Shown one piece after another: positions 1 to 55,203 of a stretch of DNA of 55,203 nucleotides. Within the stretch, counting starts at the first letter, position 1. Each line of letters begins with the position of its first letter. The position numbers were made by a program, and so were the translations under genes. This DNA comes from Polyangium sp. 15x6 (GTDB lineage: Bacteria > Myxococcota_A > Polyangia > Polyangiales > Polyangiaceae), in contig NZ_JASBQE010000080.1 of NCBI RefSeq assembly GCF_029960785.1, forward strand, positions 1 through 55,203, read 5' to 3'. A model generated the notes under the pieces. That model was given only the letters and a program-made list of their open reading frames with translations. It was not told the DNA's origin and ran no database searches.

Positions 1-213
1 GATGAACTGCGCGATGCGCAGTTCATCGAACAGGCCGTGGCAAGACCACGAGCGACGTTGCCAGTTGAAACAGCAGCGCTGCCCTACCTGGTAGCAACGC
101 TTTCCCTGTCGACAGCGCGCATCGCGCGCTGTCGCCCCGGGTCCAGCGCTTGCGCTGGTCCGGGTCCAGGGGTGGACAACCCCTGGTCGGGGTCCGGGGT
201 GAAACCCCGGCGC
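1..213. repeat. Composite hairpin element, copy A (cut by window start)
   Basis: Seen: a perfect 12-bp stem GATGAACTGCGC (1-12 with 16-27, loop GAT), a core containing GGCAAGACC, then a 10-bp stem GACAGCGCGC (111-120 with 124-133, loop ATC). Next come a CCAGCGC/GCGCTGG hairpin, a CCAGGGGT/ACCCCTGG hairpin with loop GGACA, and an outermost CCGGGGT/ACCCCGG hairpin (194-210). It ends about 20 bp beyond the stop codon of the WD40-kinase gene. The left arm outside its innermost hairpin lies off the window. Arms: type 1 on the left, type 4 on the right. Confidence 0.85.
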
Positions 214-233
214 CGCGCCGTGGCAGCCCGCGC

Positions 234-3200
234 TCAGGGCACCAGCATGTTGCCGGTGAAGTGTTCGACCGTGTCGGGTACGGATCGGGCGATCCATGCT
301 CGCAACGCTTCGGGCTCGCGGGGTAGATCGTCTGGCCAGATGCGCACGGTGCCGTCGCGGCCTACGGAGACGGCCCAGCTCCCGTCGGGTGCGATGTCCA
401 CGTCTCGCACGACGCCTTCGTGTGTGCCGAGCACGCGTCCTTCGCCGATCGCGAGGTCCCAGAGCCGCACGGTCTTGTCGTCGCTCCCCGTCACCAGTGC
501 TGCGCCGTTTGCCGCCAGCGCGAGTGTCCGGATTGGACCGTTGTGGCCGCGGAGCACGCTGCGGATCGTGCCTGTCGCGACGTCCCAGACGCGCACGGTC
601 GCGTCCTCGCCCGAGCTGAGCAGCGTCTCGCCGTCTGGCGTGAACGACAAACCCACCACGCGATATCCGCTCGCGTCGTAGGTCCGCGGCGTGGCTGCGT
701 CCTCGTCCCAGAGCCGCAGCTTGTGGTCCAGGCAGCCTGTGGCGAGCACCTTCCCGTCGGGCGAGAATGCGACCGACTCCACCGCCTCTTCATGACCCTC
801 GAGCACGCGGCTCTTGCCCGTCGCGACGTTCCAGATGCGCGCCGTCTTGTCGTGGCTGCCTGTCGCCAGCCTCGATCCATCCGCGGAGAACCCGAGCGCG
901 AGGACCGACGCTTCGTGCTGGCCGATCGTGCGCATCTCCCCGGAGTCGACGTCCCAGACCGCCACCTCGCCGGTCGTGTGACCGATCGCGATCGACGCTC
1001 CGTTCGGGGAAAACTCGATCACCGGCGCCCGCGCGCCCTCCGTGCGCGAGGCTCGGATCTCGTGCCCTTGCGTGTCCCAGAGCCGCACCGTTCCATCCTC
1101 GCCTGCTGTCGCGAAGACATCCCCGCTCGGCGAGATCTCCGCGTGGATCACCCGGCCCACGTGCCCTGCCAGCGTCACGGGCGGCCCGCCGCCGTCGCCT
1201 CGCGCCGGCCATAGCTGCGCCAGGCCGTCGGCCCCGGTGGACAGCACGCGCTCGCCGTCGGGTGAGATCTCCACCTCGAATGCGGACCCCTCGTGCTGAC
1301 CGATCACGCGGCCTGGCGTCGTGTCGAGCGGGAAGACACGCGCCGTCCCGTCCACGCTCGCGACCACCAGGCGCGTCCCGTCGTCCGAGAACAGCACGTC
1401 CGACACGTTGTCGCGCATTCCGACGAACCGACGCCGCTCCCCGGTCGCGAAGTTGACGAGCCGCGCCGCGTGATCGTTTCCGCCGTACGCGAGCATGCGC
1501 CCGTCGAGGGAGAACGCCATCGCGAACACCGAGCCGTCGTACGTGGGCAGCGTCGTGGCCGCGCCTGTCACGAGATCCCAGATCCGGATCGTCCCGTCCA
1601 GCGCGGCGGTCGCGAGACGCTTGCTGTCGGGCGCGAAGGCGAGCCGCAGGATGGCCGAGGCTTGTCCTTCGAGCTTTCGCGGCACGTCCTTCTTCTGGGT
1701 GTCCCACAGCCACACCGTCCCGTCCGGACCGCCGGCCGCGAGCATTCGTGAATCCGGCGAGAACCCCATCGGGAACCGCGGCAGGAGCTGCGCCGTCGCG
1801 TCGTGCACGCGCATCTCGGGCAGCGTGAAGGACTCCCCCGTCGTCCGATCGAACAGCGTCAGGACCCCGCTGTCCCCTGCGGTCACGAAATGGCGCTCGT
1901 CCGGCGAAAAGGCACCTTTCCGCGTGATGTTCGGATTCGACGCGAGGACGCGGTGCGCGCCCGTCGCCACGTTCCAGACCCGCACGGTCCAGTCGTTTCC
2001 GTGGCTCACGACCTCCTTGCCGTCTCGCGACGGAAGGGCGAGCTCGATGGGGCGCGTGTGCCCGCGCAGCGTGGAGATTTCGGCGCCCGTGCTCGCGTCC
2101 CAGATACGAATCGTCCGGTCCTTGCCCGTCGTGAGCACCCGCTGCTCGTCCGGGAAAAACGCCACGACCCAGACCTCGTCCTCGTGCCCGCGGAGCTCGA
2201 TCGACGTGCCCGTCGTGAGATCGTAAATGCGCGCCGTGTGATCGTCGCTCGCCACGGCGAGGCGCTTGCCGTCCTTCGAGATATCGACCCGATTGACCGC
2301 CCCTTTCTGATCCCGCAGCACCTGCGCTGGCCCGTGCACCCAGGCGTCCGCGGCCACGATGCGCGCCGAGCTCCACAGATCGAACGTCGGCGACAGCGTC
2401 TTCAGCCATGCGAGCGCCTCGTTCGGATCGCGCAGCACGGCCGCGCGGGCCTGCACCAGCGTGAGCACGTCGGCGTGCGCGACGGCCCTTTGCTCGGCCT
2501 CCACCGCTTTTTTGCGCGCCTCCTCCGCCATCGCGTGCTCCCGCGTGACGTGATCCCGCTCCTTCCAGACCTTCGTGAAAAAGAGCCCCGCGGCCGTGAC
2601 GAGCACGCAAGCCGCCGCCGCCGCCACCGACAGGGCCGCGCGGTGCCTGCGCGCGAACCGCCACGCCTTCTCGCGGGTCGTGTACTCGTGCACGCCCACG
2701 AGCTGCCCCGCGAGAAACCGCCGCAGATCCTCCGCCAGCGCCTTCGCCGTCGGATACCGCGCGGCCGGATCCCGGGCCATCGCCTTGTCCACGATCGCCA
2801 GCAGATCCAGCGGGATCCCGCGCTGCATCCTGGGCAGCGGCGTCGGCGGACCTTCGAGCACCCGCTGCAGGATCTTCATCCCATTCACGCCGGCGTACGG
2901 CGCGCGCCCCGCGAGCAGGTGATACAGGATCGCCCCGAGCGCATACACGTCCGCGCGCTCGTCCACGGGCTCGGCGGCCGCTTGCTCGGGCGGCATGTAC
3001 GCCGGGGTCCCCATCACCGAGCCCACCAGCGTGATCCCGTCGCCGAGCGTCGCCTCGGAGACGGGGCCCGCCTCGTCATCGCCCTCGGCGCCCGGGGTTT
3101 GCGTGACGTCCACCACGGGCTCCGAGAGATCTTTCCCGAGACCCCAGTCGATCACGAGCGTCTCGCCGTGCGCGCCGACGAGCACGTTCGCGGGCTTCAA

Positions 3201-3758
3201 ATCACGGTGGATGATCCGTTTTTCGTGCGCGTACGCGACCGCGTCGGCCACCGCGAGCACGTGCGTGAGCAGCGGCAGACGCTCGTCGATCGTGCGGGCG
3301 CCGTCGATGATCTCGGACAGAGGGCGCCCGGAGACGAGCTTCATCGAATAAAATGGTTCGCCCGTCGGCCAGCGCCCGGCCTCGTAGACCGGAACGATCG
3401 ACGGGTGCTGCAGCCGCGCCGTGAGCAACGCCTCGCGGACGAACCGGTCTTCGGCGGACGTGCCGGTGTCCATCAACTCTTTCAGCGCCACCCGCCGATC
3501 GAGCCTCTGATCACGCGCCGACAGCACCCGCCCGATCCCGCCCTGCGCGACCTCGCACTCCACCGTATAACTCGACCGGTCGACGAGCGGCAGCTGCGCC
3601 GCGCTCCACCGCCCCGACGACGGCACGTGCGTCGTGAGCCCCGACGGCGCCTGGCTCGTCGAGAGCGGGCCCGCCCCGGCGCCGAGCGTCCGGGGCGCGC
3701 TCGTCGCGGGCTGACCTCCCTCCGTCTCCCCCGCTCCTCGCGATGGCTCCCCGTTCAT
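234..3758 (-). CDS. Membrane Ser/Thr protein kinase with C-terminal WD40 propellers
   Basis: 1174 aa. ATG 3758 is preferred over an in-frame ATG at 3803 because AGAGG lies just upstream. Seen: a Pro/Ser/Thr-rich N-terminus, then a Hanks-type kinase domain (about 66-350) with glycine loop AQGGIG, ATP-binding Lys93 (VALKEL), catalytic HRDLKPAN with Asp186, and DWG at 204-206 where DFG is usual. An acidic insert of about 35 residues follows in the activation segment. One transmembrane helix sits at 374-395, then a coiled-coil-like helix, then about 16 WD40 repeats (480-1150), enough for two propellers. Inferred: a cytoplasmic kinase anchored in the inner membrane, with the WD40 repeats binding a ligand or partner on the far side. 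No activating partner is encoded beside it; the transporter gene is divergent. The kinase assignment is firm; the ligand is unknown. Confidence 0.95.
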
Positions 3759-3883
3759 CGCCTGGTCCTCTCCGCGACGCACCCGCGAAATAGGGGCAAC
3801 CATGCCACCATGCTAGCCCTCGCGCAGGGGGCTCACCATGACAATTGACGGCGCTCCGGACCCGCGTGAAGACACGAGGTGCC

Positions 3884-5308
3884 ATGGGGGAGCAAAAAAG
3901 CCACGTCGTAGGAGAGCCACCCAACCGACGAGTTCCGCTCTACGTGCGCGTGCTCGCCGGTGTCGTCCTCGGCATCGTCCTCGGGCTCGTCTTCGGGGAG
4001 CGAAAGTACCTCTTCGGTCGCATCGGCAACGCCGAGCTCGGCCGCCTGGGGCTGCTCGTGGTCAAGCTCCTCAAGGCGCTCGCCGTCCCGCTCGTGTTTT
4101 TTGCGATCCTCGACGCATTCGTCAAGACGGACATTTCCCTCAAAAAGGGGGCGCGGCTCCTCGTCATTTGCGCGGTCAATGCGACGGTGGCGCTCGGCAT
4201 CGGCCTCTCGATCATGAACGGCTTCACGCCGGGCCGGCACCTCTCGGGCACCGTCTCCGAGCTTTACCGGCTGGGCGCCGCGCCCTCGGACGCGGCCGCG
4301 CAGGAGCTCCTCGCGGCCTCGAAAAAGGGCAGCCTCGGCTTCCTCGACAACCTCTCGAGTTACGTCCCGCGGAGCCTCGTCGATCCATTCTCGGAAAACA
4401 GCGTCATCACCGTCGTCCTCCTCGGCCTGCTCGCGGGCCTCGCGCTCCGGCGCGCGCGGGCGCGGCGGACCGAGGGGACCGAGCAGGGCTTGACGGTGAT
4501 CGAGCAGGGCATTGGCGGGGTGTATGCGATCCTCGTCGAGGCGCTCGATATCGTGGTGAGCATCGTGCCGATCGGGGTGCTCGGGGTCGTCGCGGACGTC
4601 GTGGGCAAGGCGGGGCTCCGGGTCTTCGAATCGATCTGGATCTTCCTCGTCACGGTGCTCGCGGCGATGGCGCTGCATTCCCTCGTGTATTACCCGCTCG
4701 TCGCCTGGCTCGTCGGAAAAAAGCCGCCGCGCGTGTACCTCGGGATCGGCGCGGACCCCATCTTGACGGGCCTCTCGACGAATTCGAGCCTGGCCACGGT
4801 GCCCGTCACGCTGAAGGCGCTCGATCGCATGGGCGTCTCGCCTGCGTCGGCGCGCCTCGCCGCGTGTATCGGGACGAACCTCAACAACGACGGCATTCTC
4901 CTCTACGAGGCGATGACGGCCGTCTTTTTGACGCAGGCGGTGGGGATGCCGCTCGGGCTCGGCGGCCAGGTCACGATCGGGCTCGCGTCGGTGATGGCGG
5001 CGGCCGGGATCGCGGGCATTCCGGAGGCGGGGCTCGTCGTGCTGCCGCTCGTGCTCGGCGCGGCGGGGCTGCCGGACGCCTTGATCGCCACGGCCATTCC
5101 GCTGGTCATGACGGTCGACTGGATCATCGCCCGCGTTCGCTCGGGCGTGAACGTGATGAGCGACATGCTCGTCGCCGTGCTGCTCGACGTGGGCGACGGT
5201 GAAAAAAAAAGCTCAGGCGCCGCGCCCGACGGCGGCGGGGAAGACGTCGCGGATCTCCTGGGGAATGCGGGTGGGTCTCTGGGTGGCGGTCGCGACGAAA
5301 GCCCATGA
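3884..5308 (+). CDS. Dicarboxylate/amino acid:cation symporter (DAACS/SDF family)
   Basis: 474 aa with about eight hydrophobic segments. ATG 3884 is chosen because CGAGGT lies 4-9 bp upstream; 13 unrelated codons precede it in frame. Family marks: a serine-rich hairpin (TNSSLATVPVT), the helix-7 motif NLNNDG, the second hairpin region AGIPEAGLVVLPL, and the helix-8 stretch VDWIIARVRSGVNVMSD that binds substrate carboxylates in GltPh-type transporters. Expected role: Na+ or H+ driven uptake of glutamate, aspartate or C4-dicarboxylates across the inner membrane. The exact substrate cannot be read here. The last 32 codons, Gly/Asp-rich and unlike the family, overlap the 3' end of the convergent thioesterase gene and follow a run of nine A (5202-5210). 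Confidence 0.9.
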   Translation: MGEQKSHVVGEPPNRRVPLYVRVLAGVVLGIVLGLVFGERKYLFGRIGNAELGRLGLLVVKLLKALAVPLVFFAILDAFVKTDISLKKGARLLVICAVNATVALGIGLSIMNGFTPGRHLSGTVSELYRLGAAPSDAAAQELLAASKKGSLGFLDNLSSYVPRSLVDPFSENSVITVVLLGLLAGLALRRARARRTEGTEQGLTVIEQGIGGVYAILVEALDIVVSIVPIGVLGVVADVVGKAGLRVFESIWIFLVTVLAAMALHSLVYYPLVAWLVGKKPPRVYLGIGADPILTGLSTNSSLATVPVTLKALDRMGVSPASARLAACIGTNLNNDGILLYEAMTAVFLTQAVGMPLGLGGQVTIGLASVMAAAGIAGIPEAGLVVLPLVLGAAGLPDALIATAIPLVMTVDWIIARVRSGVNVMSDMLVAVLLDVGDGEKKSSGAAPDGGGEDVADLLGNAGGSLGGGRDESP

Positions 5309-5647
5309 GGTGACGGCGCGGGCGACCTCGACGCCATCCGACGCGCGCACGAGGCGGGTCTTGCGCTCGCACGTGGCGGCGCCGAATTTCGCGATGTGGG
5401 TGCGGACCTCGATTCGATCGCCCTCGAACACGGACGCGAGGTAATCGATCTCGTGGCGCCGGACGACGAACACGGCGCCCGCGCGCAGATACGCCGCCCT
5501 GTCCCAGCCGACGGCCTCGGAATGGGCCTTGGCCGCGTCCTGCACCCAGCGCACGTAGACGACATTGGAGACGTGCCCGAGCTCGTCGATGTCGTCGGGA
5601 GCGGCGACGACGGGGAACACGTATTCTTCGGAGGAGGCGGCGCTCAT
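5213..5647 (-). CDS. Acyl-CoA thioesterase, hotdog fold (4HBT/FadM-YbgC-like)
   Basis: 144 aa from ATG 5647, which has GGAAGG about 12 bp upstream; a longer in-frame start at 5782 would add 45 non-conserved residues. The sequence begins with the hotdog pattern DDIDELGHVSNVVYVRWVQDA, with the catalytic Asp region, the helix, and a later DYLASVFEGDRIEVRTHI strand pair. Family role: hydrolysis of acyl-CoA thioesters in the cytoplasm. Chain-length preference is unknown. Its last 32 codons overlap the convergent transporter gene. On its own strand the stop codon is followed within 2 bases by nine T, which could act as the U-tract of a terminator. Confidence 0.85.
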   Translation of the reverse strand: MSAASSEEYVFPVVAAPDDIDELGHVSNVVYVRWVQDAAKAHSEAVGWDRAAYLRAGAVFVVRRHEIDYLASVFEGDRIEVRTHIAKFGAATCERKTRLVRASDGVEVARAVTSWAFVATATQRPTRIPQEIRDVFPAAVGRGA

Positions 5648-5791
5648 GGAGAGCGAACCTTCCGCGAACGGCGACGAAAAGCAACCGCCATCGTCGGACA
5701 CTCCGCTTTCCCCTGGATTTTCCGGCTCCCGTCTTTCACCTCGCGCCCGTGATGGCATTGCATCGACGGGTCCCGGGGTCATGATCGGATC

Positions 5792-6301
5792 GTGGACGCC
5801 CGAACGAGCCTACCCGAGCACGCCGAGAGACATCACGAAGGTTGCTGCGGAGGCCACCACCGAAAAGCGCGGGCCACGAAGCGCGGCCGCTCGTCGCTGC
5901 TCGGCGCGGCGCTCCCCGTGCTCGCGTGCGCCGTGTGCCCGACCTGCCTCGGCGCGTGGGCGCAGGCGCTCTCGGCGGTCGGCGTCGGATTCGTGGTGAG
6001 CGAGACGCAGCACCTCGTTTTGCTGGTCGCCGCGGTCGTGATCACGCTCGTGGTGAGTGTCCGTCGTTATGCCCGCTCGCGGCGCACGGGCCCGCTCGCG
6101 CTCTCGCTCGTCGGCTCGGCCGGGCTCGTCGCGAGCCACGCGCTCGGCGAGATTCAGGTCCTCGCGTGGACCTCGATTGCCGTGCTCGTGGCAGCGTCGA
6201 TCTGGGCGGAGCGCGCGCGGCCGCGCACGTCGGACCATGGGAAGGAGCCCGAGGCGCGGGGCGCAATCCGAGGCGCCGAGGTCCCGGCCGGCGTGGACTG
6301 A
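5792..6301 (+). CDS. MerC-like integral membrane protein with His/Cys-rich N-terminus
   Basis: 169 aa with a GTG start. Seen: a His/Cys cluster (EHAERHHEGCCGGHHRK) at residues 9-25, then the hydrophobic stretch VLACAVCPTCLGAW, and three further hydrophobic helices (about 66-85, 98-117 and 122-140). The CxxC pair at the start of the first helix followed by a small four-helix protein resembles MerC mercuric-ion transporters; the N-terminal His/Cys cluster suggests metal handling. No merR, merA or merT lies nearby, so mercury is not implied by context. It lies divergent to the thioesterase gene, whose start is about 145 bp away. Alternative: a generic DUF-type membrane protein that only shares the CxxC helix. 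Confidence 0.65.
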   Translation: MDARTSLPEHAERHHEGCCGGHHRKARATKRGRSSLLGAALPVLACAVCPTCLGAWAQALSAVGVGFVVSETQHLVLLVAAVVITLVVSVRRYARSRRTGPLALSLVGSAGLVASHALGEIQVLAWTSIAVLVAASIWAERARPRTSDHGKEPEARGAIRGAEVPAGVD

Positions 6302-6614
6302 CACGCACGCTCGCGCGCCGCTGCCTCGACCCCCGAGGCACCGGCCTTCAACCTGCCCGACGCCGCCTCGGCCGCGAGGCGCGCCCCGCGCTCCCGCGCG
6401 CGAAGGCCTCTGCCGCCGAGCCCGTTCTCGCCGCGGCGTCCGTCCCTCCCTCAGGGAGCGAGCTCACATTTTCCGGGTTGCCGAGGTCGTCCTCGGCGGC
6501 CGAGGCGACGCTGATCCAAGTTGCACGGCGCTCCCTCGGCGCCGAGGGGGTCGTCGGCCATGCTGCGAGCATGGGACAGGGCCCGCGAGGGGCGTAATGT
6601 CCACGTGACGGCTG
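6302..6614. other. Convergent intergenic gap rich in CCTCGG/CCGAGG inverted repeats
   Basis: This gap separates the MerC-like gene from a convergent hypothetical gene and has no credible gene. It holds several short hairpins: TGCCTCG with CGAGGCA near 6320, GCCTCG with CGAGGC near 6365, CCGAGG/CCTCGG at 6481-6496, and a perfect 16-bp palindrome CCCTCGGCGCCGAGGG at 6533-6548. It is not a copy of the six-member hairpin element. Confidence 0.55.
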
Positions 6615-7319
6615 CTACCTGGGCGAACCAGGCTGCGCGCGCTCGTCCGACACGCCCTCGGCTCGATGCACCTCCGCGAGGTCATCGAAGATCTCAGGCA
6701 TCATCACGACCTTGCCGAGCGGCTTCAGGATTCCTTCGACGATCGACTTCGTCGCCGAGTACCGCCGCAGCCATTTGACGCGAGCCGCCTCGGTCTCGGG
6801 CGTCGCCTCCCTGCGATCCACGCGCGCCTTGCGCACGCCTTCATTGAGGGCGCCGAGCGCGTCCCTCGTCGCCGCGACGTGCTGCGCCCAGTTCGCGTAT
6901 TCCGGCAGGCTCGCCTTGTGCTTCTCGATCGCGGTGAACGCATGGTCGAGCGCCGCCGCGAGCTTGACGGGCCTGCGCCGGAGCACGGTGCTCATGTTCT
7001 CGTGCTGGAGGATGTCCGCCGCGATGGCCGCGCCATTCTCTCTCGACTCGGCGTACGCCACGAGCCGCCGGATCACGCCCTTGGCGTTGGCCACCACGTC
7101 CGGCTTCCCCTCGACCGGCTTGTACGTCACCGCGTCGAGCGCGCCGGCCTTCCTCAGCACGACTTCCATTGTGTCCGTCTCCACCGCGAGCCGGTCCGCG
7201 GTGAGCTTGACGAAGCTGTCCGCCTCGGTGTCGAGGCCGATGACGAGCGCGAGGATCTGCGCCACGGCAAACCGGCCATAAGCGAGGGTCTCATATTGAT
7301 CAATATAGGGATCTGCCAT
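6615..7319 (-). CDS. Hypothetical helical cytoplasmic protein
   Basis: 234 aa (MADPYIDQYE...), not recognised. No signal peptide, membrane segment or metal motif is visible. The composition predicts an all-helical protein, with long stretches of Ala, Glu, Lys and Arg and several amphipathic helices. It ends in a charged tail (EVHRAEGVSDERAQ). ATG 7319 is preferred; an upstream ATG at 7331 would add four residues and neither has a clear ribosome site. GC-rich third positions and the absence of a better reading on the other strand support coding. A 14-bp palindrome overlaps codons 5-9. It lies alone between two genes of unrelated type, so context gives no function. Confidence 0.75.
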   Translation of the reverse strand: MADPYIDQYETLAYGRFAVAQILALVIGLDTEADSFVKLTADRLAVETDTMEVVLRKAGALDAVTYKPVEGKPDVVANAKGVIRRLVAYAESRENGAAIAADILQHENMSTVLRRRPVKLAAALDHAFTAIEKHKASLPEYANWAQHVAATRDALGALNEGVRKARVDRREATPETEAARVKWLRRYSATKSIVEGILKPLGKVVMMPEIFDDLAEVHRAEGVSDERAQPGSPR

Positions 7320-7403
7320 GCGGGGGAGCATCGAGCGGGACGGGCTCGAAGGGCAAGGGTGTCGCGTAACAGTTCGGAAGGATACTGGAATGTGGAGGGC
7401 GGG

Positions 7404-7434
7404 AGTAGCGGGCGAGCGGATGGGGCCTTGTCAA
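7404..7434 (-). promoter_or_regulatory. Possible promoter for the hypothetical gene
   Basis: On the minus strand TTGACA (7434-7429) is followed after 19 bp by GCTACT (7409-7404), about 85 bp before the start codon. The -35 box is perfect but the spacer is long and the -10 box is weak. Confidence 0.25.
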
Positions 7435-7551
7435 GGGAAAAGAGAAGGCGTCCGTACGTGGCCGCTGCTCCCGCGCCCGCTTCAGGATGGAAGGGGCCTG
7501 CCCGCCGTCAGGGGTGGGCGCGGAGAGCACCGCGGGCGAGCAAGGGCGAGG

Positions 7552-8517
7552 TCACTCGCAGGTACCGTTCACGCACGAGTTGGAGCAGCAGTCGCTGTTG
7601 GTCCCGCAACCCATGTACTTGAGCGCGCAGCAGAAGCCGTCGCTGCGGCAGTCGTTCCCGCAGCAGTCCGCATCTTGCGTGCAATCCGCGCGTCCTGCTC
7701 CGACGCACTCATGGCACGCCCCGTTGATGCACGAGTTGGAGCAGCAATCGCTGTCCTGCGTGCAGGAGCCGCCCTCCTTGCACGTTGCGCAGAGGCCGTT
7801 GCGGATGCCCGTGGTGCAGCACCCCGATTCACCGATGGCCGGCATGCCCTCCGGGATGCAGCACTTGCCATTGGTGTTGCAAATGGTGCCGTCCACGTCC
7901 GCCGCGCAGCAGTCCGAGTCCTTGTCGCAGCCCCAGTCGCCAATGTAGATGCAATGGCAGGCACCCTGGTAGCAATAGCCAGTGGTTCCCACGCAGCAGT
8001 CATCGTCGGACCCACAGGCGCCACCGGGAGGCTGGCAGCATCCCCCCGAGCGGCAATCGCCTTGACAGCAGTCGTTGTCTCCGCCGCACGCGCTCTGCGT
8101 CAGCGCGCACGTCGCGCAGACACCGTCCCAGCACACGTGGCTGTTGCAGCTCTCGCTCTCGCCATCGCCATGGGTGCACGGCGCACCGTCCGGGAGGCGA
8201 CACGTGCCAATGGTGGCCGGAGCGGTGATGTAACAGGCGCCACCGTTACAGCAATCCGCATCCTTGGTACACCCCCAGTCCGTCGTCGCCACGCACTGGC
8301 ACGTGCCCCACCAGCACTGGTTCGTACAGCAGTCGGCGTCGATGCCGCACGAGTTCCCCACGTCGGTGCAGAGAAGCTGCTCGACGCTTGCCACGTTCTC
8401 ATTGGCCTGCGGATCGGACACTGGCGCACTGTCGCAAGCGCTGATGATGGCAGCGCAAGACGCGAAGAGCGCCACGATTTTCAAAATAACGTTGCCTTTG
8501 GACACAAATTCCTCCAT
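7552..8517 (-). CDS. Cys-rich repeat lipoprotein (Dickkopf-like knots)
   Basis: 321 aa from ATG 8517. The signal peptide ends in a lipobox-like IISAC, so it is probably a lipoprotein. After it come about eight repeats of roughly 30 residues with a pattern close to C-x(5)-D-x-D-C-C-x(4)-C-x(2)-G-x-C (for instance CGIDADCCTNQCWWGTC). Such DCC knots occur in extracellular proteins and are commonly stabilised by disulfides. No enzyme motif is visible. Inferred role: a disulfide-rich surface or secreted adhesive or structural protein, exported and acylated. It follows the beta-helix lipoprotein gene on the same strand with a 169-bp gap that holds its own promoter-like site. The substrate or partner is unknown. 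Confidence 0.85.
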   Translation of the reverse strand: MEEFVSKGNVILKIVALFASCAAIISACDSAPVSDPQANENVASVEQLLCTDVGNSCGIDADCCTNQCWWGTCQCVATTDWGCTKDADCCNGGACYITAPATIGTCRLPDGAPCTHGDGESESCNSHVCWDGVCATCALTQSACGGDNDCCQGDCRSGGCCQPPGGACGSDDDCCVGTTGYCYQGACHCIYIGDWGCDKDSDCCAADVDGTICNTNGKCCIPEGMPAIGESGCCTTGIRNGLCATCKEGGSCTQDSDCCSNSCINGACHECVGAGRADCTQDADCCGNDCRSDGFCCALKYMGCGTNSDCCSNSCVNGTCE

Positions 8518-8544
8518 GCGACCTCGGTCGAGGACGCGGGGCCC

Positions 8545-8573
8545 CACATACACAAGTGAAACCCATTGGTCAA
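8545..8573 (-). promoter_or_regulatory. Sigma-70-like promoter of the Cys-rich lipoprotein gene
   Basis: Minus strand: TTGACC (8573-8568), a 17-bp spacer, and TATGTG (8550-8545), 27 bp before the start codon. The local sequence is clearly more A/T-rich than its surroundings. Confidence 0.45.
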
Positions 8574-8686
8574 GATGTACTATGTGCTGAGTTACACGAC
8601 CAAACTACACACCGGTGCACTGTCTCGAGAGGCGGAGGCCCGAACAGGCGCCGGAGTGGACGAGGATCCGCCGGTGAACGAGCGGG

Positions 8687-11515
8687 TCACGGGGCGGGCA
8701 CGGGGCCGGGCGTATCGACGACGGGCTGCGGAGCCTGGAGCCCCGCGCTCTTGGCGCCGCAGCTTTCCGTAGGCGTCGGGCAGCCGCACTTGTTGTCGTG
8801 GCTGCCGTCGAAGGACCACGTATACCCCAGGGCATTCTCGCCGTTCAAGTCGAACGCGTGGCAGGCGAGCTCGCTCGAAACGAGCTGAATGGCGCTGCCG
8901 AAGTTTCCGACGCCGGCCCGGGCGTTGTGTTCGATGCGGCTCTTCGTGATCGCAACCGAGGACGGCAACGCTCCGAACTTCGAGACAGACGCCTCGTCCA
9001 CGCTCGCCACGATGCCGTCACCGTATTCTTCGTACTGGTTGGGTTTGGTCCCGCGCACGAGAGCCGACGTGATGGTCACGTCCGAGTGCACCACGAAGAT
9101 GCCCGCTTCGTGATTGCCCTCGATGACGGAATCGACGATGCCGACGTTCGAACGCGCCCCGGTATACGCGGCGGCCTGCACCTGGACGCCACGGCCATGT
9201 CCCCCCATGGCGTTCATCCGGGTGTCTCGCACGATCGTGCCCTCGATCTGGGCATCCGAGCCGATCACGAGCACACCTCCATTTTGGTTGTCGTGGAGCA
9301 AGGACGCGCGCACGACCCCCTTGGTTCGATTCGTCGGATCCACGCTGGATCCGAGGGAGATACCTGCGCCCTCCCCGGCGCCATTGTGACCGTTCTCGCG
9401 CACCACCGTCTGCTCGATCACGATGTCGGACTGCGTGGCGAAGACGCCGAACAGCTCATTCTGTTCAATCAGGGAGGCGCGCAAAGTCACGTTCGAACGG
9501 ACGCCGGTAACGAGGTCGCTCTGCACCTGGATGCCATTGCCCAACCCCTCTCCGAGGGACTTGGTATCACGAAAGACCGACGTTTCGACGAGCGCGATCG
9601 CGTCCGCGATGAACAGGCCCATATCGGGGTTGCTCTCGATGCGCGAGGCGCGCATCGAGACGTTGGCGCCGTCCTGCACGACCATCCCCCAGCCTCGGTC
9701 TTTGCTGCCCGCGATCAGCGTCTCCCGTACCACCGTCGACTCCATCGTCAGGTCCGAATCGTTCACGAACGCGCTCACGTCTGCGTTTTGCTCGAGGAGC
9801 GACGCGCGCACCGTGACGTTCGACCGCTGCCCCGCTCCGGCGCTCTTCAGCACCTCGAATCCTCGGCGGTTGCCACGCATGACGACACCGTCGACGGTCG
9901 CATCGGATCCGACGATGTCGATACCGATGGCCTTGTTGCTGCTGACGACCGAGTCGCTCATCACGACGTTCGATCGATTCTCCGCGTCGCCGAGAACGAC
10001 GACCCCGTGTCCGGGTGCGCCCAGGGTCTCCCGCACCCAGGTCCCCTGCATCGAGGCGTCCGAGCGTTGCACGAAGACGCCGTAGGTGTGGTTTTTTTGG
10101 ACGATCGAACGGTTCACGTGTACGCTCGCGCGCTCGCCGTTGCTCGCGTCCAAGGCAAAGACGCCGAACCCGGCCTGCCCGTTCGCCAGAGGCTGCGTTC
10201 CTCGCACGGTCGTCGCGTCCACCGTGGCATCCGAGCCGATGACGACGATGCCGGCTTCGTGGTTGTCCTCCACGACCGAGCCGGTCAGCGTGGCGTGGGC
10301 CCGCGCCTGCGACGTGGAGCTCTGGGCCACGACTCCGACGCCCCGCGTCCCGCTCCCACTGGTCAGCGTCCCTCGGATCACCGTCCCCTCGACGAGCAAA
10401 TCGGAGCTCCCGACGTAAACGCCGGCCTCACGATTGCCATCGAGGATCGACCGACGCAAGGTGACCTGGGACGGCGTCGCGCCGTCATCGTCGGCATTGA
10501 CGCCCCGCCCGAAATTCCCACCGCCATTGGCCCTCGTCCCGCGCACCTCGGATTGCTCGACCGTCACGTTCGCCGCTTCCGCGGACACACCGATCATGGT
10601 GGCCCGCTCGACGAGCGATTGCACCAGACGAACCTCCGTCCCGGTCCGTGCTTCGACGCCGAAGTCGCCCGTATCGTGGATCCTGATCTGCTCCAGCACG
10701 ACGTTGCGCGCGTCGTTGTACACCGCGACGCCTCGCAGCGGTCCCGTGAGCGAGACGCCGCGCACCCCGCTCGTATCGGCCGCGCTTCCGGAGATCACGA
10801 CCGCCGCGGACTCGCCGAGGATCCCCTTGATCTCCACCAGCGCCGGGCACCGCCCCCAGACATTCACCGCTTTGCCCTGGATCGTCACGGGACCCGTATA
10901 CGTCCCCGCCGCCACCGCCACGATCGCCCCCGTCGCGGCCGCCGTCACGCCCGCTTGAATCGTCTTCCACGGCTTCGCCTGCGTCCCGTCGCTATCGTTC
11001 CCCGGATAAGCCGCATTCACGAACTGCGTCGTCGCCTCGACCGGGATGTCTCCCCAATCCCCCGCGCCGCACGACGAAACCTCGCGGCACGCCGTATCCC
11101 CTGGCACGGCCATCATCCCATCGGGACAACCTTCGGGCGGCAAGATCGCCTCACACCCACGATTGCCATCCGGCACGAACCCCGGCGCGCACATCTCCGG
11201 CGGAATGCCCGCCGGCGCGCAGCCTCCCCCTTCCTTCTCCATCTCCCCCGGCGGACAGGCCCTATCGGGCGGCAACCCCGCCGGCGCGCATCCGCCTCCA
11301 GGCATCTCCCATTCTCCCGGCGGACACGCCATATCCAGGGGCGGCCCCGGCGACAGGCAGTGTCCGTCCTCGAGCAACGCCTCTCCCGCTGCGCAGCTCT
11401 TCGCCGGCGGCACGGGCGGAGCCTCCGGATCGTCCGAGCATCCCCCGAACGCGAGCAGCACGAACAAAACCGCGAGCACCAGGTGTCTCGAAGCAAGACG
11501 CGGCGAACAGAGCAT
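8687..11515 (-). CDS. Parallel beta-helix repeat surface lipoprotein
   Basis: 942 aa. The signal peptide ends in the lipobox LAFGGC; ATG 11515 is preceded by GGAG. Residues about 35-150 form a Pro/Cys-rich stalk of four or five imperfect repeats (CPPGE...GGGCAPAG-PP). From about 170 there is a DUF1565-like entry (PGNDSDGTQAKPWKTIQAGV), and then up to residue 900 many beta-helix coils with repeated phrases such as SDVTIT/SDATVDGTxVRGT and VxxNHEAGIxV. The family fold is a right-handed parallel beta-helix, as in pectate lyases and surface adhesins. No clear catalytic triad is seen. Inferred: an outer-surface protein on a flexible stalk that binds or cleaves polysaccharide. A promoterless Cys-rich lipoprotein gene does not follow directly; that gene has its own promoter-like site. 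Confidence 0.88.
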   Translation of the reverse strand: MLCSPRLASRHLVLAVLFVLLAFGGCSDDPEAPPVPPAKSCAAGEALLEDGHCLSPGPPLDMACPPGEWEMPGGGCAPAGLPPDRACPPGEMEKEGGGCAPAGIPPEMCAPGFVPDGNRGCEAILPPEGCPDGMMAVPGDTACREVSSCGAGDWGDIPVEATTQFVNAAYPGNDSDGTQAKPWKTIQAGVTAAATGAIVAVAAGTYTGPVTIQGKAVNVWGRCPALVEIKGILGESAAVVISGSAADTSGVRGVSLTGPLRGVAVYNDARNVVLEQIRIHDTGDFGVEARTGTEVRLVQSLVERATMIGVSAEAANVTVEQSEVRGTRANGGGNFGRGVNADDDGATPSQVTLRRSILDGNREAGVYVGSSDLLVEGTVIRGTLTSGSGTRGVGVVAQSSTSQARAHATLTGSVVEDNHEAGIVVIGSDATVDATTVRGTQPLANGQAGFGVFALDASNGERASVHVNRSIVQKNHTYGVFVQRSDASMQGTWVRETLGAPGHGVVVLGDAENRSNVVMSDSVVSSNKAIGIDIVGSDATVDGVVMRGNRRGFEVLKSAGAGQRSNVTVRASLLEQNADVSAFVNDSDLTMESTVVRETLIAGSKDRGWGMVVQDGANVSMRASRIESNPDMGLFIADAIALVETSVFRDTKSLGEGLGNGIQVQSDLVTGVRSNVTLRASLIEQNELFGVFATQSDIVIEQTVVRENGHNGAGEGAGISLGSSVDPTNRTKGVVRASLLHDNQNGGVLVIGSDAQIEGTIVRDTRMNAMGGHGRGVQVQAAAYTGARSNVGIVDSVIEGNHEAGIFVVHSDVTITSALVRGTKPNQYEEYGDGIVASVDEASVSKFGALPSSVAITKSRIEHNARAGVGNFGSAIQLVSSELACHAFDLNGENALGYTWSFDGSHDNKCGCPTPTESCGAKSAGLQAPQPVVDTPGPVPAP

Positions 11516-11692
11516 CGCTTTTCTCCAGGAGCGCCTACGAGGAAACGGCCGCGACCGATCGTATCATGGCGCTCCTTTCGGAAGCATGACGGACGCACCC
11601 CTCGCCGCCGGGGAGCGCCATGGGTCGGTCGTCCCGCTCCACTCCCGCTTCCACCCCCTCGTGATCCCGATCTAGGATGCGCGCCCCACCCG

Positions 11693-14600
11693 ATGACCCA
11701 GCCACGCCCCTCCGCGCCGAGCTCCTCGGCCCATCCGCTCAAGGTCGCGCTCTTGCTCTTCGGCTCGGGCCTCTCGGCGCTCGTCTACCAGACCGCCTGG
11801 CAGCGCGAGCTCCGCCTCGTGTTCGGGTCCTCGACGGCGGCGAGCGCCGCCGTGCTCGCCATTTTCATCGGCGGCGCGGGCGCGGGCAGCTTGCTCTTCG
11901 GCAAGCGCAGCGACGCCTCGCCGCGGCCGCTCCGCATGTATGGGCGGCTCGAGCTCGCCATTGCCGCGCTCGCGGCCGTGAGCCCGTTCGCGATCGATCT
12001 CGCGCGCGTCGTGTATCGCGCCGCCGGCGGCACCTTTTTGCTCGGAATGACGCTCGGCACGGCGCTGCGCCTCGCGCTCGCCGCCCTCGTGATCGGCGCG
12101 CCCACGGTCCTCATGGGCGGCACCTTGCCCGCCGCCGCGCGCTCGGCCGAGAGCCAGACCGATACACAAAGGCGCGCCGTCGGCTGGCTTTACGCGGCGA
12201 ACACGCTCGGCGCGGTCGCGGGCGCCACGCTCTGCACGCTGCTCCTCCTGGAGACGCTCGGCACGCGCCGCGCGCTCTGGGTCGCCGCGCTGCTCAATGC
12301 GATCGTCGCGGGAATCGCGCTCCTCGTGGACAAGCGGCTCGCCCCCATGACCGAGGAGCCGGCCGTCACGACGAACGAAAAGGAGGGCGCGGCGGCCAGC
12401 CCCGCGAGCTTGCCGCCGCGGTTCGTGCTCGCATTCGCGGCGCTCTCGGGGTTCCTCTTCTTCTGGCTCGAGCTCGTCTGGTATCGCCTCCTCGGCCCGC
12501 TGCTCGGCGGCACGGTGTATACGTTCGGCGTCATCCTCGCCGTCGTGCTCCTCGGGATCGGGCTCGGGGGCCTCCTGTATCCGATTCTTTTCCGCAAGCG
12601 CGCTCCGTCGGCGCGGGGCCTCGCGCTCACGGCGGCGCTCGAAGCGCTCTTCGTGGCCATTCCTTTCGCGCTCGGCGACCGGCTCGCCGTGCTCGCGCTC
12701 GCGGTCCGGCCCGAAGTCGGCGCGGGCCTCTTCCATTACGTGCCCGGCTGGATCGCGCTCACGGCCATCATGGCGTTTCCCGCTGCGCTCGTGGCCGGCG
12801 TGCAATATCCGCTGCTCGTCGCGCTCCTCGGCGAGGGCCGCGCACGCGTGGGCTCGCACCTCGGCACCGTGGGCGCGCACAATACCCTCGGCGCCATGGT
12901 CGGCTCGCTCGCCGGCGGTTTTTTCCTGGTCCCCTGGCTCGGCGCCCTCGGATCCATGCGCGCCGTGGTCTTCGGGCTCCTCGCCATGGCCGCCGGCGCG
13001 GCCTTCTTCGCGTTCCGTGTCCCCGCATTGCGGCGCATGATCGCCGCCCCCGTCTCGGCCGTCCTCGCCTTCGCCGCCATTCTCTCGCCCGGCCCCTCGG
13101 CCGTCCTCCGGCACACGCCCATCGGCGCGGGTCGCGTCGATCGGGTCTTGCTCGACACCCCCGCCTTCACGCGCTCCTGGATCGAGGACGCCAAGCGCGC
13201 GATCCTCTGGCAAACCGAGGGCCGCGAGGGCAGCGTGGCCATCGACGGCACCGACGGCATCGCGATGGTCGTCAATGGCAAAATCGACGGCAACGCGCGC
13301 GGCGACGCCTCCACGCAGGTGATGGGTGGCCTGCTCGGCGCCTTGCTCCACCCCGATCCGAAGCACGCGATGGTGATCGGCTTCGGCACCGGGAGCTCCG
13401 CCGGATGGCTCGGCAAGGTGCCCGCGATCGAGCGCGTGGACGTCGCCGAGCTCGAGCCCTCCATGCTCGAAATCGGCCGCCGCTGCGCGCCGGTGAACGA
13501 GGACGTCCTTTCGAACCCCAAGGTTCGTGTCCTCCTCGGCGACGCGCGCGAGATCCTCCCGACCGTGCCGGCCCAGTACGACGTCGTCTTCTCCGAGCCC
13601 TCGAACCCCTACCGCGCGGGCGTCGCGAGCCTGTTCACGCAGGAGTATTACCGCGCCGTGCGCGGCCGACTGAAGCAGGGCGGGCTCTTCCTGCAATGGG
13701 TGCAGATCTACGAGATCGACGAAGGCACGCTGCGCACGATTTACGCGACGCTCGCCTCGGAATTTCCGGCGGTCGAGACGTGGTATCTCGGCTGGAGTGA
13801 TCTCGTCCTCGTCGCATCCGAGGCGCCGCTCGTGCACGATCCGGATCTCCTCCGGACGAAGCTCGCCGCGGAGCCTTATCGGCGCGCGCTGTTGAATGCC
13901 TGGCGCACCGAGGGGATCGAGGGGCTCTTCGCGCATTACGTCGCCGGCCCTCCGTTCGCGCGGACCCTCGCCGACGTGCCCGGCGCGCTCTTCAACACGG
14001 ACGACCGAAACCGCGTGGAGTTCGGCTTCGCGCGGGCCGTCGGCAATTTCGGCTCGGTGTCCACGTTCTTCGAGCCCGTCCGGCGCCGCAAGGAGGATCG
14101 CCCGACGCTGAAATCGGGCACGCTCGATTTCGTGCGGGTCGCGGAGGACCGCGCGGCCCAGGTCACGGGCGACGGCTCGGACCCGGCCATGCCCGAGCAC
14201 CTCACGCCCGACGCCGAGGTGCGCGTGCAAGCGCTCGTCAATTACGCGGCCGGCAACCTCGAAGGCGCGCTCGCGAAATGGGCATTCCAGGAGCAAGCCC
14301 CGATCGGCCCGGTGGAGACGACGCTCGTCGCCGAGGGGCTCGCGTGGAAAGGCGACGACGCCGTCCTCCCGCTGCTCGATCGGCACGCCCGTGATTTCCC
14401 GATCGAGGCCGACGTGATCCGCGCCCGCTACGAATACGCGAAGGGCCGGCGCGCCGAGGCCGTGAAGCTGCTCGAAAGGGCATTCACGGCCTACCGGCAC
14501 GATCCCTGGCCCTCGACGGTGGTCATGAACCGGGCCATGGACCTCGCGCGTGAGCTCGGCCAGAGCGCGCCAGCGGACGCGCGGCGCCTCTTCACGGCGC

Positions 14601-14863
14601 TCGATACGCCATTTTCGGTGCTGGTGCTCGAATCGACGCGGAGGAACGTGCGGGTCGATCTCTCCGAGGTGCTCCCCGAGGAAAACGCGTGCGTGGCGGC
14701 ATTCGCGGCCCTCGAACCGCACCCGCCGTGGGACGAGCGAATGCTCGGTCTGCGGCGCGATTGTTATGCGCGCTTCATGCACCCGCTCGCAGCGGAGGCA
14801 TCTCGCGCGACGGAGCGGCGTGCGGCGTGCGTGGGATGGCGCGGGTGGCTGACCTGTCTATGA
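11693..14863 (+). CDS. Fused membrane/spermidine-synthase-like protein
   Basis: 1056 aa. ATG 11693 gives MTQPRPSAPSS and then the conserved opening KVALLLFGSGLSALVYQTAWQRELRLVFGSS. The reading frame stays open far upstream, but only as the antisense of the beta-helix gene. Residues 15-470 hold about ten hydrophobic helices (MFS-like); about 545-720 form a Rossmann methyltransferase-type fold of the polyamine synthase family, with GFGTGSS, the acidic ELEP after beta-2, GDAREI, and SEPSNPY in place of the DSxDP motif. The C-terminal third has TPR-like helices. Known fused members are annotated spermidine synthase-like, but activity is rarely shown. Inferred: a membrane-bound aminopropyl- or methyl-transferase-like enzyme. 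The substituted motif makes true spermidine synthesis doubtful. Confidence 0.85.
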   Translation: MTQPRPSAPSSSAHPLKVALLLFGSGLSALVYQTAWQRELRLVFGSSTAASAAVLAIFIGGAGAGSLLFGKRSDASPRPLRMYGRLELAIAALAAVSPFAIDLARVVYRAAGGTFLLGMTLGTALRLALAALVIGAPTVLMGGTLPAAARSAESQTDTQRRAVGWLYAANTLGAVAGATLCTLLLLETLGTRRALWVAALLNAIVAGIALLVDKRLAPMTEEPAVTTNEKEGAAASPASLPPRFVLAFAALSGFLFFWLELVWYRLLGPLLGGTVYTFGVILAVVLLGIGLGGLLYPILFRKRAPSARGLALTAALEALFVAIPFALGDRLAVLALAVRPEVGAGLFHYVPGWIALTAIMAFPAALVAGVQYPLLVALLGEGRARVGSHLGTVGAHNTLGAMVGSLAGGFFLVPWLGALGSMRAVVFGLLAMAAGAAFFAFRVPALRRMIAAPVSAVLAFAAILSPGPSAVLRHTPIGAGRVDRVLLDTPAFTRSWIEDAKRAILWQTEGREGSVAIDGTDGIAMVVNGKIDGNARGDASTQVMGGLLGALLHPDPKHAMVIGFGTGSSAGWLGKVPAIERVDVAELEPSMLEIGRRCAPVNEDVLSNPKVRVLLGDAREILPTVPAQYDVVFSEPSNPYRAGVASLFTQEYYRAVRGRLKQGGLFLQWVQIYEIDEGTLRTIYATLASEFPAVETWYLGWSDLVLVASEAPLVHDPDLLRTKLAAEPYRRALLNAWRTEGIEGLFAHYVAGPPFARTLADVPGALFNTDDRNRVEFGFARAVGNFGSVSTFFEPVRRRKEDRPTLKSGTLDFVRVAEDRAAQVTGDGSDPAMPEHLTPDAEVRVQALVNYAAGNLEGALAKWAFQEQAPIGPVETTLVAEGLAWKGDDAVLPLLDRHARDFPIEADVIRARYEYAKGRRAEAVKLLERAFTAYRHDPWPSTVVMNRAMDLARELGQSAPADARRLFTALDTPFSVLVLESTRRNVRVDLSEVLPEENACVAAFAALEPHPPWDERMLGLRRDCYARFMHPLAAEASRATERRAACVGWRGWLTCL

Positions 14864-14946
14864 CCCGTTCGTCCGCGGAGGAAGCGCGGTTCGACGGGGT
14901 CGTGAAGATGCTCGGGCGCGCGATCGAAGGTCAGGCCAAGCCCTGA
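14860..14946 (+). CDS. Possible small ORF overlapping the synthase stop (ATGA)
   Basis: A 28-residue reading frame (MTRSSAEEARFDG...) whose ATG overlaps the preceding stop codon as ATGA, a layout typical of translational coupling. Third codon positions are about 86% G/C, like the real genes here, and the peptide could form one amphipathic helix. An in-frame ATG at 14836 is an alternative start. No homology is recognised, so this may be chance. Confidence 0.3.
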   Translation: MTRSSAEEARFDGVVKMLGRAIEGQAKP

Positions 14947-15011
14947 GTCCTTCCTCGCGCACAGCAGGGACATTCCGGCCCGTGTGACCCGCCGTGACAT
15001 TGCTTTTTGTC

Positions 15012-15040
15012 TTGACGGGTCCACGCGGTTCCCGTCTACT
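15012..15040 (+). promoter_or_regulatory. Sigma-70-like promoter of the receiver-CheD pair
   Basis: TTGACG (15012-15017), a 17-bp spacer, and TCTACT (15035-15040), about 63 bp upstream of the receiver ATG. It suggests that the receiver and CheD genes form one transcript starting here, apart from the synthase gene. Confidence 0.4.
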
Positions 15041-15103
15041 CGGTTAGGACTACGCGCGCTGTCCCACGTTTCAGCGACTCATCCGCGGTGATGGAGAGTG
15101 TGC

Positions 15104-15475
15104 ATGCCGGCGCGAAAGAAGATCCTGCTCATCGACGACTCGGAGATCACGCTCGGAGTCGAAGAAATCATCCTGCGGCGCAGCTACGACATCGTGATGG
15201 CCAAGGATGGCGAGGAAGGCGTCCGCAAAGCGCGCGCCGAGCGGCCGGACCTCATCCTCTGCGACGTCGTCATGCCATCGATCGATGGCTTCGAGACCTG
15301 CAGGCGGCTCCGTGCAGATCCCCTGACCGAAGCCGTGCCGATCATCCTGGTCACGAGCCAGTGCAGCGAGGGGATGATGGTGAACGGATTCGAAAGCGGC
15401 TGCTCCGATTACGTCACCAAGCCCATCCAGCCCGTCGAGCTCCTCGAGAAGGTCAAAAACTGCATCGGTGATTAG
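15104..15475 (+). CDS. Single-domain response regulator (CheY-like)
   Basis: 123 aa, one receiver domain with no output domain. ATG 15104 has GGAGAG 5 bp upstream. All key residues are present: acidic pair Asp11-Asp12, phosphoacceptor Asp54 (ILCDVVMP), Thr84-Ser85 (ILVTS), and Lys106 followed by Pro (VTKPI). Known role: phosphorylated by a CheA-type kinase and then binding a motor or other target. It is followed after 16 bp by cheD and faces the cheA gene of the same cluster, so it is the likely phosphotransfer partner of that CheA. The cluster has no other receiver, so this is either its only CheY or a phosphate sink. Confidence 0.92.
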   Translation: MPARKKILLIDDSEITLGVEEIILRRSYDIVMAKDGEEGVRKARAERPDLILCDVVMPSIDGFETCRRLRADPLTEAVPIILVTSQCSEGMMVNGFESGCSDYVTKPIQPVELLEKVKNCIGD

Positions 15476-15491
15476 GATCCTGGAGCCCGGC

Positions 15492-15986
15492 ATGTCAAAG
15501 CCGCCCCCCATACCCCCCGGAACCCCGCCGGGCTCCTCTCGTGCGCAAAAGTTCCTCCCTCCCGGCGATCTCTTCACATCCCCGGAGCCGACGATCGTGA
15601 CGACCGTCGTCGGCTCCGGCGTGGCCATCTGCCTCTTTCACGCCGGCCGACGCACGGCAGGGCTTTGCCATTACACGCTGCCCCTCTGCCCCCAGAGAAC
15701 CGCATCGTCCGCGCGATTCGGGAATTCGGCGTTTCGAGCGCTGATGGCGCAGCTCGAGGAGCTCGGATGCACGGCCGAAGGCATGGCCGCGCGGGTCTTC
15801 GGAGGCTCGAACATCAGCCTGCACGCCTCCCCCGTCCGATCCCTCGGCGATGAAAACGTCGCAGTCGCGCTGAAGCTGCTCGAGACCACCGGGATCGTCA
15901 TCGTGGAGCAGAGCGTCGGCGGGAACAAGGGGCGGCACATTGCCTATTGCACCGACGACGGCACCGCCGCCATTCGAACGCTTTGA
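15492..15986 (+). CDS. cheD: CheD-family protein lacking the catalytic Cys
   Basis: 164 aa from ATG 15492, with GGAG 6 bp upstream. The family pattern is clear: VVGSGVAICLF, then AGLCHYTLP, a central RFGNSAFRALMAQL helix, ARVFGGSN, EDNVA-like helix, and the terminal GGNKGRHIAY. CheD deamidates receptor glutamines with a Thr-Cys-His set. Here Thr37 and His60 stand in register, but the position of the nucleophile Cys in the GSC motif is Gly43 (codon GGC at 15618). The spacings Thr+6 and +17 to His match the characterised Thermotoga CheD as I recall it. Inferred: no deamidase activity by the usual mechanism; perhaps a receptor- or CheC-binding scaffold. A proline-rich tail of about 30 residues precedes the domain. 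It is adjacent to the receiver gene. Confidence 0.9.
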   Translation: MSKPPPIPPGTPPGSSRAQKFLPPGDLFTSPEPTIVTTVVGSGVAICLFHAGRRTAGLCHYTLPLCPQRTASSARFGNSAFRALMAQLEELGCTAEGMAARVFGGSNISLHASPVRSLGDENVAVALKLLETTGIVIVEQSVGGNKGRHIAYCTDDGTAAIRTL

Positions 15987-16001
15987 GCCTCCATCAGCCG
16001 C

Positions 16002-16362
16002 CTGAGCATTGGTCTCATCTCGAAGCGCTGCGCTGGGGCGTTGCCCCAGGCCCCACCAGGGGCTATCCGCCCCTGGACCCGGACCAGCGCAAGCGCTGGA
16101 CCCGGGGTCGATGAACTGCGCTTCGCGCAGTTCATCGAACAGGCCGAGGAACGACCTCTGCCAAGCAAGACGGCCGCGCTGACCTTTTCATGGGCAACGC
16201 TGTCTCTGGTCTTGCCACCGGCCGTTGGAGGAACTGCGCGGAGCGCAGTTCTTCCACCCCGAGTCCAGGGCTTGCCCTGGTTCGGGTCGAGGGGCGAACA
16301 GCCCCCGCGGGGTCCGGGGCGGCGCCCCGGCGAAGCGCCTCCCGGATGAGACCAATGCTCAG
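16002..16362. repeat. 18-bp inverted repeat enclosing copy B
   Basis: CTGAGCATTGGTCTCATC at 16002-16019 recurs as its exact complement at 16345-16362. The left arm is 15 bp past the cheD stop codon and the right arm 1 bp past the cheA stop codon. The hairpin element copy B lies between them. Such a flank was not found around the other copies. Confidence 0.85.
16031..16340. repeat. Composite hairpin element, copy B
   Basis: Left arm (type 1): CTGGGGC/GCCCCAG (16033-16049), CCAGGGGC/GCCCCTGG with loop TATCC, CCAGCGC/GCGCTGG, and 12-bp stem GATGAACTGCGC. Core about 90 bp, ending in GGTCTTGCCA. Right arm (type 3): GAGGAACTGCGC stem (one G-T pair), CCAGGGC/GCCCTGG, GGGGC/GCCCC with loop GAACA, and CCGGGGC/GCCCCGG (16314-16330). 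It fills the convergent gap between cheD and cheA. Confidence 0.9.
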
Positions 16363-16363
16363 C

Positions 16364-18028
16364 TCAGCCGCCGGGCTGCGCCCGTTCGCCCAGGGCCAAT
16401 GCATGGCGGCAAATGTCCGGAATGCTCAAGACCAGGGCGACCCTTCCATCCCCCAGAATCGTCGAGCCGGAGACGCAAGGGACGTGGCCGAGGAAGGGCC
16501 CGAGAGGCTTGATGACCGCCTGCCGCTCGCCGAGGACGGCGTCCACGACGAGGCCGAGTGTCGTCTCCTCGTGCTGGACCACGACGACGTGCTCGCGCGC
16601 GGGCGCCGCGCCGGAAACCTCGAAGAGCGACCGCAATCGCAGGTAGGGCAATACGGTGCCGCGCACGTCGAGGAGGCCCACGGCGTCCGATTTGCTTCGT
16701 TCGGCCGCTGGGAAATCGAGGCACTCGCTGACGGCCTCGATCGGAAGGACGTACGTCGTCCCCTCGAGCGCGACACCGAACCCGTCGATGATCGCGACCG
16801 TGAGCGGGATGCGCAGGGTGACGGTGCAGCCGTCGCCCGCGCGGCTCTCGATCCGCAGCGTTCCCCGAACGGCCTCCACGTCCCGACGCACGACGTCCAT
16901 TCCCACGCCCCGCCCCGAGGTCTGGGTGACGGCGCGCGCGGTGGAGAACCCGGGCGTCAAGACGAGACGAACCATCTCCTCGTCCGAGAGCTCGGGCCGC
17001 TGCGTGACGTGGCCCGAAGCGATCGCTCGTTCGAGGATCTTCGTACGGTCGAGACCGGCGCCGTCGTCGACGATCTGGACGACGACCGCGCCCATGTCGT
17101 GACGCGCGCGCATCACGATGCGCCCGCACGCGTCCTTCCCCTTGGCCACGCGCACGCGCGGGTGCTCGATGCCGTGATCGACGGCATTCGAGACGAGGTG
17201 AATGAGGGCGTCGCGAATATGATCGACGATCCGGGTATCGACCTCCGCTCCCTCGGCCTCGACGACGAGGTTCACGAGCTTGCCGCTCGCCCGCGCGAGG
17301 TCCCGAGCGATGCGCGCATACCGCCGGAACACCTCGTCGAGACGCACCATCCGGGCCCGCATGATGAGGCCCTGGAGCTCGCGATAAGGACGATCGGCCT
17401 GCTCGTGCGCCTCGCGCAGCTCGTACCCCGTGGCGGGCGTCTCGCCGTCGAGCAGCTCCGTGAGCCGGTTTCGTGCGACGGCGATCTCCCCGAGGAGCGT
17501 GAGCATCGTATCGAGTTTGTCGAGATCGATTCGGAGTGTACGTGGCCCCGATTCCGCGCCGCGGGCCGGCCCGACGACCCCGGAGCTCGAGCTCGGCCCC
17601 GTCGAAAGCCCCTCTTCGCCGCCTGGAGGCGGCGGCGCCGCGCCCTCGACGGCACGGCCGAGCCGCGCGCGCACGGAGAGAGATTGGACCGCGAGCGCTT
17701 CGCTGCGCGACGTCGGCGCCTCGACCATCTTCCGCAGGACGTCGACGCTCTCCAGAAGCAGCGTAATCGGTTCGTCCTTGGGCGAGAACGAGCGCGCGCG
17801 CATGCGCTCGAGCGCGGTCTCCATGGCGTGCGCGAGCTCGGCGACGTGAACGAAGCCGAGCGTCCCGGCGTCTCCCTTCAACGAGTGCACGGCCCGGAAG
17901 ACCCTGTCGAGCACCGCGCCGTCGTCGGTGCTCACCTCGCGGCCGAGCAGATCGTCCTCGATTGCGTCGAGGCTCTCCTTCGACTGACCGAGGAATCGTT
18001 CCACGAGCGCTTCGAGTTCAGCGTCCAT
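16364..18028 (-). CDS. cheA: Chemotaxis histidine kinase CheA
   Basis: 554 aa. Domains in order: an Hpt domain with phosphorylation site His48 in AVHSLKGDAG, a linker of about 60 residues rich in Gly/Ser/Pro, a dimerisation helix pair (LDKLDTMLTLLGEIAVARNRL), a GHKL ATPase (N-box HLVSNAVDHGIEHP, G1 DDGAGLD, G2 GRGVGMDVV), and a CheW-like domain ending near residue 545. There is no separate CheY-binding P2 domain between Hpt and the dimerisation helices. Known role: autophosphorylates on Hpt under receptor control and phosphorylates receivers. It is convergent with cheD and divergent from cheW. An N-terminal ATG at 18028 is used, with no strong ribosome site. Its natural receivers are probably those at 15104 and elsewhere in the genome. 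Confidence 0.95.
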   Translation of the reverse strand: MDAELEALVERFLGQSKESLDAIEDDLLGREVSTDDGAVLDRVFRAVHSLKGDAGTLGFVHVAELAHAMETALERMRARSFSPKDEPITLLLESVDVLRKMVEAPTSRSEALAVQSLSVRARLGRAVEGAAPPPPGGEEGLSTGPSSSSGVVGPARGAESGPRTLRIDLDKLDTMLTLLGEIAVARNRLTELLDGETPATGYELREAHEQADRPYRELQGLIMRARMVRLDEVFRRYARIARDLARASGKLVNLVVEAEGAEVDTRIVDHIRDALIHLVSNAVDHGIEHPRVRVAKGKDACGRIVMRARHDMGAVVVQIVDDGAGLDRTKILERAIASGHVTQRPELSDEEMVRLVLTPGFSTARAVTQTSGRGVGMDVVRRDVEAVRGTLRIESRAGDGCTVTLRIPLTVAIIDGFGVALEGTTYVLPIEAVSECLDFPAAERSKSDAVGLLDVRGTVLPYLRLRSLFEVSGAAPAREHVVVVQHEETTLGLVVDAVLGERQAVIKPLGPFLGHVPCVSGSTILGDGRVALVLSIPDICRHALALGERAQPGG

Positions 18029-18158
18029 GCCGCGTCCAAGCCCGCGGGAGCATGCCTCGGGCGCGAATGTCTGTCAACGGACCGACGCCGATCGCGCGCA
18101 CGTGGAACTTGACGGACGTGGCTATTTTCGCTTTGCTGACGGGATACGGAGGTCTCTC

Positions 18159-18659
18159 ATGGGAGACGTCGAGCAGGCGGGCACCTCCCAGTACATCTCG
18201 TTCCACGTGGCGGGGGGCGAGTACGCGGTGAGTATCCTGGGGGCCCGGGAAATCATCGAATATACGGACATCACCCGCGTGCCCATGATGCCTCCGGCGA
18301 TCCTGGGCGTCCTGAACCTGCGCGGGCACGTCGTGCCCGTGGTCGATCTCGCGGAGCGGTTTGGCATGCCAGCTTCGACCATCACCCGCCGGACGTGCAT
18401 CCTCGTCGTGGAGACGCACATCGACGGGGCCCTCACGAGGGTGGGGATCTTGATCGACGCGGTCGGAGACGTCCTCGAGCTGCACGCGAGCGCAATCGAG
18501 AAGGCCCCGCCCTTCGGGACGAAAATGAGCCTGGATCATCTCCTCGGGCTGGGGAAGGTGGACGGGAAGCTGGTTCTCTTGCTCGACATCGATCACGTCC
18601 TCTCCCCGGACGAGCTCCTCGCCGCCCGTTCCCTCGAGCCAGCCGCCGCGAGCACGTGA
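18159..18659 (+). CDS. cheW: Chemotaxis coupling protein CheW
   Basis: 166 aa. The frame extends upstream to 18027, but ATG 18159 has a perfect GGAGG 7 bp before it and gives the usual CheW start. A single CheW/SH3-like domain with the patterns YISFHVAGGEYAVSIL, PMMPPAILGVLNLRGHVVPVVDL and VGILIDAVGDVL. Known role: couples receptors to CheA in the array. It is followed after 1 bp by cheR, so the two are likely one operon. Confidence 0.94.
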   Translation: MGDVEQAGTSQYISFHVAGGEYAVSILGAREIIEYTDITRVPMMPPAILGVLNLRGHVVPVVDLAERFGMPASTITRRTCILVVETHIDGALTRVGILIDAVGDVLELHASAIEKAPPFGTKMSLDHLLGLGKVDGKLVLLLDIDHVLSPDELLAARSLEPAAAST

Positions 18660-18660
18660 C

Positions 18661-19593
18661 GTGAATTCGTCACACGATGCGCCGCCGACGGGGCTGTTCC
18701 TTTCGATCCACGACGACGAATTCAAGCTGTTCCAGGAGCTCGTCCGCCGGCACTCCGGGATATCCCTCGGCCCCCACAAACGCCCGCTCTTGCTCTCCCG
18801 GCTCGCCCCCCGGCTGCGGGCGCTCGGGCTCCATTCCTTCGCCGAATACCACCGTCGTGTGACCGGCCCCGGGGGACAGGAGGAGCTCGAGCGAATGCTC
18901 GATTGCATCTGCACGAACGAGACCCGCTTTTTCCGGGAGCCCCGGCAGTTCGAGCTGATTCGCCGCACCCTGCTGCCGGAATGGACCTCACGCCTCGGGC
19001 AAGGACGGGCCGCAGGCACGGCGGCGACGGTCCCCGCGACCTACCGGCGGCTCCGGGTCTGGAGCGCGGCATGCTCGACCGGCGAAGAACCCTATTCCCT
19101 GGCCATGACGCTCCTCCATGGCCTCGCGCCGCTCCCTCCAGATCCACGACTCGCGATCGAAATCCTCGCCACGGATCTCTCGACCCGAGCGCTCGATCGA
19201 GCGCAGCGGGCGATCTATCCCATCGAGCGAGCCCCCGAGATCCCGCACGACTATTTGCTCGCCTACATGCTCCGCGGCCAGCGCTCGCACGCCGGGGAAA
19301 TGAAGGCAGGCCCAGAGCTCCGAGCACTCGTCACATTCCGCCGGGAAAACCTCATCCAGGTCACGTCCCAGAAGCTCGGGCGTTTCGATCTCGTCCTCTG
19401 CCGCAACGTGCTCATCTATTTCGACGCGGCAACCAAGGCCCTGGTCCTCGACCGCATCGTCGATTGCCTCAACCCCGGCGGCCATCTCTTCCTGGGTTAT
19501 GCCGAGAGCCTGAATGGCCAGGTGCGCGGAATGGTGAACGTCGCGCCCTCGGTCTACCGACGCGAAGCTCCCAGAGGGTGCTCTGTAGCGTAG
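18661..19593 (+). CDS. cheR: Chemoreceptor glutamate methyltransferase CheR
   Basis: 310 aa with a GTG start one base after the cheW stop. An N-terminal helical domain (about 10-85) precedes a SAM-binding domain with VWSAACSTGEEPYSLAM, DLVLCRNVLIYFD and LNPGGHLFLGYAESL. Known role: transfers methyl groups from S-adenosylmethionine to receptor glutamates. The sub-domain reading AYMLRGQRSHAGEMK is as long as in CheRs that bind a C-terminal receptor pentapeptide, and the neighbouring receptor ends in a matching motif. No CheB methylesterase lies in this cluster, so demethylation must be provided elsewhere or be absent. Confidence 0.93.
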   Translation: MNSSHDAPPTGLFLSIHDDEFKLFQELVRRHSGISLGPHKRPLLLSRLAPRLRALGLHSFAEYHRRVTGPGGQEELERMLDCICTNETRFFREPRQFELIRRTLLPEWTSRLGQGRAAGTAATVPATYRRLRVWSAACSTGEEPYSLAMTLLHGLAPLPPDPRLAIEILATDLSTRALDRAQRAIYPIERAPEIPHDYLLAYMLRGQRSHAGEMKAGPELRALVTFRRENLIQVTSQKLGRFDLVLCRNVLIYFDAATKALVLDRIVDCLNPGGHLFLGYAESLNGQVRGMVNVAPSVYRREAPRGCSVA

Positions 19594-19862
19594 CGCTGGG
19601 GCTTTGCCCCAGACCCCACCGGGGCTATCCGCCCCTGGACCCGGACCAGCGCAAGCGCTGGACCCGGGGTCGATGAACTGCGCAATGCGCAGTTCATCGA
19701 ACAGGCCGAGGCAAGACTGGCAACGCCGCTCGTGGTCTTGCCACGGGCCCGTCGGATGAACCGCGCATCGCGCGGTTCATCCGCCTTCGGTCCAGGCCGT
19801 GCCTGGTCCGGGGTGCAGGGGGCGGACAGCCCCCTGCTGGGGTGCGGGGCAAAGCCCCGCGC
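19594..19862. repeat. Composite hairpin element, copy C
   Basis: Begins 3 bp after the cheR stop. Left arm (type 1): CTGGGGC/GCCCCAG (19596-19612), GGGGC/GCCCC with loop TATCC and a one-base imperfection, CCAGCGC/GCGCTGG, GATGAACTGCGC stem. Short core with GGCAAGACTGG and GGTCTTGCCA. Right arm (type 2): GGATGAACCGCGC stem, CCAGGC/GCCTGG, GCAGGGGGC/GCCCCCTGC with loop GGACA, GCGGGGC/GCCCCGC (19844-19860). It fills the convergent gap to the receptor gene. Confidence 0.9.
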
Positions 19863-19876
19863 ACGCGCCCACTTTC

Positions 19877-21676
19877 TCAGAACCGCGTGAAGTCATCGTC
19901 GGAGCCTGACGCCGACCGAACGCTTCCGTTTCCTCTCGTGCCCGAGACGACCGGCCGCTTTTGCAATCGAGCTGCGGGCCCGCCACGGGGGGCGCTCCAC
20001 TTCGCGTCGTACGCGCGCGGCGACTTGGGGAGGCGGACGTCCTCCAGACCCACGACGGTGAAGAATGCCACGAGCTCCGTCAGCATCTCGGCCTGCGTCG
20101 CCAGCTCCTCGGCGGTCGAGGCCAGCTCTTCCGACGATGAGGCATTTTGCTGGGTGATCTGGTCGACCTGGAACATTGCCTGGCTGACTTGCCCCACGCC
20201 GTCCGATTGTTCGCTCGACGCGTTGGCCACGGATTGCACGAGGTCCGCCGTCCTCCGGATCGCTGGCACGAGATCCGTGAGGAGCTGCCCGGAGCGCTCG
20301 GCAGCGCGTACGCTCGTGAGTGCGAGGCTGCTGATCTCCTTGGCCGAGGTCTGGCTTCGCTCGGCGAGCTTTCGGACTTCCATGGCGACCACAGCGAATC
20401 CCTTGCCGTGCTCCCCTGCCCTCGCGGCCTCGATCGCCGCATTGAGCGCGAGCAGGTTCGTCTGGTAGGAAATGTCCTCGATGATCGAGATCTTGTCCGC
20501 GATGACCTTCATCGCGTGAACCGTATCCGCGACGGCTCTCCCGCTCTCCTCCGCGTCCTGCACGCCCTTCAGCGCCATCTGCTCCATTTGCCGGCTGTTG
20601 TCGGCGTTTTGCTTGATCGACGCGCGAATCTGCTCGAGACGCGCCGTGGTCTCCTCCACGGCGACCGCCTGCTCGCTCGTCCCTTGGGAGAGCGTCTGCG
20701 ACGTCGCGGAGACCTGCACGGCCGCGCCTGACGTCGCGGCCGCGCTCTCGCGGATTTCACCGATGATCCGCGAGAGCTTGTCGACCATCTTCCGGAAGGA
20801 GCTCCCGAGCACGTCCTTGTCCGACCAGGCTTTCACCTCCACGGTGAGATCACCGGACGCGATTCGCTCGGCGGACGTCGCCGTGTCCTTGAGCGAATCG
20901 ACCATCGTCTTCATGGCGGAGATCATTCGCCCCGTCTCGTCCTGGCTCGTCGCTTGCTCGACCTCGGGGAGCTCGCCCTTGGCGATCTGGGATGCGGCGG
21001 CGACGGCGGACTCGATGGGCTTCGTGATGGCGCGGGTGAGCATGATACCGAGCGTCAGGGCGACGAGGAACGCGGCGACCACGATGCCGAGGACGAAGGA
21101 CCTCGACTTTTCGTACACGCCCATGGCGTCTGCCGCTGCGCGGTCCATCTTCGCGAACGCTTCATTCGAGAGATTCTCGACGTGCTCGTCCACGTTCCCG
21201 GCGAGGGTGCGCGCCTCGTCGAGACGCTGGCTGGCCTCCTTCGCTTTGCCTTGCTGCGCGAGCTCGATGACCTGCGCTTCCACGCGCCGCAGATCCTCGA
21301 CTTGCGTCTTGATGTCGGCGGCGCGGCTCTTGCCGTCGCTCGAGGCGTGATCCTGGTAGCTGTCGAATTCTCTGTCGAATGCGGCGCTGTACTTGGAGTA
21401 GCCGGAGGTCCACTTCGGGATGGCCCCCATGTTGCCGGTGGCGCTCTCGATGACGACGTTCCGGACCATTCGCGCTTCCTGCACGAGCTGGGTGTTCGCG
21501 CCTCGAAGGTGCGCCAGGCTCACCGCGTGCCGGTCGTGGAGATCGGTCAAGAGCTCGGCCATCGTGGCCATTCCGCGCAAGCCCTGGTAGCCGACCGCCG
21601 CGGCGAGGCCGGCGATCAACACGAAGCCGAACATCAGCTTTTTCGTGAGCGAAGCATCCCGAAACGCTGCGAGCAT
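19877..21676 (-). CDS. Methyl-accepting chemotaxis protein with C-terminal tether
   Basis: 599 aa. Short cytoplasmic start, TM1 about 13-33, a periplasmic four-helix domain (34-190), TM2 about 191-213, two HAMP-type segments in tandem ([23 protein letters not shown] and [15 protein letters not shown]), and a kinase-control hairpin with the conserved tip ([27 protein letters not shown]). A flexible tail of about 60 residues follows and ends in DFTRF, close to the x-aromatic-x-x-aromatic pentapeptide that tethers CheR in other receptors. Upstream there is a promoter-like site. Ligand unknown. It is convergent with cheR, separated by copy C. Confidence 0.93.
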
Positions 21677-21747
21677 GGTTCACCCTCGCGCCGGGAGTGC
21701 GAGCCAGTGACGCACGGCCCCCTCCCCCCGGAGATTCCAATCATGGC

Positions 21748-21776
21748 AGATTACAAGCTTTCGATTCGGAGGGCAA
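21748..21776 (-). promoter_or_regulatory. Possible promoter of the receptor gene
   Basis: Minus strand: TTGCCC (21776-21771), 17-bp spacer, TAATCT (21753-21748), about 70 bp before the receptor ATG. Confidence 0.35.
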
Positions 21777-22022
21777 GATCTCGCGAGGTCGAGGGTTGTT
21801 ACACCCCCTTCCCGACGCCCGCGTCATGTCCTGGATCGCCGAACCCTGACGCTCACCCCCGCCCCCTTTCCTTCGCGATACGCCTTCCGATGCCACGCGA
21901 ATGCGATACGCAAGTAATGGCGGGCAGCGCGTGGGCCACCACGCGCATCGGCCTCCGAGCGCTCGAAGCGCACCACACCAAACCCGCGCGGAGTCGAGCA
22001 CGGTTCGTCCGCCGGAATTGCA

Positions 22023-22051
22023 TTGACCTGGACACTCCCGCGGAGTATGCG
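22023..22051 (+). promoter_or_regulatory. Sigma-70-like promoter of the SDR gene
   Basis: TTGACC (22023-22028), 17-bp spacer, TATGCG (22046-22051), 32 bp before the start codon. AGGTGGA before the ATG is the ribosome site. The box layout resembles that before the Cys-rich lipoprotein gene. Confidence 0.45.
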
Positions 22052-22083
22052 ACGTTTTGGGGGCGTGAAAAGGTGGAATACGC

Positions 22084-22836
22084 ATGCTTCTCAGGGATAA
22101 GGTGATCATCGTTACCGGGGCGACGTCGGGCATTGGCGAGGCGACGGCGCTGGAGGTCGCGCGTCAGGGCGCGAAGGTGGTCGTCGCCGGCCGCCGCGAG
22201 GAGAAGGGCGAAGCGCTCGCGGCGCGCATCCGCGACGAGGGCGGCAAAGCGCTCTTCGTGCGCACGGACGTCTCGGTGCCCGCGGACATCGAGGCGCTCG
22301 TGGCGCGCACGCTGCAGGTCTTCGAGCGTCTGGACGGCGCGTTCAACAACGCGGGGATCCCCGGGCCGCTCGGGCCGCTCGCGGAGCTGCCCATGGACGA
22401 ATACCGAAAGCTCATGGCCGTCAACCTCGATTCCGTGCTGCTCTGCATGCAGCACGAAATCCGCGCCATGCAGAAGACCGGCGGCGGAGCCATCGTCAAT
22501 TGCGCTTCCATCCTGGGCCTGGTCGGGGCGCAGACCTTCGGCGCGTATTCGACGGCCAAGCACGGGCTCATCGGCATGACCAAAGCCGCGGCCGTGGATT
22601 ACGCCGCCGCGGGGATCCGCGTGAACGCGGTGCTGCCCGGGCCGGTGGAGACGGAGATCTGGAACCACGTGAACCAGGGCGACCAGATCTTCGCGGCATT
22701 CACGCAGGGCGTGCCGATGCAGCGTTATGCGCGTTCGGAAGAGATTGCGCGGCCGGTGGTGTTCTTGCTGTCGGATTGGTCGTCGTACGTGACGGGCACG
22801 TATCTGGCCATCGACGGCGGGTACATGATCCGCTGA
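22084..22836 (+). CDS. Short-chain dehydrogenase/reductase (classical SDR)
   Basis: 250 aa, full length for the classical SDR family. Motifs in order: the cofactor fold TGATSGIGEA (12-21), FNNAG (about 88), the catalytic Ser/Tyr/Lys set (NCASILG with YSTAK near 158-162), and the C-terminal substrate region. The Gly-rich loop and an Arg-Arg after beta-2 (VAGRREEKG) suggest NADP preference. Reaction: NAD(P)-dependent oxidation or reduction of an unknown alcohol or ketone. It stands between a divergent receptor gene and a convergent lipoprotein gene, only 48 bp away, so the context gives no substrate. Confidence 0.93.
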   Translation: MLLRDKVIIVTGATSGIGEATALEVARQGAKVVVAGRREEKGEALAARIRDEGGKALFVRTDVSVPADIEALVARTLQVFERLDGAFNNAGIPGPLGPLAELPMDEYRKLMAVNLDSVLLCMQHEIRAMQKTGGGAIVNCASILGLVGAQTFGAYSTAKHGLIGMTKAAAVDYAAAGIRVNAVLPGPVETEIWNHVNQGDQIFAAFTQGVPMQRYARSEEIARPVVFLLSDWSSYVTGTYLAIDGGYMIR

Positions 22837-22884
22837 GAAGGCCCACGCCTCCTCGGCCCTCTCCGCGGCCGTAGCCCCCGCGCT

Positions 22885-24753
22885 TCAGCGCGACGTTTTT
22901 CCGAGCCCCGCGAGCGCCTTCGTCGCCGGCGCTGCCACATCACCTTTCATCTCGGCGAGCGCGAAGAGCACGCCGCGCTCTTTCATGAACGCGAGCGCCG
23001 CGATGATCCCGCGACGGTTCGCCGCATCGGTTTGCGCCGCGCGGAAGAGACGGTAGCGGAGCACGGGGCGCGTCACGGAGTGCGGTCTCCAACCGAAACT
23101 GACGCCCTCGAGCCCCGCGGCGACGGCATCACGCACCCACGTCTGACGTTCGCCGCGCACCACCACGTCCGCGGCCTCTTCGGCGCGCGTCGCCCAGCGG
23201 AGGACGTTCGCAAACGTTGGATCCTCGTCCGTGACGTGGGCCGTGCCGTTCGTGAGGGCCATCTTGATTTGCTCTTTTTCCGGCGCGTCGAAGCCGTCGA
23301 TGGTCGAGAGCAGCCGCGTCATGGGGCCGGAGCCGCCGAGCAGGAGCGCGATCGCCGCATCGACGCGCAGCCCCTTGTCGCCGAGCTTCGCTGCGAGCCT
23401 CGCCTGCGCCGCGCTCTCCAGCGCGATCAAGCCGAGCCCGTAGGCCATGGAGCGCCGCACACCGCCGAGCATCGCGCTTTCGAACAGATCGACCATATCC
23501 ATGGCGTTGCCCGCCGCGGAGCGCTCGGTGAAGACGGACGCATAACAACCGGCGATGAAGTCGGACTTGGGCCCGCCCGTCGCCATCTGCGCCTTGATCT
23601 TCGGGATCAGGCTCGCTTTTGCCGCGTCGTCCGTGCACCACGCGAGCGCGTCACAAGCCGCGAAGCGCGCCTCTTCGTGCCAGGTCGTGTCCTCGATGAG
23701 CTTCATGAGGGGTTGCGCCGCGCGCGGATCCGCGAAATGGGAGAGCCCCTGGGACGCGCCGACAGCGAGCGCTCGCAACGACAGACCGAGCATTGCGATG
23801 TCGTTCGTGGTCAGCGCGTCCTGGGTGATGTCGAGCGCGGGGTCCTTCTTGCGTTCGAGCTGGGCCAGGAGCTTCGGGAACGACGGCTCGTCGTGGAACA
23901 TCCCGATGTATCGAAGGCCGGATTGTGCCAGCCCGATTGCGGCGGGAATGGGTGGCTCCGCCCCTCTCGCCGGGAGCGGCGTCCTCGGGAAGGCCCATCC
24001 GCGAAGGAGACCGAGCCCCTTGGTGGATCGAATCGCGGCGAGGAGCTGCACGCCATCATGAGGCGGCTCCGGCGTCTCACGGACCCACGCGATCACGGAG
24101 TCCTCGACCGCCGCCCGGATCTCGTCGACTTTGTCCGGGTGTATCGCCGCGAGGTCGCCGAGGAGGCGCGCCGCTCGGATGCGCTGAAACTCGGTGCGGG
24201 AAAGGTGGCCACTGCTATCCGCCTCCCACCAGCGCTCCGGGTTGTGAATTTTGGTCGGCTTGTACTTCATCCGCTCGCCGAGCAAACGCACGGCTCGGAG
24301 GTCGCCTATCTCCGCGAGCCGAGCGCCGACCACGCCTTGCCAGTGTATCGATGGCTTTTTCGCCTCGACCCAGGCGAGGAGCGGATCGGCGCTGCGCGGG
24401 TCCGCGAGCTCGCCGAGCGTATCCATGACGAACATCGTCCCATAATGCGTTGCCTCCGGGGGCGTGGACTCGACGGCATCGAGCGCGCGGACGACGCCCG
24501 GTCCGCCGAATCGGTCGCCGATCGCGACGACCTGTTCCCCCCATTCAGGATGCTTGGCGCCCCGCAAAGCCTCGAGCAGAGGCTCGATCCGCTCCACAGG
24601 CGGCGGCGCTTCCGCCGCAGGGCTCGCCGTCTCCGGCGGCGCAGGCGCGACGACCACGGGCGACGGGGGCGTGGTCCTCGGCGGCGGAGGGGGAGGTGCT
24701 GCGGAGCAGCCGAGGAGAAAGGAGAAAAGGCCGATGGCGCGGCGCTGAAACAC
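22885..24753 (-). CDS. HEAT-repeat lipoprotein
   Basis: 622 aa from GTG 24753. This start gives a very short signal peptide (VFQRRAIGLFSFLLGC) with a clear lipobox; a longer in-frame opening exists but reads into the kinase gene region. After a Pro-rich linker (residues 18-55), the rest is rich in HEAT-like helical pairs (for instance GVVRALDAVESTPPEATHYG and ADPLLAWVEAKKPS). No enzyme motif is seen. Inferred: an outer-membrane or periplasmic scaffold. It closes a five-gene same-strand array and lies 80 bp downstream of the membrane kinase gene. Unknown function; the HEAT fold is an inference from the repeat pattern. Confidence 0.82.
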   Translation of the reverse strand: MFQRRAIGLFSFLLGCSAAPPPPPPRTTPPSPVVVAPAPPETASPAAEAPPPVERIEPLLEALRGAKHPEWGEQVVAIGDRFGGPGVVRALDAVESTPPEATHYGTMFVMDTLGELADPRSADPLLAWVEAKKPSIHWQGVVGARLAEIGDLRAVRLLGERMKYKPTKIHNPERWWEADSSGHLSRTEFQRIRAARLLGDLAAIHPDKVDEIRAAVEDSVIAWVRETPEPPHDGVQLLAAIRSTKGLGLLRGWAFPRTPLPARGAEPPIPAAIGLAQSGLRYIGMFHDEPSFPKLLAQLERKKDPALDITQDALTTNDIAMLGLSLRALAVGASQGLSHFADPRAAQPLMKLIEDTTWHEEARFAACDALAWCTDDAAKASLIPKIKAQMATGGPKSDFIAGCYASVFTERSAAGNAMDMVDLFESAMLGGVRRSMAYGLGLIALESAAQARLAAKLGDKGLRVDAAIALLLGGSGPMTRLLSTIDGFDAPEKEQIKMALTNGTAHVTDEDPTFANVLRWATRAEEAADVVVRGERQTWVRDAVAAGLEGVSFGWRPHSVTRPVLRYRLFRAAQTDAANRRGIIAALAFMKERGVLFALAEMKGDVAAPATKALAGLGKTSR

Positions 24754-24833
24754 GGCTCCACATAACCGTGTTGCGCGGAGGATGCAATCCGAAAGGCTCG
24801 TCTCCCGCTGCTCGGAAACGGGGCGGCCTGCGG

Positions 24834-26462
24834 TCACTGCTCGCGAATCACGTCGGCAATGAGCAGCAGGAGGACCAGGGAACCTGCTGCGACATGGATC
24901 AGGCTCGTGGCGCTCGGGAGGAACAGGCCGAGGAGCGCCCCTGCCATTGCGATCGCCGCGGGCAGCGCGATCCTTCGCCGGTCCGTCGAGGCGAGCGTCC
25001 CGAGGACCGTCGCGAGAAGGACGAGATCGTTCACGAGGACGTGATCGAGCGGCGTCCCGAGGCGCATCGCGATGAGCCGGTGGACGAGCATCACGCCTTC
25101 CACCCCGGCGACGATCGCCGCGGCCCGCCGCCCCATCCGGTTCTGGGAGAGCCTTCGCCATCGCAGCGCGATGATGGAGAGGACCATCAGGAGAGCCGCG
25201 CCATTGATCAGGATGACGAGCTCGAGGGTCACCGAGGCGTGGAGGACCCGGCGAAACGCGAGGGCCGAGGCCACGACCACGACGGCGAGGAGCGCCACGC
25301 GCAAGGCCACGAGCTCGCGCCGGATCACGCGGCGATCGAGCTCCGGATCCCGCGGCAGGTGCGCCTCGATCGCCGCGACGAGCGCGTGCATCGAGGGGAA
25401 TCGCGCCGCGGGATCCTTCGCCAGGCCCGAGAGGAGGATCGGCCCGAGCCATGCGGGCGTCTTCCCGCGCTGCGCCGGGATCGTCGGCGCGCCTGCGAGG
25501 ACACGGCGCGAGAGCGCGACGAAATCACCGTCGAGGGAATACGGGGGGACGCCATAGGCCGCGTGATAAAGCGCCGCGCAGAAGCTCCATTGATCACTCG
25601 CCGTCGTGGCGCGCTCCCCGCGGAGCTGCTCCGGCGCCATGAACGCAGGCGTCCCGGCAATCGCGCCCCTCGGCACGATCGATACGTCGAGCGCCCCGGG
25701 CCGCCCGCTCGGGGGCTCGGCGTCGCGCTCGCCCTCCCCGTTCGTCCCTCCGCCACGCCGGGCGAGAGCCGCCATTCCGAAATCGACGATCCGCGGGCGC
25801 CCGTCCTTGCCGACGAGCACGTTCTCGGGCTTGAAATCGCGGTGCACGAGGCCCGCGTCGTGCACCGCGGCGAGGCCCCGCGCGGCGCCGAGGAAGAGGC
25901 TCAGCACCTCGGAAAAGGGGCGAGGGCGCTCGGCGAGGAATGCGCGCAGCGTGAGGCCTTCGATGAATTCCATGCAGAGGTACACGCGGCCCTCGTTCTC
26001 ACCGGCCTCGTGAATCGCGACCACGTTCGGGTGCGCGAGGCGGCCGAGGGCCTGGCCTTCACGCAAGAGCCAGCCCACGCCGGCCACGCTCGGGCGCAAG
26101 AGCTTGATCGCCACGCGCCGATCGAGCATCTCGTCGTACCCCATGTAAACGACGCCCATCGTCCCCTCGCCGAGCTTGCGCACCACGGCGAACCGTCCGA
26201 TGCGCGCCGCGACCGGGGGCGCATCGGGGAAGGCAGGAAGGGGGTGCTCGCGCAGCGCCTCGGACAGCAGCGCGGGGCGCGGCGCGAGGAAATCTCCGTC
26301 GGCCCTCCGATCGTGCTCGAGCAGCCTCTCCACGGCCGCGCGGAGGGCCGCGTCGCCCTCGCATTCGGCGTCCAGCCGAAGCCGCGCCTCCTCGGGCCCC
26401 AGATCGACGGCGGCGTCGAAGACCGCCTCGACGCGCCGCGGATCCGGCCTCTCCGTCGTCAC
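24834..26462 (-). CDS. Membrane Ser/Thr protein kinase
   Basis: 542 aa. GTG 26462 overlaps the stop codon of the sigma factor gene as GTGA, implying translational coupling. After a helical N-terminal segment of about 85 residues the Hanks kinase domain has GEGTMG, AIKLL, VHRDFKPEN and a normal DFG (VDFGMAAL). A Gly/Pro-rich insert of about 30 residues follows in the activation loop. From about residue 370 there are about six transmembrane helices with short loops and no large periplasmic domain. Inferred: a membrane-embedded kinase, perhaps sensing the membrane itself. Coupling to an ECF gene is typical of ECF-kinase pairs, where the kinase regulates the sigma factor. Confidence 0.94.
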   Translation of the reverse strand: MTTERPDPRRVEAVFDAAVDLGPEEARLRLDAECEGDAALRAAVERLLEHDRRADGDFLAPRPALLSEALREHPLPAFPDAPPVAARIGRFAVVRKLGEGTMGVVYMGYDEMLDRRVAIKLLRPSVAGVGWLLREGQALGRLAHPNVVAIHEAGENEGRVYLCMEFIEGLTLRAFLAERPRPFSEVLSLFLGAARGLAAVHDAGLVHRDFKPENVLVGKDGRPRIVDFGMAALARRGGGTNGEGERDAEPPSGRPGALDVSIVPRGAIAGTPAFMAPEQLRGERATTASDQWSFCAALYHAAYGVPPYSLDGDFVALSRRVLAGAPTIPAQRGKTPAWLGPILLSGLAKDPAARFPSMHALVAAIEAHLPRDPELDRRVIRRELVALRVALLAVVVVASALAFRRVLHASVTLELVILINGAALLMVLSIIALRWRRLSQNRMGRRAAAIVAGVEGVMLVHRLIAMRLGTPLDHVLVNDLVLLATVLGTLASTDRRRIALPAAIAMAGALLGLFLPSATSLIHVAAGSLVLLLLIADVIREQ

Positions 26463-27031
26463 GTCTCCGCTCCGCGGGAGAGCAGGTCGTGCAGATAGGC
26501 GCGGGCGAAGCGCCACTCCCGCTCGACGGTGCGGGTCGTGACGCCGAGCGCCTCCGCGATCTCCTGGTCCGGTAAGCCCCCGAAAAACCGCATCACCACG
26601 ACCTGCGCTTTGCGGGGATGCTCCGCTTCGAGGCGCGCGATCGCCTCGTTGAGGGAAAGCACGTCCTCGATACCGAGGAGCTCCGCCTCGACGGCGATTT
26701 CCACGTCGAGGGGCTCGGCCCGCTGTCCGCCGCCGCGCTTCGCCGCGACCTTTCTGCGCACGTGATCCACGATGATCTCGCGCATCGCCTGCGCCGCCGC
26801 GGCGAAGAAATGCCCCCGCCCGTTCCAGCCGGGCTCCGGTGATCCCACGAGCTTCAGATACGCCTCGTGCACGAGCGCCGTCGGCTGCAGCGTATCGCCC
26901 GGCCCGAGGCGCGCCATCTGCGCCGCCGCGATGCGGCGCAGCTCTTGATAGACGAGGGGCAAGAGCTCCTGGGTCGCCTGGTCTCGCCCCGCAGCAATCT
27001 CGGCAATGATCCGCGTGACCTCGTGGTGCAT
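26459..27031 (-). CDS. ECF-type RNA polymerase sigma factor paired with a kinase
   Basis: 190 aa. Region 2 includes LVYQELRRIAAAQMARL, LQPTALVHEAYLKLVG and FFAAAAQAMREIIVDHVRRKVA; region 4 is an HTH (LPDQEIAEALGVTTRTVEREWRF). The HEAYLKLV pattern is typical of the planctomycete/myxobacterial Sig-70_X6 type. No anti-sigma factor gene is next to it; instead a membrane kinase gene overlaps its end, a common arrangement in kinase-regulated ECF groups. The ATG at 27031 has no strong ribosome site. Likely regulon: itself and the neighbouring genes, though no ECF promoter motif was searched for systematically. Confidence 0.9.
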   Translation of the reverse strand: MHHEVTRIIAEIAAGRDQATQELLPLVYQELRRIAAAQMARLGPGDTLQPTALVHEAYLKLVGSPEPGWNGRGHFFAAAAQAMREIIVDHVRRKVAAKRGGGQRAEPLDVEIAVEAELLGIEDVLSLNEAIARLEAEHPRKAQVVVMRFFGGLPDQEIAEALGVTTRTVEREWRFARAYLHDLLSRGAET

Positions 27032-27125
27032 GGCAAGAGGCCATCATCACGGGATTCGCGCGCGCGTGTAAAGAGCCGAGCAGCGGCACGCCCCTCGCCA
27101 TTCGATCCCCGAAGCGGCGCGCCCG

Positions 27126-28862
27126 TCACGGCGGAGCCATGTGGGCGAGCGCCGCGCGGATCGCTTCGAGGACCCGCGTGTCTTTTTCCTTTGCGAGCGC
27201 GGCCTCGAGCCAGGGCAACCATACGTTCGCGTCCCGGAAGAATGCCGCGCGATACGTGGCCCGCCGCACCTCGGGGTCCGGCGACATCGTCCCGAGGGTA
27301 TGCAGCAGCGTGTCGGCCTCGGGCATCGCGAGGAATCGTAATGCATAGGCCGCCGTCTTCGCGAGCCGGGCGGACCCGAGCGCCCCCTGGATCACCTCGA
27401 AGGCCCGCGCATCCCCGCTGTTTCCGAGCGCGGCGAGGAGCATGTCTCGCTCGGCGTCGTCCGTCGCGCTCGCATAACGAGCGAGCAGATCGGCCACCGG
27501 ATCGAGCCCTTCGCCGACGTCCCCGTTCGTGGCGAGCGTGCGCCCCGCGGCGCCGAGCGCCATCGTGCTCAGGTTGCCGAGGGCCGGATCGTCGCTCGCG
27601 GCGCCCTTCGACAGCGCGGAGACCGTGCCTTCGTCGGCGACGGGCATCATCGCGAGGCTCACGGCGGCGTGCCTTTGCGCCTCGATCGTCGCCTCCGAGC
27701 TCGTGAGCGTGTTCGCGAGCGCGTGCGCCGCCTCCTCGGTGCCCGCCGCGGCGAGCCCGCCGGCGAGGAAGTTCGCCTCGGCGTCCGTCACGCCGCGCGT
27801 CGCGAGCGCTCGGCCCGCGGCGAGCACTTCCGCGGGGTCCACCCGGAAGAGCGCGCCGGCCGTATGAAGGAGCGCCGCGCGCCGCTTGCCGACCTCGTCC
27901 CTCGGCTGCCCGTCGGTCTCCGCGAATGCGGCGCGGAGCTCGGCGAGGTCGTGCCCCGCCGCGCGTCGCTCGTCCATTTCGCGCTTGCTCGCGCTGCGAT
28001 CCCGCCTCGGCATGGCCATCCGCGGGGCTTCGTAGTCCTCTACGAGAGCGCGCGCGGCGGCGAGCTCGCGGCTCGTGGCCTCCGCGCGATCGACGAGGCG
28101 CAGCGAGACCCGGAGCTCCCCCGCGACGTCCCCGATCGCGGTTTTTCGCGACGTGCGGGACCGCTCGTGGGCGGTCGCCGATTCGATCACGTCCTTTCCA
28201 TCCACGAGGATCCTGAGCTCTCCCTCGGCCGCGAGCGGCGTGAGGCCCTCGTGCATGCGCACGAATCCTCGCTTGCGCCGGACGATCGTACGCTCGCCAT
28301 TTCGCTCGTAATCGGCACGGTACACACCGGAGCCGTCCGTCTCGTCCGCGGACCAGGCCGCGCCCTTGCCGCGGGTGTATTGCGTCGCCGTCACGAGGCT
28401 CGTCAAGAGCAGGCGGCTCGCCTCGTCGGTTCGTGCATCGAACCGCACGCCTTCGAGGCGGCCGTCTTCATCGTGAGCGAGCAGGACCGGGCGGCGGAGA
28501 TCGGCCATCGAGGGGGATTCTCCGCCCTTCACGTCGAGCGACGGATCGACGAGGCGCGCTTCGCAGAGGGACGTGCCCGGGATGGGCAGGAAGGAAATGC
28601 GTCCTTCGAGGCGCGTCTCGACGAACGTCTCCCCGCCGATCGTGACGTGCCGCGAGAGCGTCACGGCATACACGCGTCGCTCGGTGGCCTCGGCGCGCGC
28701 CGAGGGCGTGATCGATACCTCGGCCGGCGCGGGCGCGGCCGTCGCCGCAGCGACGGGGGAAAGGGCGGCGGGAGCGCACGCGCGCTGGAGGAGGGCACAT
28801 CCTCCGAGCAGGGCGGCGGCGAGCAGGGGAAGGGCAACGAGCCGGGACGAACGGCGCTTCAT
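27126..28862 (-). CDS. Lipoprotein resembling large lipid transfer proteins (vitellogenin-N-like)
   Basis: 578 aa. Signal peptide with lipobox LLGGC. Residues about 55-290 look beta-rich (ERRVYAVTLSRHVTIGG, VETRLEGRISFLPIP, ADYERNGERTIVRR). Residues about 300-578 are helical HEAT-type pairs. This beta-barrel plus helical solenoid order matches the N-terminal module of the vitellogenin/apolipoprotein-B/MTP family, and the phrase around LLTSLVTATQY...ETDGSGVYRADYE echoes it. Assignment is by pattern only. Inferred: a periplasmic or surface lipoprotein that binds a hydrophobic ligand. It lies between a small exported protein and an ECF gene, on the same strand. If the resemblance is false, it is simply a HEAT-repeat lipoprotein. 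Confidence 0.75.
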   Translation of the reverse strand: MKRRSSRLVALPLLAAALLGGCALLQRACAPAALSPVAAATAAPAPAEVSITPSARAEATERRVYAVTLSRHVTIGGETFVETRLEGRISFLPIPGTSLCEARLVDPSLDVKGGESPSMADLRRPVLLAHDEDGRLEGVRFDARTDEASRLLLTSLVTATQYTRGKGAAWSADETDGSGVYRADYERNGERTIVRRKRGFVRMHEGLTPLAAEGELRILVDGKDVIESATAHERSRTSRKTAIGDVAGELRVSLRLVDRAEATSRELAAARALVEDYEAPRMAMPRRDRSASKREMDERRAAGHDLAELRAAFAETDGQPRDEVGKRRAALLHTAGALFRVDPAEVLAAGRALATRGVTDAEANFLAGGLAAAGTEEAAHALANTLTSSEATIEAQRHAAVSLAMMPVADEGTVSALSKGAASDDPALGNLSTMALGAAGRTLATNGDVGEGLDPVADLLARYASATDDAERDMLLAALGNSGDARAFEVIQGALGSARLAKTAAYALRFLAMPEADTLLHTLGTMSPDPEVRRATYRAAFFRDANVWLPWLEAALAKEKDTRVLEAIRAALAHMAPP

Positions 28863-28906
28863 GGGGCTCCTCCAGCGTGCGTGTCGGGTTCGTCAGGGCG
28901 GGAGGA

Positions 28907-29746
28907 TCACCAGGAGATCGTGCCCCACTTCGAGAAGAGCTGCCCTCCGGCGGTGAACCCGTCGAAATTCACGAGCGTCTTGCTGTCGGTGTCCAGGCAG
29001 TATTCGAGCTCGACCTTGAGCTTGCCGTCGAGGGAATGCAGGCTGTAATCGAGAGACATGAGCACGGACATCGAATCGTCCTCGGGGTACGTGACCGTGA
29101 TGGCGGCCGGCACGTGGAGATCGAGCGCCGTCAGCGAGCCCTTCACGGAGACGCTGGCGCAGGCCGCGCCCACGTCCGCGTCGACGTCCGCATAAGCCCT
29201 CGCGTAGGGCTCGGCCATCAGGCTCAGGTACGAGCTCGTGATGCTGGGGATCACGTCGACGCCGAGCTCGCCGCCCACCTTGCCGTCGAGGTCGATGTGG
29301 ACGCCGAGCAGGCTGATGTCCTCGTCGGCCTTGAAGAAGGTCCGGCTCACGCCGAAGGGGATGGCGTTCGTGATGGAGGCCGAATACAGGACGACGCCGA
29401 CGGCGGCGACATGGACGCCGCCCCAGCTCTCGCCGTTGTTGTTGTAGATCAGGGCGTACGCGTCGACGATCGGCTTGCTCACGCCGAAGGCCTTGGCCGT
29501 GGCTTGGATCTCGGCGCCCAGCTTGAGGTAATCGGCGCCGTAGCTCGGGTCCGTCTGGAAGTTCTTCTTCGACTGCAGGCCGGTCCAGAACGTGTACGAG
29601 GCGCCGAAGCCGCTGTCGCTCCAGCCCGCGGCGTCCTGGCAAACGGGGCCGCTACAGGAGGGCGCTGCGGCGGCGGGCGAAGAAGCGACGAGGAGGGCGG
29701 CGAGGGGCGTGAGAAGGGCGAGGGCCGGAAGGAGCTTGGGCTGCAT
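28907..29746 (-). CDS. Exported protein of unknown function
   Basis: 279 aa from ATG 29746, which has GGAG 6 bp upstream; a longer start at 29785 is less likely. Seen: a signal peptide (residues about 1-25) with a signal-peptidase-I-type end (ASSPAAAA-PS), no lipobox, then a soluble mostly beta-rich domain with four Cys residues in the mature part that could form two disulfides. No family was recognised. First gene of a same-strand array (exported protein, lipid-transfer-like lipoprotein, ECF, kinase, HEAT lipoprotein) and 44 bp upstream of the lipoprotein, so the two may be co-expressed and act together in the envelope. Confidence 0.8.
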   Translation of the reverse strand: MQPKLLPALALLTPLAALLVASSPAAAAPSCSGPVCQDAAGWSDSGFGASYTFWTGLQSKKNFQTDPSYGADYLKLGAEIQATAKAFGVSKPIVDAYALIYNNNGESWGGVHVAAVGVVLYSASITNAIPFGVSRTFFKADEDISLLGVHIDLDGKVGGELGVDVIPSITSSYLSLMAEPYARAYADVDADVGAACASVSVKGSLTALDLHVPAAITVTYPEDDSMSVLMSLDYSLHSLDGKLKVELEYCLDTDSKTLVNFDGFTAGGQLFSKWGTISW

Positions 29747-29909
29747 GGGTATCTCCGGGGCGTGAAGGCCCTCGGGAGCGCTCACCCTGAGCGCGCCGGA
29801 GAGCCGTTTCCCCTACGTCCGCAAACCGAGGCCCCGACCCGACATGCCTCCCGCGTTTTTTTTCGATGCCTCGTTGCGCCCGGGACGCGCTTGCCCTTCC
29901 ATTGCCTCG

Positions 29910-31337
29910 ATGGGGCACGCGCACCACTTCCTCTCCCGGCTCGATCGCGTCTCGCTCCCGCATGTCGAGCTCGCGCTCTCGCTCTACCGCGACGAGAGCC
30001 TCCTCCGGTACATCTTCGACCGGGCCCGCGTGCCCGAGAACGCCGAGCGGGTCGCGCTCTCGCTCGATCACCCCGAAGAGGGGCCATTCCTGATCGTCAC
30101 GCGCGGCGGACGCTTCGTCACTTGCCTCGGCGAGGGCATGAAGGTCTCGAACCTGCCTGTCGTGACGCGCGGGCAGATCGACGGCATCTCCGCCAAAGCC
30201 GAGGAGCTACGCGAACGCCTGGAGTCTGCGAAGGCGCTCGCGGGGGGCAAGGGCGTCCAGAGCTTGCTCCGGCGGATCTACGACGCCGCCGACGAGCTCT
30301 CGCGCGAGGAGTTCATCGCGATCTCCGCGCTCCAGCCGCTCTACTCCTTCGAGTTCTTGCGCCTCTACCTCCATGCCGGGTGCGAGCTCGACGACGCGCG
30401 CAAGACCCTCCTGCCGCTCTTGCGCAAGACCGACAAGCTGAAGCCCATCTATGACGACGCGCTTTTCGCGTACTGGAAGACCCTCTGGGCGATGAGCCAT
30501 TTCGCCGTCCTCGCGACCCTCGACGGCCGCGAGACCTTTCCCACGGGTTTCCTCGAGCTGCTCGGCGAGAGCACCACGTTCTCCTGGCCCGCCACGCGTC
30601 AAGGGTTCTTGCCCTTCGCGCTCCGCGGCGCCTGGGCCACGGCCCGCGTCGGCAAACCCCTGCTCGGCATGTACAAACGGTTTTACCAGGACGCGGAGAG
30701 CGAACTGCAGAACATCGACGGCGCGCTCGGGATCCTCGCGCTCGGCATGCGCCACGCGCGGCTCCGCGCCGAGGCGGAGAAGGCGCTCGGCGCGGACATC
30801 CCGGAGAAGTGGCGAGACACCGACCATGGCAAGGTCACGCGCGCGATACGAAGCCTCGCTCGCACCATCGCGGAGATGGAGCGCGACGCGCCGACGGGGC
30901 GGCAGGAGTGCGTGCGTGCCTTCGGCGCGCACCTCTGGGTGGAGGTCATGAAATCGAGGCCCCCGAACCCCCTCCGGTACGAGCGGGCGCAGGACGTCCC
31001 CGAGGATCTCGCCTGCGCGGTCGCGGCGAACACGCTCCAGTGTTATCTGCGCGGCTCGAAGGGACTCGCGAATGCATTGACGTGGCTCTACACGCTCGTC
31101 CCGTGGGTGGCGCGCGCCGCGCCGGAGGCGCTCTACCTGCCGCGCGCCGCCGTCGCGGCGCTCCACGAGCCCTTCCGGCCGGAGCTCACGCTGGGCGTGC
31201 TGCGCGCGATGCGCGATCACCTGGCACCTGGCAGGAGGCAAGTGCTCCCCGAGGGCCCCGCCCGCAAAGGCCCGTGCCCGTGCGGGAGCGGCAAGAAGTA
31301 CAAGCGTTGCTGCGAGGAGAAGGAAGCGGCGGAGTGA
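29910..31337 (+). CDS. SEC-C motif protein of unknown function
   Basis: 475 aa. ATG 29910 (MGHAHHFLSRLDR) is favoured over an in-frame ATG at 29844 because the intervening codons look random. Mostly helical, with no signal peptide. The last 20 residues hold a zinc-binding SEC-C motif, GPCPCGSGKKYKRCC, as at the end of SecA and of many small bacterial proteins that bind SecB or ribosomal partners. The body is unrecognised. Isolated gene between divergent and convergent neighbours. Function unknown; the SEC-C tail suggests a link to protein handling. Confidence 0.85.
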   Translation: MGHAHHFLSRLDRVSLPHVELALSLYRDESLLRYIFDRARVPENAERVALSLDHPEEGPFLIVTRGGRFVTCLGEGMKVSNLPVVTRGQIDGISAKAEELRERLESAKALAGGKGVQSLLRRIYDAADELSREEFIAISALQPLYSFEFLRLYLHAGCELDDARKTLLPLLRKTDKLKPIYDDALFAYWKTLWAMSHFAVLATLDGRETFPTGFLELLGESTTFSWPATRQGFLPFALRGAWATARVGKPLLGMYKRFYQDAESELQNIDGALGILALGMRHARLRAEAEKALGADIPEKWRDTDHGKVTRAIRSLARTIAEMERDAPTGRQECVRAFGAHLWVEVMKSRPPNPLRYERAQDVPEDLACAVAANTLQCYLRGSKGLANALTWLYTLVPWVARAAPEALYLPRAAVAALHEPFRPELTLGVLRAMRDHLAPGRRQVLPEGPARKGPCPCGSGKKYKRCCEEKEAAE

Positions 31338-31792
31338 AACGGAGGCGGCCCGGCGCCCCTCTGCATGTCACGGGCTGAAGAAGACCGAGCCCAAAGACCC
31401 TGCCCCAGGCACCGAAGGCTCGAGCGCCTTCGCCGGAGGAACCTCGACCGGCGCCTGATCGGTCTGATCACACGCCCCCGAGGCCCTCGCTGGGCCCTGC
31501 CGCGTGCTCATCGAGGGCCCAACCCACCCAGGGGCAGGCTCCCCGCTCTCTATCGAAAGCAGAATGCCACCCATGGGGTGCCTCGGTTCACGCGATTGGA
31601 TGCGGGGAGGCACCCACAGGCAGGCTGGAGGCACTCCATGCACAGAGCCCAGGCACCCTGGGGAAGGGTCCTCGTCCTGAAGAGACTTCGGAGCGGCACC
31701 CTCGGCCTGGCTCGGAGAACCATGTCGAAAGAGCCGAGGCACCCCGAGGGTGGCTGCGGAGGCGAAGGAGGAAGCGGCCGGAGGACCCAGGC
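31338..31792. other. Convergent intergenic gap with short GAGGCACC-type inverted repeats
   Basis: Between the SEC-C gene and a convergent lipoprotein gene, with no credible coding. Seen: CGAAGGC/GCCTTCG (31414-31433), GGGTGCCTC at 31577-31585 with its complement at 31608-31616, CCCAGG/CCTGGG near 31651, and a CACCCTCGG ... CCGAGGGTG pair. The words GAGGCACC and AGGCACC recur. It is unrelated in sequence to the six-member element, although the position type is the same. Confidence 0.5.
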
Positions 31793-33043
31793 TCAGTGGC
31801 TCTTGCCCTCATCACTCAGGGCGGGGACCCCGGGCAAGGCTCGCTCGTCCAATCGGAAAAGCTTGGCCACCCACCGGCGGGCCTCCTGCGGGGCAAGGTC
31901 GGCCTGAAGAAGCGCCTCGTAGAGGCTCCGCACCCGCTCCGGTAGCGGCCCGCAGGGGGTGAGGTCGCCGGCGCACGCCTCGACGCCGGTGCCGTACTCG
32001 GCGAACCCCACGAGGGTCTCCATCGCGGCGTGCTTGCGCTCGACGGCCGCGCACGGCCCGGTCGTCGGGGCGCTCTTGTCGGCCGCCGGCTTCCAGGGGA
32101 CGAACCGGCCTTCCCGAACCGTGAAGGTCGGCTCTTCCGCTTGCGGCGGACCGTCCCCGAGGCGGATGAGCGTCGCGTCGCCCTCGCGGAAGAGCTTGAA
32201 GTTGCCGTCCCATCGCTCCCCTCGGATGGCCTCGGGCAGCGGCAGGGGCGCCCCGCTCCACGCGATTTTGAGGGTCTGGGACGTGGCATGCGAACGCGGC
32301 TCGGCGGAACGACCTTGGAACCAGACGATCTCGGCAGCGCCGTCGCCATCCAGATCGACCGTGCCGAGAGGGAAGATCGACCAGGCGTCCTTCGCGCGTC
32401 CGCCGGGATCGAGCACCTTCACCTTGTCGCCGTCGACGAGGTACAGCCGCTCGAGGTCGTTCCGCACGAACGGGAAGGTCTCCCCGACGACTTCATTGAA
32501 GTGAGGCCGATAAGGCCCCTCGATCATCCAGTGCCAGCGGATCGCGACGCCTCGGGGCGTCTGGCAACTGAACTCCCACAGGTCGATCGGCTCGGGCACC
32601 GTGGCGTGGTGCTTCGGCCCCTCCACCTTCGCGTCGCGGTGCGCGCGCTCGAAGCGGGACACGGTCCGGTGCTCGTGTTTCTTCACGACCTTGCGCAGGC
32701 GCTCGCGCTCGTCCGCGGACGGGTAGGTGCAAGGCTCGTAGCTGGAGATACCCTCGGGGATGTAGTAGCCGGGGAGCTTCAGCCCCTCGGGCACGAAAAT
32801 GCCGTCGCATTCGAGCTTCGCGCGCGAGTGCTCCTGATCGAGGCGGCCGCGCAGCTCGGAGAGGAAGCGCTTCGCCTCGGCGGCGTCTTCGGCCGACGGA
32901 AGCACGACCGCGGGGCTTTGGGTCACGGGTTCGCCCGCGTCGCGGGGCGGAGGCGTGGGCGAGGGCGAGGGCGAAGCTCGGCAAGCGGAGAGTACGCCCG
33001 ATACCAGGGCGGCGAGCAGGGCGGATCGGGGGGCGTGGGGCAT
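31793..33043 (-). CDS. Lipoprotein with a VCBS/FG-GAP-like Ca-binding motif
   Basis: 416 aa. Signal peptide with lipobox VLSAC, ATG 33043 with AGGA upstream, then a Pro/Ser-rich linker. A central stretch reads DLDGDGAAEIVWFQ, the Asp-rich loop of FG-GAP/VCBS repeats in integrin-like or surface proteins, but only one copy is clear. The remainder has many charged residues and six or so Cys. No enzyme motif. Inferred: an envelope lipoprotein, partner unknown. Convergent with the SEC-C gene and divergent from the nuclease-lipoprotein gene. Confidence 0.78.
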   Translation of the reverse strand: MPHAPRSALLAALVSGVLSACRASPSPSPTPPPRDAGEPVTQSPAVVLPSAEDAAEAKRFLSELRGRLDQEHSRAKLECDGIFVPEGLKLPGYYIPEGISSYEPCTYPSADERERLRKVVKKHEHRTVSRFERAHRDAKVEGPKHHATVPEPIDLWEFSCQTPRGVAIRWHWMIEGPYRPHFNEVVGETFPFVRNDLERLYLVDGDKVKVLDPGGRAKDAWSIFPLGTVDLDGDGAAEIVWFQGRSAEPRSHATSQTLKIAWSGAPLPLPEAIRGERWDGNFKLFREGDATLIRLGDGPPQAEEPTFTVREGRFVPWKPAADKSAPTTGPCAAVERKHAAMETLVGFAEYGTGVEACAGDLTPCGPLPERVRSLYEALLQADLAPQEARRWVAKLFRLDERALPGVPALSDEGKSH

Positions 33044-33176
33044 GGTCCTCGGAGGGGCAAGCGACGATGAGGCAGCTCAGACGCCAAGGCCTTTAGCGCG
33101 ATTCCCGGGCGCATCGTGAGCCACCTGGCTGGTTTCCCGTTGCCGCCGAGCCGATGAACGTGGGACTCGATACACC

Positions 33177-34196
33177 ATGCAGGCAATGACGAGACTCCGC
33201 TCGGCCATGCTGGGCGTGCTGGTGTGGGGCTTGGGTGGGGCATGGATGACGGGGGCGTGTGGTTCGAATGAGCCGGGGCCTCTCAATTCGTGCCCTACTC
33301 CACCCGATACCCCGACCGAGACGCCGACCGAATGTGCGGCGACGATGCCCGATCCGTGCATGCGTTATCGTATTCCGCTCCTCGGCAATCCGAGCATGGA
33401 CCTCGCGCTGCGCGAGAAGTACATCGCCGCGTTCGGGAGCGCTTGTTACATGTCCGAAGGCCCCACCCCCACGTTCAACTGCTTCTACAAGGAGGAGGAG
33501 ATGACGCCGAGGGGGAAGGCGTGCACGGATGCCCAAAGGATCGCCGAGGTCTTTGGAGCTGCGCCGTCCGACAAGGGCTACGAGTGCGAGGCCGTCGGCA
33601 ACGGTGACTACACGCTGCAAGTCGGTCCGGATCCCGCGAACAAGATCACGATCGCCCTCGTGGACGCACCGAGGCAGACGCCGCTCGTCGAGGTCGACGG
33701 TGTGCCGACGGAGGTGAGCGGGCCGTACCGCAACTTGATGGAGCCGAAGACCCTCGGACCCGGGCAGCCGTTCAACAACTGCGACAGTGGCATGGTCGGC
33801 GCCGACGGCACGCCCCTCACGCAGACAGAGTGGATCCTCCAGGTCAACCGCGACGCGCACAAGGGCGACGCGGGCGTGGGCGAAATCCACTCCGATCTCG
33901 CGGGCTTCAAGTGGCCTTGCACGGTGATGAACGAGAACTGCGAGGAAGTGGCCACAGAGTGCGAGGAGCCGCTCGTCCTCGGAGATCCGAAGAAAAAACC
34001 GCTTGAATATCCCGACACGGAAGCACAAGTGCACCACGTCGTGCCCATGAAGGACAAGCGCAATTGCCCGTGGGGCACGAACTCGAACAGGAACGCGGCG
34101 GTCATATCGCGGGCGCTCAACAGGCATTTTTCAAATAAAAACCCGCCGGAGGAGGAGGTGAAGAGGCTCAACAACGCGTCGGTGTACACGCCCTGA
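33177..34196 (+). CDS. Lipoprotein with C-terminal HNH-like nuclease domain (candidate toxin)
   Basis: 339 aa. N-terminus: MQAMTRLRSAMLGV-type signal with MTGAC as lipobox, weaker than usual because Thr sits at -3. A Thr/Pro-rich linker follows, then a Cys-containing middle of about 220 residues with no known motif. The last 58 residues hold a HHVVP motif (His286, His287) and a later GTNSNRN and LNRHFSN run, the spacing expected for an HNH-fold (beta-beta-alpha metal) nuclease. A membrane-anchored nuclease is of no obvious use to the producer, so delivery to other cells is the inference, as for the polymorphic SitA lipoprotein toxins of Myxococcus. The downstream gene is a candidate immunity gene. 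Nuclease activity is unproven. Confidence 0.7.
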   Translation: MQAMTRLRSAMLGVLVWGLGGAWMTGACGSNEPGPLNSCPTPPDTPTETPTECAATMPDPCMRYRIPLLGNPSMDLALREKYIAAFGSACYMSEGPTPTFNCFYKEEEMTPRGKACTDAQRIAEVFGAAPSDKGYECEAVGNGDYTLQVGPDPANKITIALVDAPRQTPLVEVDGVPTEVSGPYRNLMEPKTLGPGQPFNNCDSGMVGADGTPLTQTEWILQVNRDAHKGDAGVGEIHSDLAGFKWPCTVMNENCEEVATECEEPLVLGDPKKKPLEYPDTEAQVHHVVPMKDKRNCPWGTNSNRNAAVISRALNRHFSNKNPPEEEVKRLNNASVYTP

Positions 34197-34262
34197 CGTG
34201 GCAGCCGGGCGCATGCTTCGAGCACGTTGACGCCGAGACCAACGTGGCCTAGTCGAGGCCTC

Positions 34263-35111
34263 ATGGTCGTGCGTACCCATCGCCGCGGACGCCTCGTATT
34301 CAACCGAGATGCCATCGTGCGCGCCGCGCTGCGCGCCTACGTCGAATCCATCGTCGCAAAGCTCCCGAATGGCCCGCGGCACCCGGTCTGCCCGTACTCA
34401 GACTGGACGGGCGACGTCCAGCGTGGCGCCTTCAACGAAGACGACCTGGAGGGGAACAACGAGGTCATCGCGTGGAACGAGGCGGGCGTCGTCGGTCTCG
34501 CGTACGAGCTCGGGTTTGGCCCGATCGAGCAGCTCGGCCTGTCCGTCGACGCGGTGACCGGTGGCCCAGACGATGTGCGCGGGGCCGTGCCAGGGCTTCC
34601 CGCTGAGCTCGAGCCCGCGCTCGTGATAGCGGTCGGCATGCTCGGCGTGGGACCCGAGCATGGACAGAGGGATGCAGGCGTCGGCTTCTGGCTGCACGGC
34701 GATCGTGTCGCCGGCTCACTCTTCGACGCCCCGACGGCCGCCGGCGCCGACCGACTGGTCCCATGGGGCCAGCTCCAAAACGGTCAACTGCCGCTCTGGT
34801 GGAGTCCGGATTTCGCCGCGTATCGGGAGGAGCGCGTCCGAACGACGGACGCACCCATCCACGCGATCATCGACGCGGTGGTCGATCGGCGGATGCAGGG
34901 CCCCACGGAATTCACGACCGACGAGCTCGCGACGCTCCTCGCCAAGCCGCCCGACCCAGAGCGACAGCTCAGCGTCCAACGCGGGCTTCAGAAAGTCGGC
35001 ATCACCTGGCCCGGCTCGCCCGAGCTTCCCCCCGAGCCGCCGCGGCCGGAGCCACGTATCAACCCCTTCACGGGCAAACCCATGCCGAAACCGACCCGTC
35101 CCGACAAGTGA
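34263..35111 (+). CDS. Hypothetical protein, candidate immunity partner
   Basis: 282 aa from ATG 34263, the first good start after the nuclease lipoprotein (66 bp gap). No signal peptide, so cytoplasmic. The first half has alternating Trp/Asp/Gly segments (WTGDVQRGAFNED), the middle a Gly-rich stretch and the C-terminus a Pro-rich tail (PPEPPRPEPRINPFTG). No family recognised. The gene lies on the same strand directly after the candidate toxin and is not followed by another same-strand gene, which fits a two-gene toxin-immunity module. Alternatives: an unrelated hypothetical protein. Confidence 0.7.
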   Translation: MVVRTHRRGRLVFNRDAIVRAALRAYVESIVAKLPNGPRHPVCPYSDWTGDVQRGAFNEDDLEGNNEVIAWNEAGVVGLAYELGFGPIEQLGLSVDAVTGGPDDVRGAVPGLPAELEPALVIAVGMLGVGPEHGQRDAGVGFWLHGDRVAGSLFDAPTAAGADRLVPWGQLQNGQLPLWWSPDFAAYREERVRTTDAPIHAIIDAVVDRRMQGPTEFTTDELATLLAKPPDPERQLSVQRGLQKVGITWPGSPELPPEPPRPEPRINPFTGKPMPKPTRPDK

Positions 35112-35204
35112 CGGCTCGAGCTCCGCGGATCAGGCTGTTCCGGCGGGGCCTGCGCCAGACGGACGGTCACGGCTCCGCGTGCCGTGGCTCCGCGGAATCG
35201 GTCA

Positions 35205-36668
35205 TCAGAATCGATAGACCATGATGTTCTTCGTCCCGGACCCGAGGAAGACCATCGCGTGGAGCTTCGGCATCCAGAGCATGCGGCGGCGCACTTGGGT
35301 ATGGCCGTCGAGCTCGGGGGTCGTGCCGTCCTGCACCAGCGGGCGGAGCGTCCACGGCTCCGTCGTGGGATTGAGCTCGAACCAGCCGAGCTTGCCTTCC
35401 TTGTTCTTGGTCGCCACCCAATAACGGTCGAGCGGCGGGATGTACACCATGCCGGCGCTGTCGCCCACCGGGAAGTCGACCGCCGAGAGGCCGTCCGCGT
35501 ACTGCACGGTGCCGCTCTGCACGACCTTGCGTTCCTTCACGTCGAAGAGCTGGTACAGGCCCTTGGCCGCGTACTGGCCGGTCGCGGGATCTTCCGGCAC
35601 CTTGAAGATGGCGACGCGGTCGCCGAAGCGCGCATCGGCGGCGCCGTTCCAGTCCCAGCCATTCCAGGACGTGCCCTCGCCGGTCCAGTTCGACGTGTTC
35701 ATGTCGAAGGTATTGCTCCACGGCCCGTTGGAGCCGCACGACGCGACGAGGAGCTGGTCCTTGTACTCGTCGTAAATGGCGAGGCTCTCCTCGCCCAGCT
35801 TGTTCTGCCACTCCATGGCAGGCAGCCGCTTGTAAACCCACTTGCCCTCGTCGCGCGAGTAGCGCCAGAGGCGCCGCACCGCCATCACGAGCTCGTTGGT
35901 CTTCGGGACGTACACCACGCCCGAGTACGTGTGGCGCGCCGTCGGCTGCCGATCCCAGTAGAGCTCGTCGTAGAACCAGTCGTTCTCCTCCTTCAAGGTG
36001 CCCGCGGCGAGGGCGGCGTCGAACTCCGCGGAGGACTCCGGGCAACTCGTGTACGTGCTCGCCGCCTTGTAGGCGTCGCTCCACTGCGTGGTGTCCGAGG
36101 GGAGATGCTCGATGGCATAGGCCATCCGGAATGCGTCGAAACGGTAGATGCCATTGTTGCTCGAATCGGCGTGCCCGCCGGAGGAGACCCACCACGCGCG
36201 GCTGCCCTCCGGGTCGTGCGCGGGGGAGTTCCACGCGACCGTGACGGAGTTCCAGTCCCCCGAGCCGTAATCATTCCAGCCCGGGACCTTTTCCTTCACC
36301 TCGGCGTCGAGGGCATCGAGCCTCGTACCGTTCACCTCGATCCATTGCCCGCCGGGCACGAGATCCCACGAGTCGGCATTGACGAGGCCGTTCTCGTCGC
36401 GGCCCGGCGTCCACACGCCGCCTTCGAGAGAGCCGACGTCGCTCCCGGTCCCCCATTCCGCGTCGGGGCCCGGCGCCGTCACCCCGGCACCCTGGCCGCC
36501 GATACCACCGCCGCCCGCGCCGCCGCTGCCGCCCGATCCACCCGTTCCGGAGGGATCGCCGGGCGGATTGTTCTGCTCGGTGGACGGTTCGGTGCAAGCC
36601 GCGAACAACACCGTGAGCCCGACGAGCGGGAGCCAAAGCCGCGGGGAAAGCAAGCTTGATTTCAGCAT
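35205..36668 (-). CDS. Tethered beta-propeller-like lipoprotein
   Basis: 487 aa from ATG 36668, with GGGAGAAAGAG 9 bp upstream. Signal peptide ends in LFAAC. A Gly/Ser-rich tether (residues about 35-60) leads to a domain with repeated W/G and [ILV]-Y-D motifs resembling kelch or galactose-oxidase-type propellers (YSGVVYVPKTNELV, MVYIPPLDRYWV, GMVYIPPL). No copper ligands or catalytic residues could be assigned. Inferred: surface-anchored carbohydrate-binding or oxidative partner of the neighbouring enzymes. It shares a divergent promoter region containing an 8+8-bp palindrome with the next gene. Confidence 0.8.
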   Translation of the reverse strand: MLKSSLLSPRLWLPLVGLTVLFAACTEPSTEQNNPPGDPSGTGGSGGSGGAGGGGIGGQGAGVTAPGPDAEWGTGSDVGSLEGGVWTPGRDENGLVNADSWDLVPGGQWIEVNGTRLDALDAEVKEKVPGWNDYGSGDWNSVTVAWNSPAHDPEGSRAWWVSSGGHADSSNNGIYRFDAFRMAYAIEHLPSDTTQWSDAYKAASTYTSCPESSAEFDAALAAGTLKEENDWFYDELYWDRQPTARHTYSGVVYVPKTNELVMAVRRLWRYSRDEGKWVYKRLPAMEWQNKLGEESLAIYDEYKDQLLVASCGSNGPWSNTFDMNTSNWTGEGTSWNGWDWNGAADARFGDRVAIFKVPEDPATGQYAAKGLYQLFDVKERKVVQSGTVQYADGLSAVDFPVGDSAGMVYIPPLDRYWVATKNKEGKLGWFELNPTTEPWTLRPLVQDGTTPELDGHTQVRRRMLWMPKLHAMVFLGSGTKNIMVYRF

Positions 36669-37002
36669 ATACGAAACTCTTTCTCCCGACGGCAATCATC
36701 CATCGTCGGGGATGCGGAGCCGATACCTCTCTTGATATCGGCTGTGTCGCTTCGATGACCGGACGCTAGCACGTCGAAAACGTCTTTGGGAAGCGAAGCC
36801 GCATCTCGCCATGTGACGATTTCACGAAGCACATCCATGCTCGAATAATGTGGCATCACACGAACGCAAAATTCAGAACAAACGATACCATTGCATTTTA
36901 CAATCGGACGTGGTTGTGCTGTCGACGGTCCGGACGTCAACGCCTTCTTTTGCAAGCACACGGCAGGCTGCGGCCAGAGGCCGATGTGCTCGGAGATTGC
37001 TG
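36669..37002. promoter_or_regulatory. Divergent AT-rich promoter region, 334 bp
   Basis: Separates two divergent lipoprotein genes. The centre (about 36840-36910) is much richer in A/T than the rest of the window, as expected for promoters, and near 36720 lies a palindrome given below. No gene is visible. Confidence 0.5.
36718..36743. promoter_or_regulatory. Perfect inverted repeat, possible operator
   Basis: AGCCGATA at 36718-36725 and TATCGGCT at 36736-36743 are exact complements around a 10-base centre. Two half-sites about two helical turns apart fit a dimeric repressor. Position between divergent polysaccharide genes suggests shared control. Confidence 0.4.
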
Positions 37003-39135
37003 ATGAGGAACCTTGCTTTTTCGCTGTTCACGACCTTCACCGCGCTCGCCTTGGCGGCCTGCGGCGGGAACGATCCTGGCGGCAGCGGCGGGAGCGGCGG
37101 CGACGGCGGCTCGGCGGGCGCCGGCGGTCACAATCCGCTCGGGGAGACGTTCACCAGGGTCGTCGTCGTCGATCGGAGCGGCGGCGCGTCCGAGCGGCAG
37201 GACGTGCTCGTCACGTTCGCGCATCCATTCGCGGTCGGCGACGTGCCTTCCGGCGCCACCGTGGGGGCGCGTATCGAGGGCGTGGATGTTCCTCTCCAGG
37301 TCGACGCCAAGGCGACACACGCCGATGGCTCGCTCCGCCACGCCGTGCTGACGGCGCGCATTCCCAAGTTGCCCGGCAGCGGGAGCACGACGCTCGAGCT
37401 GTATCCCGCGGAGGCCGGTGAAGATGATGCCTCCGTCTCGGCGTCGGATCTGCTCGCGACGACGTTCGACGCCAAAGTATCGGTGGACCTCGCGGGCGCG
37501 CATTACGAGGCGTCCGCGCGCTCGCTGCTCGAAGCCAAGGTAGGACCGGCTTGGCTCGATGGGCCGCTCGTCTCCGAGTGGTCCGTGGTGGCGCCGGTGG
37601 CCGGCACAGGCGGCGAACACCCGCACCTCACGGCGCGGTTCGACGTGCGCGCATACGCGGGCAAACCCAGCGTGCTCGTGAGCGTGACCGTCGAGAACGA
37701 CTGGACGTACGAGCCGAACCCGCAGAACTTCACCTACGATCTCGCGATCGATACCGACAAGGAGTCCGTCTACACGAAGAGCGGGCTCGTGCATCTTCGG
37801 AAGGCGCGCTGGCGCAAGGCGTTCTGGTGGGGCGAGGATCCGCAGGTCCACGTCGAGCACGACGTTCCTTATCTGCTCTCCACCGGCGCCGTCCCGCACT
37901 TCGATCCCACGCTGGTGCCGGCCGAAGCGGCGCTCGCGAACCTCGATACGGCATACGGCGCAAAGGCGTACGAGCCCATGGGGATCGGCCTGGCAGAGGA
38001 ATACATGCCCCAGACCGGAGGAAGGACCGATATCGGACCCATGCCGGGCTGGAGCGCCATGTGGCTCCTGTCCATGGATGAACGCGCGAAGCGGGCCACG
38101 CTCGGCACCGCGGACGGCGCGGGGAGCTGGCCCATCCATTACCGCGACAAGGTGACCGATCGTATCGTGTCGCTCGAAGACCACGCGTACATGACCTTGC
38201 TCGGCAACCCCGGCGACGCCGTCAATCCCGAGACCGGCGTCTCCGACGCGTTCCCCCCCTGCGGGGGCGATTGCTCGAGCCCCTACGAGCCCGATTCGGC
38301 GCACCAGCCAGCGCTCGTCTACCTGCCTTATCTGCTCACGGGGGATCGTTACTACCTGGAGGAGCTGCAGTTCTGGGCGAACTTCAACATGCTCCAGTCG
38401 AATCCGGGCTACCGCGAGAACAGGAAGGGCCTCGTGCAATTCGATCAGACGCGCGGCCAGGCCTGGTCGCTGCGGACGCTGGGGCAGGCGGCGTACATCA
38501 CGCCGGACGACGATCCGATGAAGAAGTATTTCACCGATCGGGTCGGCTACAACATCGAGTGGTACAAGAAGAACTACATCGACAACCCGGATGCGAACCT
38601 GCTCGGTATCCTCACGAATGGATATTCGCTCTACGACGATGGCACGATGGCGCCGTGGATGGATGACTTCTTCACGTGGAGCGTCGGCCACCTGGTCTCG
38701 CTCGGCTTCGAGGACGCGCGGCCGCTGCTCGAGTACAAATCGAAATTCCCGGTCGGGCGCATGATCGGTCCCGATTTCTGCTGGATCTTCGGGAGCGTCT
38801 ATCACCTGCCCGTGAAGGACACGGCGCAGAACAAGTTCTTCACGACGTTCGCCGAGGCCTATCAAGCATCGGTGGTGCACGAGGGGCACCCGGAGGTGGC
38901 GTCGATGGCCTGCGGGGGTCCGGAGATGGGGGCCGCGCTCATGCTCCAGGCAGGCGAGATGGTCGGCTACTCGCCGAGCACGCAAGGGTATCCGTCGAAC
39001 ATGCAGCCGGCGCTCGCGGCGGCGGTGGAATCGAAGATCCCGGGCGCCCAGGAGGCCTGGGACGTGTTCATGGCACGAAGCGTGAAGCCGGACTACAGCA
39101 CGGAGCCGCAATTCGCGGTGGTGCCCCGGCCGTGA
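37003..39135 (+). CDS. Tethered lipoprotein, probable polysaccharide lyase or hydrolase
   Basis: 710 aa. ATG 37003 has GGAG 8 bp upstream; an open extension upstream to 36850 is not used. Signal peptide ends in LAAC, followed by a Gly/Ser-rich tether. The N-terminal ~250 residues look like a beta-barrel domain (FTRVVVVDRSGGASERQDVLVTF), and the rest is an alpha/alpha-barrel-like catalytic region. The domain order resembles the exo-rhamnogalacturonan-lyase (PcRGLX/YetA-like) group, but catalytic residues were not identified, so the substrate is tentative. Its stop codon is adjacent (no gap) to that of the convergent transporter gene. Confidence 0.72.
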   Translation: MRNLAFSLFTTFTALALAACGGNDPGGSGGSGGDGGSAGAGGHNPLGETFTRVVVVDRSGGASERQDVLVTFAHPFAVGDVPSGATVGARIEGVDVPLQVDAKATHADGSLRHAVLTARIPKLPGSGSTTLELYPAEAGEDDASVSASDLLATTFDAKVSVDLAGAHYEASARSLLEAKVGPAWLDGPLVSEWSVVAPVAGTGGEHPHLTARFDVRAYAGKPSVLVSVTVENDWTYEPNPQNFTYDLAIDTDKESVYTKSGLVHLRKARWRKAFWWGEDPQVHVEHDVPYLLSTGAVPHFDPTLVPAEAALANLDTAYGAKAYEPMGIGLAEEYMPQTGGRTDIGPMPGWSAMWLLSMDERAKRATLGTADGAGSWPIHYRDKVTDRIVSLEDHAYMTLLGNPGDAVNPETGVSDAFPPCGGDCSSPYEPDSAHQPALVYLPYLLTGDRYYLEELQFWANFNMLQSNPGYRENRKGLVQFDQTRGQAWSLRTLGQAAYITPDDDPMKKYFTDRVGYNIEWYKKNYIDNPDANLLGILTNGYSLYDDGTMAPWMDDFFTWSVGHLVSLGFEDARPLLEYKSKFPVGRMIGPDFCWIFGSVYHLPVKDTAQNKFFTTFAEAYQASVVHEGHPEVASMACGGPEMGAALMLQAGEMVGYSPSTQGYPSNMQPALAAAVESKIPGAQEAWDVFMARSVKPDYSTEPQFAVVPRP

Positions 39136-40506
39136 TCACCCCCGGTCTTCCATCTCCTTCGTGACCCGCGCCTCCGGGTACCTCGCGAATGCGAGGGCCG
39201 CGAGCAGCAGAATCACGGTGGCGAGTGGCCCCGTGACCTGCACGCCGAGCGGTTTCTCCGCGGAGCTGCCGAGCGCGTCCTTCACCCACTGAAACACACC
39301 CGTCGAGACGCCGAGCGAAATCTTCTGCAGAAATCCCTGCGCGCCGAAGAACATGGCCTCGCGGCGCTCCCCCGTGCGCCGCGTGGACGCCTCGCAGACG
39401 TCCGCGAGAATGGCGTTCGGGATGGCCATGAAGATCGCGACCGGGACGCCCGCGAGCGCGAAGATGACCATGCCGATCCGGACGTCGTGGACGACCGGAA
39501 CGAGGGCCATCAATCCGCCGAAGACGAGCGCCGAGGCGATCATCGCCCCCTTTTTGGAGATCCGCCGCGTGAGGCCGCCGAGCAGCGGAAACGCGAGGGC
39601 GGCCACGCCGAACATGGGGCCGAGGAGCTTGCCCACCTCGGCGAGCGGCCGGCCCATGAGCACCTCGACGTAAAAGGGCACGCCCGTCGAGATCATGTTG
39701 AAGGCGAAGAAATACAGCGTGTAGCCGAAGACATACGGCAAGAATGCGCGGTCCGCGAACGTCGCGCGCAGCGAATCCACGAGGCCGAGGTGGCTCGGCG
39801 CGGTTTCCGACGCCGTCGCGCGGACGGAGAGGCGCCGCTCGTCGACGAAAACGACGGGCAGGAGCATCAAGACGAACGAGAGCACGGCGAGCGCGCCGGC
39901 CATGGTCTGGAGCTCGACACGATCGTCACCACCTTTGCCGAGGAAAAGGGCCGGGGCGACGACCATGACGAAGAGCGCGCCGAGGAGGGCCGCGGCCGCG
40001 AGCAGGGTCGAGAGCGAGGTGTTTTCCTGCTTGTCGGGCGCGATCTCGGGCAGGAGCGCGAGGTAGGGCGCGACGTAGACCGAGAACATCGCGTAATAGG
40101 CCGTGAGCGTGGCGCCGAGCCAGGCGACGTTGAGCAACGACGATGCGGCCGTGGGCGGGAAAAAGACGAGGCCCCCCGTGAGCGCGAGGGGAAAGACGCC
40201 CGCGAGCATGAAGGCGCGGCGGCGGCCGAAGCGGTGCTTGCTGCGATCGGACCAGTTCGCGACGATCGGGTCCCAGAAGGTATCGAAGCCCCGCGCGATG
40301 AGGTTCAGGAGGAGGTAGGTGGGGATCGCGCCGGCCAGGAACGCGGGGATGAGCGCGGTGCCCTTGTCGTCGGGCGGCGCGTAGAGCCGCAGGACGTAGG
40401 TCGTGACGAGCTGGTAGCCGAGGACGTTCCCGGTGTTCCCCGCGGCGTAGACGAGCTTGTCGAAAAGCGAGAGCCTGGCCCGAGGAACGGCGGCGAGGGC
40501 GGTCAT
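39136..40506 (-). CDS. GPH-family sugar:cation symporter (MFS)
   Basis: 456 aa from ATG 40506 with 12 predicted helices. Seen: DKLVYAAGNTGNVLGYQL (helix 1), FDTFWDPIVANWSDRSKHRFGRRRAFML (the conserved GPH loop), and a later helix-8 to helix-12 block. Family role: uptake of glycosides, galactosides, pentosides or glucuronides. The location beside two enzymes that act outside the cell suggests import of released oligosaccharides. Divergent from the glycoside hydrolase gene, 71 bp away, and convergent with the lyase-like gene. Confidence 0.9.
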   Translation of the reverse strand: MTALAAVPRARLSLFDKLVYAAGNTGNVLGYQLVTTYVLRLYAPPDDKGTALIPAFLAGAIPTYLLLNLIARGFDTFWDPIVANWSDRSKHRFGRRRAFMLAGVFPLALTGGLVFFPPTAASSLLNVAWLGATLTAYYAMFSVYVAPYLALLPEIAPDKQENTSLSTLLAAAALLGALFVMVVAPALFLGKGGDDRVELQTMAGALAVLSFVLMLLPVVFVDERRLSVRATASETAPSHLGLVDSLRATFADRAFLPYVFGYTLYFFAFNMISTGVPFYVEVLMGRPLAEVGKLLGPMFGVAALAFPLLGGLTRRISKKGAMIASALVFGGLMALVPVVHDVRIGMVIFALAGVPVAIFMAIPNAILADVCEASTRRTGERREAMFFGAQGFLQKISLGVSTGVFQWVKDALGSSAEKPLGVQVTGPLATVILLLAALAFARYPEARVTKEMEDRG

Positions 40507-40577
40507 GGGTTCGGGACGATACCGCAAATCGCTTCGGGCTTGACAAGCGGGGCGAAAACGCGACGTGTTTTCTCATC

Positions 40578-43313
40578 ATGAGCGTGCTTCGCAACACCCT
40601 GGGCTCTTGCTTCGTCTCCCTCGCCGCGCTCGCGGCCCTCGGATGCGGAGGTGACGAATTGGGCGGTACGACCTCGGGAACGACCCTCGGAACAGGCTCG
40701 GGAAGCTCGAGCGGGAGCGGGAGCGGAGGCAGTGGCGCAGGCGGCGGCGGAAGCGGCGGCGGCAGCGCGAGTAGCAGCGGCAGCGGCGGCAGCGGCGTCG
40801 GCGGCAGCGGCGGCGGCAGCAGCGCCGAATGTGTGCCGCCCACGGGGACGCCCGCGTCCGGGACGGGCACGTGGTACGACGCGCCGAATCAGGCCACGGT
40901 CGTCGTGCAAAACGCGGCGAGCTGCGCGCGGACGTACGTGCTCTCGACCACGGGGCCGCTGCGCGACAACAACCCGTCGAACCCGCGGACGATCACGGAG
41001 GTACCCGGACAACCCGTGCTGCGGACGGGGCACGACATGCTGGACGCGCTGTATGCGCTGGCCGTCGAGGAGTCACGCGAGTGCTCGGTCGCGGCGATCA
41101 GCGATTACGCGTTCAATGGCGGCAATCCCCTGCCCTGCCCGCAAGGCGGCTGCTTCGAGACGGGGCGGCTCTGGAAATACGTCTGGACGCGGGATACGTC
41201 GTATTCGGTGGCGCTCGGGCTGTCGCTGCTCGATCCGACGCGGGCGCGAAACTCGATGGAGTTCAAGACGAGCCTCCGCCGCGACGGGACGAAGCGCGAG
41301 ATCGTGCAGGATACGGGGACGGGCGGGAGTTATCCGATCTCGTCGGACCGCGTGGTGTGGGCGATGGGCGCGTTCGAGCTCTTGAAGCACCTCGATGGCG
41401 CGGAGCGGTCGGCGTTCCGGGACCTCGCATACGAGGCGATCGTGAACACGGCGGAGCACGATCGGCTCGTCGTGTGGGACAAGGCCGACGGGCTTTATCG
41501 CGGCGAGCAGTCGTTCCTCGACTGGCGCGAGCAGACGTATCCGGCGTGGGTGGCGACGGATACGGTGCAGATCGGGATGAGCAAGGCGCTCGGGACGAAC
41601 ATCGCGCACCTCGTGATGCTCGACGTCGCCGCGAAGCTCGCCGAGGAGAAGGGGGATACGGCGGCGAGCCAGAAATACGCAGGATGGGCGACGGCGCTCC
41701 GGGACGCGATCCGGGCGCGGCTGTTCTTGCCCGAGCGGCAGATGTATTCGACGTTCGTCACGACGTATCTGGATCCGGCGCCGACGCTGCAATACGATCT
41801 TCTGGGGTCGGCGTTCGCGGTGCTGTTCGATGTCGCGACGAAGGCCGAGGCGGAGGAGATCGTGGCGCGGTACCCGCATTTGCCGAAGGGCGCGCCCGTG
41901 ATCTGGCCGCAGCAGCAGAATACGCGGATCTATCACAATCGCGCGATCTGGCCGTTCGTGACGGCGTTCTGGGCGAAGGCCGCGGCGAAGGCGGGCAACG
42001 CGGACGCGATCGACAACGCGGTGCGCGCGCTCGTGCGCGGCGCGGCGCTGAACCTCTCCAACATGGAGAACTTCGAGGCCGTGACCGGAGCGAACTGGAA
42101 GGAAGAAGGGGCGACGAGCGGGCCGGTCGTCAATTCGCAAAGGCAACTCTGGAGCGTGGCGGGGTTCGTCGGGGTCGTGCACGACGTGATCTTCGGGCTG
42201 GAAGCGACGCAGGCGGGAATCCGGTTCGCGCCGAAGATCACGCGGGAGCTGCGCAATACGCTGTTCTCGGGGATGGACGAGATCACGCTGTCGGGCGTGC
42301 GGTACAAGGGGAAGCGGATCTCGGTCCGGGTGAAGCTCCCGGCGGTGTCGGGCGACAATGGGCTGCTCGACGTGACGGCGGCGCGGCTCGACGGGCAGGA
42401 CGTGGGGACGGGCTTCGTGGACGCGGCGGCGCTCGGGCAAGACAGCGTGTTCGAGATCGAGCTCGGCGCCGGCGCGCCGTCGACGAAGGGGATCACCGCG
42501 CTCGGAGACGCGGAGATCGCCGATTACAAGAACGTGTTCGGCCCGCACACGCCCTCGATTTCGGGTCTCGTGATCACGAACGATCGGGTCCAGGTCAATT
42601 TCTCCGTGGGGGAGAACCCGAACGACGTGACGCTCAACCTGTATCGCGACGGGACGCGAATCGCGCAGGATCTGCCCGGAGGCACGACGTCGTACGTGGA
42701 CCCGGGGAGCACGGAGTACATGACGAAGACGTATTGCTACACGGTGGAGGCCGTCTTCAAGGCGTCGGGCAACGCCTCGCAGCGAGCGCGGCCCTGGTGT
42801 TACTGGGGGCCGAACAACACGCGGATCCAGTCGTTCGGCGCGCAGCAGAGCTTCCAGGCGACGGGCGGGACGCTCGTCCTGAACCACGGCCGCTGGCATT
42901 ACGAGAACTGGGGCGATCCCGGGCACACGATCACGGTGGCGAACGTGACCGCGAAGCAGTCGGGGCGGCATCTGCTGCAGGTGACGGCGGGCAACGGCGC
43001 GGGCGATTACACGACGGGGATCACCTGCGGGGTCAAGGCGATCGAGGTGTGGGACGGCGCGACGCTCGTGGGCAGCGGGCAGCTCACGATGCCGCACCTC
43101 GCGACGTGGGACGACTGGCGTGATTCGAACTTCGTGCCGGTCGACCTCGTGGCCGGAAAGACCTATTCGATCGTGATCCGGGAGGACGCCGGATCCGGCA
43201 ACATGAGCGACTTCGCCCATTTCGGCTCGTACAACGGCATGGGCGGGCAGAGCGGGCGCTTCAACAAGGTGAACATCTCGGAGCTGAAGGTGCTCGCGAT
43301 CGGCACGCCTTGA
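40578..43313 (+). CDS. Tethered lipoprotein glycoside hydrolase, alpha/alpha barrel
   Basis: 911 aa. Signal peptide ends in LAALGC, followed by a very long Gly/Ser tether (residues about 30-100). The catalytic domain (about 120-640) has WKYVWTRDTSYS and RIYHNRAIWPFVTAFW, typical of six-hairpin glycosidases of the MGH1/GH63 or amylo-alpha-1,6-glucosidase type. A fibronectin-like segment follows, then a C-terminal carbohydrate-binding-like module (HGRWHYENWGDPGH...). Cellular site: outer surface. The exact bond is not determinable. A perfect -35 box TTGACA at 40540 is near the start but no good -10 was found, and no ribosome site precedes the ATG. Confidence 0.85.
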   Translation: MSVLRNTLGSCFVSLAALAALGCGGDELGGTTSGTTLGTGSGSSSGSGSGGSGAGGGGSGGGSASSSGSGGSGVGGSGGGSSAECVPPTGTPASGTGTWYDAPNQATVVVQNAASCARTYVLSTTGPLRDNNPSNPRTITEVPGQPVLRTGHDMLDALYALAVEESRECSVAAISDYAFNGGNPLPCPQGGCFETGRLWKYVWTRDTSYSVALGLSLLDPTRARNSMEFKTSLRRDGTKREIVQDTGTGGSYPISSDRVVWAMGAFELLKHLDGAERSAFRDLAYEAIVNTAEHDRLVVWDKADGLYRGEQSFLDWREQTYPAWVATDTVQIGMSKALGTNIAHLVMLDVAAKLAEEKGDTAASQKYAGWATALRDAIRARLFLPERQMYSTFVTTYLDPAPTLQYDLLGSAFAVLFDVATKAEAEEIVARYPHLPKGAPVIWPQQQNTRIYHNRAIWPFVTAFWAKAAAKAGNADAIDNAVRALVRGAALNLSNMENFEAVTGANWKEEGATSGPVVNSQRQLWSVAGFVGVVHDVIFGLEATQAGIRFAPKITRELRNTLFSGMDEITLSGVRYKGKRISVRVKLPAVSGDNGLLDVTAARLDGQDVGTGFVDAAALGQDSVFEIELGAGAPSTKGITALGDAEIADYKNVFGPHTPSISGLVITNDRVQVNFSVGENPNDVTLNLYRDGTRIAQDLPGGTTSYVDPGSTEYMTKTYCYTVEAVFKASGNASQRARPWCYWGPNNTRIQSFGAQQSFQATGGTLVLNHGRWHYENWGDPGHTITVANVTAKQSGRHLLQVTAGNGAGDYTTGITCGVKAIEVWDGATLVGSGQLTMPHLATWDDWRDSNFVPVDLVAGKTYSIVIREDAGSGNMSDFAHFGSYNGMGGQSGRFNKVNISELKVLAIGTP

Positions 43314-43315
43314 GC

Positions 43316-43638
43316 GCGGAGCGGGGCTTTGCCCCGCACCCCAGCAGGGGGCTGTCCGCCCCCTGCACCCCGGACCAGGCACGGCCTGGACCGAAGGCCG
43401 AGAAACCGCGCGATGCGCGGTTTCTCGGACGGGCCCGTGGCAAACCACGGACCACCTTGCCAGCCAAGTACGTCGACCCCGCCGTCTTGGCTGGCCAGCC
43501 CGTCGCCGGTCTTGCCAGCGGCCGTTCGATGAACTGCGCATCGCGCAGTTCATCGACCCCGGGTCCAGCCCCTGGCTGGTCCGGGTCCAGGGGCGGATAG
43601 CCCCTGGTGGGGCCTGGGGCAACGCCCCAGCGCTACGC
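43316..43638. repeat. Composite hairpin element, copy D
   Basis: Left arm (type 2): GCGGGGC/GCCCCGC (43321-43337), GCAGGGGGC/GCCCCCTGC, CCAGGC/GCCTGG, GAGAAACCGCGC stem. Core of about 90 bp with GTGGCAAACCAC and GGTCTTGCCA. Right arm (type 1): GATGAACTGCGC stem, CCAGCC/GGCTGG, CCAGGGGC/GCCCCTGG with loop GGATA, CTGGGGC/GCCCCAG (43614-43630). It fills the convergent gap between the hydrolase and purU. Confidence 0.9.
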
Positions 43639-43640
43639 CA

Positions 43641-44537
43641 TCAGAGCACGATCGTCCGCCGTCCCTCGACGATGACCCTTCGCTCCAGATGGGCGCGGAC
43701 GGCGCGGGAGAGCACGACGCGCTCGACGTCTCGGCCGGTGCGGGCCATTTCTTCGGGGCCCATTGCGTGCGTGACGCGGGCGACGTCTTGCTCGATGATG
43801 GGGCCCTGATCGAGGTCCTTCGTTGCGTAATGGGCTGTCGCGCCGATCATTTTCACGCCGCGCGCGTGGGCCTGGTGATACGGTTTGGCGCCCTGGAATG
43901 CGGGTAGGAAGCCGTGGTGGATGTTGATGACCGGCGGCGCCTCGTTCAGGAAGTCCTCGGTGAGGACTTGCATGTATCGGGCGAGCACGACGAGATCCAC
44001 GTGGTGACGACGGCAGAGCTCCAGGATTCGCTTTTCCTGCTCGCGCTTCGTGTCGGGCGTGACGGGCAGGCAAAAGAATGGGATGCGGAAGCTCTCGGCG
44101 ACGGGCTCGAGGGTCGGGTGGTTCGAAAGGACCAGCGGGATCTCGCACGGCAATTCGCCCGAGCGCTGCCGCAGGACGAGATCGTAGAGACAGGCGGGGT
44201 CTTTCGTGACGAGCACGGCGACGCGCTGGATCTGGTCGCCGTAGCGGACGGACCAGGTGGCCGAGAGGGTCTGGGCGAGATCGCCGAAGGCGCGCTCGAG
44301 GGCTGCGCGGGTCGAGGAGCCTCCGAGGGCTGCGCTTGCTGCGGGGGCGGAGAGGCCCGAGACGTCGACGACCATGCGCATGTAGAATCGCGCTCCGCCC
44401 TCGACATGGACGTCGGTGTGGTTGCCGGCGTCGATGATGTTGAGACCGGCGTTGTAGAAAAAGCCGGCGAGACGCGCGACGAGGCCCGGCTGATCGGGCG
44501 CGGCGACGAGGAACGTGGCGTGGACGGGGGAGCTCAT
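43641..44537 (-). CDS. purU: Formyltetrahydrofolate deformylase
   Basis: 298 aa, typical length. An N-terminal ACT domain (residues 6-85, HATFLVAAPDQPGLVARLAGFF) precedes a formyl-hydrolase domain with VVLARYMQVL, NIHHGFLPAFQGAKPYHQA and HYATKDLDQGPIIEQD. The catalytic Asn-His-Asp set (Asn in INIHHGF, His in HHG, Asp in DLDQG) is present. Reaction: hydrolyses 10-formyl-THF to THF and formate, balancing one-carbon pools for purine synthesis; the ACT domain usually senses Met and Gly. Divergent from gpmA. Confidence 0.93.
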   Translation of the reverse strand: MSSPVHATFLVAAPDQPGLVARLAGFFYNAGLNIIDAGNHTDVHVEGGARFYMRMVVDVSGLSAPAASAALGGSSTRAALERAFGDLAQTLSATWSVRYGDQIQRVAVLVTKDPACLYDLVLRQRSGELPCEIPLVLSNHPTLEPVAESFRIPFFCLPVTPDTKREQEKRILELCRRHHVDLVVLARYMQVLTEDFLNEAPPVINIHHGFLPAFQGAKPYHQAHARGVKMIGATAHYATKDLDQGPIIEQDVARVTHAMGPEEMARTGRDVERVVLSRAVRAHLERRVIVEGRRTIVL

Positions 44538-44706
44538 CGGATCGCCTCCGATACCTGAAGAGCGACTCGAAGGCGAGCGGGATCGACGCGGCGCGGCGAC
44601 GCGTTGGCCTCGGGACGAGACGCTTGACGCCGGAGAGGGGCCGCGTCATGGCCCCCGGGCGGCCTCGTTGTGAGGTCGGATGAAGCTCTCTGAAGGGAAG
44701 AACACG

Positions 44707-45453
44707 ATGCACAAGCTCGTCCTCCTCCGCCATGGCGAGAGCCAGTGGAACAAGGAAAACCGCTTCACCGGCTGGGTCGACGTGCCGCTCAGCGAAAAAG
44801 GCGTCGAGGAGGCGCGCGCCGCCGCGCAGATGATTGCGGCCGAGGGGCTGACGTTCGACGTGGCGTACTCGTCGGTGCTGAAGCGCGCCATCAAGACGCT
44901 GTGGATCGTGCTGGAGGAGCTCGATCGGATGTGGATCCCCGTCACCGAGAGCTGGCGGGTGAACGAGCGGATGTACGGGTCGCTGCAAGGGCTCGACAAG
45001 GCCGAGACCGTGGCGAAGCACGGCGAGGCGCAGGTGAAGGTCTGGCGCCGGAGCTACGACACGCCGCCGCCCGCGATGACCGAGGACGATCCGCGCTGGC
45101 CCGGCAAGGATCCGCGCTATGCCTCGCTCCGCAAGGAAGAGATTCCGGCGAGCGAATCGCTCAAGGACACGGTGGCGCGGTTCCTCCCGTTCTGGGAGTC
45201 CGATATCGCGCCGGCGATCCGGAGCGGCAAGCGCGTGATCATCGCAGCGCACGGAAATAGCCTGCGCGCGCTGGTGAAGCACCTCGACGGGATCTCGGAT
45301 TCGGAGATCGTGGAGCTGAACATCCCGACGGGGGTGCCGCTGCTCTACGAGCTCGACGCGAATCTGAAGCCGATCTCGCGCCGGTACCTCGGCGACGAGG
45401 CGGCGGCGAAGGCGAAGGCCGAGGCCGTCGCGAATCAGATCAAGGCGCGCTGA
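44707..45453 (+). CDS. gpmA: 2,3-bisphosphoglycerate-dependent phosphoglycerate mutase
   Basis: 248 aa. ATG 44707 is used because GGGAAG lies upstream and gives [12 protein letters not shown]. Catalytic RHG with His9, then [15 protein letters not shown], and the second His in [13 protein letters not shown]. Interconverts 3- and 2-phosphoglycerate in glycolysis. The length and C-terminal tail match the cofactor-dependent dPGM family. Confidence 0.95.
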
Positions 45454-45474
45454 GGGACGAGGTCTCTTCTCGGG

Positions 45475-45785
45475 GCCGCTGCGCTGGGGCGTTGCCCCAG
45501 ACCCCACCCGGGGCTATCCGCCCCGGGACCCGGACCAGCGCAAGCGCTGGACCCAGGGTCGATGAACTGCGCGATGCGCAGTTCATCGAACGACCCCCCT
45601 GCCCACCAAGACAGCCGCGCTGCCATTTCAACCGGCAACGCCGTCCCTGGTCTTGCCACCGGCCCGTCGGAAGAACTGCGCGGAGCGCAGTTCTTCCGCC
45701 CCGAGTCCAGCGCTTGCGCTGGTTCGGGTCGAGGGGCGAACAGCCCCCGCGGGGCCCGGGGCAGCGCCCCGGCGAGGCGGCGCGA
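45475..45785. repeat. Composite hairpin element, copy E
   Basis: Left arm (type 1): CTGGGGC/GCCCCAG (45484-45500), CCCGGGGC/GCCCCGGG with loop TATCC, CCAGCGC/GCGCTGG, GATGAACTGCGC stem. Core of about 80 bp with GGTCTTGCCA. Right arm (type 3): GAAGAACTGCGC stem, CCAGCGC/GCGCTGG, GGGGC/GCCCC, CCGGGGC/GCCCCGG (45756-45772). It fills the convergent gap between gpmA and the PAS-STAS gene. Confidence 0.9.
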
Positions 45786-46607
45786 TTAACGCGCAGACGG
45801 TTTGCGTCGCAATGCGAGCGCCCGGGACAACCCCTGTTTCAGGGTGGCGCACGTCGTCATTCCACCGAGATCCAGGCCTCCCTCGACGAACGTGCGGGCT
45901 GACTCCGCGCTGATTCCGACGAGGATCGTGCGGCAGCCGAGCAAGGCGAGGGCGCGCACCGCGCGGGCGATGATCTCCGCCCCGGAGGCGTCGGGCAAAC
46001 CTGCGCCCGTGACGTCGATGAGGACCGTCTCCGTGCCGCGCTCGCTGACGGCGGCGAGCACACTCTCGATGGCATGGGCCGCCCGGCTCTGCGAGAGCGC
46101 GCCGACGAGCGGCAATAACAGGATGCCCTCCCATATCTCGAGCACCGGCACGACGAGGCCGTCGATGACCCGCTCCTGCGCCTCGATGATTGCCTGCTGC
46201 CGCGCCGCCTCGGCTTCGAGGACCTCGGTCTTGCGGGCGTGCTCCATCTGGTCGGTGATATCCATGATGAGCCCATAGAGGCCCACCACGGACCGCGACG
46301 CGTCGCGAATCGGCACCTTGCGCGTCCAGAGGATCCGGAGCCCGCCGTCGGCGAGCGTGATCTTCTCCTCGTTGAGGTCGGGCCGACCCGTCTCGAAGAC
46401 CAGGTCGTCGTGCTGCCAGAAGACGGTGACCTGATCGGGCGGGAAAAAGTCGGGATCACTCCGGCCGCGGATCTCCTCGGCCGGCCGGCCGAGGAGGTCG
46501 CAGAAGGCGCGATTGAATGCAATCCAGCGATGCTGCCGGTCCTTGAAAAACATCGGATCCGGCATTCCGTCGGCGAGCTCCTGGAGCAGTCCGGCTTCGG
46601 TGTTCAT
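45786..46607 (-). CDS. PAS-STAS protein (RsbR-like stressosome type)
   Basis: 273 aa. PAS domain (about 10-120, FNRAFCDLLGRPAEEIRGRSDPDFFP), a coiled-coil linker rich in Glu/Ala, then a STAS domain (150-265) with LIDVTGAGLPDASGAEII. In RsbR-type proteins the STAS Thr residues are phosphorylated; here the loop reads DASGA, so the usual phosphosite Thr is not evident. No RsbS or RsbT gene is near. Inferred: a signalling adaptor sensing a small ligand through PAS, cytoplasmic. Convergent with gpmA, separated by copy E; 108 bp from the helicase gene stop codon. Confidence 0.85.
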   Translation of the reverse strand: MNTEAGLLQELADGMPDPMFFKDRQHRWIAFNRAFCDLLGRPAEEIRGRSDPDFFPPDQVTVFWQHDDLVFETGRPDLNEEKITLADGGLRILWTRKVPIRDASRSVVGLYGLIMDITDQMEHARKTEVLEAEAARQQAIIEAQERVIDGLVVPVLEIWEGILLLPLVGALSQSRAAHAIESVLAAVSERGTETVLIDVTGAGLPDASGAEIIARAVRALALLGCRTILVGISAESARTFVEGGLDLGGMTTCATLKQGLSRALALRRKPSAR

Positions 46608-46715
46608 CCTTCAAGCCCTCCTTCGCTCGAAAATCGCGGCGCTACGATCTTCCAGCGTACACCACGTCGTCCCCCCATTGCGAGGGTCATGCGTGGCATC
46701 GGAGGGTGTATCGGA

Positions 46716-49034
46716 TTACTCGGTCCGCAGGAATCGTGCTTTGATGCGCTTCACGCCCCAGCCCGAGAATTTCACGGTGGCGATCGGGTCGTCACCGGGA
46801 TCGACGTCGACGATGGCGCCGACGCCGAACTTCTCGTGCATGACGCGCGCCCCGCGCGCGAGGCCGCCCTCGCCCGAGGCCTCGCCCGGCTCACGCTCGA
46901 TGTAGCGCTCGCCTGGCGCGCGCGCGGGCAGGGTCGGCGAAGGCGCGGCGAACGAGCGCGCGGGCGCGTCGCCCCCGCGATCCATGGGATGCGTCCATGG
47001 CCCGCGCGGGCGCGCGGGTTCGTCGCGGTAGCCGTCGCGGAAGGAGCGCTCGCTCGACGCCGCGGCCGTCATGAGGGGTTTTACGCCCGCGACGGGGAAA
47101 TCGGCGATGAAGCGGCTCGGCACGCCGAAGCGCGTGTTGCCGAAGATCATGCGCCGCGCCGCGTGCGTGACGAAGAGGCGCTCTCGGGCGCGCGTGACCG
47201 CGACGTAGGCGAGGCGGCGCTCCTCCTCGATGTCCTCGTTGCGCTTGGGATCCGGGCCCTTGAAGGGGAAGATCTCGTCCTCCATGCCCGTGATGAAGAC
47301 CGTGTCGAACTCGAGGCCCTTGGCCGCGTGCACGGTCATCATGGAGACGCGCGGCGCGTCCTCGAGCGCGTCGATGTCGCTCGAGAGCGTGATGCGCTCG
47401 AGGTAGCCGGAGAGCGCGCCGACCTGGCCCGCCGCCGCGGCCTCGGCCTCGTAATCGAGGATGGAGCCGATGAGCTCCTGGAGGTTTTGCTTGCGCGCGT
47501 CGCTCTCGGCGCTGTCGTCCTCGTCGAGCATGCGGGCGTAACCCGTGCGTTCGAGGACCTCGCGCGCAAGGTCGCTCGGCGGCGCGGAGGCGGCCTTTTC
47601 GCGCAGGCTTTCGATGAGATCACGGAAAGCGAGCAAGCTCTTCTTCGCGGCCGTGCCGAGGCCGCCGCGATCCGTGAGCGGCAGGATCGCCTCGTAGAGC
47701 GGGACGTTCAGCGCGTTCGCGACCTGCGTGAGCCGATCGAGCGTGGCCCCGCCGATCTTGCGCGCGGGGACGTTGATGATGCGCTCGAGGTCGACGTCGC
47801 TCTTCGGGTTGTCGAGGATGCGCAGGTACGAGAGACAGTCCTTCACCTCGGCGCGCTCGAAGAAGCGCATGCCGCCGACGATCTGGTAGGGGATGCGCTC
47901 GGCGCGCAGGACTTCTTCGAGCACGCGCGACTGGGCGTGGACGCGGTAGAAGATCGCGACCTCGCCGAGCGGGACGCCTCGCGCCTGGGCCTCGCGCACA
48001 CGCTCGGCCACCCACGCGGCCTCGTCGTGCTCGTTCTGCGCGGCGACGACGACGACGGGCTCGCCGCCGTCGCGCGCGGTCCAGAGCTCCTTCGGCTCGC
48101 GATCCTTCGCCGGCTTGATGACGCCGAGCGCGGACCGGACGATGTTGCCCGTGGACCGGTAGTTCTGCTCGAGCTTGATCACGGCGGCGTCGGGGAAGTC
48201 GCGCCGGAAGTTCCTGACGATGCGCACGTCGGCGCCGCGCCAGCGGTAGATGCTCTGATCGTCGTCGCCGACGACGCAGAGGTTGCGGCTCGCGGCGAGC
48301 GCGCGCACGAGGCGGTACTGGACCTGGTTCACGTCCTGGAACTCGTCGACGAGGACGTGCCGGAAGCGCGCGCGGAGGTCCTCGCCGGCGAGGCTCTTCG
48401 GATCCTCGGCGATGCGCAGGACCGAGAGGATGAGGTCGTCGAAGTCGACGGCGTTCGCCTTGCGGAGGTAACGCTCGTAGCCCTCGTAGACCTTGAGGAT
48501 CGCGTCGTCGAAGAAGCCCTGCGGCTCGAAGTCGGCCGGGGCCCGGCCCTCCTGCTTCTCCTTGTGGATGCGCGAGAGGACCTGCCGCGGCGGGTAGCGC
48601 TTGTCGTCGAGCGAGAGCTCCTTCAAGACACGCGCGACGACCGCGCGCTGGTCGGAGTCGTCGTAGATGACGAAGTTTCGCTCGAGGCCGGCGGCCTCGT
48701 GGAAGCGGCGGAGCAGGCGCGCGCACGTCGCGTGGAACGTGCCGATCCAGAGCTCCTTGGCGATCTCGTCGCCCGCGAGGCTCGCGATGCGGCGGCGCAT
48801 CTCGCCGGCCGCCTTGTTCGTGAAGGTCACGGCGAGCACGCGGTACGGAGGCACGCGGTGCCCGGCGAGCAGGTTCGCGATGCGGTACGTGATGACACGC
48901 GTCTTGCCGCTGCCCGCGCCCGCGAACACGACGAGCGGGCCCTCGGCGTGGGCCACGGCCCGCGCCTGGGGCTCGTTGAGCTCGTCCGCCGGCTCGGGGA
49001 ACGTGGGCGGAGGAAAGGCCACCAGATCCGTCAC
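46716..49034 (-). CDS. pcrA: UvrD/PcrA-type DNA helicase
   Basis: 772 aa. Superfamily 1 helicase with Walker A GAGSGKT, motif Ic FHATCARLLRR, DEFQDVN (II), GDDDQSIYRWRGA (III), TVHAAKGLEFDTVFITG (V) and RLAYVAVTRARERL (VI). The C-terminus carries a Tudor-like tail (GARVMHEKFGVGAIVDVDPGDDP), as in PcrA where it binds RNA polymerase. Known role: 3'-5' helicase removing recombinases or polymerases from DNA. It is divergent from the ATP-grasp gene. Symbol chosen by the C-terminal tail; uvrD is an alternative. Confidence 0.94.
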   Translation of the reverse strand: MTDLVAFPPPTFPEPADELNEPQARAVAHAEGPLVVFAGAGSGKTRVITYRIANLLAGHRVPPYRVLAVTFTNKAAGEMRRRIASLAGDEIAKELWIGTFHATCARLLRRFHEAAGLERNFVIYDDSDQRAVVARVLKELSLDDKRYPPRQVLSRIHKEKQEGRAPADFEPQGFFDDAILKVYEGYERYLRKANAVDFDDLILSVLRIAEDPKSLAGEDLRARFRHVLVDEFQDVNQVQYRLVRALAASRNLCVVGDDDQSIYRWRGADVRIVRNFRRDFPDAAVIKLEQNYRSTGNIVRSALGVIKPAKDREPKELWTARDGGEPVVVVAAQNEHDEAAWVAERVREAQARGVPLGEVAIFYRVHAQSRVLEEVLRAERIPYQIVGGMRFFERAEVKDCLSYLRILDNPKSDVDLERIINVPARKIGGATLDRLTQVANALNVPLYEAILPLTDRGGLGTAAKKSLLAFRDLIESLREKAASAPPSDLAREVLERTGYARMLDEDDSAESDARKQNLQELIGSILDYEAEAAAAGQVGALSGYLERITLSSDIDALEDAPRVSMMTVHAAKGLEFDTVFITGMEDEIFPFKGPDPKRNEDIEEERRLAYVAVTRARERLFVTHAARRMIFGNTRFGVPSRFIADFPVAGVKPLMTAAASSERSFRDGYRDEPARPRGPWTHPMDRGGDAPARSFAAPSPTLPARAPGERYIEREPGEASGEGGLARGARVMHEKFGVGAIVDVDPGDDPIATVKFSGWGVKRIKARFLRTE

Positions 49035-49185
49035 GCACGGGGCCGTAGCACGTGGTCCCGCAGGAGGGGAGCCCTAGACGCTTGACGCAGCGTCCGTCCG
49101 CCCGCAAGACACGCTCGCCCAGCTACATTTTCCCTCGAAAAACTCGCGACATCCTCCCCCTCCTTCGGCACCCTCCATTCCAACG

Positions 49186-51309
49186 ATGCGCCTCGCGCTC
49201 ACCTACAATTTGAAGATCACGGGCTCCCCCGAAGAGGCGGAGTTCGACAGTCCAGCAACCATCGACGCGATCGAAGGGGCCCTCGTGCGCGCAGGTCACG
49301 AGGTCGAGCGCGTCGAGGTCTCCGGCCCCGCATCCCGCGTCATCGCGCGGCTCGAATCGATCTCGCCCGATCTCGTGTTCAACATGGCCGAGGGGCACAA
49401 GGGCAAGATGCGCGAGGCGTTCTACGCCGCGCTCTTCGACGAGCTCGGCTTCCCGTACACGGGCTCGGACGCGCACACGCTCTGCCTCACGCTCGACAAG
49501 GCGCTCACGAAGCGCACGCTCGCGGGCTTCGGCGTGCCGACGCCGCGCGCGCGGCTCGTGACGCGCGTGGCGATCGAGGGCGGCGTACTCGACGACGTGA
49601 CGTTCCCGGTCATCGTGAAGCCGAACTTCGAGGGCTCCTCGAAGGGCATCTCCGGCGATTTCAGCGTCTGCGAGGACGGCCACGAGCTCGCCGAGATCGT
49701 CGACCGACAGCTCTCGCGGTACCCCGCGGGCCTGCTCGTCGAGCGCTTCCTGCGCGGGATCGACGTGTCGTGCTCGTTCGTCGAGGGACTCGGCAGCGAC
49801 GGGATCCTCGATCCGGTCGAGTACGTGATCGATCCTCGGTACCAGAACCTTTACAACGTCTACGATTTCCACCTGAAGAATGTGCGGCCCGAGCACGTGA
49901 CGACGCGCCCGGCGGAGCTGCCGGCGGCGGTGCTCGATCGCATCCAGGCGCTGACGCGCAGGATCGTGCGGGCGCTCGATCTCAAGGACCTCGGGCGCTG
50001 CGAGTTCCGCGTGGCGCCGGGGTCGCCGCAGACGGGCTACGACATCCACTTCCTCGAGGTCGACGCGCTTCCCTCGCTCGATCCGAGCGCGGCGATGTTC
50101 GTCGCGGCGAAGAAGGGCGGCTTCGATTACGACGGCGTGATCCGATCGATCGTGCGCAGCGCCTGCAAGCGGAGGGGCATGTCGCACTTCGTCGACAACA
50201 CGCCCAGCCGCCGCTCGAAGAAGGCCGCGCTGCGCGTGGGCTTCACGTTCAACATGAAGCGCGACGGCGGCGACGCGGAGGCGGAGTTCGACTCGCCGCA
50301 GACGATCGAGGCGATCACGAACGCGATCGAGAGCTTCGGCCACACGGTGATCCCGCTCGAAGCGAAGCCGGATCTGCCGCACCGGCTGCTCGCGTCGCAG
50401 CCCGACGTGGTCTTCAACATCGCCGAGGGCGTACGCGGACGCGGACGCGAGGCGCAGGTGCCCGCGATGCTGGAGCTGCTCGGCATCCCCTACTCCGGCA
50501 GCGATCCGACGACGCTCTCGCTCTGCCTCGACAAGGGCCTCACGAAGCAGATCCTGCGCGCCTCGCGGATCGAGACGCCCGAGTGGCAGGTGCTCACGAC
50601 GGGACGCGAGAAGCTCAAGGCCTTCCGGTACCCGGTGATCGTGAAGCCAAACGCGGAGGGCACGTCGAAGGGGATCAGCAGCGCGTCCGTGGTGCCGGAC
50701 GAGGCGAGCGCACGCGCCGCGGCGAAGGTCCTGCTCGAGCGATACGGGCAACCGGCGCTCGTCGAGGAGTACGTCGACGGCCGCGAGCTCACCGTGGGCC
50801 TGCTCGGCGATCGAAGGCCGCGGGTCTTGCCGCCGATGGAGGTGGTCTTCGTCGATCCGCCCGAGCACCCGGTCTACGGCTTCGAGGAGAAACAAATGGG
50901 CACGACGCGCGTGCGCTTCGAATGCCCGGCGAACCTCGGATCGGCGGAGCTCAAACGGATCGAGAGGATCGCGCGCGACACGTTCCTCGCGCTGCATTGC
51001 CGCGACGTCGCGCGGATCGATCTGCGCATGGCGAAGGACGGCACGGTGTACGTGATCGAGTGCAACCCGCTGCCGGGGCTCACCCCGGATTTCAGCGATC
51101 TCTGCGTCATCGGGAAGGTCGCGAGCATGGATTTCCGGACGCTCATCGGCGAGATCCTCGCGGGCTGCATCAAGCGGTACCGCGGCGAGCGCGCCGCAGC
51201 CGCGCCGCCTCTGGTGCAGGTCGCCGCCCCGGCGCAGCCGCACGGGCTGCTCCCGCTCCTCCCGGCCCCCACGCCCCCCACGGGCCCCGCGAAGGCCAAC
51301 GGATCCTGA
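49186..51309 (+). CDS. Tandem D-Ala-D-Ala-ligase-like ATP-grasp protein
   Basis: 707 aa: two ATP-grasp ligase modules in one chain (residues about 1-335 and 348-690), each with the start FDSPATI/FDSPQTI, the turn FNMAEG/FNIAEG, and VIVKPNFEGSSKG/VIVKPNAEGTSKG. In module 2 the metal site is canonical: Asp612 in RIDLR, Glu625 and Asn627 in IECNPLPG. In module 1 the equivalents are Glu273 (RCEFR), Glu291 and Asp293 (LEVDALPS), changing Asp to Glu and Asn to Asp. The modules are thus probably not equal in activity. Expected chemistry: ATP-dependent amide bond formation, but the substrate is open. No cell-wall genes lie next to it. Confidence 0.88.
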   Translation: MRLALTYNLKITGSPEEAEFDSPATIDAIEGALVRAGHEVERVEVSGPASRVIARLESISPDLVFNMAEGHKGKMREAFYAALFDELGFPYTGSDAHTLCLTLDKALTKRTLAGFGVPTPRARLVTRVAIEGGVLDDVTFPVIVKPNFEGSSKGISGDFSVCEDGHELAEIVDRQLSRYPAGLLVERFLRGIDVSCSFVEGLGSDGILDPVEYVIDPRYQNLYNVYDFHLKNVRPEHVTTRPAELPAAVLDRIQALTRRIVRALDLKDLGRCEFRVAPGSPQTGYDIHFLEVDALPSLDPSAAMFVAAKKGGFDYDGVIRSIVRSACKRRGMSHFVDNTPSRRSKKAALRVGFTFNMKRDGGDAEAEFDSPQTIEAITNAIESFGHTVIPLEAKPDLPHRLLASQPDVVFNIAEGVRGRGREAQVPAMLELLGIPYSGSDPTTLSLCLDKGLTKQILRASRIETPEWQVLTTGREKLKAFRYPVIVKPNAEGTSKGISSASVVPDEASARAAAKVLLERYGQPALVEEYVDGRELTVGLLGDRRPRVLPPMEVVFVDPPEHPVYGFEEKQMGTTRVRFECPANLGSAELKRIERIARDTFLALHCRDVARIDLRMAKDGTVYVIECNPLPGLTPDFSDLCVIGKVASMDFRTLIGEILAGCIKRYRGERAAAAPPLVQVAAPAQPHGLLPLLPAPTPPTGPAKANGS

Positions 51310-51394
51310 TCGAGACATCCGTCCTGATTGGCCGGATTCCCGTCGCGCACGTCCTGCACACCGCCCCGGCCCGCGCCTTGCGTGAGGCCGGGGC

Positions 51395-51694
51395 ATGGGA
51401 TCTTCGGCCCCGTGTCGGTTCTCCCTGCTCGCGTTCGTGTGTGGCCTCTCGGTGCTCGGCGTGGCCTGCGGGCGCGGCGCGACGGAGCGTGCTGCCGAGG
51501 TGCCGCTCGCGCCGGAGCCGCCCACGTACGCGGTGGTGATCCCGCCGGGGACCTACTTTCCCGACTGGCCTTCGCTGTCGGTCGGAGGCGAGCCGGAGTA
51601 CGACGAGACGCGCTCGATCGAAGTGCGCGAAACGCTCCCGCCCCAGGGGCCCGCGGCCCAGGTCCCGATGCGGATGAGCCGGGGCCCGCGCTAG
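51395..51694 (+). CDS. Small lipoprotein
   Basis: 99 aa. Signal peptide with lipobox LGVAC at residues about 21-25, then a short Pro/Glu-rich mature part (PPTYAVVIPPGTYFPDWPS) with no known domain. ATG 51395 has a weak GAGG upstream. It follows the tandem ligase by 85 bp and could share its transcript. Function unknown. Confidence 0.7.
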   Translation: MGSSAPCRFSLLAFVCGLSVLGVACGRGATERAAEVPLAPEPPTYAVVIPPGTYFPDWPSLSVGGEPEYDETRSIEVRETLPPQGPAAQVPMRMSRGPR

Positions 51695-51762
51695 ATCGGA
51701 CGGACCCACGCACGGGGTGTTTCCCGTTTCGGCGGGTCGTGGTTTAGACTTTGGTCTCCGCC

Positions 51763-53082
<1,320 letters not shown>

Positions 53083-53107
53083 GACGAACACGAGCCCCGA
53101 CGAACCG

Positions 53108-54100
53108 ATGAACCGCCCTCCCTCGAAGCCCACGCGAGCGCCCCTCCGGACGTGCCTGCCGCTCGCCTTCGCCGCGCTCACCTGGCTCTCGCCGGCCGTG
53201 AGCACGGGGCAGGACTTCGCGACCCGCAGCGCCGCGCGCAAGCTCGGCGAGGAGGGCATCGCGCTCTTCGACAAGGGCCAGTACGCCGAGGCGCTCGAGA
53301 AGTTCAACCTCGCCGATCAGCTCGTCCCCGCGCCGACGCTCGGCCTGCGCGCGGCGCGTAGCCTCGTCAAGCTCGGCCGCCTCGTCGAGGCGACGGAGCG
53401 TTACCTCGCGGTGACGCGCATGGATCTCTCGCGCACGCAGGTCACGCCGGCGTTCCGCAAGGCGCAGGCCGACGCGCTCAAGGAGCGCGAGGAGCTCTTG
53501 CCGCTCATCCCGAGCTTGACGATCGAAGTCACGGGGCCGTTGGGCGACGGCATCACGGTGTACGTCGACGGCACGCAGATCCCGCTCGCGCTGCTCGGGC
53601 AGAAGCGCCCGATCGATCCAGGGCAGCACGAGGTCGAGGTTCGTCGCGGCGAGACGAAGGTGAAGAAGAAGGTCGACCTCGTCGTGAAGCAGACGGAGAA
53701 AGTCGTGCTCATGCTCCCGCCGCTGCCGAAGCCGAAGCCGCCGGAGCCGGATCCGTTCTGGAGGACGATCGCCTGGGTGGGGATCGGCGTCGGCGCGGGC
53801 GGCATGGTGGCGTTCGGGGTGACGGGCGGGCTCGCGCTTTCGAAGGAGCAGGAGCTCACCACGAAGTGCCCGAACCGGACGTGTCAGCCGGAGTTCCACG
53901 CGGACGCGGACTTCTTCGATGCGCTGCGCTACGCGACGACGGCAGGCCTCGTGGTCGGCGTGGTGGGCCTCGGCGTGGGCGTGCCGCTGCTCATCGCGGG
54001 TCCGACCGAGAAGCCCAAAAAAGACGAGAAGAAGGCCTCCGGGATCACGTGGACGCCGGTGCTCGGGATCGGCACGGCGGGCGTGCGCGGGACGTTCTGA
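53108..54100 (+). CDS. TPR/PEGA-like exported membrane protein
   Basis: 330 aa from ATG 53108. Signal peptide (residues about 10-34), TPR-like helices (about 42-125, KLGEEGIALFDKGQYAEALEKFNLADQLVPAP), a PEGA-like beta domain (about 140-205, VTVYVDGTQIPL type), a Lys/Pro-rich linker, and two C-terminal transmembrane helices. TPR-PEGA proteins are frequent partners of membrane kinases in this order. Co-transcription with the kinase 25 bp upstream is likely. Role in the envelope is inferred only. Confidence 0.82.
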   Translation: MNRPPSKPTRAPLRTCLPLAFAALTWLSPAVSTGQDFATRSAARKLGEEGIALFDKGQYAEALEKFNLADQLVPAPTLGLRAARSLVKLGRLVEATERYLAVTRMDLSRTQVTPAFRKAQADALKEREELLPLIPSLTIEVTGPLGDGITVYVDGTQIPLALLGQKRPIDPGQHEVEVRRGETKVKKKVDLVVKQTEKVVLMLPPLPKPKPPEPDPFWRTIAWVGIGVGAGGMVAFGVTGGLALSKEQELTTKCPNRTCQPEFHADADFFDALRYATTAGLVVGVVGLGVGVPLLIAGPTEKPKKDEKKASGITWTPVLGIGTAGVRGTF

Positions 54101-54259
54101 GCGGGCTCTGCACGCGAAGATCGCAGAAGTGCAAAGCTGGCTCGCACCGGCCGTTTAGCCCTGCAAGACGTCCTGGACGTGCGAGCCGAAGAAGCCCTTT
54201 CTTTTCGGGCATTTCCAGCGTTTCCTGATCGTGGTCCGGTCCTTGCATCAGGGTCGGAC

Positions 54260-54658
54260 ATGGCCCGCGTTTTGATCATCGACGACGACCCGACCTTCGG
54301 CCAGCGTGCCGTGCGTTGCCTGGAAAAGGCAGGCATGCGGGCACGCTTCCACGAGGGTCCCTTCGGCAGCCTGCACGCGGTCCGCGAGACGGGCTGCGAG
54401 ATCGTGCTCGTCGATGTGGACATGCCGCGGCTCGACGGCGGTCTGCTCGTGAAGATGATCCGGGACGCCTACGGGCTCGGACAAACCCGGATCATGCTGG
54501 TCGGGGACAAGTCCGACATGGAGCTCGCGGATCTCGCAGTGAGCGTGGGAGCCCACGGGTACGCATCGAAGAGCGTGTCCGACGCAGAGCTCGCCGGGCG
54601 CGTCGCCGGGCTCGCCCTGCGAAGGCCGTCGCGGCGCCCGACGCCAGCGATGGGCTGA
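54260..54658 (+). CDS. Single-domain receiver protein, atypical
   Basis: 132 aa from ATG 54260, with GGGTCGG upstream. A single receiver domain: acidic Asp8-Asp10, phosphoacceptor Asp52 (VDVDMP), and Lys104 (ASKS). The residue that is normally Thr or Ser, 30 after the phosphoacceptor, is Gly82 (LVGDKSD), and Lys104 is followed by Ser instead of Pro. Activation by the usual Thr/Tyr switch is therefore doubtful. No kinase or output gene is adjacent. It may be a phosphate sink or a structural receiver. Confidence 0.85.
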   Translation: MARVLIIDDDPTFGQRAVRCLEKAGMRARFHEGPFGSLHAVRETGCEIVLVDVDMPRLDGGLLVKMIRDAYGLGQTRIMLVGDKSDMELADLAVSVGAHGYASKSVSDAELAGRVAGLALRRPSRRPTPAMG

Positions 54659-54663
54659 AAGGT

Positions 54664-54965
54664 GAGCGCGGGGCTTCGCCCCGCACCCCAGCAGGGGGCT
54701 GTCCGCCCCCTGCACCCCGGACCAGGCACGGCCTGGACCGAAGGCCGAGAAACCGCGCAATGCGCGGTTTCTCGGACGGGACCGGGGCAAGACCCTCCAC
54801 GAGCTTGCCAGCCAAAACAGTAGCGCTGCCGTACCTGGTCGCGACGTTTTCCCTGTCGACAGCGCGCATCGCGCGCTGTCGCCCCGCGTCCAGGGCTTGC
54901 CCTGGTCCGGGTCCAGGGGCGGACAGCCCCTGGTCGGGTCCGGGGTGAAACCCCGGCGCTACGCC
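54664..54965. repeat. Composite hairpin element, copy F
   Basis: Left arm (type 2): GCGGGGC/GCCCCGC (54668-54684), GCAGGGGGC/GCCCCCTGC with loop TGTCC, CCAGGC/GCCTGG, GAGAAACCGCGC stem. Core with GGCAAGACC and GAGCTTGCCAG. Right arm (type 4): GACAGCGCGC stem with loop ATC, CCAGGGC/GCCCTGG, CCAGGGGC/GCCCCTGG, CCGGGGT/ACCCCGG (54940-54956). The core and right arm closely resemble copy A. It fills the convergent gap to the MYXO-CTERM gene. Confidence 0.9.
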
Positions 54966-54998
54966 CCTCCCCCGCGCGGGAGAGGGGCCTGCGTTTTT
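54965..54998 (+). terminator. Possible rho-independent terminator
   Basis: A GC-rich hairpin, CCCCTCCCCC paired with GGGAGAGGGG (one mismatch, loop GCGC), followed a few bases later by TTTTT. It lies beyond copy F on the plus strand. Weak evidence, but consistent with transcripts from the left ending here. Confidence 0.35.
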
Positions 54999-55002
54999 CG
55001 AT

Positions 55003-55203
55003 CTAGAACCCGGCGCGCCGCGAGCGCAGGCGCCGCGCGAAGGCCGCGAGGCCAAGCGCGAGGCCGAGGACGCCCGCCGAGCCTGTGTTGCCCCGCGTGG
55101 TGCCCGCCGCGCGGCAATCGCAGCCGCTGTCGTCCGCGGGAAGGCTGCCGCCCGCGCCGGCCGAGCCACCCGCGCCGGCGCCGCCCGCGCCGCCGGCACC
55201 ACC
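55003..55203 (-). CDS. MYXO-CTERM sorting-domain protein, 3' end only
   Basis: Partial: the last 66 codons, cut at the window edge. A Gly/Ala-rich linker is followed by GCDCRAAG-type Cys motif, a hydrophobic segment (VLGLALGLAAF) and a basic tail (RRLRSRRAGF). This is the tripartite MYXO-CTERM sorting signal that, in myxobacteria, is cut by a rhomboid-like protease and anchors proteins on the surface. Stop codon TAG at 55003-55005. Confidence 0.85.
   Translation of the reverse strand, partial: GGAGGAGGAGAGGSAGAGGSLPADDSGCDCRAAGTTRGNTGSAGVLGLALGLAAFARRLRSRRAGF

Follow-up and report, generated by a model that had tools for sequence, protein, structure and literature searches.

Among described chemosensory proteins, CheD of Thermotoga maritima (2f9z chain C; PF03975) is the closest to the protein analyzed here. 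Its catalytic triad is given as Cys27/His44/Thr21 in a paper that also places NTAN1, YfiH and CNF1-type proteins in the same fold class (PMC7022378), these being cysteine hydrolases that act on other substrates. A second point of reference is the CheC/CheD system of Bacillus subtilis, in which point mutants separated the two roles of CheD, binding being presented as the major and deamidase activity as the minor one (PMC3513319). That system thus offers a precedent for a CheD acting mainly by binding.

We analyzed a stretch of 55,203 nucleotides from the soil myxobacterium Polyangium sp. 15x6, hereafter the window, which contains a chemosensory cluster whose signaling core is complete by domain content (response regulator or RR, CheD, CheA, CheW, CheR and chemoreceptor or MCP). 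Its features are the following:

14864..22015, unstranded: extent of the window DNA in a variable slot that is filled differently, or left almost empty, in four relatives of the genus (flank comparison)
15098..15475, + strand: single-domain response regulator (RR), PF00072, 16 bases upstream of cheD
15492..15986, + strand: CheD homologue with Gly43 at the catalytic Cys position, translated as 164 aa with the stop at 15984-15986
15618..15620, + strand: codon 43, GGC (Gly), where the codon of the nucleophilic Cys is expected
16021..16343, unstranded: first copy of a repeat of ~320 bp, between cheD and cheA (sequence match)
16364..18028, - strand: CheA with Hpt, dimerization, ATPase and CheW-like domains, on the strand opposite to cheD, unlike in Sorangium-type clusters
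18027..18659, + strand: CheW coupling protein (listed ORF; the internal start at 18090 was used in comparisons)
18661..19593, + strand: CheR methyltransferase (domain profile)
19593..19869, unstranded: second copy of the same ~320-bp repeat, separating the cheR and MCP genes (sequence match)
19877..21676, - strand: chemoreceptor (MCP) with 4HB sensor, HAMP and MCP signaling domain, the site ARLEQIRA at residues 345-352 and the C-terminal end DFTRF

The window protein belongs to the CheD family with a PF03975 score of 67.1 bits (cut-off 25). This match covers residues 70-163 and begins at profile position 13, after the Cys position, so that the Pfam match alone is uninformative on the Cys. The protein remains below the cut-off of the NCBIfam CheD equivalog (best 83.6 bits vs 223) and below those of the eight other NCBIfam CheD models that match it. 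Alignment with T. maritima CheD by phmmer (E 3.2e-14) places Gly43 under the Cys of GLGSCVAVC, namely Cys27, and it places Thr37 and His60, respectively 6 residues before and 17 after, under the other members of the triad. Together with the translation and the GGC codon, this alignment confirms the preliminary description of the locus, which had read Gly in place of the Cys of the GSC motif and had rightly pointed out that a single base separates GGC from TGC. The same description considered all CheD landmarks to be in register; the offsets of Thr37 and His60 do hold, and His60, which corresponds to His44, is invariant in a 60-row alignment as well as in 74 of 74 Cys-bearing relatives, but Thr37, which corresponds to Thr21, is no strict landmark, Thr being found there in only 48 of the 74. 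As to the start of the protein, the ATG at 15492 is preceded by GGAG, with 6 bases between, and an alternative in-frame GTG at 15468 would extend it to 172 aa.

With no thiol at position 43, the known mechanism cannot run. Loss of the known deamidase route, as also claimed from the initial reading of the sequence, is well supported by analogy with Cys mutants of the same fold: NTAN1 C75A, the activity of which is stated to be completely abolished (PMC7022378), and BLF1 C94S, referred to as an inactive mutant (PMC8960835). In view of the NCBIfam name of the T. maritima type, 'deamidase/glutamate methylesterase', both of these reactions may have depended on the lost Cys.

An AlphaFold2 model of the window CheD, built with the 60-row alignment, has a mean pLDDT of 93.1 and predicts that the CheD fold is intact. 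Its top PDB match in Foldseek is T. maritima CheD (2f9z_C; TM 0.84, rmsd 1.6), followed at lower rank by NTAN1, YfiH and then, weakly, CNF1. Besides the predicted fold, the two proteins share the His and Thr of the triad, a place in a chemosensory cluster and the conserved residues G41, S42, G57, L63, P64, G104, G105, N122, G144 and R148 (window numbering); they differ in the Gly that stands for the nucleophile and in the genome of the window, which has no CheC match. Conservation among the 74 Cys-bearing relatives reaches 90% or more at 14 positions, and the window CheD retains 13 of them, Cys43 being the sole loss. Positions 40, 50, 56 and 118 also deviate, from residues found in 74-89% of Cys-bearing CheDs. 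The frame is open, without stop or frameshift, and its GC3 (0.805) is like that of the neighboring genes (0.80-0.86); nothing marks the window CheD as a pseudogene.

Relatives of the window protein were then collected from all 183 available genomes of the order, an overlapping sample of 377 genomes of the phylum and one planctomycete locus, at a threshold (E 1e-3) that misses more distant CheDs. Matches were found in 29 of 108 family genomes, 39 of 183 order genomes and 42 of 377 sampled phylum genomes, the distant planctomycete locus having come from a scan of contigs with the window protein. No domain match came from two of the loci, L030 and L121. Position 43 is Cys in 75 of the 86 CheD domain rows, Ser in 4, Gly in 3, Thr in 2 and Ile in 1, with 1 unaligned. 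Three rows were left out of the subsequent counts and of the tree, namely L119, the N-terminal part of which is missing, L106, a fragment with Cys, and L029, which aligned without landmarks and has Ile at position 43 and Ser at position 60. The 83 usable domains comprise 74 with Cys and nine without: the window CheD (Gly), L004, L078, L080 and L098 (Ser), L110 and L118 (Thr), and L012 and L013 (Gly). The tree requires five changes to account for the Cys losses, and its well-supported branches force at least four; by its position in this sequence tree, the window CheD is one of several independent Cys-less cases.

Among the nearest relatives, those that lie in chemosensory clusters carry the Cys. 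In the tree, the window CheD is sister to seven Sorangium-type (genus g47) CheDs with support 100/92. Codon 43 is TGC or TGT in seven cluster relatives (L003, L005, L006, L007, L008, L009 and L031), six of which (all but L007) lie in Sorangium-type clusters and have 42-45% identity to the window CheD. The question raised at the outset, whether Gly is fixed in related clusters, is answered in the negative, since the CheDs of six Sorangium-type genomes and of genome G082 have Cys, and we reject Gly43 as a fixed trait of the cluster type. Nor is it required that the change be recent or an error, as had been suggested: the branch of the window CheD is long (1.1 substitutions per site), the change is undated on it, and at least four to five Cys losses are found among relatives. 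As a separate observation, the Sorangium-type genome G101 has a second CheD, L004 (locus L041, 9954-10595, - strand), with AGC (Ser) at codon 43 and no other chemosensory gene by profile in 19.5 kb.

Four of the Cys-less CheDs (L078, L080, L110 and L098, at loci L122, L123, L126 and L125) form a clade of their own with support 97/88. They resemble the window protein in being CheD homologues without nucleophile, but they belong to another branch of the family and differ in context. L078 and L080 adjoin CheB, L110 adjoins CheA at a contig end, and an MCP fragment accompanies L098 on a contig of 6.2 kb. Genomes G189, G462 and G092 additionally have a Cys-bearing CheD, located in G189 and G462 at the same locus as the Cys-less one; in G184, the genome of L078, one CheD only was matched. 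The NG86 estimates for L078 and L080 (dN 0.38, dS 2.97, which is saturated, ratio 0.13) put dN well under dS, indicating that a Cys-less CheD can remain under constraint. The placement of L118, which has a very long branch, is unsure. A CheD-CheD tandem fusion frame is present in G019 and G020 (loci L127 and L128), the first domain having Gly (L012, L013) and the second Cys, and CheB follows it. No title among the literature matches listed concerns natural Cys-less CheDs, which is weak evidence of absence given that few subscription journals were covered.

The gene context of the window CheD is again closest to that of the Sorangium-type clusters, five of which (L042-L044, L046 and L047) comprise all six gene types, on a single strand. 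The same six-gene set occurs in another order in L045 (G082), and in L040 (G099) five genes lie together with CheR ~7 kb off. CheA and MCP are the two genes that are inverted in the window with respect to the Sorangium-type clusters. In ten-row trees, the window and Sorangium-type sequences group together, apart from G082 and outgroups, for CheD (support 79), RR (76), CheW (67) and CheR (86). The CheA tree, in conflict with these, groups the window with the outgroups L130 and L131 (97), outside Sorangium-type and G082 sequences, and the MCP tree is ambiguous. The conflict in the CheA tree and the inversion of CheA and MCP suggest that the kinase, and perhaps the receptor, may not be the original partners of this CheD; the cluster looks as if it were a mosaic.

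The cluster also lies in a variable slot. Both flanks recur in all five congeneric genomes compared (93-96% identity for the left flank gene, 82-92% for the SDR gene), none of which has a CheD match or a close CheA, so that the cluster is without counterpart there. In G087 the flank genes are ~400 bp apart, and the 329 bp (0.33 kb) between the matched flanks consist nearly entirely of one copy of the repeat element (82%; L148 1596-1917), which carries inverted repeats. The slots of G088, G085 and G086, of ~7, 13 and 18 kb, are without chemosensory genes by profile, that of G088 having partial matches to the repeat element, and in G089 the flank genes are split between contigs. Gain of the cluster by the window lineage would be the simplest reading of this pattern, and its loss in the relatives instead is possible. 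Composition is of little help in this respect, with GC of 0.667 in the cluster and 0.682-0.686 in the surroundings, and GC3 of 0.80-0.86 for the cluster genes, 0.90 for both flank genes and 0.83-0.88 for a further three genes of the window.

The usual partners in adaptation were also searched for. The window CheD is the only PF03975 match in its genome, which has no match to CheC (PF04509) or to CheX (PF13690), the CheX search having covered this genome; CheC has no match in any of seven related genomes searched (G082, G099-G104). By these profiles, the CheC or CheX partner of a CheC/CheD adaptation system is missing from the genome. There is no CheB among its genes, so it does not form a complete adaptation module of CheR plus CheB: a CheB profile, built from three of the five CheB loci of the genome, finds within the window the receiver domain of the RR only (34.7 bits), and all five CheB matches of the genome lie on other contigs. 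None of the seven related genomes has a CheB match less than 100 kb from the cluster on the cluster contig; the closest lies ~108 kb off (G082), and the cluster contigs of G103 and G104 (28,187 and 11,220 bases) are too short to exclude a nearby CheB. CheB does occur in two clusters that are more distant, L130 and L131, which suggests its probable loss from the present cluster type.

The best reading of these data, to which we give about even chances, is that the window CheD is a binding-only pseudo-deamidase, a role already raised in the preliminary description. Without its Cys nucleophile, the Gly43 protein should be unable to hydrolyze receptor glutamines by the CNF1/CheD route. It would dock on the methylation helices of the receptor encoded in the cluster, and its binding would alter how strongly this receptor drives CheA, as binding of B. 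subtilis CheD does. Adaptation of the module would then consist of CheR methylation plus CheD occupancy, and amide or ester removal, if any, would fall to a CheB encoded elsewhere. Such a role is plausible here because B. subtilis CheD matters chiefly by binding, even if the latter is catalytically active and has CheC as partner; with no CheC match in the genome of the window, the B. subtilis scheme is not transferable as a whole. The conserved positions, the predicted fold, the open frame, the complete signaling core and the recurrence of Cys-less CheDs argue for a binding-only protein, and so do dN/dS values near those of two of three Cys-bearing pairs, detailed below. Against it, Gly43 occurs in a single sequence of the cluster type, CheC is absent by profile, the conflicting CheA tree raises the possibility that this CheD is no longer with its first kinase and receptor, and the receptor retains Gln349.

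The latter residue lies in ARLEQIRA, a site that resembles a deamidation target. Elsewhere the corresponding site is ASLQQLSG (L042, L043, L044 and L047) or ACLEQMGA (G082), and no such pair is found there in G099. All these varied sites accompany a Cys-bearing CheD; we therefore reject the receptor site as proof for or against deamidation, and the notion that the receptor no longer needs deamidation is unsupported. The MCP of the window ends in DFTRF and those of L042-L047 in DFVPF, DFVSF or DFRRF, while the L040 receptor has EFERF followed by 16 further residues. A C-terminal ending of the DFTRF kind can tether CheR.

The chief rival to a binding-only role, which we regard as possible although clearly less likely, is relaxed constraint: the cluster would have been gained in a variable slot where its CheD is dispensable, the change in the active site being early decay with no new role. 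It is favored by the missing counterpart of the cluster in all five congeneric genomes, by the content of the slot in four relatives (just the repeat, or DNA in which profiles recognize no chemosensory gene), by the inversion of CheA and MCP, and by the additional deviations at positions 40, 50, 56 and 118. The rate of evolution points mildly in the same direction. Measured from the common node, the ratio of the window to the Sorangium-type mean is 1.28 for CheD, 1.44 for RR, 0.86 for CheA, 0.96 for CheW, 1.00 for CheR and 0.89 for MCP, and that of the window to L040 is 1.60, 5.47, 0.91, 1.20, 0.98 and 0.84, respectively, in a comparison of a single window sequence in ten-row trees where the reference nodes of CheA and MCP differ from that of CheD because of the grouping of CheA with outgroups and the ambiguity of the MCP tree. 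A CheD branch 1.28-1.6 times that of relatives is consistent with relaxed constraint and counts mildly against a binding-only role, though the RR exceeds it in both comparisons; acceleration of CheD is mild at most. Decay is opposed by the frame without stop or frameshift and with GC3 like that of its neighbors, and by the presence of 13 of 14 near-invariant positions. The NG86 dN/dS values, rough at high GC3, speak against it with weak power: those of the window CheD versus L003, L004 and L031 (0.66, 0.60 and 0.70) are near two of the three values for Cys-bearing pairs (0.60 for L031-L003, 0.61 for L031-L008 and 0.37 for L084-L108), the pair L003-L004 giving 0.53.

A sequencing or assembly error hiding a true Cys codon is very improbable. 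The single base between GGC and TGC would allow it, and the codon is known from the assembly sequence only, a second genome of the species not having been found; yet a random hit on the single catalytic codon of 164 is a priori unlikely, the related L004 has a separate loss of the Cys in a genome consisting of one contig of 14,557,589 bases, and more losses occur elsewhere in the CheD tree. We give just as little credence to a relocated nucleophile, by which Cys59 next to His60 (window 15666-15671) or Cys47 would take over and keep the enzyme active, for although Cys59 is found in 4 of 9 Cys43-less vs 4 of 74 Cys43-bearing rows (Fisher p 0.004), three of these four Cys43-less rows belong to one clade and so are not independent, four relatives have Cys59 and Cys43 together, the model shows residues 55-61 as a single strand, on which the side chains of 59 and His60 should point to opposite sides, and Cys47 is common to six Cys43-bearing Sorangium-type copies. 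Cys59 as a clear compensation is accordingly rejected on account of clade dependence, co-occurrence with Cys43 and the strand geometry of the model.

A binding-only CheD would represent a natural separation of the binding and catalytic roles of the protein. If Cys-less CheDs are functional, the family is not simply one of receptor deamidases, and annotation based on PF03975, the match to which bypasses the Cys here, mislabels such proteins. More speculatively, CheD may have repeatedly turned into a non-catalytic, receptor-binding regulator, which in the present case would be the only CheD that the cell has, with neither CheC nor a CheB in the cluster, so that CheR would write and CheD read or cap the methylation helix in a system with no eraser of its own; the Cys-less clade, with two loci beside CheB, would then be a second such class. 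We consider this generalization possible, though less likely than not. Elsewhere in the window, at 7552-8553 on the - strand, there is a cysteine-rich ORF of 333 aa with many CC pairs.
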